DNA from: an uncultured Bacteroidota bacterium
GTDB lineage: Bacteria > Bacteroidota > Bacteroidia > Bacteroidales > P3
Direction of reading: 5' to 3'
NCBI GenBank assembly: GCA_902788805.1
Contig: CADALO010000003.1
Coordinates: 186,001 to 250,000, forward strand
DNA: 64,000 nucleotides
Made by a program: the position numbers and the translations under genes. This document shows, piece after piece, positions 1 to 64,000 of this stretch. Position 1 is the stretch's first letter; every line of letters starts with the position of its first letter. The notes beneath the pieces were generated by a model, which was given only the letters and a program-made list of their open reading frames with translations, made no database searches and was not told the DNA's origin.

Positions 1-80
1 CATTTGTCCCTTAATTCCCTTTAACACCCCTCAATTTCCCTCTAACTCCCCTTATAGTTTAATCTTCAAAACAAAAACCT
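1..80. repeat. C-rich degenerate repeat tract upstream of the GlsB-like gene
   Basis: This stretch reads as loosely repeated CCCTTTAA/CCCCTCAA-type units of 8-10 bp and runs almost to the start codon at 81. It belongs to the same style of pyrimidine-rich tract seen before other start codons in this window. No TAnnTTTG promoter box is visible here, so the promoter is probably beyond the left edge. Confidence 0.5.
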
Positions 81-326
81 ATGAACATTATTGTCAGTAT
101 CATTATCGGAGCTCTGGCTGGCTTCCTTGCCGGCAAGATTATGAAAGGCTCGGGCTTCGGCTTTATCGTTAACCTTATTGTCGGTATCGTCGGCGGTTTT
201 ATCGGCGGCAACGTATTGTCGTGGATTGGCATTAGCTGGGGCGGCACATTCGTCGGTGCACTTGTAACCTCTATCATTGGCGCAGTTCTGCTGCTGTGGC
301 TTATTTCGCTCATTAAGAAAAAATAA
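81..326 (+). CDS. GlsB/YeaQ/YmgE family small membrane protein
   Basis: The 81-residue protein is almost entirely hydrophobic and glycine-rich, with three predicted membrane segments (about residues 1-21, 27-48 and 54-77) and a short lysine-rich end. The motif GALAGFLAGKIMKGSG near the N-terminus and the repeated GxxGGFIGG pattern are typical of the transglycosylase-associated (GlsB/YeaQ/YmgE) family, about 80 residues long and often stress-induced. The exact biochemical role of this family is not established. It stands alone, with repeat tracts on both sides. The family call is fairly secure; the function is not. Confidence 0.85.
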   Translation: MNIIVSIIIGALAGFLAGKIMKGSGFGFIVNLIVGIVGGFIGGNVLSWIGISWGGTFVGALVTSIIGAVLLLWLISLIKKK

Positions 327-558
327 GTTTAAAAAGGGTTAAAAGGTTGTAAGGGTTTGAAAGGTTATAAAGGTTTAAAAGGTTTAAAAGGTTATAAAGG
401 TTTAAAAGGTTTAAAAGGTTATAAAGGTTTAAAGTCATAATCCTTTCAACCTTCCAACCTTCCAACCTTCTAACCCTCCTACCTTCTAACCCTCCTACCT
501 TCTAACCCTCCAACCTTCCAACCTTCTAACCCTCCAACCTTTCAACCCTCCACCCCCT
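327..558. repeat. Composite tandem tract: purine-rich 9-mers then pyrimidine-rich 8-mers
   Basis: Positions 327-434 repeat AAAGGTTTA/AAAGGTTAT with a 9-bp period. Positions 441-558 repeat AACCTTCC/AACCTTCT/AACCCTCC with a mostly 8-bp period and stop one base before the elbB start codon. The two halves are roughly complementary, so a transcript could snap back into a long imperfect hairpin. No promoter or ribosome binding site is recognisable inside. Confidence 0.75.
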
Positions 559-559
559 T

Positions 560-1216
560 ATGAAAAAAATAGCTGTAATCCTCTCTGGCTGTGGCAACCG
601 CGATGGCAGTGAGTTGCAAGAAACCCTTGGCCTCCTGCTTGCCATCGACCGTCACAATATGATTTACCAATGCTTTGCACCCTGCATAGATTTCGACGTG
701 GTGTCATATCTTGACAATAGTGGAGAAACTGGTGAGGTCCGTGACCTTTATGCCGAAGCAGCACGCATAGCTCGTGGCAACATCAAGCCTCTTGGCGAGT
801 ACAATCCTGCCGACTATGATGCATTGGCTCTTCCTGGCGGTATGGGCGCTGCCCGCAACCTGTCGACCTATGCTTTCGACGGTGCCAATATGACGGTGCT
901 GCCCGAAGTTGAGAAAGCCATCATTGATACCCACTCTGCCTCAAAGCCTGTCGTTGCTATGTGCATAGCACCGATGGTACTTGCCAAGGTGCTGGGGCCT
1001 TTTGGTGTAAAACTCACGCTTGGCGACACATCGGCAGCCTCTAAAGCCGCAGTACAAATGGGTGCTGTCCACGAGGTCTGTGCCGCTACCGAGATATGTG
1101 TGGACGAGCACAACCGCGTCATTACAACGCCGGCCTATATGGTTGCTACCCACATCAGCCAAATCTTCGACGGTGCCGAGAATATGATTGCCCGCCTTGG
1201 ACAGATGCTTGCATAA
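560..1216 (+). CDS. elbB: ElbB-like glyoxalase III / DJ-1/PfpI superfamily protein
   Basis: The 218-residue protein is full length for the ElbB branch of the DJ-1/PfpI superfamily. It opens with the family pattern KKIAVILSGCGNRDGSE, has the PGGMGAARNLS turn near residues 92-102, and carries the nucleophile-elbow cysteine in VVAMCIAP (Cys135). ElbB proteins have been linked to glyoxalase-type detoxification and, in older annotation, to isoprenoid synthesis; the physiological substrate is uncertain. The start ATG directly follows a pyrimidine-rich repeat tract with no Shine-Dalgarno sequence, which is normal for Bacteroidota. It appears to be a single-gene unit. Confidence 0.85.
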   Translation: MKKIAVILSGCGNRDGSELQETLGLLLAIDRHNMIYQCFAPCIDFDVVSYLDNSGETGEVRDLYAEAARIARGNIKPLGEYNPADYDALALPGGMGAARNLSTYAFDGANMTVLPEVEKAIIDTHSASKPVVAMCIAPMVLAKVLGPFGVKLTLGDTSAASKAAVQMGAVHEVCAATEICVDEHNRVITTPAYMVATHISQIFDGAENMIARLGQMLA

Positions 1217-1254
1217 AGCGCCATCCTTGTCTGGACGAGACAACATCTATTTCT

Positions 1255-1316
1255 GAACACGGATTGTACGGATAGAACGGATGAAGAATCCGTGTTAATC
1301 CGTATAATCCGTGTTC
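1255..1316. repeat. 62-bp palindromic element with ACGGAT units
   Basis: An inverted repeat starts GAACACGGATTGTACGGAT and ends with the near-complement ATCCGTATAATCCGTGTTC. Each arm is built from ACGGAT-containing units at about 9-bp pitch. It lies between the convergent elbB and T9SS genes, so it could help terminate transcription, although no clear T-run follows. Confidence 0.7.
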
Positions 1317-1345
1317 AAATATATACAGAGCCTCTGTTTCCGCTC

Positions 1346-3160
1346 TCACTTCAGCGCCAGCTTCTTCACCGCCTTGCCCTGTGCGGTGTGGATGGTCACT
1401 ATCACCGTGCCGCGGGGCCAGGTCGAAGTGTCAAACTCGGCAGTGTCGGCTGTTACAGGCAGCTCGAGCAGCGTGCGACCCTGAAGGTCGGTCACAACTA
1501 TGCGCGTCATAGCCACAGGCGATGCCACCTGCACCCGCGTCGTGGCGGGATTGGGGCGCAGCGACACCTGTTCCTGCAGCACGGCGTTGATGCCCTCCGT
1601 AGTCGTGTCGGTCCACGTCGTCATCGTGTCAAACGAGAACCACTCCGACATCGCGTCGCTGTGGCTGCAGTAGTTGCGCATACGCACCTCGTAGACCGTG
1701 CGGGGCTCCAGGCCACTCATCATCAACGTGCCGTAGCCGTAGTAGTTGCGCGTGATGTGAGGCTTCGACGTACCCTCGCCTTCGGCGAACCCTGCCGGAC
1801 CGTACTCTACGTCGGTATAGTCGGCCGAGTCGGGAATCCACCACGCCAATGCTATCGTAGTGTCCGTCACCGCGCAGTTGGTCACTGCCGGCACCGGCGG
1901 ACAGGCGTATGTAGTGCGAAATCCCACGCTCACCGTGTCGCTGTACTCCTCGGCATAGATGCACCAGCAGACCACACGCACCTCGTAGGCGGTGTTCTCG
2001 TCAAGGTTATGCATACAGTATCTGCCTTCCGTAAGGCTGTCGACCACCGTGCCCGACCCGGGCGCAAAGCCCTGCGGCCCATACTCAAAGCGGCAGTGAG
2101 AAACGCCAACAGGGATGTTCCACTCCACCGTCGCCGAGTCGTAGCCCACCTGCGTCATCCGCAAATTGTTAGGCACCATACAGGGTGGCGGTGCCACTAT
2201 TGCCATAGGCCCGCCCCAGACACTATCCATATAGCTGTTGTCTATCAAACCCGGGCATCTTGCCTGCCGCCACCAACGAGGGTCTCCTAAAGGATATTCG
2301 CAGTTTTGGAGCGGAACAAAATCTCCGTTGTCAGAACGGAACACACCGTTGAAACTTGAAGCATAATCGTGAAGATGGTTGTTTATACACAATGGCACGC
2401 TGTAAAAACGGTTATATGCATATTTACCATAATACCATTCAAATGCCGTGTTGCCGACAAAGAAGGTGTCGTTGAGATTGTGCGGACGGTCAAAAAAAAC
2501 TTCAAGCGTAGGAACTATATATCCGCCACCGTGCGCATAGTTTTGTGGTGAGCAATTATAGAGCTTTGGCAATTGCAGTCTGTTCCATCCCACGGCATTG
2601 ATGCCGTATTGAATCTTCACCGAGTCGGTAATAATTATAGGATGCTGGGGATCGTCAGTCTTCTTGATAAGATAAATGTATCTCTCATATATTCTCCTTT
2701 CTCCTGTGGGCGTTAAAGGTTCGAGAAATGCAGACCATAGCACGTGAATAGAATCGATAAACGTTTGCCAGTAAATATTTCTGATAGAATCGTCACGTGG
2801 ACCAAGATTGTCTTCCTCCCAATAATACCCGTAGCCCTCTTTCATTCCTCGAGGGATAGGCATATAAAGAACAACTGGTATTGCAACACCGTATACTTGA
2901 ACTGGAGATGCATCTGAAATAGGATACATTTGATATTCATCAATTTTTAAAGAATCACTATAACAATCAACATAATAGTGATAACCTATTGCAACTGTGC
3001 TGTGTATATCATTCCAATGTTGTGCGCTATCAATGTATACGCTGTACCTATTGTACGGATTGAAGAGATACCTTTGCGAAGTAGGATAGGCCTCAGTTAT
3101 TTGCGCATTAATTTTGAAGCAAAAGAGACAGATGGCAATAAAAGGAATAAACTTTCTCAT
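1346..3160 (-). CDS. T9SS type A sorting-domain secreted protein with fibronectin III-like repeats
   Basis: The 604-residue protein begins with a signal peptide (MRKFIPFIAICLFCFKINAQ). The middle holds two fibronectin type III-like modules, roughly residues 325-420 and 425-515, with the recurring CRFEYGPQGFAPG / TDVEYGPAGFAEG and YEVRV / YEVRM patterns. The last 75 residues are a type A T9SS sorting domain: LRPNPATTRVQVAS, then VVTDLQGRTLLEL, ending KAVKKLALK. The protein should cross the outer membrane by T9SS and be surface-attached or released. The N-terminal 300 residues are not recognised. A TACCTTTG promoter lies about 70 bp upstream. Confidence 0.85.
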   Translation of the reverse strand: MRKFIPFIAICLFCFKINAQITEAYPTSQRYLFNPYNRYSVYIDSAQHWNDIHSTVAIGYHYYVDCYSDSLKIDEYQMYPISDASPVQVYGVAIPVVLYMPIPRGMKEGYGYYWEEDNLGPRDDSIRNIYWQTFIDSIHVLWSAFLEPLTPTGERRIYERYIYLIKKTDDPQHPIIITDSVKIQYGINAVGWNRLQLPKLYNCSPQNYAHGGGYIVPTLEVFFDRPHNLNDTFFVGNTAFEWYYGKYAYNRFYSVPLCINNHLHDYASSFNGVFRSDNGDFVPLQNCEYPLGDPRWWRQARCPGLIDNSYMDSVWGGPMAIVAPPPCMVPNNLRMTQVGYDSATVEWNIPVGVSHCRFEYGPQGFAPGSGTVVDSLTEGRYCMHNLDENTAYEVRVVCWCIYAEEYSDTVSVGFRTTYACPPVPAVTNCAVTDTTIALAWWIPDSADYTDVEYGPAGFAEGEGTSKPHITRNYYGYGTLMMSGLEPRTVYEVRMRNYCSHSDAMSEWFSFDTMTTWTDTTTEGINAVLQEQVSLRPNPATTRVQVASPVAMTRIVVTDLQGRTLLELPVTADTAEFDTSTWPRGTVIVTIHTAQGKAVKKLALK

Positions 3161-3225
3161 AACTTGCAGATTTAAAGACTAATATGCAACGTTTGACACA
3201 CGGTTTCCAATGCAATTCACAACTG

Positions 3226-3233
3226 CAAAGGTA
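3226..3233 (-). promoter_or_regulatory. TAnnTTTG promoter box of the T9SS type A gene
   Basis: Read on the minus strand the sequence is TACCTTTG followed by C, an exact match to the Bacteroidota -7 box TAnnTTTG. It is about 66 bp upstream of the start codon at 3160. Confidence 0.6.
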
Positions 3234-3309
3234 GAAAGAAAAGTTGAATACTGCAAATGAAGCCTAAAAAAACAGCCCCCAACGTGCGACACACCTCAAT
3301 CACAAACAC

Positions 3310-3418
3310 TTGTCGTAGCTTTAGCCCTGAAAGGGCAAAGGATTACAGGCAGGGGTGGAGCGCAGCGCAACCCCTGCAGGAAACGGGGCCATAGAAAAAA
3401 GCCCCGAATAGTTTCCTG
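3310..3418. repeat. Interspersed palindromic element of three small inverted repeats
   Basis: Three hairpins stand in a row: GCCCTGAAAGGGC near 3323, GCAGGGGT/ACCCCTGC arms around a GCGCAGCGC core at about 3349-3377, and GGAAACGGGGC/GCCCCGAATAGTTTCC at about 3379-3416. The arrangement resembles short non-coding repeat elements dispersed in Bacteroidota genomes. It sits in the 566-bp divergent gap between the T9SS gene and clpB. Confidence 0.55.
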
Positions 3419-3434
3419 TGTGGCTCAAAAAAAA

Positions 3435-3449
3435 CTGACAAAATGTCAG
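3435..3449. promoter_or_regulatory. Palindromic operator-like site 1 upstream of clpB
   Basis: The sequence is a perfect inverted repeat, CTGACA-AAA-TGTCAG. An identical pair of half-sites occurs at 3653-3667, 218 bp away and close to the clpB start. Two perfect copies before a heat-shock gene suggest binding by a stress regulator. It does not match the CIRCE or HAIR consensus. Confidence 0.6.
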
Positions 3450-3652
3450 TCTGCTTATTTCACTACTAAAATTCTATTGAATATTTTAACAAATTCTACT
3501 GAAGTAATATTTGGGTAAACTTTGATAAAAGTTTGAGTAAACTTTGGTAGGAATTTGGTATGTGGAAATCAGGGTGTTAAGAAAACGTGTTTTTGGGCCG
3601 AAATTTTATCAAATACACCGAATGATTCACAAAACTACCGTTTTTAATTTAA

Positions 3653-3667
3653 CTGACATTTTGTCAG
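3653..3667. promoter_or_regulatory. Palindromic operator-like site 2 upstream of clpB
   Basis: The sequence is CTGACA-TTT-TGTCAG, with the same half-sites as site 1. It ends 59 bp before the clpB start, just upstream of a weak promoter-like TATGTTTTG at 3672-3680. A protein bound here would overlap the likely RNA polymerase footprint. Confidence 0.6.
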
Positions 3668-3726
3668 TTTTTATGTTTTGGAGAAAATGTTGATATGCCA
3701 TTTTTGAAAGGAGACAAAATTGAATT

Positions 3727-6366
3727 ATGAACTTAAACAATTTTACAATTAAAGCTCAAGAGTCGGTTCAGAAGGCCGCCGAGATTGCTCAGGCTCATCA
3801 GGCGCCGAGCATCGACACCGTGCATTTGATGAAGGGGCTTTTGAGCGAGGACGAGAATGTTACGCCTTATCTGCTGAAAAAGATGGAGGTTAATGTGCCG
3901 CGGTTGTCGCAGGCTTTGGATGCCCAGATACAGTCGTTGCCACGTGTAAGCGGTGGAAGCCAGTATGCAAGCAACGACTTGAACAATGCCCTTGTAAAGG
4001 CGCAACAGACGGCTACGGAGATGGGCGACGAGTTTGTGTCGGTCGAGCATCTGCTCATAGGGCTTGTCAACGGTCGTGACAATACGGCCCGATTGTTGAA
4101 GGATGCCGGTGCATCGGACAAGGCTCTTCGTGCCGCCATTGCCGATTTGCGCAAGGGTAGCAAGGTGGGCAGTCAGACGGCAGAGGACACTTTCAACGCT
4201 TTGAATAAATATGCGCGCAACCTTAACCAGCTGGCACAGAGCGGCAAGCTTGACCCAGTCATTGGCCGTGACGATGAGATAAGGCGTGTGCTGCAGATTT
4301 TGAGCCGTAGAACCAAGAACAACCCTATTCTTATCGGTGAGCCAGGCGTGGGCAAGACGGCTATTGCCGAAGGCATTGCGCATCGTATTGTGAGTGGCGA
4401 TGTGCCGGAGAACTTGAAGTCGAAGACGCTCTATTCGCTTGATATGGGTGCACTTATAGCAGGTGCTAAATACAAGGGCGAGTTCGAGGAGCGTTTGAAG
4501 AGTGTCATCCGTGAAATCAACGAGGCCGACGGCGAGATTATTCTTTTCATCGACGAGATCCACACGCTGGTCGGTGCCGGTGGCGGTGAGGGTGCAATGG
4601 ATGCAGCCAACATACTGAAGCCTGCATTGGCGCGTGGTGAGTTGCGTGCCATCGGTGCTACGACACTTGCCGAGTATCAGAAGTATTTTGAGAAGGACAA
4701 AGCCTTGGAGCGTCGTTTCCAGAGTGTGTTGATTGACGAGCCAAGCGTGCCTGACACTATTTCCATCCTGCGTGGATTGAAGGAGCGCTACGAGGTGCAC
4801 CACAAGGTGCGTATCAAGGACGAGGCAATCATTGCTGCCGCAGAACTCAGCAATCGATATATCAGCGACCGTTTCCTGCCCGACAAGGCTATCGACCTTA
4901 TCGATGAGGCATCGGCAAAGCTGAGAATGGAGATTGACTCGGTGCCTGAGGAACTGGATGAGATTGAACGTAAAATCCGCCAGTTAGAGATTGAACGCGA
5001 GGCCATTAGCCGTGAGGCAGAACGGAGCGCGGAGACAGGCGACAAGGAAACTGAGACGCGCGACAAGCTGAACCGTATAAGCCACGAGATTGCAGAGCTG
5101 TCGGAACAGCGTGACCAGATGAAGGCACGTTGGCAGAACGAGAAGAGCATTGTCGAGGCTATACAGGCAGAAGTCAAGAATATTGAGAGCTACAAGTTTG
5201 AAGCTGAGCAGGCAGAACGTGCCGGCGACTATGGCAAGGTGGCCGAACTGCGATATGGCCGTATCAAGGAGGCCGAGCGCAAGGTGGACGACCTGAAGGT
5301 GCAGCTCAGGGCTATGCAAGCCGACAATGCAATGATTAACGAAGAGGTTGACAGCGAGCAGATAGCAGAGGTGGTGAGCAAGTGGACAGGAATACCTGTG
5401 ACGCGAATGATGCAGAGTGAGCGTGAGAAGCTGCTGAACCTCGAGACGGAATTGCACAAGCGTGTTGTGGGACAGGACGAGGCCATCGAAACTATAGCCA
5501 ACGCCATTCGCCGTAACCGTACCGGCTTGAGCGACGGCAAGCGTCCTATTGGAAGCTTTATATTCCTTGGCACCACCGGTGTCGGTAAGACGGAGCTGGC
5601 AAAGGCGCTGGCAGAAGTGCTGTTTGACGATGAGAATATGATGGTTCGTATCGATATGAGTGAGTATCAGGAGCGTCACAGCGTGAGTCGTCTGATAGGA
5701 GCGCCTCCGGGATATGTGGGATACGACGAGAGCGGTCAGCTGACCGAAGCGGTGAGACGCAAACCGTACAGCATCGTGCTGTTCGATGAGATAGAGAAGG
5801 CGCATCCCGATGTGTTCAACATATTGCTGCAGGTGCTTGAGGACGGTCGTCTGACGGACAACAAAGGACGTATTGCCGACTTTAAGAACACCATAATCAT
5901 TATGACTTCGAATATGGGTAGCAACATCATCCACGAGCGGATGAGCGACGCGATGAACATAAACGACTACACCATCGAGAAGACGAAAGAGGATGTGATG
6001 GAGCTGCTGAAGCAGAATATGCGTCCAGAGTTTCTGAACCGTATCGATGAGATAATAATGTTCCGTCCGTTGAACAAGAAGCAGATTCGCGACGTGGTAC
6101 GCATACAGCTGGCGAATGTGGCCAAGATGCTTGAGAAGAACGAGATACTGATAAGCGCCACCGATGAGGCCGTCAATCTGTTGGCCGAGATAGGCTATGA
6201 CCCCGCTATGGGTGCCCGACCGGTGAAGAGGGTGATACAGCGGCAGATACTGAATGAGTTGTCTCGCCAGATACTTGAGGACAAGGTGCATACGGGCGAG
6301 AACATCATCATCGACGTGATAGACGACCAGTTTGTGTTCTACAATTCCAATATGAAGAAGGAATAA
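3727..6366 (+). CDS. clpB: ATP-dependent disaggregase ClpB
   Basis: This 879-residue protein has the full ClpB layout: an N-terminal Clp repeat domain (about 1-150), a first AAA+ module with Walker A GEPGVGKT (about residue 205), a long coiled-coil M domain (about 410-520, rich in Glu/Arg), and a second AAA+ module with Walker A GTTGVGKT and the substrate-loop pattern [11 protein letters not shown]. ClpB rescues aggregated proteins in the cytoplasm together with DnaK. The presence of the M domain and the absence of a ClpP-binding loop separate it from ClpA/ClpC. Two CTGACA-N3-TGTCAG palindromes upstream suggest heat-shock control, and a strong terminator follows. Confidence 0.98.
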
Positions 6367-6388
6367 AGGACAAATGTCAATGAAGAGA

Positions 6389-6420
6389 CAGGGGACGGCT
6401 GAAAGCCGCCCCCTGTTTTT
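6389..6420 (+). terminator. Rho-independent terminator of clpB
   Basis: A 12-bp stem (CAGGGGACGGCT paired with AGCCGCCCCCTG, one mismatch) with loop GAA is followed by five T residues. It lies 22 bp after the clpB stop codon. Confidence 0.85.
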
Positions 6421-6429
6421 GTATTGGTA

Positions 6430-7134
6430 TTATAGCAGAAACGGTTGGGTCAGGGTCTTGTATTCGTCGGAGTAGGTGTTGTCGGGGTTGCGGAGAGGGA
6501 GTGAGGTGATGGTAGGTTCTGTTGGAGACGCGGAGTGGATGAACTGGAGGACGGAGCGTTTGGGAGGGTCGGAGAGGTGGTTGCAGATGTCGGTCCTGAG
6601 ACGGCATTGCAACTGGCGCTGTTGAGCCTCGGTGATGGTTTTTTCTGCGTTGGAGGAGGGAATGATAATGGCAAGAGTGCCGTCGGGAGCAAGCAGATGC
6701 GAGGAGGCTTTGAAGAGCTGCTGTAGCGTCAGGTTGTCATCGTGTCGGGCGAGAGCTTTGCGCGGGTCGTTGTTGCGAAGTGAGTTGGAAAAGTAGGGAG
6801 GATTGGAGATGATCAGGTCGTATTGTCGGTCGTATTGTGTTGCGAAGTCTTGCAAGGGGACGTTGAGTGCATAGAGACGGTTGCTCCACGGCGAGTTCTC
6901 GAAGTTGGCTGATGCCACTTGTATTGTCTGCCGGTCGATGTCGATGGCGGTGATGTTGGCTATGGGGAAGCGTTGAGCCATCATAAGGGCCAGGATGCCG
7001 CAACCGGTGCCGATGTCGAGGATGTGTTGTGGCAGAAGTGAGGGTTGAGCGATGGCACCGAGCATAATGGCGTCGTTGCCGATTTTCATTGTGGCGCCGT
7101 TGTCGTTGATGTTGAATTGTTTGCAGCGGAACAT
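6430..7134 (-). CDS. trmN6: tRNA1(Val) (adenine(37)-N6)-methyltransferase
   Basis: The 234-residue protein is a class I SAM-dependent methyltransferase of the TrmN6/YfiC type, which makes m6A37 in tRNA-Val. It starts MFRCKQFNI followed by MKIGNDAIMLGA, has the SAM-binding glycine loop LDIGTGCGILALM near residue 35, and the catalytic NPPYF motif near residue 105. I chose the internal start at 7134 because the upstream in-frame extension to 7260 runs through a transcription terminator and has no family similarity. It is separated from the exbD genes by that terminator, so it has its own promoter. Confidence 0.88.
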   Translation of the reverse strand: MFRCKQFNINDNGATMKIGNDAIMLGAIAQPSLLPQHILDIGTGCGILALMMAQRFPIANITAIDIDRQTIQVASANFENSPWSNRLYALNVPLQDFATQYDRQYDLIISNPPYFSNSLRNNDPRKALARHDDNLTLQQLFKASSHLLAPDGTLAIIIPSSNAEKTITEAQQRQLQCRLRTDICNHLSDPPKRSVLQFIHSASPTEPTITSLPLRNPDNTYSDEYKTLTQPFLL

Positions 7135-7151
7135 AGGGTTGGATGTAGAAT

Positions 7152-7184
7152 AAAAAAAGCTGCTGCAGTTATTGCAGCAGCTTT
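7152..7184 (-). terminator. Terminator of the exbB-exbD operon
   Basis: A perfect 12-bp stem (AAAGCTGCTGCA/TGCAGCAGCTTT, loop GTTAT) is followed on the minus strand by a run of seven T residues. It lies about 20 bp after the stop codon of the second exbD. Confidence 0.88.
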
Positions 7185-7204
7185 TAGATGTATAGTTTTT
7201 AGAG

Positions 7205-7675
7205 TTACTTCCTTGCTTCTCTTGATGCGTTGTAGAAGATTTTGAGAGCGCTTGCGGCACGCAGTTCCTGTTTGATGTCGCTTATCATACCCATTTTGAC
7301 TTTGCCGTCGGCTTTGATGGCGAAGGTGAGGAGTTGGCTGTCCTCTTCAGAGCGTGAGCTCTTTTCGAGTTCGACAAACTGTCGGATGTCGGCGACGTCG
7401 GCTATTTGGTCATCGAGCTGAATACGGGGTTCAGTACCGTATTTGGCTGTGTAGCTATCCTGAGGGACACCGATGTTGATGTAGCTGACGAGGCTTTTCT
7501 TTTCGAGTTTGGTCACTTCGCTACCTTTCGGTGGAGTGATTTTCACGAAGAGAGAGCTTTCGCGCATAGTGGTGATAACCATAAAGAAGAAGAGGAGCAT
7601 AAAGATAATGTCGGACATCGAGCCCATATTGAGGGCGGGTGTGCCTTTGTCATTTTTTTGTTTGAATCTTGCCAT
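7205..7675 (-). CDS. exbD: ExbD/TolR family biopolymer transport protein (second copy)
   Basis: This 156-residue protein has the ExbD/TolR plan: a short cytoplasmic N-terminus, one membrane helix (about residues 20-40, SDIIFMLLFFFMVITTM) that includes the conserved Asp in MGSMSDIIFML used for proton-driven work, and a periplasmic domain. With ExbB it would convert proton flow into energy for TonB-dependent outer-membrane transport or envelope maintenance. Its ATG overlaps the stop of the upstream exbD (TAATG), so translation is probably coupled. Confidence 0.9.
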   Translation of the reverse strand: MARFKQKNDKGTPALNMGSMSDIIFMLLFFFMVITTMRESSLFVKITPPKGSEVTKLEKKSLVSYINIGVPQDSYTAKYGTEPRIQLDDQIADVADIRQFVELEKSSRSEEDSQLLTFAIKADGKVKMGMISDIKQELRAASALKIFYNASREARK

Positions 7676-8250
7676 TATTTAGTTCCTCCTGTGTTTTTAG
7701 GCTCAGCTTCGGAGATAGCGACGGGGATAGCCTTGTCGATAGCGTCCTTGTGATCCTGGTCTAAGTCTTTATAGGGTCTGTTGAATTTCTCGCGAGAGAG
7801 TTCGTCACGCATCTCGTTGATGGCGGCGGTGAGTTCGTTTTGGACACGGAAGTATGTGTCGTACGAAGTACCACGGTCGTTCTGGAGCGAGATAACACCT
7901 TTGGAAACGGGGTAGTTTCCGAGCAGAGGTATGTTGATCACTTCTTTCTGCGGCAGGTCGTCGCGGTCTTGGGGGTTGCCCAGGAACTCTTTTGCGCGGT
8001 CTTTGAGCAGGCTGATGTCGCCGACCTCTTTGTTGAAGAGGATACGGTCGTTGCGGTTGATCTTAACCTGGAAGATGTTACGTTCACGAACTTCTGGCGG
8101 GGTGAAATCCGGCGGCAGCGGTGGAGGCAGACGCCGAGCGATACCCATATCAGTGTTGATGTTGGAGACCATCAGGAAGAAGGCCAGCAGCAGGAACGAG
8201 ATATCGGACATCGAGCTTGTATTCAAGCCAGGAGTTGATTTCTTACTCAT
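7675..8250 (-). CDS. exbD: ExbD/TolR family biopolymer transport protein (first copy)
   Basis: The 191-residue protein has a single membrane segment around residues 13-35 with the conserved SSMSDISFLLLAFFLMVS pattern, including the proton-pathway Asp, and a longer periplasmic domain than the neighbouring copy. Two different ExbD proteins next to ExbB are common in Bacteroidota, where they may form mixed complexes. Its stop overlaps the next start by one base, and an 8-bp gap separates it from the four-helix protein upstream. No TonB gene is nearby. Confidence 0.9.
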   Translation of the reverse strand: MSKKSTPGLNTSSMSDISFLLLAFFLMVSNINTDMGIARRLPPPLPPDFTPPEVRERNIFQVKINRNDRILFNKEVGDISLLKDRAKEFLGNPQDRDDLPQKEVINIPLLGNYPVSKGVISLQNDRGTSYDTYFRVQNELTAAINEMRDELSREKFNRPYKDLDQDHKDAIDKAIPVAISEAEPKNTGGTK

Positions 8251-8258
8251 AGTGATAC

Positions 8259-8684
8259 TTACTTTTTAAATGATTTAGAAATAACTGCCCAGAGCATCAT
8301 AACTACTGCGCCGATAACGGTGATGTAGGTGGCGTAGCAGGCGATGGCGATGAGTTTAGCTGTTTTTTCCGAGGTCTCGTAGCGCAGCAGCATATCTTGC
8401 GGCATAGTGTCGCCAAGTGCGAGAAGTATGGAGGCGACGACGACTACGATGATAGCTCCGGCGAAAATGATAGTCTTTTTGGGTTTGTCTTTAAGGCTGA
8501 TGATGCCGTAGAAGAGCCATACGAGGAGGCAGCAGACGACATAGCAGATGAGTACCCAGAAGGCCATATCGAATGCCCAGCCGAACTTGGTTTGGTTGGC
8601 GGCAAAGAGAATGGCGAGAACGGATACGATAACTGCGATACCGAGGCTGATCCACATTAAGATTTTTCTCGTTTTTTCTTGCAT
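8259..8684 (-). CDS. Four-helix membrane protein of the exbB cluster, function unknown
   Basis: The 141-residue protein has four predicted membrane helices (about residues 9-28, 38-60, 70-90 and 110-135) and basic ends. I do not recognise a named family. It sits between exbB and the two exbD genes in the same orientation with short gaps, and an uncharacterised membrane protein at this place is usual in Bacteroidota exbB clusters. An accessory role in the ExbB/ExbD complex is an inference from position only. Confidence 0.8.
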   Translation of the reverse strand: MQEKTRKILMWISLGIAVIVSVLAILFAANQTKFGWAFDMAFWVLICYVVCCLLVWLFYGIISLKDKPKKTIIFAGAIIVVVVASILLALGDTMPQDMLLRYETSEKTAKLIAIACYATYITVIGAVVMMLWAVISKSFKK

Positions 8685-8735
8685 AATAGTTAAGGATTAA
8701 AGGGTTAATAAAAATGAAGTACTATCCTTGCACTA

Positions 8736-9557
8736 TTATTTCTTGTTCTTGATGAGGATGTCCATAAAGGTAATGGTACCATCTTCCATTTGAGAAACGA
8801 GACTTTCGATTTTGGTAAGGAGGTAGTTGTAGAAAATCTGAAGGATGATGGCGACGATAAGACCGAACACAGTGGTCAAGAGGGCCATCTTCATACCGTG
8901 GGCAACGACGGTCGGGCTGATGTCACCGGCTTTTTCGATATCGTCGAATGCCTGGACCATACCGATAACGGTGCCGAGAAATCCGAATGAAGGAGCCAGG
9001 GCGATGAACAGGGCGATCCAAGTGAGGTTGGCCTCGAGGCGAGCCATCTGGACTCCACCGTAGGAGGTGAGGGATTTTTCGACGTTTTCGAGGCCTTCGT
9101 CTACGCGGTCAAGACCTTGGTAGAAGATGCTGGCGACGGGGCCACGGGTGTTGCGGCAGAGTTCTTTGGCTGCGTTGTAGTCGCCTTTCTTAACGTTGTC
9201 TTCAATGCCGTTGAGGAGGGCGTTGACGTTGGTGGTAGCCATATTGAGGTAGATGATACGCTCGATAACGAGTGCCATACCGAGGATGAGGCAGAGGAGC
9301 ACGGGGGTCATCCAGCCTGCACCACCTTGGATGTATTTCTCTTTGAGCACTTCGTGGAACGATTTGGCTTCTTCAGCCTCTTCGTTAGCGGCCTCTACGG
9401 GTTCTGCGACGGCTTCGTCAGCAACAGCTGCACTGTCATCGGCTACTTGTTCGGTCTGGACGGCGTCGTTGTTGGCGGCGTCTTGGGCCATAACATTGTT
9501 GAGATTGGTGAATGTCAATAATCCAATTACCGACATCAAAGCGATTACTTTTTTCAT
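8736..9557 (-). CDS. exbB: MotA/TolQ/ExbB proton channel family protein
   Basis: The 273-residue protein opens with a signal peptide (MKKVIALMSVIGLLTFTNLN, ending about NVMAQ), followed by an acidic Ala/Glu/Val-rich linker to about residue 65. Three membrane helices follow: about 77-100, 165-190 and 215-240. The conserved core AIFIALAPSFGFLGTVIGMVQAF-like stretch (residues about 178-200) and the TTVFGLIVAI helix mark the MotA/TolQ/ExbB family. It is the first gene of the operon and has an exact TAAATTTG promoter box 65 bp upstream. Confidence 0.93.
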   Translation of the reverse strand: MKKVIALMSVIGLLTFTNLNNVMAQDAANNDAVQTEQVADDSAAVADEAVAEPVEAANEEAEEAKSFHEVLKEKYIQGGAGWMTPVLLCLILGMALVIERIIYLNMATTNVNALLNGIEDNVKKGDYNAAKELCRNTRGPVASIFYQGLDRVDEGLENVEKSLTSYGGVQMARLEANLTWIALFIALAPSFGFLGTVIGMVQAFDDIEKAGDISPTVVAHGMKMALLTTVFGLIVAIILQIFYNYLLTKIESLVSQMEDGTITFMDILIKNKK

Positions 9558-9621
9558 TTTGGTTTTAATTGTGTTAATTATTAATTAGTTAGTTCGTTTT
9601 GCATATGTCACAATATGTTTG

Positions 9622-9629
9622 CAAATTTA
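9622..9629 (-). promoter_or_regulatory. TAnnTTTG promoter box of the exbB operon
   Basis: On the minus strand this reads TAAATTTG followed by C, an exact match to the Bacteroidota -7 box, 65 bp upstream of the exbB start. The 11-bp-phased element at 9787-9895 lies about 158 bp further upstream. Confidence 0.65.
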
Positions 9630-9786
9630 GTAAGAAGTTTGCAACTGGAAAAGTTTTTTTGCTTTTTTTTTGAAAAAAATGTGGCTCTGTTTCGATAATA
9701 CCTTGTTTTATAGGTGGATAATGGTGGCAAAAAAAACTCTGTGCCGTTTGTGCGTAGAAAAGCTGGTATTGGGGCGTGTTTGGGAG

Positions 9787-9895
9787 GGACCAACACTGGT
9801 CGTTGTACAATATATGTACAATACTTGTACAATTGTAAACGTACAAATATTGTACAAGTATTGTACATATATTGTACAACGACCGGAGTTGGTCC
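9787..9895. repeat. Phased GTAC palindromic element, copy 1
   Basis: This 109-bp near-perfect palindrome begins GGACCAACACTGGTCG and ends CGACCGGAGTTGGTCC. GTAC tetramers start at 9805, 9816 and 9827 in the left arm and at 9841, 9852, 9863 and 9874 in the right arm, an exact 11-bp pitch within each arm. The centre reads AATTGTAAACGTAC. It lies downstream of the polyprenyl synthase gene and upstream of the exbB promoter. Confidence 0.9.
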
Positions 9896-9958
9896 GTTTC
9901 GTGCAGGGGCAAAGTGCGGCGGATGGAGAGGGCGTGAGCGTTGTATTTGGTTGGTTGT

Positions 9959-10000
9959 AAAAAGATTGCAGCTGTGCCTGGAGGAACAGGCACGGCTGCA
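9959..10000 (-). terminator. Terminator of the polyprenyl synthase gene
   Basis: A long stem, TGCAGCTGTGCCTG paired with CAGGCACGGCTGCA around loop GAGGAA, is followed on the minus strand by TCTTTTT. It lies 19 bp after the stop codon at 10019. Confidence 0.8.
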
Positions 10001-10018
10001 GTGGTATGACTGGAGATT

Positions 10019-10993
10019 TCAGATGTTGCGGTTGAGGAGTTTTTGTGTGAGCTCGAAGAGGGGTTGCTTGCTTTCGTGCGGCAGGTTGACGCTGTCGAGG
10101 TAGCCGATGGCTGCCTCGTGGTACTGTGCTATCTGCTTTTCGGTTAGCTCTTTGATTTTGATTTGGTTGTAGATTTGCAGCACTTGCTCTATTTTGGGTT
10201 GCGGGTCGTCGGGGGTAGTGCTGAACAGCTGGATGAGTTGCTGTCGCTGTGCGGGCTCGGCGGTTTGAAGTGCCTTGAGTAGGAGGTAGGTCTTTTTGTT
10301 GTCTTTTATGTCGGTGCCTGTCTGTTTGCCGAAGGTCTGTGTGTCGCCGTAGGCGTCGAGAAGGTCGTCGCGCAGCTGGAAGGCAAGTCCGATGTTGATG
10401 CCGAAGTTGTAGAGGGCGTCGGTGTCGGCTTGGGGCGCGTTGGCGTAGAGGGCTCCGATTTTGAGTGCTGCCGCGAGCAGGACGGCTGTCTTGAGCCGTA
10501 TCATCTCGAGGTATTCGGGTATGGTGACGTCGTTGCGCTGCTCGAAGTCCATATCGTATTGTTGCCCCTGGCAGATTTCCATACTTGTCTGCTGGAAGAC
10601 GTTGAGTATCTGGTGGAGGTTGGGGTGTGGCTGCCTGAGGAAGTACTGCCAGGCGAGGATGTTCATTGCGTCGCCCGAGAGGATGGCGGTGTTGGGGTTC
10701 CACTTGAGGTAGACGGTGGTTTTGCCGCGTCGGATGGGTGACTGGTCCATCAGGTCGTCGTGGAGGAGTGTGAAGTTGTGGAATGTCTCGATGCCTATCG
10801 CTGCATAGCGCGCTTGCTGGAGGTCGCCTCCGAAGAGGTCGGTTGCAGCAAGGAGCATCAGGGGACGGATGCGTTTGCCGCCGTCGGCAAGGGTATAGGC
10901 TATGGGGTCGAAGAGGTTGGCGGGGGTGCCGTGGAAGTCTTCGGCGTTGAAGTATTCTTTTACTTTGTCGGATAATTGTGTAAGGGTGAGCAT
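10019..10993 (-). CDS. Polyprenyl (farnesyl/geranylgeranyl-type) diphosphate synthase
   Basis: The 324-residue protein is a trans-isoprenyl diphosphate synthase. It has the GGKRIRP motif (about residues 38-44), the first Asp-rich motif in HDDLMDQSPIRRG (about 78-90) and the second in FQLRDDLLD (about 205-213). It condenses isopentenyl diphosphate units onto an allylic primer for quinone or lipid carrier synthesis. Two residues before the first Asp-rich motif are Leu-Leu, and chain length cannot be fixed without a model. The start codon is preceded by seven exact 8-bp repeats. A terminator follows. Confidence 0.93.
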   Translation of the reverse strand: MLTLTQLSDKVKEYFNAEDFHGTPANLFDPIAYTLADGGKRIRPLMLLAATDLFGGDLQQARYAAIGIETFHNFTLLHDDLMDQSPIRRGKTTVYLKWNPNTAILSGDAMNILAWQYFLRQPHPNLHQILNVFQQTSMEICQGQQYDMDFEQRNDVTIPEYLEMIRLKTAVLLAAALKIGALYANAPQADTDALYNFGINIGLAFQLRDDLLDAYGDTQTFGKQTGTDIKDNKKTYLLLKALQTAEPAQRQQLIQLFSTTPDDPQPKIEQVLQIYNQIKIKELTEKQIAQYHEAAIGYLDSVNLPHESKQPLFELTQKLLNRNI

Positions 10994-11001
10994 TTTTGGG
11001 T

Positions 11002-11057
11002 GTTGATTTGTTGATATGTCGATATGTTGATTTGTTGAGGTGTTGATATGTTGATTT
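11002..11057. repeat. Seven 8-bp tandem units abutting the polyprenyl synthase start
   Basis: Units read GTTGATTT, GTTGATAT, GTCGATAT, GTTGATTT, GTTGAGGT, GTTGATAT and GTTGATTT, with exactly 8-bp spacing. On the coding (minus) strand they form the A/C-rich leader immediately before the ATG at 10993. A matching four-unit tract stands before prfB. Confidence 0.85.
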
Positions 11058-11072
11058 GTTTAAAGGGGTTTT

Positions 11073-11120
11073 GGCGATTGTGGGGCGTACACGGGGGTAC
11101 GCCCGTACGGAATTGCTATA
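11073..11120. repeat. GGCGTACAC/GGGTACGCC dispersed element, copy 1
   Basis: The block GGGGCGTACACGGGGGTACG followed by CCCGTACGGAATTGCTAT recurs at 25055-25100, and in reverse orientation at 48570-48602. Internal GGCGTAC/GTACGCC arms can form a hairpin. The block directly follows the 8-bp tandem tract both here and upstream of prfB. Confidence 0.75.
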
Positions 11121-11156
11121 TTCGTTTTCGTTTAAGTTTCGTTTCCTGTTTTTCTC

Positions 11157-11184
11157 TTGCAGGCTGGAAGCCTGCGCTCCTGCG
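11157..11184. repeat. GCAGGCT-GGA-AGCCTGC palindromic repeat
   Basis: The sequence CTTGCAGGCTGGAAGCCTGC followed by GCTCCTGCG contains a 7-bp perfect stem with a GGA loop. The same 28-bp unit appears twice inside the glycosyltransferase gene near 26974 and 27018. Confidence 0.75.
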
Positions 11185-11196
11185 TTTTCCGCTTGA

Positions 11197-13620
11197 TTAG
11201 AAGGGGTAGTCGATACCGAAATTGGCGGTGGTTTGGGAGAGTTTCCAGTAGGGGGGGCGCCAGCGGTGTGAGGATTGCATACCGGGGTCGTAGAGGGGTA
11301 TGGCGAGGTCGCAGCGGAGTGTGAGGATGGAGATGTTGGCACGAAGGCCGAAGCCGATGCCTACGGCGGTGCTTTGGGGAAGTGTCTTGAGGTTGAACTG
11401 GCCGTCGGGGAATTCCTGCGACTGGTGTGTCAGCCATACGTTGCCGATGTCGGCGAAGAGTGCTCCTTCGAAGATGGAGATGATGGGGAATCGGTGCTCG
11501 AGGTTGATTACGAGCTGTATGTCGCCTATGCGTTCAAGGATGTCTTGGTTGTCGGAGAGGAAGTTGCCGGGTCCGAGATAGCGCAGGTGCCAGGCACGGA
11601 TGGTGGTTGGTCCGCCGCCGAAGAAGCTTTTTTCGTATGGCATTGCGGTGGAGTTGTTGTAGGGGAGTCCGATACCTGCGATAACGCGGGTCACGAAGGT
11701 GCTTTTCTTGCCGACGTAGAAGTAGCGTTTGTATTCGGCTGTTGCCCTGATGTATTGCGAGTAGGGGACTCCAAAGATGTATTTTATGCCGTTCTGGTCG
11801 GTGTTGCTTTTGGTGAGGTGCGAGATGGCGTTGAAGAGGTTGCCTGCGCTTTCGAGCGATAGGTGCAGGTAGTTGAAGTTGAATCGGGTGCCGTATTGCT
11901 GGGTGTTGTAGATGTAGTCGTAGCGGGCGTCCATAATGAAGTGGTCGCTGTATTGGTATTTGACTCGGGCGTCGCTGATGCTTCGCATACGTGCGCGGAA
12001 GGTGGAGTCGATGTTGAAGAAGCGTACAAAGGTGAGTTCGACGGGCAGCAGCTGGTGGCTGTGCTGTCCTCGGCTCCAGCTGTAACCGAAGCCGCTGTTG
12101 AAGAGGAGTCGTTCGAAATAGCTGTGCAGCTGGTAGTTACCGCCGAGGGTGATGAGTGTGTGTGGTCGCATCCGCTGCCAGAGAATGTCTTTGGTGAAGG
12201 GGAAGAGGAATGTGGGCAGGTCGAGCGATAGGTTGATGCCGTTTTCGAGGTTGCTGACGTTGTTGCGCAGGTTTTCGCTGTCGCGGTTTTTGAGGATGAG
12301 TTTAGGCAGTTCGATGAGGAGCGACCATTCGGCTTTGAACTGTTCGGCGCCGTGGAAGAGGTTTTTGTTGTGGTAGCTGATTTTGGTTTCAAGTCCGAGG
12401 TTGCCGCTGAGAAGTCCGAGGTTTTCCTGTCCGAAGGGCGATGAGTTGTTGATTTCGACCGATGCCGAGAGTCGCTGCCGTTTGGCGTTGAGGAGTCGCA
12501 CCCTTGCATTGAGGAGCCGGTTGGTGTCGTTGCTGTTGGGGGATTCTACGAATTCTATGTTGATGTATTTGAAGTTGCGAAGGCTGAGGAGGGAGTTGTA
12601 GGTGCGGTCGATATTGCGAGGGCGGTAGGTGAGACCTTCGAAGAGGAAGAGCGAGCGTCCGATGGTGGAGGGTTTGATGGAGAGAGGCTGGTTGTGGATG
12701 AAGTGGTAGTTGGAGGTTCGGGTACGGAAGTGCATCGGGTAGGTCAGGGTGTCGTAAGAGGATGAGGCGCCGAGTTGCTGTGCCGTCGAGCTGTTGGGGT
12801 AGATATAGATGTTGTCGAGATAGTATTTTTGCAGCGGCCGTGTGACGGTTTGCTTGTCGGCGTTGATGAAACGCGGGTTCCGGATGTTAACCCGGATGGT
12901 CAGTTTGTTGTCTTGGAAGGCTGTGTCGACGGAGTAGGAGAGGAGGTCGGTAGATGCGTGGTAGTAGCCTTCGTTGCGCAGCTGCTCAATGATGCGTTTG
13001 CGCTCGGCGTCCATCACTTCCTGGTCGTAGTAGTCACCCTCTTTGAGCAGCGACTGGTCTTTCCATTGCCTGAGGAGCTTGTCGACATCGGGTGTCTCGG
13101 CGCGGAACGATATGCCGTCGATGCGGTAGCGCTGTGAAGGGGTGATATGATAGGTGACGTTGATGTCGTGTTTGCGGCTGTGGACGGTGTCGAAGGTGAC
13201 GGTAGAGGTGAAGCAGCCTTTGGATTTGAGCAGGCCCGACAGTTGGTTGCAGGTCTGGATGGCGGCGTTTTCGTTGTAAATGACCGGTGCCTGTCCCTTG
13301 CGGCGCAGGTATTTGTGCCAGAAGTTGGACTTGTCGGGGTTGGAGAGGCAATAGATGCGCATCGTCAAGCGTGGCCCGACGCCGAGGATGTGGCTGTTGG
13401 GCTTCTGGCGGGTGTATTTCTTCATATCGCTGAGGGCGTCGCGAATCTCCTTTGGGGGCTCGCTGCCGTCGGCCATAGTGACTTGATAGCTGTTTCTGTT
13501 GAGTATTTGTTGGTCGGGCTGAATGAATTTCTCAACGCTGCTGCACGATGCCAACGCCAATGTCAGCGTGAGCAATGTCAGTATAAGACGGTGCGGTGCG
13601 TTATGTGGTTTTTGTTTCAT
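11197..13620 (-). CDS. tamL: TamL-type BamA-family outer-membrane lipoprotein
   Basis: The 807-residue protein starts MKQKPHNAPHRLILTLLTLT and has a lipobox LASC with Cys26, so it is a predicted lipoprotein. The sequence SSVEKFIQPDQQILNRNSYQ after the cysteine is typical of Bacteroidota TamL, the lipidated BamA-like partner of TamB. POTRA-like domains fill about residues 30-390 and an Omp85 barrel the rest, with the barrel-family pattern FFGGGPTTIRAWHLRYLGPG near residue 690. The start at 13620 overlaps the waaA stop by four bases (ATGA). The longer in-frame extension into waaA is a shadow and was dropped. Confidence 0.88.
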   Translation of the reverse strand: MKQKPHNAPHRLILTLLTLTLALASCSSVEKFIQPDQQILNRNSYQVTMADGSEPPKEIRDALSDMKKYTRQKPNSHILGVGPRLTMRIYCLSNPDKSNFWHKYLRRKGQAPVIYNENAAIQTCNQLSGLLKSKGCFTSTVTFDTVHSRKHDINVTYHITPSQRYRIDGISFRAETPDVDKLLRQWKDQSLLKEGDYYDQEVMDAERKRIIEQLRNEGYYHASTDLLSYSVDTAFQDNKLTIRVNIRNPRFINADKQTVTRPLQKYYLDNIYIYPNSSTAQQLGASSSYDTLTYPMHFRTRTSNYHFIHNQPLSIKPSTIGRSLFLFEGLTYRPRNIDRTYNSLLSLRNFKYINIEFVESPNSNDTNRLLNARVRLLNAKRQRLSASVEINNSSPFGQENLGLLSGNLGLETKISYHNKNLFHGAEQFKAEWSLLIELPKLILKNRDSENLRNNVSNLENGINLSLDLPTFLFPFTKDILWQRMRPHTLITLGGNYQLHSYFERLLFNSGFGYSWSRGQHSHQLLPVELTFVRFFNIDSTFRARMRSISDARVKYQYSDHFIMDARYDYIYNTQQYGTRFNFNYLHLSLESAGNLFNAISHLTKSNTDQNGIKYIFGVPYSQYIRATAEYKRYFYVGKKSTFVTRVIAGIGLPYNNSTAMPYEKSFFGGGPTTIRAWHLRYLGPGNFLSDNQDILERIGDIQLVINLEHRFPIISIFEGALFADIGNVWLTHQSQEFPDGQFNLKTLPQSTAVGIGFGLRANISILTLRCDLAIPLYDPGMQSSHRWRPPYWKLSQTTANFGIDYPF

Positions 13621-14879
13621 TTGCCTTCGATTGTGGCGATTATGGTGGCGGTGGCTCCGAGGTTGGTGTGCATATAGTTGCTGCAGGCATCGGAGGCTGT
13701 TTTGTAGCATTGCGGATCGTCGAGCCAGGTGGTGAGAATCTGTGTCAGCTGGTCGGCTTTGGTGTAAGTCTTTGCTGCTTGGCAGTCGAGGAGTTGGTGT
13801 GCTTCCTGGAATTTGGTGTAGTTGGGTCCGAAGCACACGGGGCATCCGAAGATGGCTGCCTCGAGGGTGTTGTGGATGCCTTTGCCAAATCCGCCGCCGA
13901 TGTAGGCGATGGTTGCGTAGCGGTAGATGGATGAGAGCATACCGATGTTGTCGATGATGAGGACGCAGCGATGGTTGAGCGCAGGGTCGGCATCGGGCAG
14001 TATGAGCTGCGAGTAGCGTACGCAGTTGTCGGCACCGAAGAGCTGCTCGATTTGCTTGAGGTGGCTTTCGGCAATGACGTGCGGTGCAAGTATGAGTTTG
14101 AGCGGTTTGCTGTAGCTGTCGTAGAAATGCTTGATGTTGTTCTCGTCGGGAGGCCACGAGCTGCCTGCAATGAGCGTTGGCAGGGGCTGGTTGGCACCAT
14201 TGAGGAGGAATCGCTCAATCTCGGGGAAAGACTTGGCTTGCAGGGCGATGTCGTTCACACGGTCGAAACGGGTGTCGCCGGCGATGGAGCATCGGTTGTA
14301 GCAGATGCCTTTGAGCAGTTTGATGGATTCCTGGTTCTGTACGAATATGTGGCGGTAGCATTGCAGCTGCTGTGCAAACCATTTGCCGTAAGGCTTGAAG
14401 AAATACTGCGAGGGTCGGAAGATGGCCGAGAAGAGATAGGTCGGTGTGGCTCTGCGCTGGAGCGCCTGGAGGTAGTTGAACCAGAAGTCGTATTTGACAA
14501 AGAAGGCGATGTCGGGGTGCATCAGTTGCATCAGCCGTCGTGCGTTGCGCTGGGTATCTGGCGGCAGATAAATGACGATGTCGGCTTGGTCGTAGTTCTT
14601 CCGTACCTCGAAGCCGGAGGGCGAGAAGAATGAGAGAACGATTTTGTATTCGGGATGCAGCTTGCGGAACTGCTCTATGACAGGTCTGGCCTGCTCGAAT
14701 TCGCCGAGCGACGAGGTGTGGAACCAGGCTACTTTGGCGCCGTTGAGTTTCTCTTTAGGGAAGCAGTCGGCCCAGTGGCGCCAGCCTTTACGCATCAGAG
14801 CGGCTTTTTCGTTGAAGGGTGCCGCACATCTTACACCGAGGCTGTAAATGCTGATTGCCAAACTGTAGAGGAGTCTCAT
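13617..14879 (-). CDS. waaA: 3-deoxy-D-manno-octulosonic acid (Kdo) transferase
   Basis: The 420-residue protein is full length for WaaA/KdtA, the inner-membrane enzyme that adds Kdo from CMP-Kdo to lipid A precursor. It has an N-terminal hydrophobic anchor (MRLLYSLAISIYSLGVR), the family motif WFHTSSLGEFEQARP near residues 52-66, VKYDFWFNYLQAL near 130, and the second Rossmann half with GGGFGKGIHNTLEAA near residue 345. It overlaps tamL by four bases, tying lipid A assembly to outer-membrane protein assembly. An 11-bp gap separates it from the outer-membrane protein gene upstream. Confidence 0.95.
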   Translation of the reverse strand: MRLLYSLAISIYSLGVRCAAPFNEKAALMRKGWRHWADCFPKEKLNGAKVAWFHTSSLGEFEQARPVIEQFRKLHPEYKIVLSFFSPSGFEVRKNYDQADIVIYLPPDTQRNARRLMQLMHPDIAFFVKYDFWFNYLQALQRRATPTYLFSAIFRPSQYFFKPYGKWFAQQLQCYRHIFVQNQESIKLLKGICYNRCSIAGDTRFDRVNDIALQAKSFPEIERFLLNGANQPLPTLIAGSSWPPDENNIKHFYDSYSKPLKLILAPHVIAESHLKQIEQLFGADNCVRYSQLILPDADPALNHRCVLIIDNIGMLSSIYRYATIAYIGGGFGKGIHNTLEAAIFGCPVCFGPNYTKFQEAHQLLDCQAAKTYTKADQLTQILTTWLDDPQCYKTASDACSNYMHTNLGATATIIATIEGK

Positions 14880-14890
14880 CGCTTACTGTT

Positions 14891-15706
14891 TTAGAAGAAG
14901 TAATAGTCGTAGGCCGTTTTGCCTTTAAGTGGGAACATCCAGCTGATTTTCACCGTGTAGAGGAGGTCGAAGTAGTTGGTGTTGTCGGGGCCGTGCAGGT
15001 TCATCACTTCGTCGATGACATAGTTGCGTACGGAGTGGTTCCAGCATTGGGTCACCTCGAATGCAACGTATAGGTTGAAGAAGTTGGAGCGGTTGCTCAT
15101 AAACCAGTATCCGATGCTCTCGGTCAAGGTCACGCCGCGACGCTTGTGGTCGTAAAGGCGTGCATAGTCGCCCTGCAGCTGGGGCGCATTCACGTCGTTG
15201 AGCATAAAGATGGTTTTCTGCTGCATTATGCCGCCGTAGAGACGCAGCAGCAGGCCCGAGTTGGGGTTGCGCTCGTTGAGGGTGATTATTTTGCCTCCGC
15301 CAATTCTGAACGAGAGCATTCTGTTGTAGCAGGTGGTGTTGGCGTCGACGCCGTTGGTGCCGATTACGAGAGGCACAGTGTCGTGGCTGAAGGCGGCAGG
15401 GGCACGTTGGGCTTTGTTGCGCAGATTGTCGCCGTTGGCACCGATAATGAGGCCGCCGTCGAGCGAGACGATCCAGTTGGACTTGAACTTGTATCCTGCT
15501 TCAATGCCGAAACCGAGATAGGGCGACTGGTAGAGGTCGTGCATACCGTATTCGGTCGACAGCTTGTCGGAGGCGATAGTGGTGCCGAAGTTGAATCCGA
15601 AGTAAGGTGTGGCCAGAGTGTCCTGCGTGAGCTTAATCTGGGCATTGGCGTTGAGCGAGACGGTGAGTGTAAAGAGCAGAGCCGGTATCAGAAAGCGAGG
15701 TTTCAT
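14891..15706 (-). CDS. Predicted outer-membrane beta-barrel protein, function unknown
   Basis: The 271-residue protein begins with a clear signal peptide (MKPRFLIPALLFTLTVSLNA, cleavage near NAQ). The mature part is rich in aromatic and glycine residues with alternating hydrophobic strands such as YFGFNFGTTIASDK, LGFGIEAGYKF and WIVSLDGGLIIGA, which fits a small outer-membrane barrel. The protein ends in aromatic residues (TAYDYYFF), as expected for barrel proteins recognised by BAM. I do not recognise a named family. It lies between phoA and waaA with gaps of 12 and 11 bp. Confidence 0.82.
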   Translation of the reverse strand: MKPRFLIPALLFTLTVSLNANAQIKLTQDTLATPYFGFNFGTTIASDKLSTEYGMHDLYQSPYLGFGIEAGYKFKSNWIVSLDGGLIIGANGDNLRNKAQRAPAAFSHDTVPLVIGTNGVDANTTCYNRMLSFRIGGGKIITLNERNPNSGLLLRLYGGIMQQKTIFMLNDVNAPQLQGDYARLYDHKRRGVTLTESIGYWFMSNRSNFFNLYVAFEVTQCWNHSVRNYVIDEVMNLHGPDNTNYFDLLYTVKISWMFPLKGKTAYDYYFF

Positions 15707-15718
15707 AGTGGTCGATTG

Positions 15719-16894
15719 TTATTTGAGGGTGCTTTTTCTGCCCATAGCCTTGAGCATTTTGGGCATAAGATCGATGTTGTTCTGGATGCCTGAGAATGTC
15801 TCTGCGCCAGGTCCGTAGGAGAAGACGGGGACCATAACACCCGAATGTCCGTCGGTGATGTATTTGCATTCGTTGAGGCCTTTCTCTATGTCGCCGCTTT
15901 TCAGCACAAGGCCGCCGGTTTCGTGGTCGGCGGTAACGACAACGAGGGTGTTGCCGTCCTTCTCGGCGAAGTCGAGGACCACTTTCAGCATCTTTTCAAA
16001 GTCGGCGAGTTCGGCTTCCATATAGGCTGCGTCGTTGTTGTGGCAGCCCCAGTCGATTTGCGAGCCTTCAATCATCATCACGAAGCCTTTGGGGTTCTTG
16101 GTCAGAATGTCGAGGGCCTTTTTGGTGCCTTCTACAAGCACGGGGTCTCTGCCCGGTGCAACTGGACCGTAGTAGTTCTCGCAGAAGAAGGTGACCAGTT
16201 TGTTGCTTTTGGACTTCTTCATTTCCTCAAGGCTGTAGGTTATCTCGTAGCCGTTCTTCAGCAGCGTGTCGATGGGGTTGAGGCCGTCCTTGCGGTTCTC
16301 GGGACGGAAGTTGGACAATCCGCCGCCAATCATCACGTCAAAACCGCATTGAGACATATGCAGGCTGATGGTGTCGTACATCTTGCGATTGGGAACGTGG
16401 GCGTAGGTGCTTGCCGGTGTTGCGTCGAGGACGCTGCTGGTGACGACAAAGCCTGTCGAAAGGCCCCACTCGTGTGCCATCGAGAGTATCGACTTGACGG
16501 GGGTGCCGTCGGCAAGGACGCCTATGTGCTTGTTGTCGGTCTTGTGGCCGGTGACGATGGCTGTGCCGCCGGCACCGCTGTCGGTGGTGTATTTGTTGTT
16601 GGAATAGGTGCGTGAGAAGCCCGAGAACGGGAAACGCAGAAAGTTCGAGAGGCCTCTCTGTGCCACTACCGATGCATATACTTGCGCGGTGCCCATACCG
16701 TCGCCTATGATCACTATTACGTTTTTAGCCTTCTTGCCTGCCGGCATAGCGGCTTGAGTGCCGGGAGTTTCAAGCCATTGGCCTGTCGTGGCGCTCTCTT
16801 CGAATGTGTCTGTCGATGCCTGAATGTTCCTTTGCCCCCAGGCCGGCAATGCCATAACGGAGGCCAGAGCTATGATTATAAAGTGCTTTTTCAT
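15719..16894 (-). CDS. PhoA-type alkaline phosphatase
   Basis: The 391-residue protein has a signal peptide (MKKHFIIIALASVMALPAWG) and the alkaline phosphatase metal and catalytic sites: IIGDGMG, the nucleophile Ser in TTDSGAGGTAIVTG, EGSQIDWGCHNND, VTADHETGG and the C-terminal HSG. It should hydrolyse phosphate monoesters in the periplasm or outside the cell using two zinc ions and magnesium. I prefer the start at 16894 because it gives the classic Met-Lys-Lys signal peptide; an in-frame ATG three codons earlier (16903) is also possible. It is second in the five-gene envelope operon. Confidence 0.93.
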   Translation of the reverse strand: MKKHFIIIALASVMALPAWGQRNIQASTDTFEESATTGQWLETPGTQAAMPAGKKAKNVIVIIGDGMGTAQVYASVVAQRGLSNFLRFPFSGFSRTYSNNKYTTDSGAGGTAIVTGHKTDNKHIGVLADGTPVKSILSMAHEWGLSTGFVVTSSVLDATPASTYAHVPNRKMYDTISLHMSQCGFDVMIGGGLSNFRPENRKDGLNPIDTLLKNGYEITYSLEEMKKSKSNKLVTFFCENYYGPVAPGRDPVLVEGTKKALDILTKNPKGFVMMIEGSQIDWGCHNNDAAYMEAELADFEKMLKVVLDFAEKDGNTLVVVTADHETGGLVLKSGDIEKGLNECKYITDGHSGVMVPVFSYGPGAETFSGIQNNIDLMPKMLKAMGRKSTLK

Positions 16895-16919
16895 ATCTGT
16901 CATTCACAAATTCAATGTT

Positions 16920-18083
16920 CTATCTTCTGCTGCTACTGCCGCTGTGACTGCCGCCGCCGCTGCTGCGACTGCCACCGCCGCCGAATCCACCGCTGCTGCG
17001 GCTCGAGCTGCTGCCGCTGCCGAAACTGCTGCTGCGGCTCGACGACGAGCGACTGCTGTTGAAACTGCTCGATGTCGAACGGCTGCTCTCAAAGCGGCTG
17101 CTGCGCTGTGTCGGGGTCGAAGTGCTGCGGCTGTTGAACGAGCTCCTGTCAGTGGAGCGTCCGCTTTCAAAGCGTCCTGTGCGGGGTGTGTTGCTGTAAG
17201 AGCTTCTCGAGCTGCTACGCACACCGCCGTTGGTTCTGCTTCCTGCGCTGCTTGCATTGCGTTGCGAGGCCACGCTCGAAGGTTTGGCATAGCGTCCGCT
17301 GTTGTTGGCAATCGGAGTGCGGCTGCCTGTCTGGGCGCTGCCGCGACCCACGCTGCCGGTGCCGCTGACATTGCCTCTCGAGGCCCGACCGCCGTTATTG
17401 AGGTCAACACCGCCTCTGCGCACCGTTCCGCGGCCAACCGATGCCGGTCTCGGGGCAGGAGTGTTGCCTCTCATAGTGGGGCTTGTGGCTGCTCCGCGGT
17501 TGCCGTTGCCCAGATAGCGATGGCCATAGTTGGAATAGCCTCTCCAGCCGTTATAATGGTAGGCATAGCCGCCCCAGCCGTAGTAGCCATAGTAGCCGGG
17601 ATAGAAATAGGGATCCCAATACCACCAGGGCGAACCCCACGCCCAGCTGTAGCCGAAGCCAAAGCTCCAGTAAGGGCCGTAGCCCCAGCTGTAGCTTATT
17701 CTCCAGTGGCTGCCGCCCCATCCCGGATAGTACCAAGTGTTCCAATAGGGGCTGTACCACGGGTCCCACGAATAGTAGAGACTTGCGCCCCAGTAGTAGG
17801 GGCTCTCGCCACGCTCGTATTGCGCAATCGACTTCAACTTGAGCGTCGTCGTGTCCTTCTTCGGTGTGGTGTCGTTCACTTCGCCTGCCAACTCCACGGT
17901 TATGTCGTCGCTTTTGTTGACGACGGTGGTGTCGTAATAGGCGGTCGGTACCGACGGTTTTATTCCTTTTCGGGGGTTGGAATAGTAATTTTCATCCCCG
18001 TTCTGCGTCTGGGCATAGAGCTCGGCGCAACTTGCCGAAAATAAAAATAACGCACATAAAATGCTAATACTTAATCTCTTCAT
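16920..18083 (-). CDS. Secreted aromatic- and Ser/Arg/Gly-rich low-complexity protein
   Basis: The 387-residue protein has a signal peptide (MKRLSISILCALFLFSASCA, ending near LYAQ). After a short polar region, residues about 80-165 are extremely rich in Tyr, Trp, Gly and Pro (for example YYGYYGWGGYAYHYNGWRGY). The rest to the end is Ser, Arg and Gly with many RSS, SSR and SGGG runs. No family is recognised. Such composition suggests a surface matrix or adhesive protein or an RNA- or polyanion-binding disordered tail, but this is inference. It is first in the operon with alkaline phosphatase, an outer-membrane protein, waaA and tamL. Confidence 0.75.
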   Translation of the reverse strand: MKRLSISILCALFLFSASCAELYAQTQNGDENYYSNPRKGIKPSVPTAYYDTTVVNKSDDITVELAGEVNDTTPKKDTTTLKLKSIAQYERGESPYYWGASLYYSWDPWYSPYWNTWYYPGWGGSHWRISYSWGYGPYWSFGFGYSWAWGSPWWYWDPYFYPGYYGYYGWGGYAYHYNGWRGYSNYGHRYLGNGNRGAATSPTMRGNTPAPRPASVGRGTVRRGGVDLNNGGRASRGNVSGTGSVGRGSAQTGSRTPIANNSGRYAKPSSVASQRNASSAGSRTNGGVRSSSRSSYSNTPRTGRFESGRSTDRSSFNSRSTSTPTQRSSRFESSRSTSSSFNSSRSSSSRSSSFGSGSSSSRSSGGFGGGGSRSSGGGSHSGSSSRR

Positions 18084-18138
18084 CTGCGTTGCTTTATTCT
18101 GTTTTATGTTAAAATATTCCTAATTCCTAATTATTTAG

Positions 18139-18146
18139 TATTTTTG
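18139..18146 (+). promoter_or_regulatory. TAnnTTTG promoter box of proS
   Basis: TATTTTTG followed by C matches the Bacteroidota -7 box exactly and lies about 85 bp upstream of the proS start. Confidence 0.55.
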
Positions 18147-18230
18147 CAAACCGAAATCTTGCGTGCAAAGATACGCATTTTTATTTGAACGTAACGTAAA
18201 ACTCAAAAAAAAATTATAAACAAGAAATAA

Positions 18231-19703
18231 ATGGCAAAAGATTTTGTGAAACGTTCCGAGAACTTCTCGGAGTGGTATAACGAACTTGTGGTCCGCGCCG
18301 ACCTTGCCGAAAACTCGGCTGTGCGCGGTTGTATGGTTATCAAGCCCTACGGCTATGCTATCTGGGAGAAGATGCACGACGCCCTTGACAAGATGTTCAA
18401 GGACACCGGCCACCAGAACGCCTACTTCCCCATCTTTATCCCCAAATCATTCCTCAGCCGCGAGGCCGACCACGTCAAAGGTTTCGCCAAAGAATGCGCC
18501 GTGGTGACCCACTATCGCCTCAAAACCAACGAGGAAGGCACCGGTGTCGTTGTCGACCCCGAGGCTCGTCTCGAAGAGGAACTTATTGTGCGCCCCACAT
18601 CCGAAACCATCATCTGGAGCACCTATAAAAACTGGATCAAGTCCTATCGCGACCTGCCTATCCTCTGCAACCAGTGGGCCAACGTCGTGCGTTGGGAGAT
18701 GCGTACCCGTATGTTCCTCCGCACTGCCGAGTTCCTTTGGCAGGAAGGCCACACCGCCCACGCCACCCGCGAGGAGGCCGAGGCCGAAGCACGCCGTATG
18801 CTCGACGTCTATGCCGACTTTGCCAACAACTGGATGGCTGTGCCCGTCGTCAAGGGCGTCAAGTCGCCCAACGAGCGCTTTGCCGGTGCCCTCGACACCT
18901 ACTGCATCGAGGCTATGATGCAGGACGGCAAGGCTTTGCAGGCCGGCACCAGCCACTTCCTCGGCCAGAACTTCGCCAAGGCCTTCGACGTCCAGTTCCT
19001 CAACAAAGAGAACAAGCTTGAATACGTGTGGGCTACATCTTGGGGCGTCTCTACACGCCTGATGGGTGCCCTCATAATGACCCACAGCGACGACAACGGC
19101 CTCGTGCTGCCGCCCAAGCTGGCGCCCATACAAGTGGCCATAGTGCCTATCTGCAAGAGCGACGACCAGCTGCGCGAAATCGACACCAAGGTTCAGCCCG
19201 TAATCGACGCCCTGCGCGCCAAAGGCATCACCGTCAAGTACGACAACCGTCCCGAGTACAAGCCGGGCTGGAAGTTCACCGAATACGAGTTCAAGGGCGT
19301 GCCCGTGCGCCTCGCCGTCGGTCCGCGCGACCTCGAGAACGGAACCTGCGAGGTGTGCCGTCGCGACACGCTCGAGAAAACGACTATGCCCATCGAAGGA
19401 ATAGCAGAGCATATCGAACAGCTTATGGCTGAGATACAGCAGAATATCTACCAGAAAGCCCTCGACTTCCGCCTCAGCCAGACCCGCAAGGTCGACACCT
19501 GGGACGACTTCAAGACCGAAATCGAGAAGAACGGCTTCCTGCTCTGCCACTGGGACGGCACCACCGAGACCGAAGAGGCCATCAAAGCCGAGACCAAGGC
19601 TACCATCCGCTGCATACCCTACGACGCTCCCGAAGAGGAAGGCCGTTGCATCTACAGCGGCAAGCCCAGCCATCGCCGCGTGATATTCGCACGCAGCTAT
19701 TGA
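18231..19703 (+). CDS. proS: Prolyl-tRNA synthetase (eukaryote/archaeon-like short form)
   Basis: The 490-residue class II synthetase charges tRNA-Pro. Class II motif 2 ([20 protein letters not shown], about residues 158-177), the RPTSETII motif near residue 120, the anticodon-binding domain after about residue 295, and a C-terminal zinc-binding-like extension ending with Tyr are all visible. It lacks the INS editing domain of the long bacterial form, consistent with the archaeal/eukaryotic type common in Bacteroidota. An exact promoter box stands upstream and a terminator follows. Confidence 0.97.
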
Positions 19704-19735
19704 TAACGACACAATTCCAGCGTCATCGTTGGCCA

Positions 19736-19790
19736 AACACCCCGGACGAATGCCCACCTGCGGTTTCTTTCGGGGTGCTTTTTTTTTGCT
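19736..19790 (+). terminator. Likely terminator of proS
   Basis: CACCCCG pairs with CGGGGTG across a loop of about 27 bases and is followed by nine T residues. The loop is longer than usual, so the call is moderate. Confidence 0.6.
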
Positions 19791-19868
19791 TTTTTTACGC
19801 TCCCTTGCAATATTTTTAGTTAAATTGCGTTAACAAAGCCAAATACTAACCAACTAAACTATATTATT

Positions 19869-20582
19869 ATGAAGATTTGTAACAAAATGCTTGCCGAAGG
19901 TTTCGGTACCTTCGTGCTCGTGCTCGGCGGCTGCGGTACTGCGCTGTTCGGTCACGTCGGATTCCTTGGTGTGGCTCTTGCCTTTGGTCTCACCGTCATT
20001 GCTATGGCATACGGTATCGGCCACATCAGCGGCGCCCATCTCAACCCTGCCGTATCGTTCGGCGTATGGGTCAACGGACGTATGAGTTTCAAGGAGATGC
20101 TCTACTACTGGTGCGCACAGATTATCGGTGCCATCATTGCAGGTGCCGTCCTCCTCGCTGTGTGGAAGGCTGCCGGAATGGGCAACACTGGCGTATTCGC
20201 AGCCAACGGCTTCGGTGCCGATTTTCAGGCCGCTGCTGGCGCTGATGCCGGCTATATGAACGTAGGCTGGGCAGGCGCATTCATCGTCGAGGCTGTCCTT
20301 ACCTTCGTATTCCTGATGGTCATTCTGGGTGCCACCGATGAGCGCAGCAACACCAAGGCTGCAGGCCTCGCTATCGGTCTGACCCTCACCCTCATCCACC
20401 TCGTCAGCATCCCGCTGACCAACACCAGTGTCAACCCCGCCCGCAGCATCAGCCAGGCCATCTTCAGCGACTGCACCACTTGGAGCGCTTGCGGCCAGCT
20501 GTGGCTGTTCATCGTTGCACCGCTCGTAGGCGCCGCTGTTGCAGGTCTGTTCTACAAGTGCGTAGCCCCGAAAGAGAAATAA
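19869..20582 (+). CDS. aqpZ: Aquaporin Z-type water channel
   Basis: The 237-residue integral membrane protein has six helices and the two aquaporin signature loops: HLNPAVS near residue 60 and SVNPARS near residue 188. The N-terminal pattern EGFGTFVLVLGGCGTALF and the first-loop GHISGAHLNPAV are those of AqpZ. It should conduct water across the inner membrane. It is a monocistronic unit, with a strong terminator 20 bp after the stop. Confidence 0.95.
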   Translation: MKICNKMLAEGFGTFVLVLGGCGTALFGHVGFLGVALAFGLTVIAMAYGIGHISGAHLNPAVSFGVWVNGRMSFKEMLYYWCAQIIGAIIAGAVLLAVWKAAGMGNTGVFAANGFGADFQAAAGADAGYMNVGWAGAFIVEAVLTFVFLMVILGATDERSNTKAAGLAIGLTLTLIHLVSIPLTNTSVNPARSISQAIFSDCTTWSACGQLWLFIVAPLVGAAVAGLFYKCVAPKEK

Positions 20583-20602
20583 GGTTTATAACTTTTTTTA
20601 AT

Positions 20603-20639
20603 AGAGGACCCGCCGTGAGGCAGGTCCTCTTTTTTTTTT
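20603..20639 (+). terminator. Rho-independent terminator of aqpZ
   Basis: A 12-bp stem (AGAGGACCCGCC paired with GGCAGGTCCTCT, one mismatch, loop GTGA) is followed by nine T residues. Confidence 0.9.
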
Positions 20640-20685
20640 ATATTCTACCGAGCAGTTGTCTGAGGCTTTTTAATGGTAAGAATAT

Positions 20686-20831
20686 AACACCCCGTAGGGG
20701 TTCCCTTTTAATAGAATAGCCAGTTTTTTTTCGCCTTATAAATGGCCTTGCGGCGCCATAGGCGCCGCAAGGCCACTGGAAAAAGATGGAGCATCGTGTA
20801 TGCTATTAAAAGGAAACCCCTACGGGGTGTT
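20686..20831. repeat. MITE-like 146-bp inverted-repeat element
   Basis: Terminal inverted repeats of about 29 bp (AACACCCCGTAGGGGTT followed by CCTTTTAATAG, with about one difference between the ends) enclose about 90 bp. Near the centre is a perfect 14-bp-arm palindrome, GGCCTTGCGGCGCC/GGCGCCGCAAGGCC with loop ATA, at 20744-20774. No open reading frame fits inside. The layout resembles a non-autonomous element, although no target duplication is obvious. Confidence 0.65.
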
Positions 20832-20889
20832 TCGGATGATTGCGGATAATCATTTAGTGTAATGCCAACTCGCTGGAAAATAAAACAAA

Positions 20890-20953
20890 TTGTCCCTCTA
20901 ACTTCCCTCAAATTCCCCTCAAACACCCCTCAAACTCCCCTCCTAAAACACCC
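20890..20953. repeat. C-rich 9-10 bp degenerate tandem tract
   Basis: Units of the type CCCCTCAAA and CCCTCAAATT are repeated and run into the left end of the next phased element. Similar tracts occur at 1-80 and 38375-38489; the latter also lies left of a phased element, separated by a short hairpin. Confidence 0.6.
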
Positions 20954-21064
20954 TACCAACACTGGTCGTTGTACAATATATGTACAATAGTTGTACAATA
21001 TATGTACAATTGGTAAACGTACAAATATTGTACAAGTATTGTACATATATTGCCGGAGTTGGTA
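20954..21064. repeat. Phased GTAC palindromic element, copy 2 (right arm shortened)
   Basis: It begins TACCAACACTGGTCG and ends CCGGAGTTGGTA. GTAC starts at 20971, 20982, 20993 and 21004, then 21019, 21030 and 21041, so the pitch is 11 bp with a 15-bp central step. The last GTACAACGA of the right arm is missing compared with copy 1. It lies upstream of a small lipoprotein gene. Confidence 0.9.
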
Positions 21065-21313
21065 CCTTAAAGTCTTGGAAATGAATCGGTTGGCGTATTG
21101 TGCTGTTTTTGGGTTATATTATTGAAATTCAATGGTTTGAATAAAAAGTGTAATTTTTTTTACTTTTTTTGTAAAAAATCGGCTTGTTTTGTTACAGATG
21201 TAAATGGACGCAGAAAAAGTTTTCTGCTCCTTTCGGTCGGCGGGGTTTTTGGCCCGACTTTGTCGACTGGAATTGGTTGGTTTTTCGGGCCTGAACAAAA
21301 TACATATTTAAAT
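21065..21313. other. AT-rich leader region without a clear promoter
   Basis: This 249-bp stretch contains long T- and A-runs but no exact TAnnTTTG box. A longer in-frame reading back to 21098 exists but lacks a signal peptide, so I treat the region as non-coding. It should contain the promoter of the lipoprotein at 21314. Confidence 0.4.
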
Positions 21314-21517
21314 ATGAAAAAACTCTTTTTGGCAATGGGCGTCGTGGCGATGCTCGCAGGTTTAAGTTCGTGCAGCAAGACCTGCACTTGCAAACAGTCA
21401 GTCGGCGGTCAAGTGATGCAAACGGTTACAATGGAAACCAAAGGCAAATGCTCAGACCTTAACACCACTCAGACGGTTATGGGTATGACCCAAAAGACCG
21501 AGTGCGAGAATGAATAA
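21314..21517 (+). CDS. Small cysteine-rich lipoprotein, function unknown
   Basis: The 67-residue product begins MKKLFLAMGVVAMLAGLSSC, a lipoprotein signal with lipobox LSSC (Cys20). The mature part contains further cysteines in KTCTCKQ, KGKCSD and KTECENE, and is otherwise Thr/Gln/Met-rich. No family is recognised. I chose the start at 21314 because it gives the signal peptide. A terminator follows 22 bp after the stop. Confidence 0.8.
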   Translation: MKKLFLAMGVVAMLAGLSSCSKTCTCKQSVGGQVMQTVTMETKGKCSDLNTTQTVMGMTQKTECENE

Positions 21518-21539
21518 TCGCGTTGATTTGCATTTTTGG

Positions 21540-21571
21540 GAGGCATCGTCGAAACGATGCCTCTTTTTTTT
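21540..21571. terminator. Bidirectional terminator between the lipoprotein and T9SS genes
   Basis: GAGGCATCGT pairs with ACGATGCCTC around CGAA and is followed by eight T residues on plus. The T9SS gene on minus ends exactly at the edge of this T-run, its stop codon overlapping the last T residues. Confidence 0.85.
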
Positions 21572-23849
21572 ATCTCAGCAGCAGGACGGTTCCTTTGACG
21601 CGTTGCGGGTGGCTTGGCTGCGAGACGGTGGTGTAGGTGATGAGGTAGACGTAGGCTCCTTGCGGGCAGGGAGCGCCTTTGTAGGTGCCGTCCCAGCTGT
21701 CGGCAAGGCCGTCGAAGGTGCAGATGTGCAATCCCCAGCGATTGAAGACGCTGACTTCGGCGGCAATGATGTCGTTGCATAAGATGCTGAAGCTGTTGTT
21801 GATGTCTTCGCCCGGGGTGAATGTGTTGGGCACCCATACGGCGGTGCTGTCGATTAGCGGCGGCTGCGGTGTGGGCAGCACGGTGAGGTGCAGGCGGATG
21901 GTGCTGTCGCATCCGTTGTGGGCTTGCAGCACCACGTAAGGGCTGTCGGTGCTCTCGCTGTAGGTGTTGCCGTCAATCCAGGTGAAGGTGATGGTGTCGG
22001 GGATTGCAATGCTGTCGGTGGCGGTGTAGGAGTGGTGGATAATGAGTGGGATGTATGTAGTGCTGTCGCAGCCCATAGTGTTGGTAGCGGTGCTTATAAG
22101 TGCGGTGTCGTTCGCATAGTAAGTGTTTTCGCCAAGAAGCAGGCTGTCGCACGCTGCAATGACTGTGTCGAGAACGGTTGTGCTGTTTGGGAAGACTCTG
22201 ACTATTGTTTGCAGTGTGTCAACGGCATTGAAGCATTCTTGGCAGGAAGCGTATACGATGGCTGTTACTGTATAGGTTCCGGCTTGTGAAAAAGAATGCT
22301 GTGTGTTGGCTCCGTAATCTTGTGCCCCGTCGCCGAAATGCCATCGGATGCTGTCTGTTTCGTGCTCGGACACAACGGACATCGCTATTGACTGGTTTGT
22401 GCATTCGTTGGTTGTGTCGAGGAGTGTGGCATCGTTAAAGTCGCCGATACATAGCGTGTTTTGTATTGTCGGGAATCCGGCACCTAAAGGACAGGAATGG
22501 ACCCAATTGTAGGGATATGTGGCGTAGGCGTTGAACCCAGAGCCTCCGAGTGCCGTCAGTGTATGTACTCTGAGGTTGGCGTCTTGGATTCTGGCAATGC
22601 TGAAAGCGGTGTTGTTTGGAATTGGTGTGAAAAGATGACCGATGTTGATTGTGTCGAAGAATATCAAGCTTGTGTCTGATGTATGTGCGACAATATTTAT
22701 GCGATGGCGAATGGTGTCATTGTAATAGTCGGGTGAATTGTAGGGGTCATATTGCTTGAATTGAAACATTGTGTATTTTGTTGCGTTTTTAATAGGGTGT
22801 ATTGTCGTAGACGAGGCTGATCTCGTACGATAATATTGAAGAATGGTGGTGTCAGCGATAATTGGAGTGAATCGTGTTGAGTTGTATAGTGTTATGCTTG
22901 CTGCTTTGCTTGTTGTGATGTAGTCTGCTGCGGATGAGGGATCGAGAGTGTACTCGTAGGTGCCGCGCGCTATAAGATGGGTTAGCAATTCTCCGTTGCG
23001 ATAGACAAGGCAAGGGCCGTCTTTGGCTGTGATGCGGACTTTGTCGGGAGTGTCGAATCCGGAGTGGGGAACAATAAAGTGCCTACCCCATTTGTCTGTT
23101 GGAACAGTTTGTTCGACGAATTTATGTCCGTCGGAAGAATAATGGCCGTCGGAAGAAACAATGGAATTGTGGTTGCCTTGGAAGACGGCGATGCTTTTGC
23201 TTGAGATGATGCGTGTACCGGAAAGATCAGCATCGAAATCAGAATTAATCTGAAAGCAGGTGCCTGCTGCAGGGAAGAATTTATATATTGTTTCGCCTGC
23301 TTGGTTGCCTGTGTTGGTTGGTCCGTTGAGGATTATTTGAACAGTGGTGGAGTCTTGGGTGGTTACAATTGCAAACGAGCAGTTTCCCCGAAACCAAGGA
23401 TGATATACAGGATAGGTTTGGATTATGTATTCTTTTCCTAAAACTTGTGTTGGCAGGATATTGGATATTTCGATGTAGCTTCCATTCCCGTCATAGGCAT
23501 AGAGCGATACCGTATCGGTTGTGGTGATGTGGAACCCGTAATCGAATTCAGTTCCCGATATGTTTGATAATAGATAGTAATTTAGGAAAGTAGTTTTGCC
23601 CGTGTATGCGGCAATGGCTATTGTGGTGTCCCATCCTGTTCTCGGATTGGTGATTGTTGCGTTGCAGTCTCTTGGTGAGGCAAAATTTAGCTCTATGTGT
23701 GTTAGCCCGTTGTCGAAATAAGCTTCGTAGGAGCCGATGCTTGTTACCCAGAAGTCGGTGCCCATTGTTGTCATTTGCTGGGCTTGAAGCCAACTGCTGT
23801 TCAAGGCGAAAAGCAGAAAGATTGAGATTATGGATAGTTTCTTTTTCAT
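21570..23849 (-). CDS. T9SS type B cargo protein with IgGFc-binding-like N-terminus and PKD domain
   Basis: The 759-residue protein has a signal peptide (MKKKLSIISIFLLFALNSSW, cleavage near LQAQ). Residues about 30-320 resemble the IgGFc-binding N-terminal domain (MGTDFWVTSIGS, with ISSKSIAVFQGNH). A PKD-like module with IRWHFGDGAQDYG and FSQAGTYTVTAIVY lies near 510-560. The last 90 residues are the gliding-motility-associated type B sorting domain: VWVPNTFTPGEDINN, EVSVFNRWGLHI, SWDGTYKG, GAYVYLITY. It should be exported by T9SS and anchored at the surface. It lies 17 bp after prfB, so the two may be cotranscribed. Confidence 0.85.
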   Translation of the reverse strand: MKKKLSIISIFLLFALNSSWLQAQQMTTMGTDFWVTSIGSYEAYFDNGLTHIELNFASPRDCNATITNPRTGWDTTIAIAAYTGKTTFLNYYLLSNISGTEFDYGFHITTTDTVSLYAYDGNGSYIEISNILPTQVLGKEYIIQTYPVYHPWFRGNCSFAIVTTQDSTTVQIILNGPTNTGNQAGETIYKFFPAAGTCFQINSDFDADLSGTRIISSKSIAVFQGNHNSIVSSDGHYSSDGHKFVEQTVPTDKWGRHFIVPHSGFDTPDKVRITAKDGPCLVYRNGELLTHLIARGTYEYTLDPSSAADYITTSKAASITLYNSTRFTPIIADTTILQYYRTRSASSTTIHPIKNATKYTMFQFKQYDPYNSPDYYNDTIRHRINIVAHTSDTSLIFFDTINIGHLFTPIPNNTAFSIARIQDANLRVHTLTALGGSGFNAYATYPYNWVHSCPLGAGFPTIQNTLCIGDFNDATLLDTTNECTNQSIAMSVVSEHETDSIRWHFGDGAQDYGANTQHSFSQAGTYTVTAIVYASCQECFNAVDTLQTIVRVFPNSTTVLDTVIAACDSLLLGENTYYANDTALISTATNTMGCDSTTYIPLIIHHSYTATDSIAIPDTITFTWIDGNTYSESTDSPYVVLQAHNGCDSTIRLHLTVLPTPQPPLIDSTAVWVPNTFTPGEDINNSFSILCNDIIAAEVSVFNRWGLHICTFDGLADSWDGTYKGAPCPQGAYVYLITYTTVSQPSHPQRVKGTVLLLR

Positions 23850-23866
23850 AATGTAGGTTTTCGTTT

Positions 23867-24979
23867 CTATGCTTCAGCTCCGAATTGCATCAAATATGCT
23901 TTTATGAACTCGTCTATCTTGCCGTCCATCACGCCCGTAACGTCGCCTGTCTGGTAGTTGGTGCGGTGGTCCTTGACGCGGCGGTCGTCCATCACGTAGC
24001 TGCGTATCTGGCTGCCCCACTCAATCTTCTTCTGCGAGGCTTTGATTTTGGCCTGCTCTTCCATACGGTGCTTCATCTCGCGGTCGTAGAGCTGCGAGCG
24101 CAGCAGTCGCAGGGCGTTCTCCTTGTTCTTAGGCTGGTCGCGGGTCTCGGTGTTCTCGATGAGTATCTCCTCCTCCTCGCCTGTGTAGGGGTCTTTGTAC
24201 TGGTAGCGCAGGCGCACGCCCGATTCGACCTTGTTGACGTTCTGTCCGCCGGCGCCGCCGCTGCGGAAGGTGTCCCAGCTCAGACGCGAATTGTCGACCA
24301 CCACCTCTATGGTGTCGTCGACGAGGGGCGTGACGCTTACCGAGGCGAAGCTGGTCATACGCTTGCCCTGAGCGTTGAAGGGGCTGACGCGCACCAGACG
24401 GTGCACGCCGGTCTCGCTCTTGAGGTAGCCGAAGGCAAACTCGCCTTCTATCTGCAGGGTGCAGCTCTTGATGCCTGCACCGTCGCCGTCGAGCGAGTTG
24501 CTTATGGCGACTTTGTAGCCCGAGCGCTCGGCGTAGCGTATGTACATACGCATCAGCATCTCGGCCCAGTCCTGTGCCTCTACGCCGCCGGCACCGGCGT
24601 TGATGCTCAACACGGCGTCGAAGCGGTCGCTCTCACCGCGCAGCATATTCTTGAACTCCAGTTCTTCCACCAGCTTGGTGGTGGCCTCGAGCTGCTTCAG
24701 CATCTCCTCCTCTGTGGCGTCGCCGGCCTCGAAAAACTCGTTCATCACCTGCATATCGCCACAGCTGTCGCTGACGGCCTTGAATGCTGTGGTCCAGGAC
24801 TTCTTGCTCTTTATTTCGAGCATCACTTTCTTGGCCTCTTTGGGGTCGTTCCAGAAGTCGGCGGCTTCGGTCTTCTTCTCCTCTTCGGCAATGGCGGCTT
24901 CAAGTTTGTCTATTTCAAGGAATTTCCTTAGGGCTTCTTTGCGTTGTTCCAGGTCTTTTATCGTCTCGGGGATTGTCAT
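23867..24979 (-). CDS. prfB: Peptide chain release factor 2
   Basis: The 370-residue protein is RF2: the stop-codon recognition tripeptide SPF is present in VHRLVRVSPFNAQGKR (about residue 205), and the catalytic GGQ is in SGGAGGQNVNKVES (about 250). It releases peptides at UAA and UGA. The gene is one continuous frame. Where many bacteria carry CTTTGA for programmed +1 frameshifting, this gene has AGGAAATTCCTTGAA, so the internal UGA and the autoregulatory frameshift are lost. A four-unit 8-bp tandem tract precedes the start. Confidence 0.96.
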   Translation of the reverse strand: MTIPETIKDLEQRKEALRKFLEIDKLEAAIAEEEKKTEAADFWNDPKEAKKVMLEIKSKKSWTTAFKAVSDSCGDMQVMNEFFEAGDATEEEMLKQLEATTKLVEELEFKNMLRGESDRFDAVLSINAGAGGVEAQDWAEMLMRMYIRYAERSGYKVAISNSLDGDGAGIKSCTLQIEGEFAFGYLKSETGVHRLVRVSPFNAQGKRMTSFASVSVTPLVDDTIEVVVDNSRLSWDTFRSGGAGGQNVNKVESGVRLRYQYKDPYTGEEEEILIENTETRDQPKNKENALRLLRSQLYDREMKHRMEEQAKIKASQKKIEWGSQIRSYVMDDRRVKDHRTNYQTGDVTGVMDGKIDEFIKAYLMQFGAEA

Positions 24980-24991
24980 TGTTGGTTTTAT

Positions 24992-25023
24992 GTTGATTTG
25001 TCGATTTGTTTATTTGTTGGTTT
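24992..25023. repeat. Four 8-bp tandem units abutting the prfB start
   Basis: Units GTTGATTT, GTCGATTT, GTTTATTT and GTTGGTTT follow at exactly 8-bp spacing and form the prfB leader on the minus strand. The same unit type forms the leader of the polyprenyl synthase gene. Confidence 0.75.
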
Positions 25024-25054
25024 GTGGTGGTTCGCTTTTCTCACTTCGCTTTTC

Positions 25055-25100
25055 GCGATTGCGAGGCGTACACGGGGGTACGCCCGTACGGAATTGCTAT
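25055..25100. repeat. GGCGTACAC/GGGTACGCC dispersed element, copy 2
   Basis: It is nearly identical to 11073-11120 and, like it, follows the 8-bp tandem leader on the side away from the gene. The flank GCGATTG and the trailing GAATTGCTATTTT are also shared. Confidence 0.75.
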
Positions 25101-25123
25101 TTTGGTTTTCGTCTTCGTTTTCG

Positions 25124-27319
<2,196 letters not shown>

Positions 27320-27343
27320 CGATGACCTAATCAAATTAAAAAA

Positions 27344-27439
27344 GGGTAAGCTGTTTATATCGCGTCGCTACAACCAAACACCCTTGCTGCATTCCTGCCC
27401 TGGGGGATTCAATGGGAGCTGACCGTATAAGACTTACCC
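27344..27439 (-). ncRNA. ffs: Signal recognition particle RNA, small bacterial type
   Basis: Read on minus, this 96-nt gene begins GGGTAAGTC and ends with the complement AGCTTACCC, closing the terminal stem. The apical part contains GGTCAGCTCCC, CCCCAGGGCAGGAATGCAGC and AAGGGTG, which correspond to the domain IV loop bound by Ffh and the flanking helix. It would partner with Ffh in cotranslational membrane targeting. A perfect TACTTTTG promoter box lies 6 bp upstream of the 5' end. Confidence 0.9.
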
Positions 27440-27444
27440 GAATG

Positions 27445-27452
27445 CAAAAGTA
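27445..27452 (-). promoter_or_regulatory. TAnnTTTG promoter box of ffs
   Basis: On the minus strand this reads TACTTTTG followed by C. The box ends six bases before the first nucleotide of the SRP RNA, the expected -7 distance. Confidence 0.8.
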
Positions 27453-27573
27453 CTACTTTTCCCGATACTGGCAAATTTTTTTTTGCTTCTTTCTGTTAAC
27501 TGCTGACGTTTCAGTGAATTAATCTTTTGCCCGCACTGCACAATCCAATGCGGCGCACTCTGTTTCCTATATG

Positions 27574-28623
27574 TTATTTATAGATTTTGCGCCTGTTCAT
27601 CTCGGCGTGGAAAGCGGCGGCGTTCGCGTTATGCTGCGCCAGCGTGGTGGCGAAGGCGTGGCGTCCGCTGAAGTCGGCTTTGGCGCAGAAATACAGGTAG
27701 TCGGTCGGCTTGTCTTTCAGCACCGCGTCAATCGACGCAGTGCTCGGAATACATATCGGTCCTGGAGGCAACCCTTTGTATTTGTATGTGTTATATGGGC
27801 TTTCGGCTTCTATGTGCTTGTTCAGCAGGCGCCTTAGCGTGAAGTCGCCGACGGCATACTTCAGCGTCGGGTCGGCCTGCAGCAGCATTCCTTTGCGCAA
27901 GCGGTTCAGGTAAACACTGGCAATGTCGGGTTTCTCGTCGTTCTTGTTGGTCTCTTCCTCCACTATCGACGCCAGCGTGACCACCTCTGTCTGTGTCATT
28001 TTCAACGCCTTGCATTGCTCCTTGCGTGCATCGGTCCAGAAGCGGTCCCACTCCTTGTTCATCCTTTTCAGCAGCTTCTCGGGCGTCGTGTTCCAGTATA
28101 TCTCGTATGTGTTCTGCGGAAACATACCTATTATCGTGGCCTTGTTGAAGCCGTATTCCGCGCAGACAGCCTCGTCTTCAAGCAGTTGCAGCAGAGCGTC
28201 GCTCTCCATTTCAAGTCTGCGGCCGATATAGTCGCACAGTTGGCGCTTGGTCCGGTACTTGTTGATTGTCAATCGGATTGCGTCTTGGTTGCCGCAGTAG
28301 AGCTTGGTCAGCACGTTCCACACCTTGTCCTCGGGCTTAAGCACATAGCAGCCGCCCTTGACATTGTCCTTGTAATTCCGGATACGTGCCATAGTGTTGA
28401 AAACCATCTTGTTGCCTATGCAACCGTGCGCCTCGAGCGAGTCCACTACCGTCGCATAGTCCGAGCCGGTGGCGATATAGAGTGTCACCGTTTCGCGGTT
28501 GGCCATCTTCTGGCCGCGCAGCACCGCAAGTGCCGCAACCACAGCCACTAACACCACAACCGCTATCGTGCCGATAATCACATTCTGCCTTTTCAGTTGC
28601 TTCTTCTTGCCTTTTTTTGCCAT
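27574..28623 (-). CDS. mltG: Endolytic murein transglycosylase MltG
   Basis: The 349-residue protein has a basic cytoplasmic N-terminus (MAKKGKKKQLKRQ), one membrane helix (about residues 14-36) and a periplasmic YceG domain. The catalytic Glu lies in TLASIVEEET near residue 218, followed by LQADPTLKYA and GLPPGPICIPS, all MltG signatures. It cleaves nascent glycan strands and sets peptidoglycan chain length. It follows the GNAT gene with a 3-bp gap, so the pair is probably one operon. Confidence 0.95.
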   Translation of the reverse strand: MAKKGKKKQLKRQNVIIGTIAVVVLVAVVAALAVLRGQKMANRETVTLYIATGSDYATVVDSLEAHGCIGNKMVFNTMARIRNYKDNVKGGCYVLKPEDKVWNVLTKLYCGNQDAIRLTINKYRTKRQLCDYIGRRLEMESDALLQLLEDEAVCAEYGFNKATIIGMFPQNTYEIYWNTTPEKLLKRMNKEWDRFWTDARKEQCKALKMTQTEVVTLASIVEEETNKNDEKPDIASVYLNRLRKGMLLQADPTLKYAVGDFTLRRLLNKHIEAESPYNTYKYKGLPPGPICIPSTASIDAVLKDKPTDYLYFCAKADFSGRHAFATTLAQHNANAAAFHAEMNRRKIYK

Positions 28624-28626
28624 CTC

Positions 28627-29151
28627 TTAATCCTCTATAATCTTTTGATAAACAATTGCATCGCTCCATTCGCCGCCCGTCAGCAGCCAGTCCTTCACGC
28701 GACCGCAAGTCGCATAGCCGGCCTTCTCGAAAAGCCTGACACTCTGCTTGTTGCCTGTGCCGACGATGGCGTACAGCTGATGCAGGCCGATATGCTCGCG
28801 AGCAAAAGCCTCGACCGCCGCAAGCATAGCGATGCCGTAGCCCTTCCTGCGCATCCGGCTGTCGGTCAAAATGCCCACTCCGGCGCGGCGGTGGTGCGGG
28901 TCGAAATCATACAGGTCCACACATCCAACAGCTTCGCCCTCAGCGTTCTCGGCCATCAGCCGCAGCTGCCGCGAGGCATAGATGTCCACGCCGCTGCACT
29001 CGTCGATGAACTGCTGCAGCGCGTGGCGCGAAAAAGGCTGGTGTGCAGCACTATAGACCCATACCTCGGGGTCGTTCTCCCATCTGTAAATGGCGTCGAT
29101 GTCGGCAGGCTCCATCGCACGCAGGACTATGTCGGGCTTTTTCGTTTCCAC
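28627..29151 (-). CDS. GNAT family N-acetyltransferase
   Basis: The 174-residue protein has the GNAT acetyl-CoA fold: an N-terminal IVLRAMEPADIDAIYRWEND, the central GVGILTDSRMRRKGYGIAML stretch carrying the acetyl-CoA pyrophosphate loop (RRKGYG, about residue 115), and the C-terminal VRLFEKAGYATCGRVKDW. The order resembles RimJ/SpeG-type enzymes. The substrate is not predictable. It is upstream of mltG and divergent from the phosphatase gene at 29529. Confidence 0.87.
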   Translation of the reverse strand: METKKPDIVLRAMEPADIDAIYRWENDPEVWVYSAAHQPFSRHALQQFIDECSGVDIYASRQLRLMAENAEGEAVGCVDLYDFDPHHRRAGVGILTDSRMRRKGYGIAMLAAVEAFAREHIGLHQLYAIVGTGNKQSVRLFEKAGYATCGRVKDWLLTGGEWSDAIVYQKIIED

Positions 29152-29257
29152 TTCTCGATACTTTTTTGCCCCTTAACGGCAAACATCGCCTTTTATTGCC
29201 GCCTGCCCAAAAATATCATACTCCCTTTTCCGTGTCCGCCGCTGATGTGGATATGGT

Positions 29258-29275
29258 GCAGGCAGAGATGCCTGC
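29258..29275. repeat. GCAGGCA-GAGA-TGCCTGC hairpin next to phased element copy 3
   Basis: A perfect 7-bp stem with a 4-base loop ends seven bases left of copy 3. A hairpin with the same arms stands left of copy 4 at 38490-38507. Confidence 0.8.
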
Positions 29276-29281
29276 GCACTA

Positions 29282-29380
29282 GGACCAACACTGGTCGTTG
29301 TACAATATATGTACAATAGTTGTACAATACTTGTACAATTGGTAAACGTACAAATATTGTACAAGTATTGTACATATATT
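29282..29380. repeat. Phased GTAC palindromic element, copy 3 (right end truncated)
   Basis: It begins GGACCAACACTGGTCG. GTAC starts at 29300, 29311, 29322 and 29333, then 29348, 29359 and 29370, an 11-bp pitch with a 15-bp central step. The right arm stops after GTACATATATT and lacks the final GTACAACGACCGGAGTTGG cap. It lies 39 bp left of the promoter box of the gene at 29529. Confidence 0.9.
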
Positions 29381-29418
29381 AGACGGTTGAAAAATTTTGC
29401 TGTTTTCGACTTTTTTCC

Positions 29419-29426
29419 TATCTTTG
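29419..29426 (+). promoter_or_regulatory. TAnnTTTG promoter box of the inositol monophosphatase-like operon
   Basis: TATCTTTG followed by C is an exact match, about 100 bp upstream of the start at 29529. Confidence 0.7.
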
Positions 29427-29528
29427 CCGTTGGACATTTGGATGTATCGCCTCGCTATTGCGTTGTATGCCAGTACGGTATGCTTTTGGCGGTGCGTTCT
29501 GGATGTGTTTAAATATGATTTCAAGGCT

Positions 29529-30353
29529 ATGATAAACCATAAAGAATTATGCGATGAGGTGTGTCGGCTGGCTGCCGAGGTCGGCACCTTTCTCGCCACG
29601 GAGAGGAAAAATCTCAACTCGGTCGACACGCAGTCGAAGGGCGTGCACGACTATGTGACGCGCTTTGACAAGGAATCGGAGCGACGCATTGTCGAGCGTG
29701 CACGCAAGTTGCTGCCCGACAGTGACTTTATTGCCGAGGAGGGTACTGCTGCCCGCACGGGCAAATGTCGCTACACCTGGATTGTCGACCCGCTTGACGG
29801 CACTACCAATTTCATCCACGCCTTTGCGCCGACCTGCGTATCTATCGGGTTGCAGGACAATCAGTTGTCGGCCGAATGCGGCCGTCCTGTGATGGCGTTG
29901 GGGGTGGTCTATGAGATCTGGGCCGATGAGTGCTTCTACGCCTGCCAAGGTGTTGAGGGAGCGTACCTTAACGGCCAGCCGATTGTCGTTTCCAAAACGC
30001 CGACGGTCAACGACTCGCTGCTTGCCACGGGCTTCCCCTACAGCGATTTCGGACGTATGGAGCAGTATATGCGGCTGCTCGAGTGGACGATGCGCAACAG
30101 TCACGGTGTCAGACGCTTGGGTTCGGCGGCTGCCGACCTTGTCTATACTGCCTGCGGCCGCTGCGACGCCTTCTACGAGTATGGCCTCAAGCCTTACGAT
30201 GTGGCCGCCGGAGCCTTCATCGTCGAGAAAGCCGGAGGGCGCGTGGGCGACTTTGCCGGAGGCCACAACTGGCTCTTTGGCAGCGAGATGGTGGCAGCCA
30301 ACCTGCTCGTTTTCGATGAGTTAACAACACAATTGCAACATTTCGGATTATGA
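29529..30353 (+). CDS. Inositol monophosphatase family protein
   Basis: The 274-residue protein starts MINHKELCDEVCRLAAEVGT. It has the metal-binding sites of the SuhB/IMPase superfamily: FIAEEGT (about residue 72), VDPLDGTTNFIHAF (about 88-101) and the C-terminal KPYDVAAGAFIVEKAGG (about 222). It hydrolyses a sugar or inositol phosphate with magnesium; SuhB-type, CysQ-type and broad specificity cannot be separated here. The upstream in-frame extension to 29397 crosses the promoter and was rejected. It overlaps the NfeD gene by four bases, heading a three-gene operon. Confidence 0.92.
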   Translation: MINHKELCDEVCRLAAEVGTFLATERKNLNSVDTQSKGVHDYVTRFDKESERRIVERARKLLPDSDFIAEEGTAARTGKCRYTWIVDPLDGTTNFIHAFAPTCVSIGLQDNQLSAECGRPVMALGVVYEIWADECFYACQGVEGAYLNGQPIVVSKTPTVNDSLLATGFPYSDFGRMEQYMRLLEWTMRNSHGVRRLGSAAADLVYTACGRCDAFYEYGLKPYDVAAGAFIVEKAGGRVGDFAGGHNWLFGSEMVAANLLVFDELTTQLQHFGL

Positions 30354-31693
30354 AAAGGATATTTGCTCTTTTTTTAGGCCTTGTGCTTGCGTCGCTTGCG
30401 GCGTCGGCCCAGAATGACAAGAAGATTGTCTACTATTTCCCTATAGATGAGGAGATTGCTCCGCCGGCGTCGCTGCGCGTCGAGAAGGCTATGGAGGAGG
30501 CTAAATCGGTCAAGGCCGACATTATCGTGGTGCATATCAACACTTTTGGCGGCACGCTCGATGACGCGGATAAGATCAGGACCGCCTTCCTGCAGTCGGA
30601 AACGCCCGTGTGGGCCTATATCGATAACAACGCGGCATCGGCAGGTGCCTTGATATCAATTGCTTGCGACTCGATTTATATGCACAGTGGCTCGTCGATA
30701 GGAGCGGCCACGGTGGTCAATCAGACCGGCGAGGTGCAGCCCGACAAGTACCAAAGCTATATGCGCTCGTTGATGCGCACCACAGCCGAGGCGAAGGGGC
30801 GCCGTCCCGACATTGCACAGGCTATGGTGGACCCCGACATCTATGTGGAGGGCATCAGCGACAGTGGCAAGGTACTGACTTTCACCACTAACGAGGCAAT
30901 TAGGTACGGATTCTGCGAGGCCGAGGCGGAAAGTCTGGCGCAGCTGCTCGACCACGCAGGGGTGAAGGAGTACACTATCCGTGAGCAGCGCTACACGTTC
31001 CTCGACAAGCTTATCGGCTTTCTGGTGTCGCCCGTGGTTTCTGGCATCCTTATTATGCTGATTATAGGTGGAATATACTTTGAGTTGCAGCAGCCTGGCA
31101 TCGGTTTCCCGCTCATTCTGGCACTGTCGGCAGCGGCTCTATATTTCGCGCCGCTCTACCTTGAAGGGCTTGCAACTTATTGGGAGATAATTATTTTCAT
31201 TATCGGTATAGTGCTTATCATTTTGGAGCTGTTTGTCTTCCCCGGCTTCGGTGTGTCGGGGGTGCTGGGCATAATCTGCCTTGTGACTGGTCTGGTATTC
31301 AGTATGATAGGCAACGTTGGCTTCGATTTCTCGCACGTTCCCACCGGCATCATTGCCAACCGCCTAATGGTGGTGCTGCTCTCAATCGCCGCGGCGCTGC
31401 CAATCAGCATTTGGTTGGGCAAGAAACTGTTTGAGAGCACTTTGTTCGGCGGCTTGGCGCTCAACACCGAAGAGAAGACCGACGAAGGGTTCACCGTGGC
31501 CATCGACAAGATGCAGGCATTGATAGGTACTACCGCTACCGCCGCAAGCATACTGCGGCCCGCAGGCAAGATTGTGGCTGACGGCAAGGTGTATGATGCT
31601 GTGGCTCAGATAGGTTATATCGAAAAAGGCAGCGAAGTCAGCATAGTCGACTATGTGAACGGCAGCCTTGTGGTCAAAGAAACAGAGAAGTAG
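30350..31693 (+). CDS. NfeD family membrane-bound serine protease homologue
   Basis: The 447-residue protein is a long-form NfeD. It has a signal peptide (MKRIFALFLGLVLASLAASA), a ClpP-like protease domain with INTFGGTLDDADKI and the nucleophile region NNAASAGALISIACD (about residues 90-105), four or so membrane helices at about 225-345, and a C-terminal OB-fold domain. Long NfeD proteins work with stomatin-like partners in membrane quality control; no stomatin gene is adjacent. It begins inside the preceding stop codon and ends directly before the ABC transporter. Confidence 0.92.
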   Translation: MKRIFALFLGLVLASLAASAQNDKKIVYYFPIDEEIAPPASLRVEKAMEEAKSVKADIIVVHINTFGGTLDDADKIRTAFLQSETPVWAYIDNNAASAGALISIACDSIYMHSGSSIGAATVVNQTGEVQPDKYQSYMRSLMRTTAEAKGRRPDIAQAMVDPDIYVEGISDSGKVLTFTTNEAIRYGFCEAEAESLAQLLDHAGVKEYTIREQRYTFLDKLIGFLVSPVVSGILIMLIIGGIYFELQQPGIGFPLILALSAAALYFAPLYLEGLATYWEIIIFIIGIVLIILELFVFPGFGVSGVLGIICLVTGLVFSMIGNVGFDFSHVPTGIIANRLMVVLLSIAAALPISIWLGKKLFESTLFGGLALNTEEKTDEGFTVAIDKMQALIGTTATAASILRPAGKIVADGKVYDAVAQIGYIEKGSEVSIVDYVNGSLVVKETEK

Positions 31694-33325
31694 ATGTTAC
31701 AGGCGTTCAGACTTATATGGCAATGCGACAAGAAGAGCCTGTTGTTCAAGGTGTTCTACACTGTGTGCACCAGTCTCTTGCCGTTGGCCAACCTCTACAT
31801 CCTCAAGGTACTTGTCGACTCGGTGACGAGCTATGCCGGCTCGGGATTCGAGGAGTTCCCGCAGATGCTGATTTATTGCATTCTGGCTTTCTGCGGCATT
31901 ACGCTGCTCAACCGCCTTATAAGTGTGCTGAGCACCGTGAACAACGACATCCTGACGCAGAAGCTGATAGACTATATCAACAACCTGATACAGAACCAGT
32001 CGGTGCGCCTTGACTTGGCATACTACGACAACCCCGACTACCACGATACGTTCCACCGCGCGCAACAGGAGGCGGCATTCAGGCCGATACGAATCCTTGA
32101 GAATTTTGTTTCGGCGTTGAGCGCGCTGATTTCGCTTGCCGGCGTGGGTGTGATGCTGCTTGTCTCTTCGTGGCAAGTGATTGTGGTTATGGTCGTTGCC
32201 GTGGTGCCTACATTCTGTGTGAAGCTTTACAAGTCGCGTCGTATCTACCGTTTCCGCCGCGAGGCCACGCAGACTATGCGTCGCAGCAACTATTATGGCC
32301 AGCTGCTGTCGGACCGCGCATACGCCAAGGAGGTGCGCTCGTTCGGGCTGGCCGACTATTTTCGCCAATGCTATGTGTCGATACGCCGCAAGCTGGTGTC
32401 GCAACTCCTTGCCATTTCGCGTCGGCTGGCCTACTTCGACGCTCTGACGGCCGTCATCGAAGCCGCCGCCCTTGTCTTTGTGCTGCTGTTTCTGGTGCGG
32501 CCTGCCGTGTCGGGGGCTCTGACAATAGGTACGTTTGTAATGCTTTTCGAGGCTTTCCGTCGCGGGCAAGGCTACCTCAACTCTTTGGTGAGCGGCGTCA
32601 GCGGGCTTTATGAGCACAAACTATTCATCAACAACTTGTTCGAGTTTTTGAAGCTGGAGCCTTCCATCACTTCGCCTGTGAACCCTGTGGCGTTCCCCGA
32701 GAGGGTGGAGGAAGTATCGTTTGAGAACATAACGTTCTATTACCCAGAGATGAAGACGCCTACGCTCAATGCTTTTTCGATGAAGGCACGCAAGGGCGAG
32801 GTGACTTATCTGGAGGGTGAGAACGGCTTTGGCAAGACGACGCTGCTCAAGCTGCTGCTGCGCCTCTACGACCCTCAGCAGGGTTCGATACGCATCAACG
32901 GCATCGACATCAGGCAGTTCGACCTCGCTGAGCTCAGGCACAACATCAGTGCCATATTCCAAGATTATGTGCAGTTCTATTTTACTGCTCGTGAGAATAT
33001 TACCTTCGGGGAGATAAACAATGCCGACGATGCCCGGCGCCTGGCTGAAGCCGTCCGTCTGGCCGACGCCGAGGGCGTGGTGGCACGTCTCAGCAAGGGC
33101 CTCGACACGCCGCTGGGTCGCCAGTTCGACCACGGCGAGGAGCTGAGTATGGGGCAATGGCAGCGCATCGCCCTGGCCCGACAGCTCTTCTCGCGTGCTC
33201 CGATACTGTTGTTCGACGAGCCTATGGCGTGGATGGATTCGAAGGCGCGCGCCACGTTTGCCTCTACGCTCGAAACCCTTCGCAAGGACCATATCATACT
33301 GCTTGTAAGACATTTGGAAAGCTGA
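31694..33325 (+). CDS. ABC exporter, fused permease and ATPase
   Basis: The 543-residue protein has an N-terminal membrane domain with about six helices (residues 20-310) and a C-terminal ATPase. Walker A is GENGFGKTT, the signature is ELSMGQWQRIALARQ (Met where Gly is usual), and Walker B is ILLFDEPMAWMD. The protein ends soon after the H-loop (LVRHLES), so the ATPase is slightly short. The substrate is unknown. Its ATG follows the NfeD stop directly (TAGATG), so the genes are translationally coupled. Confidence 0.9.
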   Translation: MLQAFRLIWQCDKKSLLFKVFYTVCTSLLPLANLYILKVLVDSVTSYAGSGFEEFPQMLIYCILAFCGITLLNRLISVLSTVNNDILTQKLIDYINNLIQNQSVRLDLAYYDNPDYHDTFHRAQQEAAFRPIRILENFVSALSALISLAGVGVMLLVSSWQVIVVMVVAVVPTFCVKLYKSRRIYRFRREATQTMRRSNYYGQLLSDRAYAKEVRSFGLADYFRQCYVSIRRKLVSQLLAISRRLAYFDALTAVIEAAALVFVLLFLVRPAVSGALTIGTFVMLFEAFRRGQGYLNSLVSGVSGLYEHKLFINNLFEFLKLEPSITSPVNPVAFPERVEEVSFENITFYYPEMKTPTLNAFSMKARKGEVTYLEGENGFGKTTLLKLLLRLYDPQQGSIRINGIDIRQFDLAELRHNISAIFQDYVQFYFTARENITFGEINNADDARRLAEAVRLADAEGVVARLSKGLDTPLGRQFDHGEELSMGQWQRIALARQLFSRAPILLFDEPMAWMDSKARATFASTLETLRKDHIILLVRHLES

Positions 33326-33440
33326 GACAGGGTGGGGGCGGGTTGTCCCGATTCTGAAGGTGCGGTCCCTTTGCTTCGTTGACTTCGCCGTTAAAATCAC
33401 CGTCAGGCTCATTTTTATTTCATAGTTTAAAATAATTGCG

Positions 33441-33448
33441 TATATTTG
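33441..33448 (+). promoter_or_regulatory. TAnnTTTG promoter box of the arginine deiminase gene
   Basis: TATATTTG followed by C is an exact match, about 80 bp upstream of the start at 33527. Confidence 0.65.
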
Positions 33449-33526
33449 CATTTTCGCACATTCGTGCCTCACTGCGGTATTTTGTTGCTTGCCAGTGTGG
33501 TATGTGATGTGGTATAAATTAGATAT

Positions 33527-34783
33527 ATGTCAATCTTTAAAAATAAAACAAACATCAAAGTCAATGTGTCGTCCGAGATAGGCCGCCTGAATGCCGTGCT
33601 GCTGCACCGCCCAGGCGTCGAGATTGAAAGGATGACTCCCCTCAACGCTCACGAAGCCCTTTACAGTGACATTCTGAACAAAAATATCGTCGACAACGAG
33701 TACCGCTATTTCTGCGGCGTTTTCGAACGTATCACCAAAGTTTTCTATGTCAGCGACTTGCTTGAAGAGTTGCTGGAAGACGACGACCTGTGCAACTCGC
33801 TGATTACGCAGAGTTGCGCTGCCGAAGGATGCGAGTATCTGGTTGACGAGCTTATGCAACACAGCCCTAAGGATATAGCAAAGGAACTGATTGAAGGCTT
33901 CCCCTATCGCAAGGGCAAGGACCCCGAGCGCTATGCCGAAAGGCGCTATGTGCTGCGTCCGCTCTATAACCTGTTCTTCACCCGCGACGCCTCGTCGTCG
34001 GTCTACGACCGTGTGCTGATCAACTCGATGTCGTTCGATGTGCGTAAGCGTGAAAACCTGATTTACAAGGCTATTTTCAAGCACTATTTTGGCTGTGAGG
34101 TCATTAACGCTCAGGAGTGGAACAGCAAGGCGCATACAGAAGGTGGCGACGTGCAGATAGGCCGCAGCGACCTGCTGTGCATCGGCGAGGGTATCCGTAC
34201 CGATGCCAAAGGTATTGAGTTTCTGGCTCATACCTTCAGCAATCGCCCCAAGTTCAATATCATTGTCCAGCAGCTGCCGCACCAGCCCGACTCGTTCATC
34301 CATCTGGATATGGTCTATACCTTCCTTGACCGTGACCGCTGTATGATGTATGAGCCGATGCTGCGCAAGACCGCTGAGTTTGCGGGTAAGGCAACGACGT
34401 GGATTGAGATTGACGGCGGCAAAGTGAAGTACCACGACTGCAAGAATATGCTTGAGGCATTGAAACACGTGGGTTTCGATATGGAGCCTGTGTTCTGTGG
34501 CGGCGACGACCTTTGGGTCCAGCAGCGTGAACAGTGGCACAGCGGAGCCAACTTCTTCGCGCTCGCTCCCGGCAAGGTTATCGGCTACCGTCGCAACAGT
34601 CACACAATTGATGCCCTCGACAAGGCAGGCTTTGCCGTCCTCAACGCCGAGGACGTGGCAGAAGGCCGCACAAACATTGACGACTACGACCGCTGCGTGG
34701 TGACATTCGCTGCCAGCGAGTTGCCTCGTGCCGGCGGTGGCGCCCGCTGTATGACGATGCCAATTAATAGGGATAATATTTAA
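33527..34783 (+). CDS. arcA: Arginine deiminase
   Basis: The 418-residue protein converts arginine to citrulline and ammonia. It carries the guanidino-group-modifying signatures: GRLNAVLLHRPG at the N-terminus, FTRDAS (about residue 153), EGGDV (about 205), the catalytic His in HLDMVYTFLDRD (about 263) and the nucleophile Cys near the end in GGGARCMTMPI. Neither a carbamate kinase nor a catabolic ornithine carbamoyltransferase gene is adjacent, so the rest of the pathway is elsewhere or absent. DUF2723 follows after 14 bp and may be cotranscribed. Confidence 0.96.
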   Translation: MSIFKNKTNIKVNVSSEIGRLNAVLLHRPGVEIERMTPLNAHEALYSDILNKNIVDNEYRYFCGVFERITKVFYVSDLLEELLEDDDLCNSLITQSCAAEGCEYLVDELMQHSPKDIAKELIEGFPYRKGKDPERYAERRYVLRPLYNLFFTRDASSSVYDRVLINSMSFDVRKRENLIYKAIFKHYFGCEVINAQEWNSKAHTEGGDVQIGRSDLLCIGEGIRTDAKGIEFLAHTFSNRPKFNIIVQQLPHQPDSFIHLDMVYTFLDRDRCMMYEPMLRKTAEFAGKATTWIEIDGGKVKYHDCKNMLEALKHVGFDMEPVFCGGDDLWVQQREQWHSGANFFALAPGKVIGYRRNSHTIDALDKAGFAVLNAEDVAEGRTNIDDYDRCVVTFAASELPRAGGGARCMTMPINRDNI

Positions 34784-34797
34784 AAATCTTAAACATA

Positions 34798-37700
34798 ATG
34801 GACAAATCCTTGAAACAGTATCACTTGGTAAACAACGCCATAGGCTGGCTCATCGGCATTATAGCCTGCGCTGTTTACATTATGACCGCCGAGGCTACCG
34901 CTTCGTGGTGGGATTGCGGCGAGTACATCGCCACAGCTTTTAAGGTTCAGGTGGGACATCCCCCTGGAGCACCGACTTTCCAAATCTTCGGGCGCCTCTT
35001 CTCGCTCTTCACCGACCCTTATCACGCTGCTTTTGCCGTTAACGTAATGTCGGCAGTAGCCAGCGGACTCGGTATAATGTTCCTCTACTGGACTATTACC
35101 CTGCTGGGCAAGAAACTTATTAAACCCGAAGAACTTGCGCTGAACAACAGCAAGGTATGGGCTGTGTTCGGCTCGGGCGTTGTCGGCGCTCTGGCCTACA
35201 CATTCACCGACACCTACTGGTTCTCGGCTGTTGAAGGCGAGGTCTACGCAATGTCATCGTTCTTTACCGCAGTTGTGTTCTGGGCCATCCTGAAGTGGGA
35301 AGAGCAGGCCGACGACAAGCATTCGCTTCGTTGGCTGATTCTCATCAGTTTCCTCGTCGGTATGGCCATCGGAGTGCACCTGTTGAACCTCTTGACAATC
35401 CCGGCCATAGTATACGTTGTTTACTTTAAGAAGTATCCCAAGACGACACTCAAAGGCTTCGCTATCAGTGGTCTTATATCGCTGGTCATACTTGCCGCCG
35501 TACTCTGGGGCGTGATACCTGGCATCGTGAACCTGTCGTGCGACTTTGACGTCTTCTTCGTCAACAAGCTGCATCTCGGATTCAACTCGGGTACAGTCGT
35601 GTTCTTCCTCCTTATTGCGCTCTTCATAGTGTGGGGTGTGTGGAACAACTCCCATTTCACGCGTCCGGGCAAGACTGTCAACATCATTGTTATCTCCGTG
35701 ATATTCGTGTTGCTGTTTGCCGCCAAGGTCGGTGCCGGCACCTTCTCGTTCGGCTTTTTCGTAGTCCTTGTTCTGCTTGGCGTTGTGTCCTATTTCATCG
35801 TCAAAGGCAAGAACCGCGAAGTGACCAATGCTGCCCTGATGAGCCTGCTGCTGCTGGTGGTCGGCTACTCGACGTTCTTCATCCTTGTTATCCGCGCCAA
35901 CACCAATACGCCGCTTAACGAGAATGCCCCCAAGGATGCCGTTGCTATGCGCGCCTATCTGGGTCGTGAGCAGTATGGCTCGACGCCGCTGCTGACGGGC
36001 CCCTACTATACCGCCGGCAACCCAATCGACTCCAAGAACGACTACGCCAAGTACATACGCACCACCGACGCCGAAGGACGCGACTACTACAAGGTTGCCT
36101 CCTACGCCCAGGAGTTCATCTTCAACGAGAACCATACCGGCTTCTTCCCGCGTATGTACAGCGCCGACAACAGCGGTGGACGTCAGCACCCGCTCTACTA
36201 CCGCTACTGGGCCGGCGATCCTCCTGTGGGTCAGAAACCCACCTTTGCGCAGAATATGACCTTCTTCCACCGCTACCAGATGGGCTGGATGTACTGGCGT
36301 TACTTTATGTGGAACTTCGCTGGTAGACAGAACGACATCCAGGGTCACCATTTCGACGACAACAAGGGTATGCAGGACGTACACTATCCTACTGTCAATG
36401 TCACCGACGGCAACTGGATATGCGGTATCGACTATGTCGACGAGGCTCGTCTCGGCTCACAGAAGAACCTGCCTGACACGCTCGCCAACAACAAGGCACG
36501 CAACAAATACTATATGCTGCCCCTATTGCTCGGTATGCTCGGTCTCATCTACCATTGCATAAAGAACCGCAAGGACGCCTTCGTGGTCTTCCTGATGTTC
36601 TTTATGACCGGCCTTGCAATCGCTATCTATCTGAATATGCCGCCGCGTCAGCCGCGTGAGCGTGACTACGCCTTCGTGGGCTCCTTCTACTTCTTCTCGG
36701 TCTGGATTGGCCTCGGTGTCTATGCCCTATACGACTGGCTGTCGACCAAGTTCGAGAAGAAGGAACGCAACGGCTACCTCATTGCCGGTGCCCTCTGCGT
36801 GCTCCTCGGCTTCCTCTTCAACGGCGCAGCGTTCATTCTCACACTTATCGGTGTGGTGCTGCTCATAGTCAGCGTGGTACGCCTGCCCAAGGCAGTGGCT
36901 ATGCCCCTCGCTTTCGTCCTCTCGATGAGTGTGCCTGTCATACTCGGAGCCGAGAACTGGGACGACCACGACCGTTCGCAGAAAACAGCCGCCCGTGACT
37001 TTGCCAAGAACTACCTCGGACTGGCCGACAAGAACAGCGTAGTCATCACCTTCGGCGACAACGACACCTTCCCACTCTGGTACATCCAGGAGGTCGAAGG
37101 CTGGCGCACCGATGTCAGAATCCTCAACTACACCCTTTCGGGTATGCACTGGTATGTCGAGCAGCTCTACAACAAACTCTACGATTCCGACCCGCTCCCG
37201 TTCACTTTCCCCAAAGAGATGTACGGCCTCGGTTACGAGATTTACGTCTACAACCCCGACGGCCCGCGTATGGAAGTCACCGACGCCTTGCAGACAGTCG
37301 TCGACAACCGTCGACAGTATGTACGCCGCGACCGCGGTGCCGACAGCGTGGTCTATCTGCCTACCAACAAGTTCAAGATCACGCTTAACAAACCCAAACT
37401 TGTTGAAAACGGCATCATTACACCCGAAATCGCCGAGACTATGCCCGACTACATAGCGTTCGATGTCAACATCCCGCGTCGAGGCTACCTCACACGCAAC
37501 GAGATGATGATGCTTGACTTCCTCGGAACCAACCGTTTCGAGCGTCCTGTCAGCATAATGCACACCAGCTATATTTCCGAAGTGTTCCCCGTGGTCAACA
37601 ACTACAGCATCGACGACGGTATGCTATCGCTCCTCGTGCCCTATCCCGTCTCCGGCGGACAGTACATCTACTCCGAGCGTACGGCCGACTACTTCATCAA

Positions 37701-38301
37701 CGGCTTCCGCAACGACGACGGCAGCCGCACTCCCTTGCAGTGGGGCAACCTTAACAAAAACATCTACATTGACCCCGTCAGCAAGAACTCAGGCGACGTG
37801 CAGCGGCAGACCTTTATCCTCCTCTCCAACCAGAAAGTTGTTGAGGGCGACACTGCCACAGCCGTCAAACTGCTCGAAATGAGCGAGGAGTTCTTCCCCA
37901 AGTCCAACTTCCCCAACGACCGCTTCGCTATGATGACCCTCTTCGCCTACAAGAATGTCGGCAACGAGGTCAAGGCTTACGACTTAGTCTGCGACATTTT
38001 CGACTACTACACGCAGCAGCTCACCTACGCCAAACAGCTGACGCAAAACAAATCGACCAACGCCGACCGACTGCTGGCCGACGCCTGCTACTTCCTCTAT
38101 CAGGTCGTACAGATGCGCAACCACGGCGTGATGCGCAGCCCGTTCACCAACCAGGCCGAAGTGCCCCTCACCGAAGCCGGCGAACAGCAATACCTTGCCG
38201 CCAGCCCCGACAATGCACAAAGGCTCAAGGCTGTCGACGATTTTGCCGCCAGCTCGGCCTTCCAGAACGAGGTGTTGCCGCTCATCAATACTATGCGATA
38301 A
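34798..38301 (+). CDS. DUF2723 (TMEM260-like) polytopic membrane protein
   Basis: This 1167-residue protein has an N-terminal DUF2723 domain: ASWWDCGEYIATAFKVQVGH and PPGAPTFQIFGRLFSLF (about residues 35-75), with the acidic site typical of GT-C glycosyltransferases facing the periplasm. About a dozen or more membrane helices run to residue 700, followed by a soluble C-terminal half of about 460 residues with tetratricopeptide-like helices near the end. Homologues include eukaryotic TMEM260, a protein O-mannosyltransferase. In Bacteroidota a role in protein or envelope glycosylation is likely but not shown. A good terminator follows. Confidence 0.9.
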   Translation: MDKSLKQYHLVNNAIGWLIGIIACAVYIMTAEATASWWDCGEYIATAFKVQVGHPPGAPTFQIFGRLFSLFTDPYHAAFAVNVMSAVASGLGIMFLYWTITLLGKKLIKPEELALNNSKVWAVFGSGVVGALAYTFTDTYWFSAVEGEVYAMSSFFTAVVFWAILKWEEQADDKHSLRWLILISFLVGMAIGVHLLNLLTIPAIVYVVYFKKYPKTTLKGFAISGLISLVILAAVLWGVIPGIVNLSCDFDVFFVNKLHLGFNSGTVVFFLLIALFIVWGVWNNSHFTRPGKTVNIIVISVIFVLLFAAKVGAGTFSFGFFVVLVLLGVVSYFIVKGKNREVTNAALMSLLLLVVGYSTFFILVIRANTNTPLNENAPKDAVAMRAYLGREQYGSTPLLTGPYYTAGNPIDSKNDYAKYIRTTDAEGRDYYKVASYAQEFIFNENHTGFFPRMYSADNSGGRQHPLYYRYWAGDPPVGQKPTFAQNMTFFHRYQMGWMYWRYFMWNFAGRQNDIQGHHFDDNKGMQDVHYPTVNVTDGNWICGIDYVDEARLGSQKNLPDTLANNKARNKYYMLPLLLGMLGLIYHCIKNRKDAFVVFLMFFMTGLAIAIYLNMPPRQPRERDYAFVGSFYFFSVWIGLGVYALYDWLSTKFEKKERNGYLIAGALCVLLGFLFNGAAFILTLIGVVLLIVSVVRLPKAVAMPLAFVLSMSVPVILGAENWDDHDRSQKTAARDFAKNYLGLADKNSVVITFGDNDTFPLWYIQEVEGWRTDVRILNYTLSGMHWYVEQLYNKLYDSDPLPFTFPKEMYGLGYEIYVYNPDGPRMEVTDALQTVVDNRRQYVRRDRGADSVVYLPTNKFKITLNKPKLVENGIITPEIAETMPDYIAFDVNIPRRGYLTRNEMMMLDFLGTNRFERPVSIMHTSYISEVFPVVNNYSIDDGMLSLLVPYPVSGGQYIYSERTADYFINGFRNDDGSRTPLQWGNLNKNIYIDPVSKNSGDVQRQTFILLSNQKVVEGDTATAVKLLEMSEEFFPKSNFPNDRFAMMTLFAYKNVGNEVKAYDLVCDIFDYYTQQLTYAKQLTQNKSTNADRLLADACYFLYQVVQMRNHGVMRSPFTNQAEVPLTEAGEQQYLAASPDNAQRLKAVDDFAASSAFQNEVLPLINTMR

Positions 38302-38322
38302 AAAGAATAACACTAACTTTTC

Positions 38323-38355
38323 AAGGTGCTTCGGAATCCCCGAAGCACCTTTTTT
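38323..38355 (+). terminator. Rho-independent terminator of the DUF2723 gene
   Basis: AAGGTGCTTCGG pairs perfectly with CCGAAGCACCTT around loop AATCC, followed by TTTTT. It lies 22 bp after the stop codon. Confidence 0.92.
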
Positions 38356-38374
38356 ATTACCCTTCCGTCCCCAA

Positions 38375-38489
38375 TCACTCCCACATTAACGCATTTGCGC
38401 ATTCCCACACTTCCCATCATTCGTCCCTCTCACTCCCTTACCACTTCCTTATCACTCCCTTGTCACTCCCCTATCACTCCTTTTTGGGG
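38375..38489. repeat. CACTCCCTTAT-type degenerate tandem tract
   Basis: Units such as CACTCCCTTAC, CACTTCCTTAT, CACTCCCTTGT and CACTCCCCTAT recur at about 10-12 bp spacing. The tract runs to the GCAGGCA hairpin and phased element copy 4. Confidence 0.65.
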
Positions 38490-38507
38490 GCAGGCAGGGA
38501 TGCCTGC
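38490..38507. repeat. GCAGGCA-GGGA-TGCCTGC hairpin next to phased element copy 4
   Basis: The same perfect 7-bp stem as at 29258-29275, again ending seven bases left of a phased element. Confidence 0.8.
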
Positions 38508-38513
38508 GCTTCC

Positions 38514-38655
38514 GGACCAACACTGGTCGTTGTACAATATATGTACAATAGTTGTACAATACTTGTACAATTGTAAACGTACAAATATTGTACAAGTATT
38601 GTACATATATATTGTACAAGTATTGTACATATATTGTACAACGACCGGAGTTGGT
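38514..38655. repeat. Phased GTAC palindromic element, copy 4 (extended right arm)
   Basis: It begins GGACCAACACTGGTCG and ends CGACCGGAGTTGGTA. GTAC starts at 38532, 38543, 38554 and 38565 on the left, then 38579, 38590, 38601, 38614, 38625 and 38636 on the right. The right arm has two more units than the left, with one 13-bp step that suggests a partial duplication. It lies 69 bp left of the promoter box of the gene at 38755. Confidence 0.9.
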
Positions 38656-38698
38656 ATGGCGAAATTGTGACGGTAGCACGAAAAAAAACTTAACTTTT

Positions 38699-38731
38699 TT
38701 TGCTGTAATTGCTTCTTTTTGCATAATTTTG
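38699..38731 (+). promoter_or_regulatory. Bacteroidota promoter (TTTG and TAnnTTTG) of the small basic protein gene
   Basis: TTTG at 38699-38702 and TAATTTTG at 38724-38731 are separated by 21 bp, close to the consensus -33/-7 spacing. The start codon is at 38755. Confidence 0.65.
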
Positions 38732-38754
38732 CAAAAAATTATAACAGGCATAAA

Positions 38755-39000
38755 ATGAAAAAGAAGAAGACCACAAAGAAGGCTAAAAAGATTACTATTA
38801 GTATTGCAGCACGTGATTATGAGAAACTTACGCTGCTGGCTAAGTCGCAGCGCTCGTCACGACCCGTCGTTGCACGAAGGCTTATAAAATCTCAACTTGC
38901 GCTCGTTACGATGGAGAAACAGGCCAAAAACGCCGAAAACCAGCTCGGCTTGTTCGATACTCTGCAGCTCGACATCCTTGGCGGCGTCGGGAAGGCTTGA
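38755..39000 (+). CDS. Small basic protein with a ribbon-helix-helix-like core
   Basis: The 81-residue protein has a very basic start (MKKKKTTKKAKKITIS), then ITISIAARDYEKLTLLAKSQ, which looks like the strand-helix of a ribbon-helix-helix DNA-binding fold, then RPVVARRLIKSQLALV as a second helix, and a C-terminal tail. DNA binding is an inference from charge and pattern. I chose the start at 38755 because the longer frame to 38719 overlaps the promoter. It lies between a phased GTAC element and atpB. Confidence 0.65.
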   Translation: MKKKKTTKKAKKITISIAARDYEKLTLLAKSQRSSRPVVARRLIKSQLALVTMEKQAKNAENQLGLFDTLQLDILGGVGKA

Positions 39001-39064
39001 GCGGTGAATTTCTTGTTCAATATTATTTTTCGAGAAACCCTTTAGTTTTTTCAAACTTTTTTCG

Positions 39065-39072
39065 TATATTTG
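39065..39072 (+). promoter_or_regulatory. TAnnTTTG promoter box of atpB
   Basis: TATATTTG followed by C is an exact match, 44 bp upstream of the atpB start, so atpB has its own promoter. Confidence 0.7.
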
Positions 39073-39115
39073 CCTGTTAAATCTAATATGGTTTTGTATA
39101 TATAATGATTTTGTA

Positions 39116-40270
39116 ATGAAACGTTTATCTATATTATTTGTCGTTTTTCCGCTGTTGGCTTTTATGTTTGCCGCCTGCTCGTCGCCCGAAAAGGAGACCA
39201 TCGACTCGGGTTCGATCATTATCGGACACGTCACCGACTCGCATACGTGGCACATCTGTGACTACAAGTCTAAGGACGGCACGGAGCACGCTGTGGCAAT
39301 CAACCTGCCCATCATCCTTATTGACGAAGGCCACCTCGAGGTCTTCTCTTCCAAGCATTTCCACCACGGACACGCTGTCTATCAGGGCAAGAATCACACC
39401 TATGCATTGATTGGCGGAGGCCTTGAGAAGGAGGAGGTTGTTTGCGTGGAAAAAGCTGATTTTGAGAAGCCTCCTTATATCGCCGAGCCTGTCGAGGTGG
39501 GCGAAGAACTCTATCTAAAGTTGAAGGACGACGAGGGCAATGTGCTGAAACCCATTGATATTTCCATTACCAAGACGGCTGCTGCCATCATTATTGCTGT
39601 TACTCTGCTGATAATCATTATTCTGGCTTCGGCCAAGAAGTACAAAGTGCGCAATGGTGCTCCGCACGGTATGCAGTCGCTTATCGAACTGCTGGTGCTG
39701 CACGTGCGTGACGGCATCGTCGAGCCCATCCTGGGTCACAATACACGCCGTTTCCTGCCCTATCTGCTCACGCTGTTCTTCTTCATCTTCTTCTGCAACA
39801 TTCTGGGACTGATACCAATATTCCCTGCCGGTGCCAACATCACAGGCAACATTGCTGTGACGGCAATTCTGGCACTCATAACCTTCATTATCACCAACTT
39901 CAACGGAAACAAGCACTATTGGAAGGACATCTTCAACACTCCCGGCGTTCCGGCCTGGCTTAAGATTTTCCCGCTGATGCCCGTTGTCGAGCTGGTGGGT
40001 GTGTTCACCAAGCCTATAGTGCTGATGATCCGACTGTTTGCCAATATGACAGCCGGCCATATCGTGATTCTGGGCTTTGTGGTCATCATCTTCATTCTGA
40101 GTAACACCCTCGGAATGGCCGTTGGAGGCGCTGTATCGGTAGTGTCGGTGGTCTTTGCAGTGTTTATCAGTCTGTTGGAATGTCTGGTGGCTTACATCCA
40201 AGCGTTCGTCTTCACGATGCTCTCTGCCCTCTATATCAGTATGGCCGTTGAGGAACCTGAAGAAGCGTAA
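39116..40270 (+). CDS. atpB: F1Fo ATP synthase subunit a
   Basis: The 384-residue protein has the Bacteroidota-type long N-terminus: a signal sequence (MKRLSILFVVFPLLAFMFAA) followed by Cys21, then IIIGHVTDSHTWHI. The membrane domain (about residues 155-380) contains the essential Arg in IRLFANMTAGHIV, through which protons pass between subunit a and the c-ring. Together with the c-ring it forms the proton path of ATP synthase in the inner membrane. Unusually, atpE and atpF do not follow: a heptamer array and pgk come next. The lipobox-like AAC after the signal is also noteworthy. Confidence 0.93.
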   Translation: MKRLSILFVVFPLLAFMFAACSSPEKETIDSGSIIIGHVTDSHTWHICDYKSKDGTEHAVAINLPIILIDEGHLEVFSSKHFHHGHAVYQGKNHTYALIGGGLEKEEVVCVEKADFEKPPYIAEPVEVGEELYLKLKDDEGNVLKPIDISITKTAAAIIIAVTLLIIIILASAKKYKVRNGAPHGMQSLIELLVLHVRDGIVEPILGHNTRRFLPYLLTLFFFIFFCNILGLIPIFPAGANITGNIAVTAILALITFIITNFNGNKHYWKDIFNTPGVPAWLKIFPLMPVVELVGVFTKPIVLMIRLFANMTAGHIVILGFVVIIFILSNTLGMAVGGAVSVVSVVFAVFISLLECLVAYIQAFVFTMLSALYISMAVEEPEEA

Positions 40271-40274
40271 AGAG

Positions 40275-40351
40275 CGGAGAACGGAGAACGGAGAACGGAG
40301 AATGGAGAACGAAGAATGGAGAACGGAGAGCGGAGAACGGAGAACGGAGAA
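40275..40351. repeat. CGGAGAA heptamer array (11 units) after atpB
   Basis: Eleven consecutive 7-bp units, seven of them exactly CGGAGAA and the rest with one change, start five bases after the atpB stop. The same unit occurs inside the glycosyltransferase and YgiQ genes. Confidence 0.9.
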
Positions 40352-40437
40352 CCCCTTTTAACCTTTTAAACCTTTTAAACCCTTTAACCCTTTTAACCCT
40401 TTAACCCTTTAAACCTTTAAACCCCTTAAAACCCCTA
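40352..40437. repeat. CCTTTTAAA-type tandem tract upstream of pgk
   Basis: Units CCTTTTAAA, CCCTTTAA and CCCTTTTAA repeat at 8-9 bp pitch and end seven bases before the pgk start codon. No TAnnTTTG box is visible between atpB and pgk. Confidence 0.75.
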
Positions 40438-40444
40438 TACGATT

Positions 40445-41641
40445 ATGAAATCAATTAAAGATGTGAACTTCAAAGGCCGCAAGGTCCTTCTTCGCGTCGA
40501 CTTCAACGTTCCTGTCGACGACAACAAGAATATCACCGACGACACCCGTATGCGTGAGTCGATGCCCACTATCAACAAACTCCTGGCAGACGGTGCTGCA
40601 ATCATTATTATGGCCCACTTCGGACGTCCCAAGAAAGGCGGTTTCGAACCTGAATTCACGCTGGCACCCGTGGCCAAACACCTTGAGGAACTGACCGGCC
40701 GTCCAGTCAAGTTCACCCAGGCTCTGTTGGGCAGCGGTGAACCCGAGGCAATGGCTGCCGCTCTGAAAGACGGCGAGGTTATGCTGCTCGAGAACATCCG
40801 CTTCTATCCCGGCGAAACCAAAGGCGATGTGGCTCTGGCTGAACAGCTGTCGAAACTCGGCGACTGCTACATCAACGACGCTTTCGGCGCCGCTCACCGC
40901 GAGCACAGCTCGACGGCTGTCATCGCCAAGTTCTTCCCTAACGATAAGTACTTCGGTTTCCTGATGGAGAACGAGGTCCGCAACCTCGAGAAGTTGATGC
41001 AGAATCCTCCGCGTCCCTTCACCGCCATCATTGGTGGCAGCAAGGTCAGCAGCAAGATCGGCATCCTCGAGAATCTGCTCGACAAGGTTGACAATATGAT
41101 CATCATCGGCGGTATGCGCTACACCTTCACCAAGGCTCTCGGCGGCAAGATCGGCAACTCCATCTGCGAGGACGACAAACTCGACCTGGCCAAGGAGCTG
41201 ATGCGCCGTATGGACGAGAAGGGTGTGAAGTACTATCTGCCCGTCGACAGCGTTATCGGCGACAAGTTCGGCAACGACGCCAACACGCAGATTGTCCCCA
41301 GCGGCGAAGTGCCCGACGGTTGGGAGAGTATGGACTGCGGTCCCGAGAGCTGCAAGGCTATCCGCGACATCATTATGGGCAGCAAGACCATCCTCTGGAA
41401 CGGTCCTGCCGGTGTCTTTGAGCTCGACACCTTCGCCAAGGGTACGCGCGACATCGCTCAGAGTGTTGCTGACGCCTGCAAGCAGGGTTGCTTCGCAGCC
41501 GTTGGCGGTGGCGACTCGGTGGCCGCTGTCAAGCAGATGCACCTGGCCGACCAGATGAGCTATGTCTCCACCGGTGGCGGCGCAATGCTCGAATACCTTG
41601 AAGGCAAAGTCCTGCCCGGCATCAAGGCCATCCAGGACTAA
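40445..41641 (+). CDS. pgk: Phosphoglycerate kinase
   Basis: The 398-residue cytoplasmic enzyme makes ATP and 3-phosphoglycerate from 1,3-bisphosphoglycerate. It has the substrate-binding signature RVDFNVPVDD near residue 18, AHFGRPK near 58, the hinge FGAAHREHSS near 145, and the nucleotide site GGSKVSSKIGIL and GGGDSVAAVKQ near the C-terminus. Length and motifs are typical. It is not adjacent to other glycolytic genes. The leader is a pyrimidine-rich tandem tract rather than a ribosome binding site, and a good terminator follows. Confidence 0.97.
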   Translation: MKSIKDVNFKGRKVLLRVDFNVPVDDNKNITDDTRMRESMPTINKLLADGAAIIIMAHFGRPKKGGFEPEFTLAPVAKHLEELTGRPVKFTQALLGSGEPEAMAAALKDGEVMLLENIRFYPGETKGDVALAEQLSKLGDCYINDAFGAAHREHSSTAVIAKFFPNDKYFGFLMENEVRNLEKLMQNPPRPFTAIIGGSKVSSKIGILENLLDKVDNMIIIGGMRYTFTKALGGKIGNSICEDDKLDLAKELMRRMDEKGVKYYLPVDSVIGDKFGNDANTQIVPSGEVPDGWESMDCGPESCKAIRDIIMGSKTILWNGPAGVFELDTFAKGTRDIAQSVADACKQGCFAAVGGGDSVAAVKQMHLADQMSYVSTGGGAMLEYLEGKVLPGIKAIQD

Positions 41642-41657
41642 CTGTTGAATAACTCAC

Positions 41658-41692
41658 AAAGGGCAGGATCGGTAACCAATCCTGCCTTTTTC
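41658..41692 (+). terminator. Rho-independent terminator of pgk
   Basis: AAAGGGCAGGAT pairs with ATCCTGCCTTTT around a nine-base loop, followed by further T residues. It ends 13 bp before the YgiQ start. Confidence 0.85.
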
Positions 41693-41704
41693 CGTTATCT
41701 GTCT

Positions 41705-43492
41705 ATGGCGCATTTCTTACCTATAACGTTGGATGAGGTGAAGCGGCTTGGGTGGTCGCAGGTGGATGTCGTGCTTGTCACGGGTGACGCCTATATCGAC
41801 CATCCGGCGTTCGGTACTGCCGTTATTGGGCGAACGCTCGAGGCGGCAGGATACAAGGTGGCTATCATTCCGCAGCCCAACTGGAGGGACGACTTGCGCG
41901 ACTTCCGCAAGTTCGGTGCTCCGCGCCTGTTTTTTGGTGTAACGGCAGGGGCGATGGACTCGATGGTGAACCACTATACCGCTGCCCGCCGTCTGCGCCA
42001 CGACGACGCCTATACCCCAGGCGGTCAGGCAGGCTTCCGTCCCGACAGAGCGACATACGTCTATTCGCGCATCCTCAAGCAACTATACCCCGATACGCCG
42101 GTCATCATTGCCGGCATTGAGGCTTCGATGCGGCGTCTGGCGCACTACGACTACTGGGACGACAAGCTGTTTCCCAGCATCTTGGCCGATACACCTGCCG
42201 ACCTGCTCAACTACGGGATGGGGGAGAGGACAACCCTCAAAATAGCACAGCTACTAAACGAAGGCAAAGGTATAGAGGCCTGCTACGAGTTGCCGCAAGT
42301 GGCGTATAGAGTGGAGAACGGAGAGCGGAGAACGGAGAACTGGGAATGCATTGAGCTGCACTCGTTTGAGGAGTGCCAGAAGAGCAAGCGGAAACAGGCT
42401 GAGAACTATCATATCATTGAGCAGGAAAGCAACAAGATAGAGTGCGCCGTGCTGGTGCAAAGGCACGGTGACTGCTATGTCGTTGTCAACCCACCCGAGC
42501 CGCCGATGACGACCGAGGAGATCGACGCAAGCTTCGACCTGCCGTATATGCGACTGCCGCATCCGAAATATAAGAAGCGTGGCCCCATCCCGGCCTTCGA
42601 GATGATAAAGAACTCCGTCAACATACACCGCGGCTGTTTCGGCGGCTGCTCGTTCTGCACCATCAGCGCCCATCAAGGCAAGCAGATAGCCTCACGTAGC
42701 GAGCGCTCTATCCTTGCCGAAATCAAGAAGATGTCCGAGAGCGACGACTTCCACGGGGTGCTCAGCGACCTCGGCGGGCCGTCGGCAAATATGTGGCAGA
42801 TGAGTGGCAAAAACAAGGAGTTGTGCCGCAAATGCAGCCGTTACAGTTGCATCCACCCCACGTTGTGCCGCAACCTACAGAGCGACCATAGGCCGCTGAT
42901 GGACCTATATCGCAAGGTGGCAGCGATGCCGGGTATCAAGCACGTTTACATAGGCAGCGGTATACGCTGCGACCTTTTCAGCAACGAGAACCGCGGCTGG
43001 GAATACTTTCGCGAGGTGGTGCTGCACCACGTCAGCGGTCGACTCAAAGTGGCACCTGAACATACCTCGTCGGCGGTACTGAAGTTTATGCGAAAGCCCG
43101 ACTTTGACCTCTTCATTAGAACCAAACAGCAGTTTGACGAGATATGCCGCAAGTCGGGATTGCGCTACCAGCTGATACCATATTTCATCAGTTCGCACCC
43201 GGGCTGCCGCCTCAAGGATATGGCCGACCTCGCGGTGCAGATGCAGCGGATGGGCTACCGCTTGGAGCAGATACAGGACTTCACGCCCACGCCGATGACG
43301 CTCTCCACCGAAATGTACTACACCGGCATCAATCCCGACACGATGGAGCCAGTATTTGTTGCCCGTCAACCCAATGAGAAGCAGCAGCAGCGTCAAATGT
43401 TCTTCTACTACAAACGCGAGGAGCAGCCCGCCATCCGCCAGTCGCTGCGCAACGCCCATCTCGACCAATACATCAAGCAGTTGAAACTTTAA
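41705..43492 (+). CDS. YgiQ family radical SAM protein with a repeat-derived insertion
   Basis: The 595-residue protein starts MAHFLPITLDEVKRLGWSQV, the usual YgiQ N-terminus. The radical SAM cluster motif is RGCFGGCSFC (CX3CX2C, about residue 310), followed by the family's C-terminal domain with DFTPTPMTLSTEMYYTG. The reaction of YgiQ is unknown. Around residues 202-213 the sequence VENGERRTENWE is encoded by four CGGAGAA-type heptamers and interrupts the otherwise family-like region before IELHSFEEC. The longer frame starting at 41645 runs through the pgk terminator and was rejected. Confidence 0.92.
   Translation: MAHFLPITLDEVKRLGWSQVDVVLVTGDAYIDHPAFGTAVIGRTLEAAGYKVAIIPQPNWRDDLRDFRKFGAPRLFFGVTAGAMDSMVNHYTAARRLRHDDAYTPGGQAGFRPDRATYVYSRILKQLYPDTPVIIAGIEASMRRLAHYDYWDDKLFPSILADTPADLLNYGMGERTTLKIAQLLNEGKGIEACYELPQVAYRVENGERRTENWECIELHSFEECQKSKRKQAENYHIIEQESNKIECAVLVQRHGDCYVVVNPPEPPMTTEEIDASFDLPYMRLPHPKYKKRGPIPAFEMIKNSVNIHRGCFGGCSFCTISAHQGKQIASRSERSILAEIKKMSESDDFHGVLSDLGGPSANMWQMSGKNKELCRKCSRYSCIHPTLCRNLQSDHRPLMDLYRKVAAMPGIKHVYIGSGIRCDLFSNENRGWEYFREVVLHHVSGRLKVAPEHTSSAVLKFMRKPDFDLFIRTKQQFDEICRKSGLRYQLIPYFISSHPGCRLKDMADLAVQMQRMGYRLEQIQDFTPTPMTLSTEMYYTGINPDTMEPVFVARQPNEKQQQRQMFFYYKREEQPAIRQSLRNAHLDQYIKQLKL
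42313..42340. repeat. CGGAGAA heptamer array (4 units) inside ygiQ
   Basis: Four consecutive GGAGAAC-type units, one with a single change, lie in frame within the radical SAM gene. Confidence 0.88.
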
Positions 43493-43514
43493 CCTTAACC
43501 TTAAATTTAACCTT

Positions 43515-44015
43515 ATGACACTTCACATTTTTGCATCGCGTCTTGTTATCGCCCTTGTGTGCGGCATACTGATTGGCCTTGAGCGGCAGTTGCGTCAGCG
43601 CAGTGCAGGTCTGACCACCAATTCGCTTGTTTCGGTGGGAGCCTGCATCTTCATCCTAATCTCTGAAACGGTAATCTCGAATGCCATTGCCGGAGGCGGA
43701 CTGGTCAACAACGACAACTTGCGTGTATTGGCCCAGATTGTAACTGGCATAGGCTTTCTCGGTGCAGGTGTGATACTGCGTGACGGCTTCACCATCCACG
43801 GTCTCAACTCAGCCGCCACGCTGTGGTGCTCTGCCGCTGTGGGTTCGCTGTGCGGCTACGGTTTCTGGCGCGAAGCCATTATTGCTGTGTCGGTGATACT
43901 CTTCATCAACTGGATACTCAAGTTTATAGAGCATTACCTTGAAAACCACCAGAAAGACAGTCCATATGCCGATCCCTACGAGAAGAAGGAGAGCAAGAAG
44001 CAGGACGAGAAGTGA
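43515..44015 (+). CDS. MgtC/SapB family membrane protein
   Basis: The 166-residue protein has four to five membrane helices and the MgtC N-terminal pattern RLVIALVCGILIGLERQLRQ, followed by AGLTTNSLVSVGAC and GIGFLGAGVIL. The C-terminus is short, charged and lysine-rich, without the ACT-like domain of classical MgtC. MgtC proteins affect ATP synthase activity and magnesium adaptation; the function here is not known. The start is preceded by AACCTT repeats (43490-43514), with 22 bp after YgiQ. Confidence 0.9.
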   Translation: MTLHIFASRLVIALVCGILIGLERQLRQRSAGLTTNSLVSVGACIFILISETVISNAIAGGGLVNNDNLRVLAQIVTGIGFLGAGVILRDGFTIHGLNSAATLWCSAAVGSLCGYGFWREAIIAVSVILFINWILKFIEHYLENHQKDSPYADPYEKKESKKQDEK

Positions 44016-44141
44016 ACATCTGCGGCGCGCTGCCTGCTCTGGCATTTTAGGATAGTCTCAAGGAATATCTATGTTAAATAATGTTAAATTATTTATCTTT
44101 TGCAGCAAAAACAGCGGTTTCTGTGACTATACTAATAAATA

Positions 44142-47100
44142 ATGGGCAAAAAGTCTTCTACATATAAGCATTCCGCGTCTAAAACCAGTGCTCTTTTCAG
44201 GTCGCTGACCGCTTTGCTTATTGCCGTTTTGTTGCCTTTATTCTCAGTGTCTCAAACTGTTATTATGCCAACTACGGGCAGCGGCGACACAACGATGAGT
44301 TATGCCGAACTCTATGACGACGGTGGACCGTATGGGAACCATTCCCCGGTATGCAATGCCAGTTATACATTCCATACAGTCAATTCGGTGGGTCGTTATC
44401 GTGTTGAAGTGCAGAGTAATTTGACGCATCCAGCAGGCAACGCCAGACTGAATGTCTACAATGGAAGTGTGAGTAATGTCAACCTTATGTGCTCTTGCCC
44501 AACCGGACAAGGAGGCGTATTCTACAGCACTGGTAGTACCGTCACGGTTAATTTTACGGCCGATGATGATATGCCCACGCAAGGATTTAAGATAATACTG
44601 TGTGAGTTTGACAACGACGTTGCATCTCAACCGAATATGTCTTATACCGACAGCACCACGCTGAGGGTCAGGTGGAACGGAAGGTTCGCTTCCACGCAAT
44701 GGAGGGTCGACTGGGCTATTGTATGCGAAAATGTTGATCTGGACACCTTTTTCGCCAATCCATCGAACTATACCTCCGATACTTTAAGCACCCGTGAGCT
44801 GTATATTTATAACATCCCCGTCGGATGCTGGGTGGTATACAGGATTTATGCCGACCCTGTGACGGAATGCTCCCCGACCGTCAGCGGCAACGGACCTGTA
44901 TATCAGGCTCCGTTTGTGTGCCCCTGCTTCGGTCCTGCGAATATCAGCATTGTGGAACTGGAAGACTCGTTGGTGGTTAGCTGGACTTCCGACACGGTGC
45001 CTGAGAGTTGGCATCTGTGGACCCTCTACGGCGAAGTCGACACTATGTTGGCAGGCACGGTGAACTCGATAACTATACCATACGATTACCCGTGCAGCGG
45101 CAGTGGGCTGCATATTGTCAACAACTGCAACTACGGCTGTAACGTACAATATTTGGCGTTGCCCTCTGGCGGATGCCAGCAAACGGTAGGGAACATACAA
45201 ATCGGCGCTGTAACAGCGACGTCGATAGAGGTTTTTTGGAACAATGTCGAGGATCCATCGTCACGCTACATTCTGTCGATGAGTCCGATAGGCTATAGCG
45301 GTTGGATGTTTGAAGACACGCTGACTTATGGCGACACTTCCTATCTGTTCAATGGCCTTGCGCCGTTGACGCAATACGACTTTCAGGTGAGAGTGATTTG
45401 TTCCGACGGCAGGCTTGGATGCTACCCTGTTTCAAGAGTCTATACTACGCTGATGGATAACTGTATAGACTATTCCGACCCCTACAACAGTCCGCAGGTT
45501 AAATATACATTCGGCAGCTATGGCAATCCAACCCAGTACACCGGCCGTCAGATTGGTCGCCACACCGTAATGACTATCACTACACAACGAGACTTCAATA
45601 CCGGTGGAATCCTCCTGTGTGTACCGCCAGGCGAGCAGGCATCGTTCAAGCTGGGTGACGACAATGTGGGTGCTACCGGCGAAACGGTGACATACAACTA
45701 CTTTGTCGACAGTGTCGACAAGGATATGCTGGTGCTGAAGTATGCCGTCGTGATGCAGAACCCCAACCATACGTCTCAAAACCAGCCGCGCTTCACAATG
45801 GAGATACTGGACGAAAACGGTGTGCTGATAGACTCGACCTGCTGCTATGCCGACTTCGTGGCAGGCAACAGTCTGGGCTGGAACACAGTGTCGGGCACCA
45901 ACGTCATCTGGAAAGACTGGACCACCGCGGGCATCGATATCGCACGCTATCACGGCCAGATGATAAAGATTCGTTTCACTACCAAAGACTGCGCTGACGG
46001 CGGCCATTTCGGATATGCCTACTTTACTGTTCATTGCGACAGCAAGCGCATAGCCCTTGTCAACCTCTGTGAGTCGCTCGACTCGGTGCGGCTCAGGGCA
46101 CCGGCTGGGTTTGAATACCGCTGGATGCGCGGCGACGACCCCACGGTCATTTCCACCCAAAACGAGATTATGGTTCCTGCCGACAGCAGTGTCTATCGTT
46201 GCTATGCCACTTTCATAGGCAAGCCTGAATGCAACTTTGTGGTCACCTCGCGGGCTGTGCTGCCCTATCCCAAGGCAGCCTTCAATTACAGCGTGGACAC
46301 CTGCGCACAAAGGATTTACCTCTACAATCGCAGCTATGTGGACATCGATTCCGTCTATCTACCATACGTGCGGCAGACCGTCGTCGATCCCGTATGGATT
46401 GTGAACAGCGACACACTTCGGGGCGACACAGTAAGCGTCGATGCTTCTGCGCCGGTGCCATACAATATCACCCTGTTCTGTTCGCTTAGCCAGTCCATCT
46501 GCACCGACAGCACCTCCTTGCAGCTTGCCCCCGCCATCAGCCATAGCCTGCGTATTATTGGCGATACAACAGCCTGCTCGGGCGACACCGTGCGTCTCTC
46601 GCTGGCAGTCGCACCGTTCGACGAAATCTCATTCCATTGGAACAACAACTCTACCGATACCCTTTGCAGCTTCATCGCCAACGCAGACACCACCCTCTTT
46701 GTCGTCTCAACCTATAAGTTCTGCACCGACACAATCTATCATAACATACGGACATTCAACAAAAACAACGATACTGTAGCGCTGGTCACCTGTATGGTGC
46801 CGATCGACACTCTCGGCTTCAATGTCGACAGCTCAGGCATCTATACACATTACTACACCAATCGCTTTGGCTGCGATTCGCTTATTAGCCTCAGCCTCCT
46901 TATCCACCCCTCATACTACGACACCGTAAGCGCCGTCACCTGCAACGAACCCTTCCTCAACAGCGAATTCAGCGAAGATTCAACCGGCACCTACACCCAT
47001 ATCTACTCCACAGTGAACGGATGCGACAGCATATACCACCTTCAGTTTTACAGGCACCCGTTGTTCGCCGACACTACCGATGCCGAAATACTCTATGGCG

Positions 47101-47498
47101 ACACCTACACCTTCCACAACACCACCTACGATGCCACCGGCCAATACCAAAGCGTCTATGTCGACCGCTATGGATGCGACAGCACCTATGCACTCAATCT
47201 CAACGTCATACACCTCTGGTTCCCCAACGCCGTAACACCCAATGGTGACGGCTACAGCGACATACTCGAAATCGTGGGACTCCTCGGCTCCACCATCTTC
47301 GACACACCCAAAATCTCAGTCTACGACCGCTGGGGACGCCTCATTTACCATTGTGAAAACATAAAGACCCTTTCCGACTTCTGGGACCCGAACAAGACCG
47401 ACAGCCCCGACGGCACCTACTTCTACCGCTTCACCGTAAGCACCTCCAACCATCAAATACAGCACAACAGCCCCGTCGAAGTCGTAAGAACACATTAG
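44142..47498 (+). CDS. Large T9SS type B cargo protein
   Basis: The 1118-residue protein has an N-terminal signal region with a basic start and the hydrophobic SLTALLIAVLLPLFSVSQT. A CUB-like or adhesion segment follows, then fibronectin type III-like modules (SIEVFWNNVEDPSSRYILS, about residue 355-425), a jelly-roll-like region (about 430-640), and repeated short units containing GCDS. The last 95 residues are a type B sorting domain: LWFPNAVTPNGDGYSDILEI, KISVYDRWGRLIY and GTYFYRFTV. It should be surface-exposed or secreted by T9SS. Its ligand is not predictable. Confidence 0.87.
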   Translation: MGKKSSTYKHSASKTSALFRSLTALLIAVLLPLFSVSQTVIMPTTGSGDTTMSYAELYDDGGPYGNHSPVCNASYTFHTVNSVGRYRVEVQSNLTHPAGNARLNVYNGSVSNVNLMCSCPTGQGGVFYSTGSTVTVNFTADDDMPTQGFKIILCEFDNDVASQPNMSYTDSTTLRVRWNGRFASTQWRVDWAIVCENVDLDTFFANPSNYTSDTLSTRELYIYNIPVGCWVVYRIYADPVTECSPTVSGNGPVYQAPFVCPCFGPANISIVELEDSLVVSWTSDTVPESWHLWTLYGEVDTMLAGTVNSITIPYDYPCSGSGLHIVNNCNYGCNVQYLALPSGGCQQTVGNIQIGAVTATSIEVFWNNVEDPSSRYILSMSPIGYSGWMFEDTLTYGDTSYLFNGLAPLTQYDFQVRVICSDGRLGCYPVSRVYTTLMDNCIDYSDPYNSPQVKYTFGSYGNPTQYTGRQIGRHTVMTITTQRDFNTGGILLCVPPGEQASFKLGDDNVGATGETVTYNYFVDSVDKDMLVLKYAVVMQNPNHTSQNQPRFTMEILDENGVLIDSTCCYADFVAGNSLGWNTVSGTNVIWKDWTTAGIDIARYHGQMIKIRFTTKDCADGGHFGYAYFTVHCDSKRIALVNLCESLDSVRLRAPAGFEYRWMRGDDPTVISTQNEIMVPADSSVYRCYATFIGKPECNFVVTSRAVLPYPKAAFNYSVDTCAQRIYLYNRSYVDIDSVYLPYVRQTVVDPVWIVNSDTLRGDTVSVDASAPVPYNITLFCSLSQSICTDSTSLQLAPAISHSLRIIGDTTACSGDTVRLSLAVAPFDEISFHWNNNSTDTLCSFIANADTTLFVVSTYKFCTDTIYHNIRTFNKNNDTVALVTCMVPIDTLGFNVDSSGIYTHYYTNRFGCDSLISLSLLIHPSYYDTVSAVTCNEPFLNSEFSEDSTGTYTHIYSTVNGCDSIYHLQFYRHPLFADTTDAEILYGDTYTFHNTTYDATGQYQSVYVDRYGCDSTYALNLNVIHLWFPNAVTPNGDGYSDILEIVGLLGSTIFDTPKISVYDRWGRLIYHCENIKTLSDFWDPNKTDSPDGTYFYRFTVSTSNHQIQHNSPVEVVRTH

Positions 47499-47588
47499 GA
47501 AGCGGAAAGCGGAAAGCGGAGAACGGAGAACGGAGACCCCCTTTAACCCTTTTAACCCTTTTAACCCCTTACCCCCCCCTTCAACCCA
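47499..47588. repeat. Heptamer-like and CCCTTTTAA tracts before the HD/OB gene
   Basis: CGGAAAG/CGGAGAA units (47501-47537) are followed by CCCTTTTAA units that run to the start codon at 47589. The order, heptamers then pyrimidine tract then start codon, repeats that upstream of pgk. Confidence 0.75.
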
Positions 47589-48443
47589 ATGCCCGAATAC
47601 ATCGTCACAGGCCGTTCCAACGGCACCACCCGCCTAGGTTCACCCTATTGCAACCTCAAAGTCAAAAACCTCGACGAAGAGTTCACCCTCGCCGTATGGG
47701 AAGTCGCTCCCGACGACCCACCCCTTGTTGGACAGCTCGTCACCTTCATCAACATACAGAACAATGACGGCAAGCGCTCGGCCCGCAAGGGCGATATGCG
47801 GCCCCTCGCAATGCCCGACGCCAGTCATCCCCTCTATGCCCTCCTGCCGCGCCCCATACAGCGCCAGCTCTGGGACCAGACCATCGCCGCACTCCTCGCC
47901 CTCTGTCCCGACAGCCCCTACCGCGATATGATCAGCGACGTCGCCGCAAAGCTCTACCAGCCCTACTCGCAATACCCCGCGGCCAGCAGCATCCACCACG
48001 CTTTCCGCGGCGGACTCCTCAACCACGTCCACCAGATGCTCTCTATGCTGCAGGGCATCGCTCCCTGTATGCCATATCCCATACGCGTAGACCATTGCAT
48101 CCTCGCCATCCTCTTCCACGACTACGGCAAAGTCCACACCTACAGCCGCGACGGTGAGGCCCAGCGCGAAGACGTACTGCTCGGCCACATCTACATCTCC
48201 GCCGTCGCGTTGCAGCGCGAACTCGAACGCCGCGAAGTTCCGCAGGATGAAATACAGCGCATCGTCCACATCGTCCTCTCCCACCACGGACAGCGTGAGT
48301 GGGGCTCGCCCGTCGTCCCCTGCTCGCAAGAGGCAATGCTCGTCCACTTCCTCGACAACCTCTCTGCCAAAAGCGACACCATTGAAGGCAGTCCCGATAT
48401 GGAATACGTCAGCGCTCTCGGCACACGGGTACCAAAGATGTGA
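47589..48443 (+). CDS. OB-fold plus HD-domain protein (YhaM-like)
   Basis: The 284-residue protein has an N-terminal OB-like nucleic-acid-binding region (about residues 1-75) and a C-terminal HD phosphohydrolase domain. The metal residues appear as HHAFRGGLLNH (about residue 138-148) and LFHDYGKVHTYS (about 177), with further His in SHHGQREWGSP. This order is that of YhaM/CBF1-type 3'-5' exoribonucleases, so RNA or DNA trimming is likely but not certain. It is preceded by repeat tracts and followed by a repeat-rich region. Confidence 0.83.
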   Translation: MPEYIVTGRSNGTTRLGSPYCNLKVKNLDEEFTLAVWEVAPDDPPLVGQLVTFINIQNNDGKRSARKGDMRPLAMPDASHPLYALLPRPIQRQLWDQTIAALLALCPDSPYRDMISDVAAKLYQPYSQYPAASSIHHAFRGGLLNHVHQMLSMLQGIAPCMPYPIRVDHCILAILFHDYGKVHTYSRDGEAQREDVLLGHIYISAVALQRELERREVPQDEIQRIVHIVLSHHGQREWGSPVVPCSQEAMLVHFLDNLSAKSDTIEGSPDMEYVSALGTRVPKM

Positions 48444-48602
48444 GAACGGAGCGCAGGCATCCTGCCTGCAATGAACGGAGAACGGAGATCTGAATGGACA
48501 CACGCCCCCGCCCCTGCGGGGCACCCCCTCTAACTTAGAGGGGGAATGAATGGAGATTGGAATTTGCAAATCCGTAGGGGCGTACCCCCGTGTACGCCCC
48601 AC
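48444..48602. repeat. Pile-up of four repeat families downstream of the HD/OB gene
   Basis: In order: heptamer fragments (from 48444), a GCGCAGGCAT/CCTGCCTGC palindrome (about 48455-48473), more heptamers (48476-48489), a CCCCCTCTAA/TTAGAGGGGG palindrome (about 48529-48544), and the GGGCGTAC/GTACGCCC element in reverse orientation (48570-48602). No gene is visible. Confidence 0.8.
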
Positions 48603-48613
48603 ATTTTTTTCGC

Positions 48614-48650
48614 CTCAAAATATGCCTGAAAAACGTCTCAAAATATGCCT
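48614..48650. repeat. Direct repeat CTCAAAATATGCCT (two copies)
   Basis: The 14-bp sequence occurs at 48614-48627 and 48637-48650, 23 bp apart. The following 100 bp are AT-rich with nothing else recognisable. Confidence 0.6.
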
Positions 48651-48753
48651 AAAATGGGTGTTTTGACTTAATTGATTGATATTCAACAATATACTCATAA
48701 TATCAACGCTGTATTATAACCGCTTCATCTCCAGTTTTTTATAGAGACATCTT

Positions 48754-48851
48754 CGTTCGTTGTCCGTTCGTTGTCCGATTGTTGTCCGATCATTGATCGG
48801 ACAACAATCGGACAACAATCGGACAACGAACGGACAACGTGTGGAGTTGGT
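48754..48851. repeat. Phased GTCC/GGAC palindromic element (variant, copy 6)
   Basis: GTCC starts at 48762, 48773 and 48784. GGAC starts at 48799, 48810, 48821 and 48832, exactly 11 bp apart. The 11-mers are GTCCGTTCGTT and GTCCGATTGTT rather than GTACAATANNT, but the arm plan, the outer CGTTGTCC step and the terminal GGAGTTGGT match the GTAC elements. It lies upstream of the nadE promoter. Confidence 0.88.
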
Positions 48852-48936
48852 GCGGCGAAAAACCAGCTGTTTTACGTCTAAAATCCGATTTCGCTGGGGT
48901 GATGGGCCAACTTTGTTTTGCCGTGACAATATTTTT

Positions 48937-48967
48937 TTTGCCGTGTCGTAAAGTTTGTGTATCTTTG
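48937..48967 (+). promoter_or_regulatory. Bacteroidota promoter (TTTG, 19 bp, TAnnTTTG) of nadE
   Basis: TTTG at 48937-48940 and TATCTTTG at 48960-48967 are separated by 19 bp, the consensus spacing. The nadE start is 62 bp downstream. Confidence 0.75.
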
Positions 48968-49028
48968 CATCGCGAAATATGCGTTTAATGAAATCCGATA
49001 ATATTGTCAACTCAAAACATTTTCAGCA

Positions 49029-50585
49029 ATGAACATCCATATTGTACAGCATAATGTAAGCACCAATAATCCTGAAGAGAATTTGAAATGGATAATGAGC
49101 GAGCTTGAAACGCAGGGGTCGAGAGAGGCCCTGCTGACGGTCTTTCCCGCCTGTACTCTGTGTGGCTATCCGCTGTTCGGCTCGGCGGCGTATGCCGACA
49201 TCCAGAAACGCTCGCAGGCCGCTTTGCAGCAACTTGTCGATATGTCCGAACACAGGGCCTTCCTGGTGGGACTTCCGCTGCAGATTCAGGACAAAGGGCT
49301 GTGCAACGCCATAGTCTTCGTGCAGAACTGCGCTATCCGCGCCATCGTGACGAAGAAGTATCTGGCCCCCGACGAGCAAAAATACTTTGTGCGCGGAGAG
49401 GGCGTGCAGACAATCAACTTCCAAGGCCAACAGATAGCCATTGGCTTCTATGAGGACCTGAAAGAGCTGACGAAGGGTCACGCTGAGCAACCCGACATCA
49501 TCATCTGCTGCGGCTGCAACATATTCGACTACAACAAGCCCTACAGCATCCGCTACCGAATGCACAAGATTGTGGAGAACCTCAACGCTTCGCTGGTCTT
49601 CGTGAACCGCACGGGCGGCGAGGGTTCGTTCCTCTATGCGGGCGGCTCGATGGCAATGAACGCCGCGGGCTCGCTGCTGAGCCAGTTCCCTTACTTCGAG
49701 GAGTTCAGCCAGTCGGTCGACTTGCAGCTGATAGGCTCGATAGAGGACGAGAAGCCCGAGGCAGTGGAGCTGGTCTACAAGGCACTGGTGATGGGACTGC
49801 GCGAGTATTTCGCCAAAAACCGCCAAAGCCGCGCGGTGCTGGGATTGAGCGGCGGCATCGACTCGGCGCTTGTCTGTGCACTGGCTGTGGCCGCGCTGGG
49901 TCCGGAGAATGTGCACGGTATACTGATGCCGTCGCAGTATTCGACTGACCACTCGGTCAAGGATGCGGAGGATCTGGCCAACAATCTGGGCATAAAGTAC
50001 GATATTGTGCCTATAAAGGACTGCTTCGACGCCCTGCGCAAAACGATGAAGCCCGTCTTTGGCGAACGCGCGGAGGATGTGACTGAGGAGAATATGCAGG
50101 CACGTATACGCGGCACGATATTGATGTCGTATTCGAACAAGTTCGGGGCGCTGACGCTCAACACAACCAACAAGAGCGAGGCGGCAATGGGCTACGGCAC
50201 GCTGTATGGCGACAGCTGCGGAGCTCTGTCGGTGATTGGCGACCTGTACAAGACCGAGGTCTACCAACTGTCGGAATGGATCAACCGCGAACGCGAAATC
50301 ATACCGTGGAACTCGATACGCAAGGCTCCATCGGCCGAGTTGCGTCCGGGACAGAAGGACAGCGACTCGCTGCCCGACTATGCTTTGCTCGACACCATAT
50401 TGAACCTGCACATTGAGGAGCAGCTGTCGTCCGAGGAAATTGTGGAAGAGGGCTACGACGCCGAACTGGTAGGCGAGGTGCTGCGCAAAGTGCGCATCAA
50501 CGAATGGAAGCGCCTGCAGTTCGCCCCGCAGCTCAAGGTGTCGCCGATGACTTTTGGATTGGACCGCAGGGTGCCCATCAGCTGA
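49029..50585 (+). CDS. nadE: NAD+ synthase with a degenerate glutaminase (nitrilase-fold) domain
   Basis: The 518-residue protein has an N-terminal nitrilase-fold half (about 1-245) and a C-terminal NAD synthetase half. The latter has the P-loop GLSGGIDSALVCALA (about residue 274) and LTLNTTNKSEAAMGYGTLYG. It should convert nicotinate adenine dinucleotide to NAD+. In the nitrilase half the catalytic Glu position reads FPACTLCGYP (Ala in place of Glu), the Cys position reads FYEDL (Tyr in place of Cys), and only the Lys (KKYLAP) remains. Glutamine hydrolysis is therefore doubtful, and the enzyme may depend on free ammonia. The helicase follows after 18 bp. Confidence 0.9.
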   Translation: MNIHIVQHNVSTNNPEENLKWIMSELETQGSREALLTVFPACTLCGYPLFGSAAYADIQKRSQAALQQLVDMSEHRAFLVGLPLQIQDKGLCNAIVFVQNCAIRAIVTKKYLAPDEQKYFVRGEGVQTINFQGQQIAIGFYEDLKELTKGHAEQPDIIICCGCNIFDYNKPYSIRYRMHKIVENLNASLVFVNRTGGEGSFLYAGGSMAMNAAGSLLSQFPYFEEFSQSVDLQLIGSIEDEKPEAVELVYKALVMGLREYFAKNRQSRAVLGLSGGIDSALVCALAVAALGPENVHGILMPSQYSTDHSVKDAEDLANNLGIKYDIVPIKDCFDALRKTMKPVFGERAEDVTEENMQARIRGTILMSYSNKFGALTLNTTNKSEAAMGYGTLYGDSCGALSVIGDLYKTEVYQLSEWINREREIIPWNSIRKAPSAELRPGQKDSDSLPDYALLDTILNLHIEEQLSSEEIVEEGYDAELVGEVLRKVRINEWKRLQFAPQLKVSPMTFGLDRRVPIS

Positions 50586-50603
50586 GAAAGGCGGCTGTTA
50601 TAA

Positions 50604-52946
50604 ATGGATGCACTAAGGCTGGCAGAGAAATATGTGACCGATACCAATGTGTCGGTCTTCCTGACAGGAAAAGCCGGTACGGGAAAGACTACTTTTCTGC
50701 ACCAGATAGCCTCGACGGTGAACAAGCGTTGTGTGGTGCTGGCACCCACGGGCGTCGCCGCCGTCAACGCTGCGGGCGTTACGATACACAGTTTCTTCCA
50801 GCTGCCACTGTGCCCCTATCTGCCTGATGTTAAGGAACTCGTCACCGAGTATCAGATGCCCGACAAGTACAAGTCGTTGCGCAAGGAGAAGATAAACATC
50901 ATTCGCACACTGGACCTTATCATCATCGACGAAATCAGTATGGTCCGCGCCGACTTGCTCGACGCGGTGGATATGACACTTAGGCACTACCGGCGCAGCG
51001 GCAAACCCTTCGGTGGGGTGCAGCTGTTGATGATAGGCGACGTGCAGCAACTGCCGCCTGTGGTGAAGGACGACGAGCGCCCTTACATTGAGCAGGTCTA
51101 TCCGTCGCCGTTCTTCTTCAACAGCAAGGCGCTTAAGCAGATACACTATGTGACGATAGAGCTGACGCACATCTTTCGCCAGCAGGACAATAACTTCATC
51201 GGGCTGCTGAACAATATCCGCGAGAACCGTTTCGACAAGGCTACCCTCGATGCACTCAACGCACGCTGCAATCCAGGCTTCAACCCGCCCGACACGGAGG
51301 GATATATTCGCCTGACGACGCACAACTACCAGGCTAACGAGGTCAATCACCGCAAGCTGGCGGCGCTGGATTCGGAGCCTGTAACGCTGCGAGCCGACGT
51401 TGACGGCAACTTCCCCGAAACATCGTTCCCGACCGACAACGAACTGGTGCTGAAGAAAGGGGCGCAGGTGATGTTCGTCAAGAACGACACCAGCGGCAAG
51501 GGCGAATTCTTCAATGGAAAAATAGCCACCGTGGAAGGATATGACGCCGACGAGGGTGTGGCGGTGGTTGACAGCGAAGGCAACCATATCGTTGTGCACA
51601 GAGAGCGATGGGACAACATCAAATATGAAATTGACGCTGCCGACAACCAGATAAAGCAGAAGGTGGACGGTACATTTGTGCAGTTCCCGCTCCGTCTGGC
51701 GTGGGCGATAACGATACACAAGAGCCAAGGATTAACGTTCGACAAGGTGATTATAGATGCCGCATCGGCGTTCACCTACGGGCAGGTATATGTGGCTTTG
51801 AGCCGCTGCCGCACGCTTGAGGGACTGGTGCTGGCAACGCCTATCTCGTCGCGTTGTGTGTTCGACAATTCCGATGTGTTGCAGTTCAACAGCACTATCC
51901 CTTCGGTTGACAAGGTACAGGCGGAGTTGGGCAGTTTCCAGTCGTCCTATTTCTTCGAGCAGCTGTATGAGTTGTTCGACATCTCTTCAATATTCCACGC
52001 TGCCGAACGTCTGAACCGTATCTATCAGCAGCACTTGTCGCGTATGCTGTCGGCATTGTCGCAGAAAATCAATGACTTGACGAATAATAATCTGGTCAAC
52101 CTGCTGACGGTGTCGGAGAAGTTCCACAAGCAACTGGCCAATATAAGCCTTATGAACGGAGGCAACACAAACGACGCGGCTCTGCTTGACAGGGTGGCCA
52201 AGGGAGTGGCCTATTACGAGGCGCAACTGGAGGATTACCGCCTGCAGATGGTGCCACTGATGGAGATAGAGGTCAACAACAAAAGTGTGGCCGCCGAGCT
52301 GAAGGAGTGGTCGACCGAGTTGCGCGATGCTGTGGACCTGAAACTGAGATGTTTGAAAAGGGTGGGGAAGAACGGCTTTTCGACCGAGGTGTACAACCAG
52401 GCAAAGGTCGACTTCCTGCTTGACAAGAATCCAGGCACCAAAGGAAAACGCGCTGCTCGTCGCAGCCAGACTTCACGACGTGCGCCGAAGGAAAAGCCTG
52501 TCAAGGAGCGTAAAGCGGCTTCGAGTGCTCCGATTGCCTCTGTAGAACCATCCGCCGAGGAAAGCATTTATGGTTTCCCGAAAGAGCCTGAGACAAGAGT
52601 ACAGCGTGAGCCTAAGGTAAAGGTCAAAGAGCCGAAGGAGAAGAAGCCGCCGACGTGGATGGAGTCGTTGCAGCTGTTCAGCCAGGGGATGAGCATCGAA
52701 CAGATTGCGGCCCAGCGGGGCTTCACGTTCGATACCATCGCCAACCACTTGCAGAAAGCACTCGAAGCAGGGGCGTTGGGAATTGACAAACTGCTGACTT
52801 CGGAGGAATTTGACGAGCTTGTAGAGTATATGCTCGAAGGTGAGGGACATCCGTTCAAGGAGATATACGAGCACTTCGGCGGCAGATACCCTTACTACAA
52901 GATACGTGCCGCAGCCACTGCATCGAAGGATATCCGCGATATATGA
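50604..52946 (+). CDS. PIF1-like SF1 helicase with C-terminal helix-turn-helix region
   Basis: The 780-residue protein has the superfamily 1 helicase motifs: Walker A GKAGTGKTTFL (about residue 22), Walker B LIIIDEISMV (about 108), MIGDVQQLPPVV (about 148), and the C-terminal TIHKSQGLTFDKVIID and VYVALSRC (about 370-400). A Lys/Arg/Pro-rich linker (about residues 615-690) leads to a C-terminal helical region with MSIEQIAAQRGFTFDTIANH, typical of RQC/HTH-like tails in Bacteroidota PIF1 homologues. It probably unwinds DNA, including G-quadruplexes, during replication or repair. It is likely cotranscribed with nadE. Confidence 0.9.
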   Translation: MDALRLAEKYVTDTNVSVFLTGKAGTGKTTFLHQIASTVNKRCVVLAPTGVAAVNAAGVTIHSFFQLPLCPYLPDVKELVTEYQMPDKYKSLRKEKINIIRTLDLIIIDEISMVRADLLDAVDMTLRHYRRSGKPFGGVQLLMIGDVQQLPPVVKDDERPYIEQVYPSPFFFNSKALKQIHYVTIELTHIFRQQDNNFIGLLNNIRENRFDKATLDALNARCNPGFNPPDTEGYIRLTTHNYQANEVNHRKLAALDSEPVTLRADVDGNFPETSFPTDNELVLKKGAQVMFVKNDTSGKGEFFNGKIATVEGYDADEGVAVVDSEGNHIVVHRERWDNIKYEIDAADNQIKQKVDGTFVQFPLRLAWAITIHKSQGLTFDKVIIDAASAFTYGQVYVALSRCRTLEGLVLATPISSRCVFDNSDVLQFNSTIPSVDKVQAELGSFQSSYFFEQLYELFDISSIFHAAERLNRIYQQHLSRMLSALSQKINDLTNNNLVNLLTVSEKFHKQLANISLMNGGNTNDAALLDRVAKGVAYYEAQLEDYRLQMVPLMEIEVNNKSVAAELKEWSTELRDAVDLKLRCLKRVGKNGFSTEVYNQAKVDFLLDKNPGTKGKRAARRSQTSRRAPKEKPVKERKAASSAPIASVEPSAEESIYGFPKEPETRVQREPKVKVKEPKEKKPPTWMESLQLFSQGMSIEQIAAQRGFTFDTIANHLQKALEAGALGIDKLLTSEEFDELVEYMLEGEGHPFKEIYEHFGGRYPYYKIRAAATASKDIRDI

Positions 52947-52987
52947 CAGAGGGTGCCGTTTGGGAACGGGCTGGAGTACGGTAACGG

Positions 52988-53404
52988 TCAGGATTTCACT
53001 ATTCCGAAAGTGAACCTTCTCTGCAGCTTGTTGCGACAAAGGTAGAGCACAACGAAGTAGATTGCTGTCAGCAGGATTGGTATAAGAGCCGCTGCCAGTT
53101 CGTTGTGAGTGGCTGCGCTGATGGCGATTACCGCACCGACAATGATAAGTGCCGGAAGGATGTAGGCCAGCAGGACGGCATAAAGCCCGAGCCCTTCGTT
53201 TACGCTTACCGTCACACCGTCGCCAATGGAGTATTGTTTCCAGTCGGCTGTTTCGACTTCCACCACTTTGTCGGCCTTGTCGACAAAGGCGCATTTCTCG
53301 TGGCCAGCACAGCTGCTGCAGGCTGACAATACTTGCATTTTGACTATTACTTTACCTTGCTTTACGTCGGTTACAAGGCCTGTATGTGTCGCTATCTGAG
53401 CCAT
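52988..53404 (-). CDS. rseC: RseC/MucC-type (SoxR-reducing) membrane protein
   Basis: The 138-residue protein starts MAQIATHTGLVTDVKQGKVI and has the cysteine cluster CSSCAGHEKC (CX2CX5C, about residues 27-36), then two membrane helices (about 70-90 and 97-117). In other Bacteroidota this family usually accompanies rnf genes; here it closes the Bat operon, with no rnf gene in the window. Cysteine spacing suggests metal or redox binding. The start at 53404 was chosen because the longer frame overlaps the WG-repeat gene and has no family similarity. Confidence 0.88.
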   Translation of the reverse strand: MAQIATHTGLVTDVKQGKVIVKMQVLSACSSCAGHEKCAFVDKADKVVEVETADWKQYSIGDGVTVSVNEGLGLYAVLLAYILPALIIVGAVIAISAATHNELAAALIPILLTAIYFVVLYLCRNKLQRRFTFGIVKS

Positions 53405-53418
53405 TGGCGTGAGGTTGT

Positions 53419-54738
53419 TTATTCTTTGTCGTGGAAATGGAATTTGATGAATTTGGGATAGGTCTTGCAACTCTTGACACACTTGCCGCGAGGGTTGATC
53501 TTGTATACGTTGCCGTTGTAAACGACCTCGGCGCGTCCCCACTCGAAATAGGAGGCGTCGCTGAAGTAGAAGTCGCACACCTGATTGCCCTCTTTGTCGA
53601 TGTAGCCCCAGCGGTTGTCTTTGCATACTGGTATGAGCCCTTCGCTGCAGTAGTGGGCCGACTCGTAGGTGACAGGAATGACGATGCGTCCTTGCTGGTC
53701 GACAAATCCGTAGCGGCCGTCTTTCTCGATTAGGGCAAGTCCGTCGGAGAAGACGTATTGGTTGGCGCGGTAGCCGCGATTGTCGTACTCGATAGGCAGA
53801 ATCGTCTTTCCGCGGTCGTTGATGATGCCGTATTTGCCGTCGCGTTGCACGATGGCAAAACCGTCTTCGAAGGTGGATGCGTAGTCGTAGAAACCGAAGC
53901 GCTCTTTGCCTTTGAGGTCGAGATAGGTCTGGCGCCCGTCGCGTTTCACCGTGTAGAAGCCTTCGGAATAGCCGGTTATCTGTTCATAAATGAAAGGTGT
54001 CAACTGGCGGAAGCGCTCGTCAAAGAGGGCTGCTTTTTCAGAGATGGCGTCGACAGCGAAGAAGTGGCCGTCGAGCATAGGCGTCAGTTCTAGATACTTG
54101 AACGTGAAGACTTCCTTTCCGCTGCGGTCTATTAGTCCAAAGCGGTCGTATTTCTTTGCAACAGCATAACCTTCGCTGAAGGTGAATGCATATTCGAACT
54201 GGGGTTTGATGGCGAGATTGTTGTTCTTGTCTATATAGCCATAGAAGGCGGTGATGCTGTCGATGTCGACAATGGCAGCGGCAAGTCCTTCGCTGAAGCC
54301 TGAGGTGGTTCGGTATTGGGGTTTGATGACGAGATTGCCGGCGGTGTCGTAAAAACCATAGAGTCCGTTTTCGCGGATGCGTATCATTCCTTCGGTAGGA
54401 TAGTTCACCTCTTCGTATTGGACGGGTACTATTACCTTGCCGTTGCGATTTATCATTCCGCATTGGCCATAGTCGTGGAATACAAGGCAGTAGTCGCCGT
54501 GGAATTTGTCGACAAACTTGTACTGAGGCTCGACAATGACCGTGCCGTCTTCGCGTTTGAATCCGAAAAGGCCGTCGCGCTCGGTTGTCTGGATGCCGTT
54601 GACAAAGTATAGTTCGCAGCCGCAGGATTCATCGTCGACAATGACTACGTCGTCGCCTTTGTTTGTCTGTGCCTGAAGGCAGGGAAGGGCGATGAAAAGA
54701 AGTAGTGCTAAAACTGTTGGTGCTGTTGCTTTTCTCAT
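53419..54738 (-). CDS. WG-repeat secreted protein of the Bat operon
   Basis: The 439-residue protein has a signal peptide (MRKATAPTVLALLLFIALPC, cleavage near LQAQ) and about nine WG repeats. These are visible as units with GLFGFKREDGTVIVEPQY, YGFYDTAGNLVIKPQY, YGFVDQQGRIVIPVTY and WGYIDKEGNQVCDF. WG repeats form beta-strand arrays and probably bind proteins or glycans; function is unknown. It lies between batE and rseC with gaps of 16 and 14 bp, so it is probably part of the operon. An earlier in-frame ATG (54768) would overlap batE. Confidence 0.85.
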   Translation of the reverse strand: MRKATAPTVLALLLFIALPCLQAQTNKGDDVVIVDDESCGCELYFVNGIQTTERDGLFGFKREDGTVIVEPQYKFVDKFHGDYCLVFHDYGQCGMINRNGKVIVPVQYEEVNYPTEGMIRIRENGLYGFYDTAGNLVIKPQYRTTSGFSEGLAAAIVDIDSITAFYGYIDKNNNLAIKPQFEYAFTFSEGYAVAKKYDRFGLIDRSGKEVFTFKYLELTPMLDGHFFAVDAISEKAALFDERFRQLTPFIYEQITGYSEGFYTVKRDGRQTYLDLKGKERFGFYDYASTFEDGFAIVQRDGKYGIINDRGKTILPIEYDNRGYRANQYVFSDGLALIEKDGRYGFVDQQGRIVIPVTYESAHYCSEGLIPVCKDNRWGYIDKEGNQVCDFYFSDASYFEWGRAEVVYNGNVYKINPRGKCVKSCKTYPKFIKFHFHDKE

Positions 54739-54754
54739 AAGTTTCAAGAATGTT

Positions 54755-55531
54755 TTATATTGTCTCAATGCCGCTGTCGATCCATCCGCTTTTGCCGTCG
54801 GCTATTTTTATCTGGCGCCAGTGGTCCTGTCTGTCGGTAATGGTCAACTCGGCCCCTTCGTGCAGGATGAACTTGTCTACACTCTTGGCGTCGGGCGAAC
54901 TTTTTACAACGACCATAGGCTCGATGACAACAGCTTCATCCTTATTAGTCACATTTTTTACCGAAATTGCTGCATTGATTGCTGAAAAAAGTGTGAAAAG
55001 CAACATCACGGCACCGATAATGAACATATATTTGCGCAGCTTATACTCTCGTGCACAGAAGAATATGCAGATTGAGGCGCTGAGAGCAACGGAAAACAAA
55101 ATGAGGATGACTCGCCAGCCGCGTGGCGATGCGAGACTCACGATGCTCTGTGTCCATTGTACAAGGAATGACTGTGGCAGTTGCTCGATGTTGTCTGTAG
55201 CCTTGCTTCGTGCAAGAGCGAGGTTGTCTTTGATGACGGATTTGTTTGGAGCAAGGCGCTGCGCCCGGCGGTAGTTGGCGATGCACAATCCTGTCTCGTC
55301 GAGGCGATAGTGGCAGTTGCCGAGATTGTAGTATATTTGCCAATTGGCATAGCCGGCGTCGACTATGGTGTTGTACAGCTCGACAGCAGAGGCATAGTCG
55401 CCGCTGTCGTAGGCTTTGTTGGCTTGGATGAAGGTTTGTTGCATAGCATCGCCATTTCCGGCAATGGCAAGAGATTGTATGCTGAGTGCTATAAGTGTTG
55501 CCAATAATGTTGTTATCCTTTTCATCGTCAT
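54755..55531 (-). CDS. batE: BatE: TPR and SH3-like membrane protein
   Basis: The 258-residue protein has a signal peptide, TPR units (AYDSGDYASAVELYNTIVDA and QIYYNLGNCHYRLDETGLCI, about residues 40-95), two membrane helices (about 135-155 and 165-190) and a C-terminal bacterial SH3-like domain ending GKSGWIDSGIETI. The order matches BatE of the Bacteroides aerotolerance operon. The ATG overlaps the batD stop (TAATG), and the WG-repeat gene follows after 16 bp. Confidence 0.9.
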   Translation of the reverse strand: MTMKRITTLLATLIALSIQSLAIAGNGDAMQQTFIQANKAYDSGDYASAVELYNTIVDAGYANWQIYYNLGNCHYRLDETGLCIANYRRAQRLAPNKSVIKDNLALARSKATDNIEQLPQSFLVQWTQSIVSLASPRGWRVILILFSVALSASICIFFCAREYKLRKYMFIIGAVMLLFTLFSAINAAISVKNVTNKDEAVVIEPMVVVKSSPDAKSVDKFILHEGAELTITDRQDHWRQIKIADGKSGWIDSGIETI

Positions 55532-57405
55532 TATTTCTTGTTTTTGATGGCTCCTATCTGCATTATGGTGTCCATCGCCTCTTTGTATATGGATTGTTTC
55601 TTGGTACTGCTGTCGCCAGGGGCGAAGCGCGCGAAGTCTACGTCGGCAAGGGTCTTCAGTATTCTTTCCTGCAGCGCCTGATCCACTTCTTTTTCAGCAA
55701 GATGCTGCCGTATGCTGTCGGAAGAGAGTAATGACAGCTGTATGTTGAACTTGTCGGATATGCCGCCCCACAGAGCTTTGTATATCTCTTCGTAGAATCG
55801 TTCGTCATTGCCGTCGTTAAGGTAGCGCTCGGCATTGCGCAGGCGCTTCTTGGCCAGCTTTATAGCCCGTTGCAGTTTGAGGCTGCCTTCGTCGTCTGCG
55901 ATGTGCTGCTGTCTGCGGGCAAAGTAGATTACAATGCCGGCTGCAACAAAGGACAGTATCAGCAACAGCCAGAAAACGGGTCCGGGGTGGTCTTTTCCAC
56001 CTGATTGGCTGAGCTTGGCTTTGGTCTCGATGTAGTGTATATCGCTGTTCAGCTCTTTGACGTCGCTTCTTGATGTGGAAGAATGCAGCGGTTTGCCTAC
56101 TTTTATGTGAATCTTGTTGCATTTGATTGTAACATAGCTTCCTGTGGTGGGGTTGAAGTAGGCGTATTCAAAGTCAGGCATATCGTATTCGCCTTGAGTC
56201 TGCGGGGTCACAATCCATTCGAATGTGCGGCTTCCGCTCAAGCCGTTGTCGCCTTTGTTTATGTTGTCTATTACACGTGGCTCGTAAACTTCCATTCCTT
56301 TCGGAAAGTCGATGTGAGGAGCCTCAAGCAGACTCAGGTTGCCCCGGCCGCTGACGGTGACGCTATAGGTGAATGCTTCGTTGGCGTGCAGCTCGTTGAG
56401 GTCGCTTTTGGCTTTGATGTCGAATTGTCCAACACCGCCGGCAAAAGCGTCGGGTGCCTCTGGCAAGGGTTTGACGTTGACAGAGATTGAATTGCTTGTG
56501 AGCGATTTGACGACGGCTTCGTTACGGGTAGGGCTGAAGAACGGGTCGTCGATGAAGAAGTCGAAGATTGTGCCTGTGCGCTGACGTTGCATCTGGGTCT
56601 GGATAATCGCCACCACATCGGTCTTCAGCGGGGCTATGGTCAGCTTGCCGTTCTCTTGCGGAAATAGCGCTCCACGGCGGATTTCGGCAACTTGATACTG
56701 GCGACCGTTGTATGTCTCTGTGTATTGCTTTACTTGGGTCATATCCTCACTCAGGTCTTCGCTCCAGAAGCCTTTGTTGCGCGGCAGTTTCTCTATCTGG
56801 TATTGCGTCAGCGGCACCTGTGTGTAAATCTTGTATACTATGATAGCCTCCTCGCCTTGGTACAGGTTGCTTTTGTTGATGGAGGCGCGTGCAAACAGGG
56901 TGTTGTTGTCGATGTTGGTTTTGGGTTGCGGTTGAGCCTTCTGCTGTTGCTGCTGGCTTGGGCGTGATGGCTGTCCCCATCCCCAGCCTCCTTGCTGTTG
57001 CTGGTGGCCACCGTTGGGATCGGCCTTCTCTACTTTTATTGTGAAGGGCTTGCTGGAAACGGTCTTTCCGTCGACGGAACAACTGGCAGCACCGACGTTG
57101 GCAGTTCCTTCTTTGTCGGCACGAACCAATATGGTAAAGGTGTAGTTTTCAGAGACTGTTCTTCTGCCGTTGATATTCTGCTCGAAGCTGCTGTATCCTT
57201 GGCTGGGGCCACCGACTATGGTCAGGTTTTTGACCGTAGGCAGATTGAACTTGTCGGGTCTCGCATTAATGTCAAAGGTTATCTGGAATGTCTGTCCTGC
57301 CGATACTGTCTGCCGGCTGCGGACATTCATCACGGCATTCTGTGCTGCAGCCCATATTGGGAGCAGCATAACACACAATAATCCTATTTTTATTATTCTT
57401 TTCAT
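55531..57405 (-). CDS. batD: BatD oxygen-tolerance membrane protein
   Basis: The 624-residue protein has a signal peptide (MKRIIKIGLLCVMLLPIWAA) and Ig-like periplasmic BatD domains. A Gln-rich, low-complexity linker follows at about residues 134-163 (QQQQGGWGWGQPSRPSQQQQ). A single membrane helix (about 474-494) leads to a cytoplasmic C-terminus of about 130 residues. BatD is thought to act with the VWA proteins BatA and BatB in protecting the cell envelope against oxidative or mechanical stress. Its stop overlaps the batE start by one base. Confidence 0.93.
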   Translation of the reverse strand: MKRIIKIGLLCVMLLPIWAAAQNAVMNVRSRQTVSAGQTFQITFDINARPDKFNLPTVKNLTIVGGPSQGYSSFEQNINGRRTVSENYTFTILVRADKEGTANVGAASCSVDGKTVSSKPFTIKVEKADPNGGHQQQQGGWGWGQPSRPSQQQQQKAQPQPKTNIDNNTLFARASINKSNLYQGEEAIIVYKIYTQVPLTQYQIEKLPRNKGFWSEDLSEDMTQVKQYTETYNGRQYQVAEIRRGALFPQENGKLTIAPLKTDVVAIIQTQMQRQRTGTIFDFFIDDPFFSPTRNEAVVKSLTSNSISVNVKPLPEAPDAFAGGVGQFDIKAKSDLNELHANEAFTYSVTVSGRGNLSLLEAPHIDFPKGMEVYEPRVIDNINKGDNGLSGSRTFEWIVTPQTQGEYDMPDFEYAYFNPTTGSYVTIKCNKIHIKVGKPLHSSTSRSDVKELNSDIHYIETKAKLSQSGGKDHPGPVFWLLLILSFVAAGIVIYFARRQQHIADDEGSLKLQRAIKLAKKRLRNAERYLNDGNDERFYEEIYKALWGGISDKFNIQLSLLSSDSIRQHLAEKEVDQALQERILKTLADVDFARFAPGDSSTKKQSIYKEAMDTIMQIGAIKNKK

Positions 57406-57424
57406 AATCCTTTATTACGTGTTC

Positions 57425-58258
57425 CTACCAGTCTTTCTCTATTCTGTTGGGATTTCCTTGTGTTTTCTCTTTGTTAGCCTCTTTCATTCTTACAGCTTTC
57501 ATCGTCTGTTGCTCGTTGTTCTTCATAGCATTCAGCATTTGTTCAGCCTCACGTCGACTTTGCTCTTGCTGCTTTTGGTCTTTCTGTTGTTGCTGCTGTT
57601 GTTGTTGCTGGTTTTGCTGCTGTTGCTGTTGTTGTTGATCCTGATTCTGATTCTGTTGCTGATTCTGTCCGCCACCGCCACCGCCGCTTTGCTGCTCGGG
57701 GCGCAGCAGCTGTTTGGCTAACGACAGGTTATGCTTGGCATCGTTGTTTTTGCTGTCCAAACGTAACGCCGCCTTGTACTCTTCTATTGCCTTCTTCAGG
57801 CTTGTAGCGTCATATCCTCCCGTGTCACGGGCTGCCAGAGCCTGACGCAGATGGATGTTGCCGGCATTGTAGTGGGCTTTGACTCGCTGCTCAATGGTAG
57901 CGCTGCTGTTCTTGCACACGCGGTCGTAATAGTTGAGAGCCGTGTCGTTCTGATGCAGTTTGCCGTGGGCTACGGCACGATTGAACTGAGCTTTGGCATA
58001 GTTGCTGTCGGCAGCCATAGCGTTGCGGTAAGCGCTTACAGCCTGGCTGAATTTCTCTTTCTTCAATTCCTTGTTGCCCTGTCGTGTTGCCACGCGACGA
58101 GCCTTGGCCACCTTGTTCTTTACCTTGTAAGGGACCGTAACCTTCTCTCTTTGGTATTGGCTTAAAGCCGATTGCTCTTGCTGCCCGTTCTGCTCTTGTG
58201 CCGTGATGTGGCAGGGCATAAGTCCCAGCAGAACCAGCAACGCAATGTGCTTTTTCAT
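57425..58258 (-). CDS. batC: BatC TPR protein with a Gln-rich tail
   Basis: The 277-residue protein has a signal peptide (MKKHIALLVLLGLMPCHITA) and TPR motifs (about residues 60-185) with AYRNAMAADSNYAKAQFNRA and LKKAIEEYKAALRLDSKNND. A long Gln/Asn-rich segment lies at about 195-235 with many CAG/CAA codons. Family members with this layout are BatC. I chose the start at 58258 rather than 58285, which would run over the batB end. It lies between batB and batD with gaps of 16 and 19 bp. Confidence 0.88.
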   Translation of the reverse strand: MKKHIALLVLLGLMPCHITAQEQNGQQEQSALSQYQREKVTVPYKVKNKVAKARRVATRQGNKELKKEKFSQAVSAYRNAMAADSNYAKAQFNRAVAHGKLHQNDTALNYYDRVCKNSSATIEQRVKAHYNAGNIHLRQALAARDTGGYDATSLKKAIEEYKAALRLDSKNNDAKHNLSLAKQLLRPEQQSGGGGGGQNQQQNQNQDQQQQQQQQNQQQQQQQQQKDQKQQEQSRREAEQMLNAMKNNEQQTMKAVRMKEANKEKTQGNPNRIEKDW

Positions 58259-58274
58259 TATTCTGAATCCAATC

Positions 58275-59357
58275 TTAAATTTCATTCTCTCTTTTCCTTC
58301 TTATGATTTTGTTTATATTGATTCTCGGGTTCCTGCGTTCGAATATGAAAACCTCAAGTATCAGGAAAAGCAGGCCTGCGGCCAGCGGATACTGGTACTG
58401 TGTCTTATATGAAGAGAACTGCGAAGCCCCGAACTTCTGGCTTTCCAGTTTCGACAGCTGCTTGACGATGTCGTCTACGGCGGCGTTGCCGTTGCCTGCG
58501 TGAGCGTAGATGCCGTTGCCTGCCTTAGCTATGTCGCGAAGCATATCCTCGTTGAGGTGGGTTGTCACAACGTTGCCTTCATAATCCTTGCGCCAGTCAA
58601 CGATCTTGCCTCTGCGGTCGGTAATCGGTATCTGTCCTCCCGAGGTTGTGCCGATACCTATGGTGCAGACCATTATTCCTTGTTCTGCAGCGCGTTTGGC
58701 AGCGTCTATGGCGTCGTCCTCGTGGTTCTCGCCATCGCTTATGACCACTATCGCGCGGCTTTTGTTCGGCTCCCATTCCGGCTCGTCGGCATCGCCCTCT
58801 TCACCATAACCCAGCGTCGCCATACCCTTGTCGATGGCGTCGCCGATGGCAGTACCCTGCTGGTTGATGAGGTCGGTGTTTATCTGGTCAAGGAACATCT
58901 TGGTTGCGCTGTAGTCATTGGTCAAAGGCATCTCGATAAAGGCCTTTCCTGCAAAAACCACAAGCGATACACGGTCGCCTCCAAGGTGGCTCATAAGGTT
59001 CTGCACCACCTGTTTGCTCCTTGCCATTCGGCTGGGTTTCATATCCTGTGCCAACATACTGTTCGACACATCGATACACACAGCCATATCGATGCCTCGC
59101 TGTTCGCCTTCGGCAATGCTGCTGCCCATCTGGGGGTTGGCAAGGGCAACGATGAGTAAACCCACGCCCAGGCAAAGCAACGTCAGCTTGATTATCGGCC
59201 TGCGCCACGATGCATCGGGCTGAAGGCGTCCCATCAAAGGTGCGGAGGCGAACTCGGCCATAAGCCGCCTTTTGTGTCGTTGCCTCAGAATGTAGACAAT
59301 CACCATCAAGGGGATTACTACAAGTAGCCAAAGTATCTTTATATGTTCAAAATGCAT
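58275..59357 (-). CDS. batB: BatB VWA-domain membrane protein
   Basis: The 360-residue protein has N-terminal membrane helices (about 10-28 and 55-75), a von Willebrand A domain with the metal-ion site DVSNSMLAQDMKP (about residue 95) and TSGGQIPITDRRG (about 235), and a C-terminal helix at about 320-340. BatB is a partner of BatA, with the VWA domain probably on the periplasmic side binding other operon proteins. It lies 11 bp after batA. Confidence 0.94.
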   Translation of the reverse strand: MHFEHIKILWLLVVIPLMVIVYILRQRHKRRLMAEFASAPLMGRLQPDASWRRPIIKLTLLCLGVGLLIVALANPQMGSSIAEGEQRGIDMAVCIDVSNSMLAQDMKPSRMARSKQVVQNLMSHLGGDRVSLVVFAGKAFIEMPLTNDYSATKMFLDQINTDLINQQGTAIGDAIDKGMATLGYGEEGDADEPEWEPNKSRAIVVISDGENHEDDAIDAAKRAAEQGIMVCTIGIGTTSGGQIPITDRRGKIVDWRKDYEGNVVTTHLNEDMLRDIAKAGNGIYAHAGNGNAAVDDIVKQLSKLESQKFGASQFSSYKTQYQYPLAAGLLFLILEVFIFERRNPRININKIIRRKRENEI

Positions 59358-59368
59358 CTCGTTCGGTT

Positions 59369-60343
59369 TTAATTGTCAATTCTTAACAGAAGTTCCAGTC
59401 CCAAAGCAAGCAGGGCAAGCAGCAGGAAAAGCTTGAACTCCTCCTTGGTCTGCTGGTATTGTGTGACGTCAATGCGGGTCTTCTCTATCTTGTCGATCTG
59501 CTCAAAAATCTCGTCAAGTGAGTTCTTGTCGGTGGCCCTGTAATAGTGTCCGCCATCGGTATTCTCTGCCATACGGGTCAGCAGAGTCTCGTCAAGGTCG
59601 GCCTGGGCATAGAATGGACGCCCGTACTCATCGTGATACAACACGTCGCCGCGGCTGCCCACACCTATGGTGTACAGCCTGATGCCATATTCGCCTGCAA
59701 GTTCGGCTGCGGTCTCAGGGTCGATCGAACCTCTGTTGTTCACTCCGTCGGTCAGCAGGATGATGACTTTGCTGACCGCTTTGCTCTCTTTGATGCGGTT
59801 GATGGCGGTGGCAAGGCCGTCGCCTATGGCGGTGCCGTCTTCAAGCAGGCCTGTCCGCATAGCCGACAGCTGGCGGTTCAGCACATTGTGGTCGATGGTC
59901 AAAGGAGTCTGAGTGAACGCTTCGCCGGCAAACTCGACAAGGGCTATACGGTCGCTCTTGCGTCCTTCTATGAATTTGAGTGCCACGTCTTTGGCGGCCT
60001 CAAGGCGGTTCGGTTTGAAGTCCTCGCCTTTCATACTGCCCGACACATCCATTGTCAGCACAATGTCGATACCCTCTATCTCCATCTCCTCGCGGCTCAG
60101 CTTGCTTTGAGGGCGAGCCAGCGCCACAATGAGCAGAGTCACAGCTATGCAGCGCAGCACGAAGCGCAGATGGTACAGTCTGTACCTGAGTGTCTTGCCG
60201 CCTTCGCCGAACATATCGGTCGAAGCTATGTGCACAGGGGCTTTGATGCGCTTGTAGCGCAGAATGTACCAGACTATCATTGCCGGCACCAGCGCCAGCA
60301 GAAGCAACAGCCACGGATGAGCAAAACTAATATTGTGGAACAT
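59369..60343 (-). CDS. batA: BatA VWA-domain membrane protein
   Basis: The 324-residue protein has two N-terminal helices (about 10-28 and 60-78), a von Willebrand A domain with the metal site DVSGSMKGEDFKP (about residue 98) and TDGVNNRGSIDPETA (about 198), and a C-terminal helix. Together with BatB it forms the core of the aerotolerance system. The ATG overlaps the stop of the upstream gene by one base (TAATG). Confidence 0.95.
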   Translation of the reverse strand: MFHNISFAHPWLLLLLALVPAMIVWYILRYKRIKAPVHIASTDMFGEGGKTLRYRLYHLRFVLRCIAVTLLIVALARPQSKLSREEMEIEGIDIVLTMDVSGSMKGEDFKPNRLEAAKDVALKFIEGRKSDRIALVEFAGEAFTQTPLTIDHNVLNRQLSAMRTGLLEDGTAIGDGLATAINRIKESKAVSKVIILLTDGVNNRGSIDPETAAELAGEYGIRLYTIGVGSRGDVLYHDEYGRPFYAQADLDETLLTRMAENTDGGHYYRATDKNSLDEIFEQIDKIEKTRIDVTQYQQTKEEFKLFLLLALLALGLELLLRIDN

Positions 60344-61500
60344 TATTTTCCCTCCTCCTTCTCAGTATTGTTCAACTTATGTGTCTCAGCCACTTTGCGT
60401 ACAAAGTCGGTTGCAAACTGCATTGCTTGGTCGTGTTCGTAGGCCTCGGGCTGCGATTTGGCGAATTTCACCATATCGGCTTTCTGGAGCAGCTGTCGCA
60501 AAAGGCTCTCGCTCTCCTCGCTCCAGTCCTCGATGCCGTGGAATGCCTTAAGTGTCTGTCGTGTAGTCATCTCGGCAGCCGATATGCCATACATATTCCT
60601 GAGGAAACGGCGCACGATGTCCGTCATATCGGTATAGTATTTCTTGATTCGGCCTTTCTGCCACAACTCCTTGCGTCTCAGGGTCTCCAGCTCCGAAAGC
60701 GCCTTGCGGTCGGCAGGCACGGGCTTGGCTCCTGGCAGTGCAAGTATCGGCTTGTGCTCCTTGCGGCGCTTGAGTATCACTATGATTGCCAAAACCACAG
60801 CTGCGAGAACAATGGCATAGACGACCCATCTCGTCACCTCCCAGAAGGTGAGCGGTTCCTTGATGTAGTCGGCATCGGCCATAGTCTTGCACTCCACTGT
60901 GTCGGCCTCGGCAACGTAAGCCACCGTCAGCACCAAGCTGTCGGACGGTGCAATCAACACAGCCTGTCCGCCGTCGGCAATGCGTATTGGCGCAACGCCC
61001 ACAGGCATCCGGCCGGCATCGAACGATGTGATGGTCACCTGCTGCTCTATGCTCTCCACCTTGCCCGAGGCGTCGAGCGTGGTGTCGTTGCGGCTCTCGA
61101 GGGCCTCGATGCCACCGCGCGTCAGTTCCTGCAGCGTAGGCAGCCCTATTCCTTTGCCGCCGATGCCTTTCACGGTTATGCGCAGCGTCGTCTGGTCGCC
61201 GATAATGATTGAATCAGAGTCGAGTGCAGCGCTGACGCTCGTATTGCCGTGCTTCGAAGGCAGTTGCACAGCTGCTGCAGCACTGGCAGCGGCAGAGCCT
61301 TGGGCGCTGCCGGGCGTTGCCGTTTGCGGCACGGCCTGGCGGCTGTCAGCCTGCCTTTTGTCGTTCTGCTTGCCGTCGAGCAAATCCTTGCTGTCCAGGG
61401 TGACGCGGCTGTCCACAAGCCCCTTGTTCTGGGCCTGTCCTGTGCCGGCCACTGCAAGCAGTGTGCACAATATCAGATATTTTAATCTACTGTTCACCAT
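60343..61500 (-). CDS. Conserved membrane protein of the Bat operon, function unknown
   Basis: The 385-residue protein has a signal peptide (MVNSRLKYLILCTLLAVAGT, ending near GQAQ), a periplasmic part to about residue 225, one membrane helix (about 227-250, VVYAIVLAAVVLAIIVIL) and a cytoplasmic tail with basic and helical stretches. The region SDSIIIGDQTTLRITVKG resembles the Ig-like part of BatD-type proteins. It is encoded between the DUF58 gene and batA with a one-base overlap to batA, so a structural role in the same complex is likely. No specific function is known to me. Confidence 0.82.
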   Translation of the reverse strand: MVNSRLKYLILCTLLAVAGTGQAQNKGLVDSRVTLDSKDLLDGKQNDKRQADSRQAVPQTATPGSAQGSAAASAAAAVQLPSKHGNTSVSAALDSDSIIIGDQTTLRITVKGIGGKGIGLPTLQELTRGGIEALESRNDTTLDASGKVESIEQQVTITSFDAGRMPVGVAPIRIADGGQAVLIAPSDSLVLTVAYVAEADTVECKTMADADYIKEPLTFWEVTRWVVYAIVLAAVVLAIIVILKRRKEHKPILALPGAKPVPADRKALSELETLRRKELWQKGRIKKYYTDMTDIVRRFLRNMYGISAAEMTTRQTLKAFHGIEDWSEESESLLRQLLQKADMVKFAKSQPEAYEHDQAMQFATDFVRKVAETHKLNNTEKEEGK

Positions 61501-61531
61501 TCACGTTTCAAAATTCAATGTTCACAATTTA

Positions 61532-62398
61532 TCAGTTCCTCCTCTTGAACAGCCCTATCAGAGGTTTCACAAAGTCCTGCCCCGTGCTTATGGTAACGTG
61601 GTCGATGCCGTATTTCTGCAGCAGGGCCTCGTTCTCCTCATTATAGTGCCTGCAATAGTCGGCGTAAGCCTCGCGGACAGCCTTCGACGAGGTGTCGACC
61701 CATCTCGTCTCGCCGGTCTCAAGGTCCTCGAACGACACCAGTCCCATCTTGGGCAGGCTGTGCTCACGCTCGTCGTCAATCTTCAGTACTACCAGGTCGT
61801 GCTTGCCGGCGGCAATCTTCAGGGCGTTCTCATATCCGCTGTCGTACAGGTCGCTCATCAGGAACGCCGTCGAACGCTTCTTGGTGACGTTGCTGAAATA
61901 GCGCAGGGCCTCGGCGATGTCGGTGCCGTGTCCCGTAGGCTTGAAGCCGATAAGCTCCCTGATGATGCGCAGAATGTGGCTGCTGCCTTTCTTGGGCGGG
62001 ATGAACTTCTCTATACGGTCGCTGAACATCACCACGCCAACCTTGTCGTTGTTGTGTATGGCCGAAAAAGCCAGCGTTGCGGCAATCTCGGCTATCAGTT
62101 CCGACTTGAACTGGCTCGTGGTGCCGAAGCGGTGCGAGCCGCTGACGTCGACAAGCAGCATCACGGTCAGCTCGCGCTCCTCCTCAAACACCTTGACGTA
62201 TGGATGGTTCAGGCGCGCCGTCACGTTCCAGTCGATGTTGCGCACGTCGTCGCCATACTGGTACTCGCGCACCTCGCTGAAGGCCATACCGCGCCCCTTG
62301 AAGGCGCTGTGGTATTCGCCCGAAAACATCTGCTGCGACAGCCCGCGGGCACGTATCTCAATGCGCCTGACTTGTTTGATTATGTCTCTCTCTTCCAT
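61532..62398 (-). CDS. DUF58 domain protein of the Bat operon
   Basis: The 288-residue protein is a DUF58 family member: IEIRARGLSQQMFSGEYHSAF and VREYQYGDDVRNIDWNVTAR (about residues 12-60) and the VWA-like metal-site pattern LLVDVSGSHRFG (about 82). DUF58 proteins pair with MoxR AAA+ ATPases. It lies 38 bp after moxR and 31 bp before the next gene. Confidence 0.93.
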   Translation of the reverse strand: MEERDIIKQVRRIEIRARGLSQQMFSGEYHSAFKGRGMAFSEVREYQYGDDVRNIDWNVTARLNHPYVKVFEEERELTVMLLVDVSGSHRFGTTSQFKSELIAEIAATLAFSAIHNNDKVGVVMFSDRIEKFIPPKKGSSHILRIIRELIGFKPTGHGTDIAEALRYFSNVTKKRSTAFLMSDLYDSGYENALKIAAGKHDLVVLKIDDEREHSLPKMGLVSFEDLETGETRWVDTSSKAVREAYADYCRHYNEENEALLQKYGIDHVTISTGQDFVKPLIGLFKRRN

Positions 62399-62436
62399 CC
62401 CATTCTGACAATTAAACAGTTATACGGATCCGCGGA

Positions 62437-63432
<996 letters not shown>

Positions 63433-63664
63433 AATATTTTGAGTGATTTATTTATCTGAATTATATGCATTTAATATAATTTGGCACGCGGGTGACCCGC
63501 CTGCGAATTAATAAATTAACGTTTCACAAACGGCACTTGTCGCGAAAAATTGTTGTGAAAACATTTTTTTTGAATTTTTAACCCTATGCACCGCCCCGCT
63601 GCAGCCACAAGCCTTGACCTCTCCAAACGCCAAAAAAACGACGCCTCATTTCCAGTACTTTAAG
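63433..63664. other. Divergent gap left of phased element copy 5
   Basis: This 232-bp stretch is AT-rich near the moxR start and contains a small CGGGT-GA-CCCG hairpin near 63490. The rest has no recognisable feature. It should contain the moxR operon promoter. Confidence 0.4.
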
Positions 63665-63784
63665 GGACCAACTCCGGTCGTTGTACAATACTTGTACAAT
63701 AGTTGTACAATATTTGTACGTTTACCAATTGTACAAGTATTGTACAACTATTGTACAAGTATTGTACAACGACCGGAGTTGGTA
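63665..63784. repeat. Phased GTAC palindromic element, copy 5
   Basis: It begins GGACCAACTCCGGTCG and ends CGACCGGAGTTGGTA. GTAC starts at 63683, 63694, 63705 and 63716 on the left and at 63731, 63742, 63753 and 63764 on the right: exact 11-bp pitch, 15-bp central step and equal arms. The centre (GTACGTTTACCAATT) is inverted compared with copies 2-4. It lies 112 bp left of the promoter box of the last gene. Confidence 0.92.
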
Positions 63785-63895
63785 TGGCCCAAAACGGGAC
63801 GGGGCAGAGGGCTGTTCCGGGGTGTTGATAAGCTGTTGAGAAATATTTTTTTTAATTTTCTCGGCGAAAAATGTGTCTATTCCAAAAAAAAGACA

Positions 63896-63903
63896 TATCT
63901 TTG
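63896..63903 (+). promoter_or_regulatory. TAnnTTTG promoter box of the right-edge gene
   Basis: TATCTTTG followed by C is an exact match, 53 bp upstream of the start at 63956. Confidence 0.7.
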
Positions 63904-63955
63904 CATATTGTATTTTTACGCAGAAATCAAAAATCTAATTAATTATTAATATCTT

Positions 63956-64000
63956 ATGAAAAGTAAAAAAGTACTAATCGGCTTATTTGTCGCTGCTTTT
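63956..64000 (+). CDS. Partial secreted protein at the right edge
   Basis: Only the first 15 codons lie in the window, beginning MKSKKVLIGLFVAAF. The basic start followed by a hydrophobic run looks like a signal peptide. Nothing more can be said about function. A promoter box and phased element copy 5 precede it. Confidence 0.6.
   Translation, partial: MKSKKVLIGLFVAAF

Follow-up and report, generated by a model that had tools for sequence, protein, structure and literature searches.

Phased palindromic arrays as candidate domain markers on a Bacteroidales chromosome

The draft genome of an uncultured Bacteroidales bacterium (G000; 2.73 Mb, 25 contigs, 50.4% GC) contains ~195 palindromic arrays of 11-bp units, all unit families counted, or roughly one per 11,000 letters. 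The arrays share a common architecture, keep a minimum distance from one another, favor divergent intergenic gaps, retain their positions in relatives while switching units, and are linked to members of a paralogous gene family. Cognate proteins assembled on these phased arrays may mark or insulate chromosome domains, a reading over which our confidence is evenly divided. Protein binding, autoregulation, an insulating or architectural role, and the mode by which copies spread are what we infer from these features.

Array architecture and unit families

The window (the whole 64-kb stretch of DNA analyzed, G000:C3:186001-250000) holds seven arrays:

~3463..3575, unstranded: degenerate CAAAT-family 11-bp array in a divergent gap, with units of CAAATTCTTAC type, from scan and sequence reading
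9789..9893, unstranded: GTAC-family palindrome, copy 1, running from a ACCAACACTGGTCG cap to a GGAGTTGGT cap
20955..21063, unstranded: GTAC-family palindrome, copy 2, with a short right arm (probably assembly)
29284..29378, unstranded: GTAC-family palindrome, copy 3, lacking the right cap (probably assembly)
38516..38655, unstranded: GTAC-family palindrome, copy 4, its right arm with extra units and a 13-bp step
48747..48851, unstranded: TTGTCCG-unit palindrome of the GTCCAG class, missed by the first-pass annotation
63667..63783, unstranded: GTAC-family palindrome, copy 5, with its center in reverse orientation

The first-pass annotation had described five GTAC elements of 11-bp pitch. All five are present where it placed them and lie far above chance, as the triple GTAC-N7-GTAC-N7-GTAC matches the window 17 times, always within these elements, and never in 100 dinucleotide shuffles of the window. 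The pitch is borne out, as is the single 13-bp step in copy 4. Its inventory was short by two further 11-bp arrays (48747-48851 and ~3463-3575), the latter scoring 61, above all null scores, in a sequence-agnostic scan that combines 11-bp self-match with dyad symmetry. Copy 2 falls in a convergent gap according to the ORF calls. The sole Rfam match in the window is the Bacteroidales small SRP RNA at 27340-27446 (minus strand).

The GTAC elements form a real family that is the visible tip of the larger multi-family set. The genome-wide count that had been proposed as a check gives 64 GTAC palindromes in G000; the other unit families are TTGTCCGCTTG (44 copies, centered on TTTTAAA or TTTAAAA), TTGTCCAGTTG (34 copies, GTCCGA/GTCCGT variants included), TTCAACSATA, and CAAATTCTTAC. 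The 11-bp pitch and ACCAAC...GTTGGT-type caps are common to the GTAC, TTGTCCGCTTG, and TTGTCCAGTTG families. Relatives were scanned with unit patterns and G000 with the sequence-agnostic scan, which returned 8 TCAAC-family arrays and 32 CAAAT-family arrays plus 12 weaker ones; CAAAT units were absent from the 11 other genus genomes tested. A degenerate scan of G000 for TGTNC arrays, whose null was empty, added only a chimera (C8:22354-22484) that mixes GTAC and GTCCGC units in arms that do not match, and it found no decayed TGTNC copies with fewer than six of the eight phased units. The set of 195 leaves out 11-bp GGAGTGAAAGG minisatellite palindromes. These GGAGTGAAAGG/GAGTTAAGG elements have a GGGACAAATGTACC-like center (e.g., C21:34636, C12:157326, and C5:1752), and several directly adjoin other arrays. 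A separate long-hairpin repeat (GTGCGACACACCCCGGCCTTCGGCCACCCCTCTCCGAGAGGGG..., the loop often with TGATTATCAA; e.g., C5:69300, C12:87018, and C2:233881) usually lies 170-470 bp from an 11-bp array.

Intact copies in the assemblies of relatives are almost invariant in layout, with 33 of 34 made of exactly four units, 1 bp, and four units. Unit sequences differ among species (TGTACAGTA, TGTACGCTA, TGTACGGTA, TGTACGATA, and TGTCCGGTA), while pitch, unit number, and symmetry are retained; the conservation of pitch that the first-pass annotation had wished to see examined thus extends to relatives, where 11 bp is kept across unit changes. Each unit consists of a conserved ~9-bp core and a freer 2-bp spacer. 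Base pairing between arms is not kept everywhere, whereas the cores are. In MAG RGIG5467, left and right arms are mismatched in the copies examined, which indicates that unit identity outweighs pairing there. Overall, arms match better than shuffled arms (60 versus 92 mismatches, with relatedness uncontrolled). The 11-bp periodicity extends outward beyond the caps as degenerate units that fade over ~5 units per side (head-side autocorrelation at lag 11 of 0.79 versus ~0.5 elsewhere), and in some Prevotella MAGs such units can be traced by eye for ~100 bp or more per side. On the tail side, ~75-110 bp outward, arrays have a semi-conserved tail (CCCTTGAAAGGCTGGAAATGAGGCGGTTATG...), and TTGATNATCAA-like motifs often come after it.

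Many palindromes in this draft assembly carry errors. Read on the contig plus strand, 106 of the 142 TGTNC elements have an intact left cap and 53 an intact right cap; right arms are often shortened or duplicated, regardless of element orientation. Because the truncations affect the right-hand side as read along the contig, whichever way the element points, we ascribe them to assembly and dropped a biological explanation. The short right arm of copy 2 and the incomplete one of copy 3 look like assembly errors, and the extra units of copy 4 probably are as well; array positions are unaffected. Palindrome damage on the contig right side is a sign of directional gap filling, and several contigs terminate within or close to arrays.

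Placement, spacing, and inheritance of positions

Gene calls were made with our own script. Among the 127 gaps with TGTNC arrays, 65 were divergent (35-43 expected), none contained two such arrays, and convergent gaps were not preferred. TAnnTTTGC is the Bacteroidetes-type -7 consensus, and in G000 it occurs upstream of genes 322 times in sense and 104 times in antisense. Around a larger set of arrays, 94 such motifs point outward and 11 inward, indicating that arrays mostly lie upstream of both promoters.

No two TGTNC arrays lie less than 4.8 kb apart, while a null that drew length- and orientation-matched gaps (5,000 runs) gave a mean of 22 pairs that close and never fewer than 9. Considering all arrays within called gaps, 5 pairs lie less than 5 kb apart, where 41.8 were expected and the null minimum was 23. 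With a median spacing of 11.2 kb over all 195 arrays and exclusion below 5 kb, the distribution is chromosome-wide and non-random, as for nucleoid-organizing sites of the matS/MatP type. Occupancy follows the same rule: divergent gaps 220 bp or longer were occupied in 86 of 113 cases when no other array lay within 5 kb and in 0 of 34 when one did. Convergent gaps behave alike (0/17 with another array closer than 5 kb; 10/17 with the nearest at least 8 kb away). Non-divergent gaps were occupied less often near a long divergent gap (15/118) than elsewhere (55/185). The exclusion rule holds across families, including those that share no units. Regular spacing also appears in genome G053, where 91 elements of one family give 19 same-contig spacings of 7.6-32 kb (CV 0.35).

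Relatives that bear arrays are mostly rumen or gut MAGs labeled Bacteroidales, Prevotellaceae, or Prevotella. For 30 of their arrays, chosen for a 5' orthologue in G000 at 60% identity or more, the orthologous gap in G000 was occupied in 23 cases, where length-matched gaps predict 11.4 (P ~1e-5). The occupant usually belongs to a different unit family. In one comparison (L226 versus C4), the flanks are ~85% identical and all eight units differ (GTCCAG versus GTCCGC); in another (L221 versus C1), the right flank is orthologous, and the element and left flank have been replaced. Within the window, the slot equivalent to copy 3 is occupied by a GTAC array in L241, a close relative, and the gap orthologous to that of copy 5 holds an array with the same units in L173 and with other units in L182. 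Of the seven unoccupied gaps, five have an array 0.5-3.6 kb away. Sites initially regarded as unconserved proved, in the sequence-agnostic scan, to contain other unit families. Comparisons with relatives revealed no clean empty site that would define mobile boundaries, if there are any. A domain-marker or insulator function in the cell predicts cross-family exclusion, frequent use of divergent gaps more than 5 kb from another array, positional inheritance, and an absence of decayed TGTNC copies.

Array-linked genes and a proposed domain-marking system

Proteome clustering of G000 uncovered a paralogue family with members located just downstream of arrays. Sub-group A comprises three genes that are ~54-60% identical, and group B corresponds to Pfam DUF6266. 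The array-linked members are as follows:

C11:54783: sub-group A gene; the array in front of it is of the GTCCAG class and mixes GTCCG[ATC] units
C12:484: A gene behind a GTAC array
C21:22195: A gene behind a GTCCGC array
C12:167171, C14:22179, C3:41582, and C8:110891: DUF6266 genes with CAAAT arrays upstream
C13:29697: DUF6266-group gene with a degenerate CAAAT array upstream, read by eye
C14:65424: DUF6266-group gene with four ACCAWSYCTAT-type 11-mers upstream
C5:58739: eleventh member, skipped by the gene caller, just downstream of array C5:58579

C18:13187 has no array upstream. The detector placed an array upstream of 7 of the first 10 paralogues, compared with 7.6% of all genes having one within 300 bp upstream (P 1.5e-6). 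In all three A genes, the array sits in the 5' leader, downstream of the promoter, and each TGTNC family is apparently paired with one A paralogue. The TCAAC family yielded no partner gene. Among other paralogues in this genome are two families, one of 24 members that we take to be ECF-type sigma factors and one of 11 small proteins that presumably resemble four-helix-bundle (23S rRNA intervening sequence) proteins.

Linkage between gene and array is seen again in Prevotella-type genomes and in several members of the genus. In relatives' loci, which were selected because an array lies no more than a few kilobases away, all five A homologues have one at most 450 bp upstream. Across the genus, A homologues occur in 15 of 16 array-positive genomes and 39 of 82 TGTNC-array-negative genomes (p 6e-4). 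The gene adjoins an array in G053, G054, G022, and G002; by a strict pattern, adjacency was not found in G012, G036, G046, and G082. DUF6266 is expanded in G001, G002, G004, and G024 (18-39 matches per genome, 39 in G001). Since G001 is rich in DUF6266 yet without TGTNC and CAAAT arrays, other units are predicted there.

Both A and B proteins are predicted to fold into an N-terminal β-hairpin and long helix followed by a β-rich C-terminal domain (pLDDT ~76). The B C terminus is FN3-like (Foldseek, best E 4e-5), the A fold had no Foldseek match at E ≤ 0.001, and the two groups show weak profile similarity. The predicted fold contains no recognized DNA-binding domain, and no nuclease or transposase domain was detected in the partner proteins. 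Their linkage to arrays suggests that they may bind DNA. Helically phased binding by these candidate partners is the best reading of the arrays: this part of the first-pass interpretation fits best, given the retained cores and the candidate proteins, while the RAYT link it had raised was not found. The additional unit families, the ~11-kb spacing, the divergent-promoter placement, and the partner genes went unnoticed in that annotation. Our literature searches found no description of such 11-bp-phased repeats or of DUF6266.

We propose that the palindromes are binding-site arrays in which four plus four phased 11-bp units stand in mirror symmetry, and that DUF6266 proteins and the distant sister group A would constitute a DNA-binding family. 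Each paralogue would recognize its own unit family, sit downstream of a copy, and probably autoregulate. Bound arrays, placed upstream of and between divergent promoters about once per 10-15 kb, could act as interchangeable domain markers or insulators (~10-kb domains), for instance if they pin DNA, cluster, or keep supercoils from diffusing. New unit families would enter existing slots by copying or gene conversion, and because they spread into the same slots, positions would persist as sequences change. The broader proposal, of which we are slightly less than half convinced, is an undescribed partitioning or insulating system of rumen and gut Bacteroidales, in which DUF6266-superfamily proteins act with private arrays at ~1 per 10 kb. 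Arrays would mark most of the available long divergent promoter regions, and families would compete for slots and replace one another in them, so that sequence turns over and the domain map is inherited. We know of no sequence-encoded, evenly spaced domain boundaries. In this genome, candidate boundaries are legible in the sequence itself, together with a spacing rule, a pattern of positional inheritance, and a candidate protein family; an orphan domain family of up to 39 matches per genome and a puzzling repeat thereby become a testable system. Supercoil domains of ~10 kb, as well as matS sites, have been described in bacteria (PMC3420936).

Alternative readings and comparison with known systems

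The strongest competitor, though we consider it unlikely, is that the arrays are selfish repeats in the manner of REPIN/RAYT, i.e., non-autonomous miniature elements copied by a cognate gene product, their even spacing being due to target immunity, or to selection against copies lying close together, instead of to a cellular function. Many near-identical copies within each genome, families that differ among species, an apparently distinct gene next to a copy of each family, and family replacement at orthologous sites all suit this account. It sits less well with exclusion between families that share no units, the lack of decayed TGTNC copies, the preference for upstream divergent gaps, and inherited positions; moreover, neither a target duplication nor a clean empty site came to light, and the partner has neither a transposase or nuclease domain nor a Y1 link. 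The first-pass annotation had suggested looking for RAYT-type transposases. Three Y1 genes (PF01797) occur in G000, none directly beside an array and the nearest at ~1.3 kb. A Y1 partner was rejected, with Y1 present in 62 of 98 genus genomes and absent from G042, which has 84 arm matches. The pairing of families with genes and the uniformity of copies inside a genome do resemble REPIN/RAYT, and spread may therefore be selfish even where the cell makes use of the sites.

A conventional regulon, with arrays as operators of a global transcription factor for the flanking divergent genes, would account for arrays upstream of promoters on both sides and for partner genes with an array in their own 5' leader. 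It does not predict a ~5-kb exclusion zone, fallback to convergent gaps, or five interchangeable unit families, and we judge it improbable. Transcribed RNA hairpins (terminators, attenuators, or RNase III sites) are highly improbable, since despite long, near-perfect palindromes and the 5'-leader arrays of the three A genes, most arrays lie upstream of both promoters, convergent gaps are not favored, and cores and pitch are kept where arms mismatch family-wide in some species or, as in the C8 chimera, do not match; no array in the window matches Rfam, and an RNA terminator or Rfam family was rejected.

The statement that the elements match no known REP, BIME, MITE, or CRISPR family appears to hold up. 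CRISPR was set aside, as the arrays are dispersed single palindromes without spacers. With respect to MITEs, the caps form inverted repeats, and no target duplication is evident. Single-arm elements flanking a transposase were sought in G000, and none was found. The caps do not fit the integron attC core-site consensus. A plasmid or phage origin was rejected, as the plasmid and phage records searched contained no similar DNA and partner-protein relatives were absent from viral contigs and, with one query each, from plasmids and phages. Viral matches to the unit pattern were mostly direct repeats, with no 4+4 palindrome seen. Several viral contigs, including L276, L277, L278, L284, L287, and L292, carry direct 11-bp repeats (CCGGACAAGTA or ATGTACAGTTT) that resemble single arms.

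Among systems of known function, parC of plasmid R1 consists of 11-bp iterons bound by the ribbon-helix-helix protein ParR, with one site per plasmid. The shared features are arrays of 11-bp units and, with the binding role putative here, a multi-site nucleoprotein complex and a location at the promoter of the binding protein's operon; parC lacks a mirror-symmetric 4+4 core, and our partner is not predicted to be ribbon-helix-helix. The matS/MatP system likewise distributes tens of specific protein sites along the chromosome, as our candidate sites would. However, matS is short and limited to the terminus region, whereas the arrays measure ~90-110 bp, occur on most contigs, and belong to several interchangeable sequence families.

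REPIN/RAYT systems also consist of ~100-bp intergenic palindromes in many copies, and a genome has several families, each of which lies next to a single-copy gene of its own (PMC3116915, PMC2817692); Pseudomonas fluorescens SBW25 has three REPIN groups and three RAYTs (PMC3116915). G000 likewise contains high-copy palindromic extragenic doublets (64, 44, and 34 copies), and its three A paralogues stand behind different TGTNC families, the GTCCAG-class one having mixed units. RAYTs are Y1 tyrosine transposases, whereas the DUF6266-like partner has no Y1 domain, and unlike REPINs, the arrays show 11-bp phasing, even cross-family spacing, and divergent-promoter placement. The BrickBuilt MITE of Porphyromonas gingivalis is another intergenic Bacteroidales repeat with tandem repeats inside it (PMC4596501). 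BrickBuilt has 23-nt repeats between a leader and a tail, TIRs similar to P. gingivalis IS elements, and ~10-20 copies (PMC4596501), while the arrays described here have 4+4 mirror-symmetric 11-bp units, no IS-type TIR that we could find, and ~195 copies.
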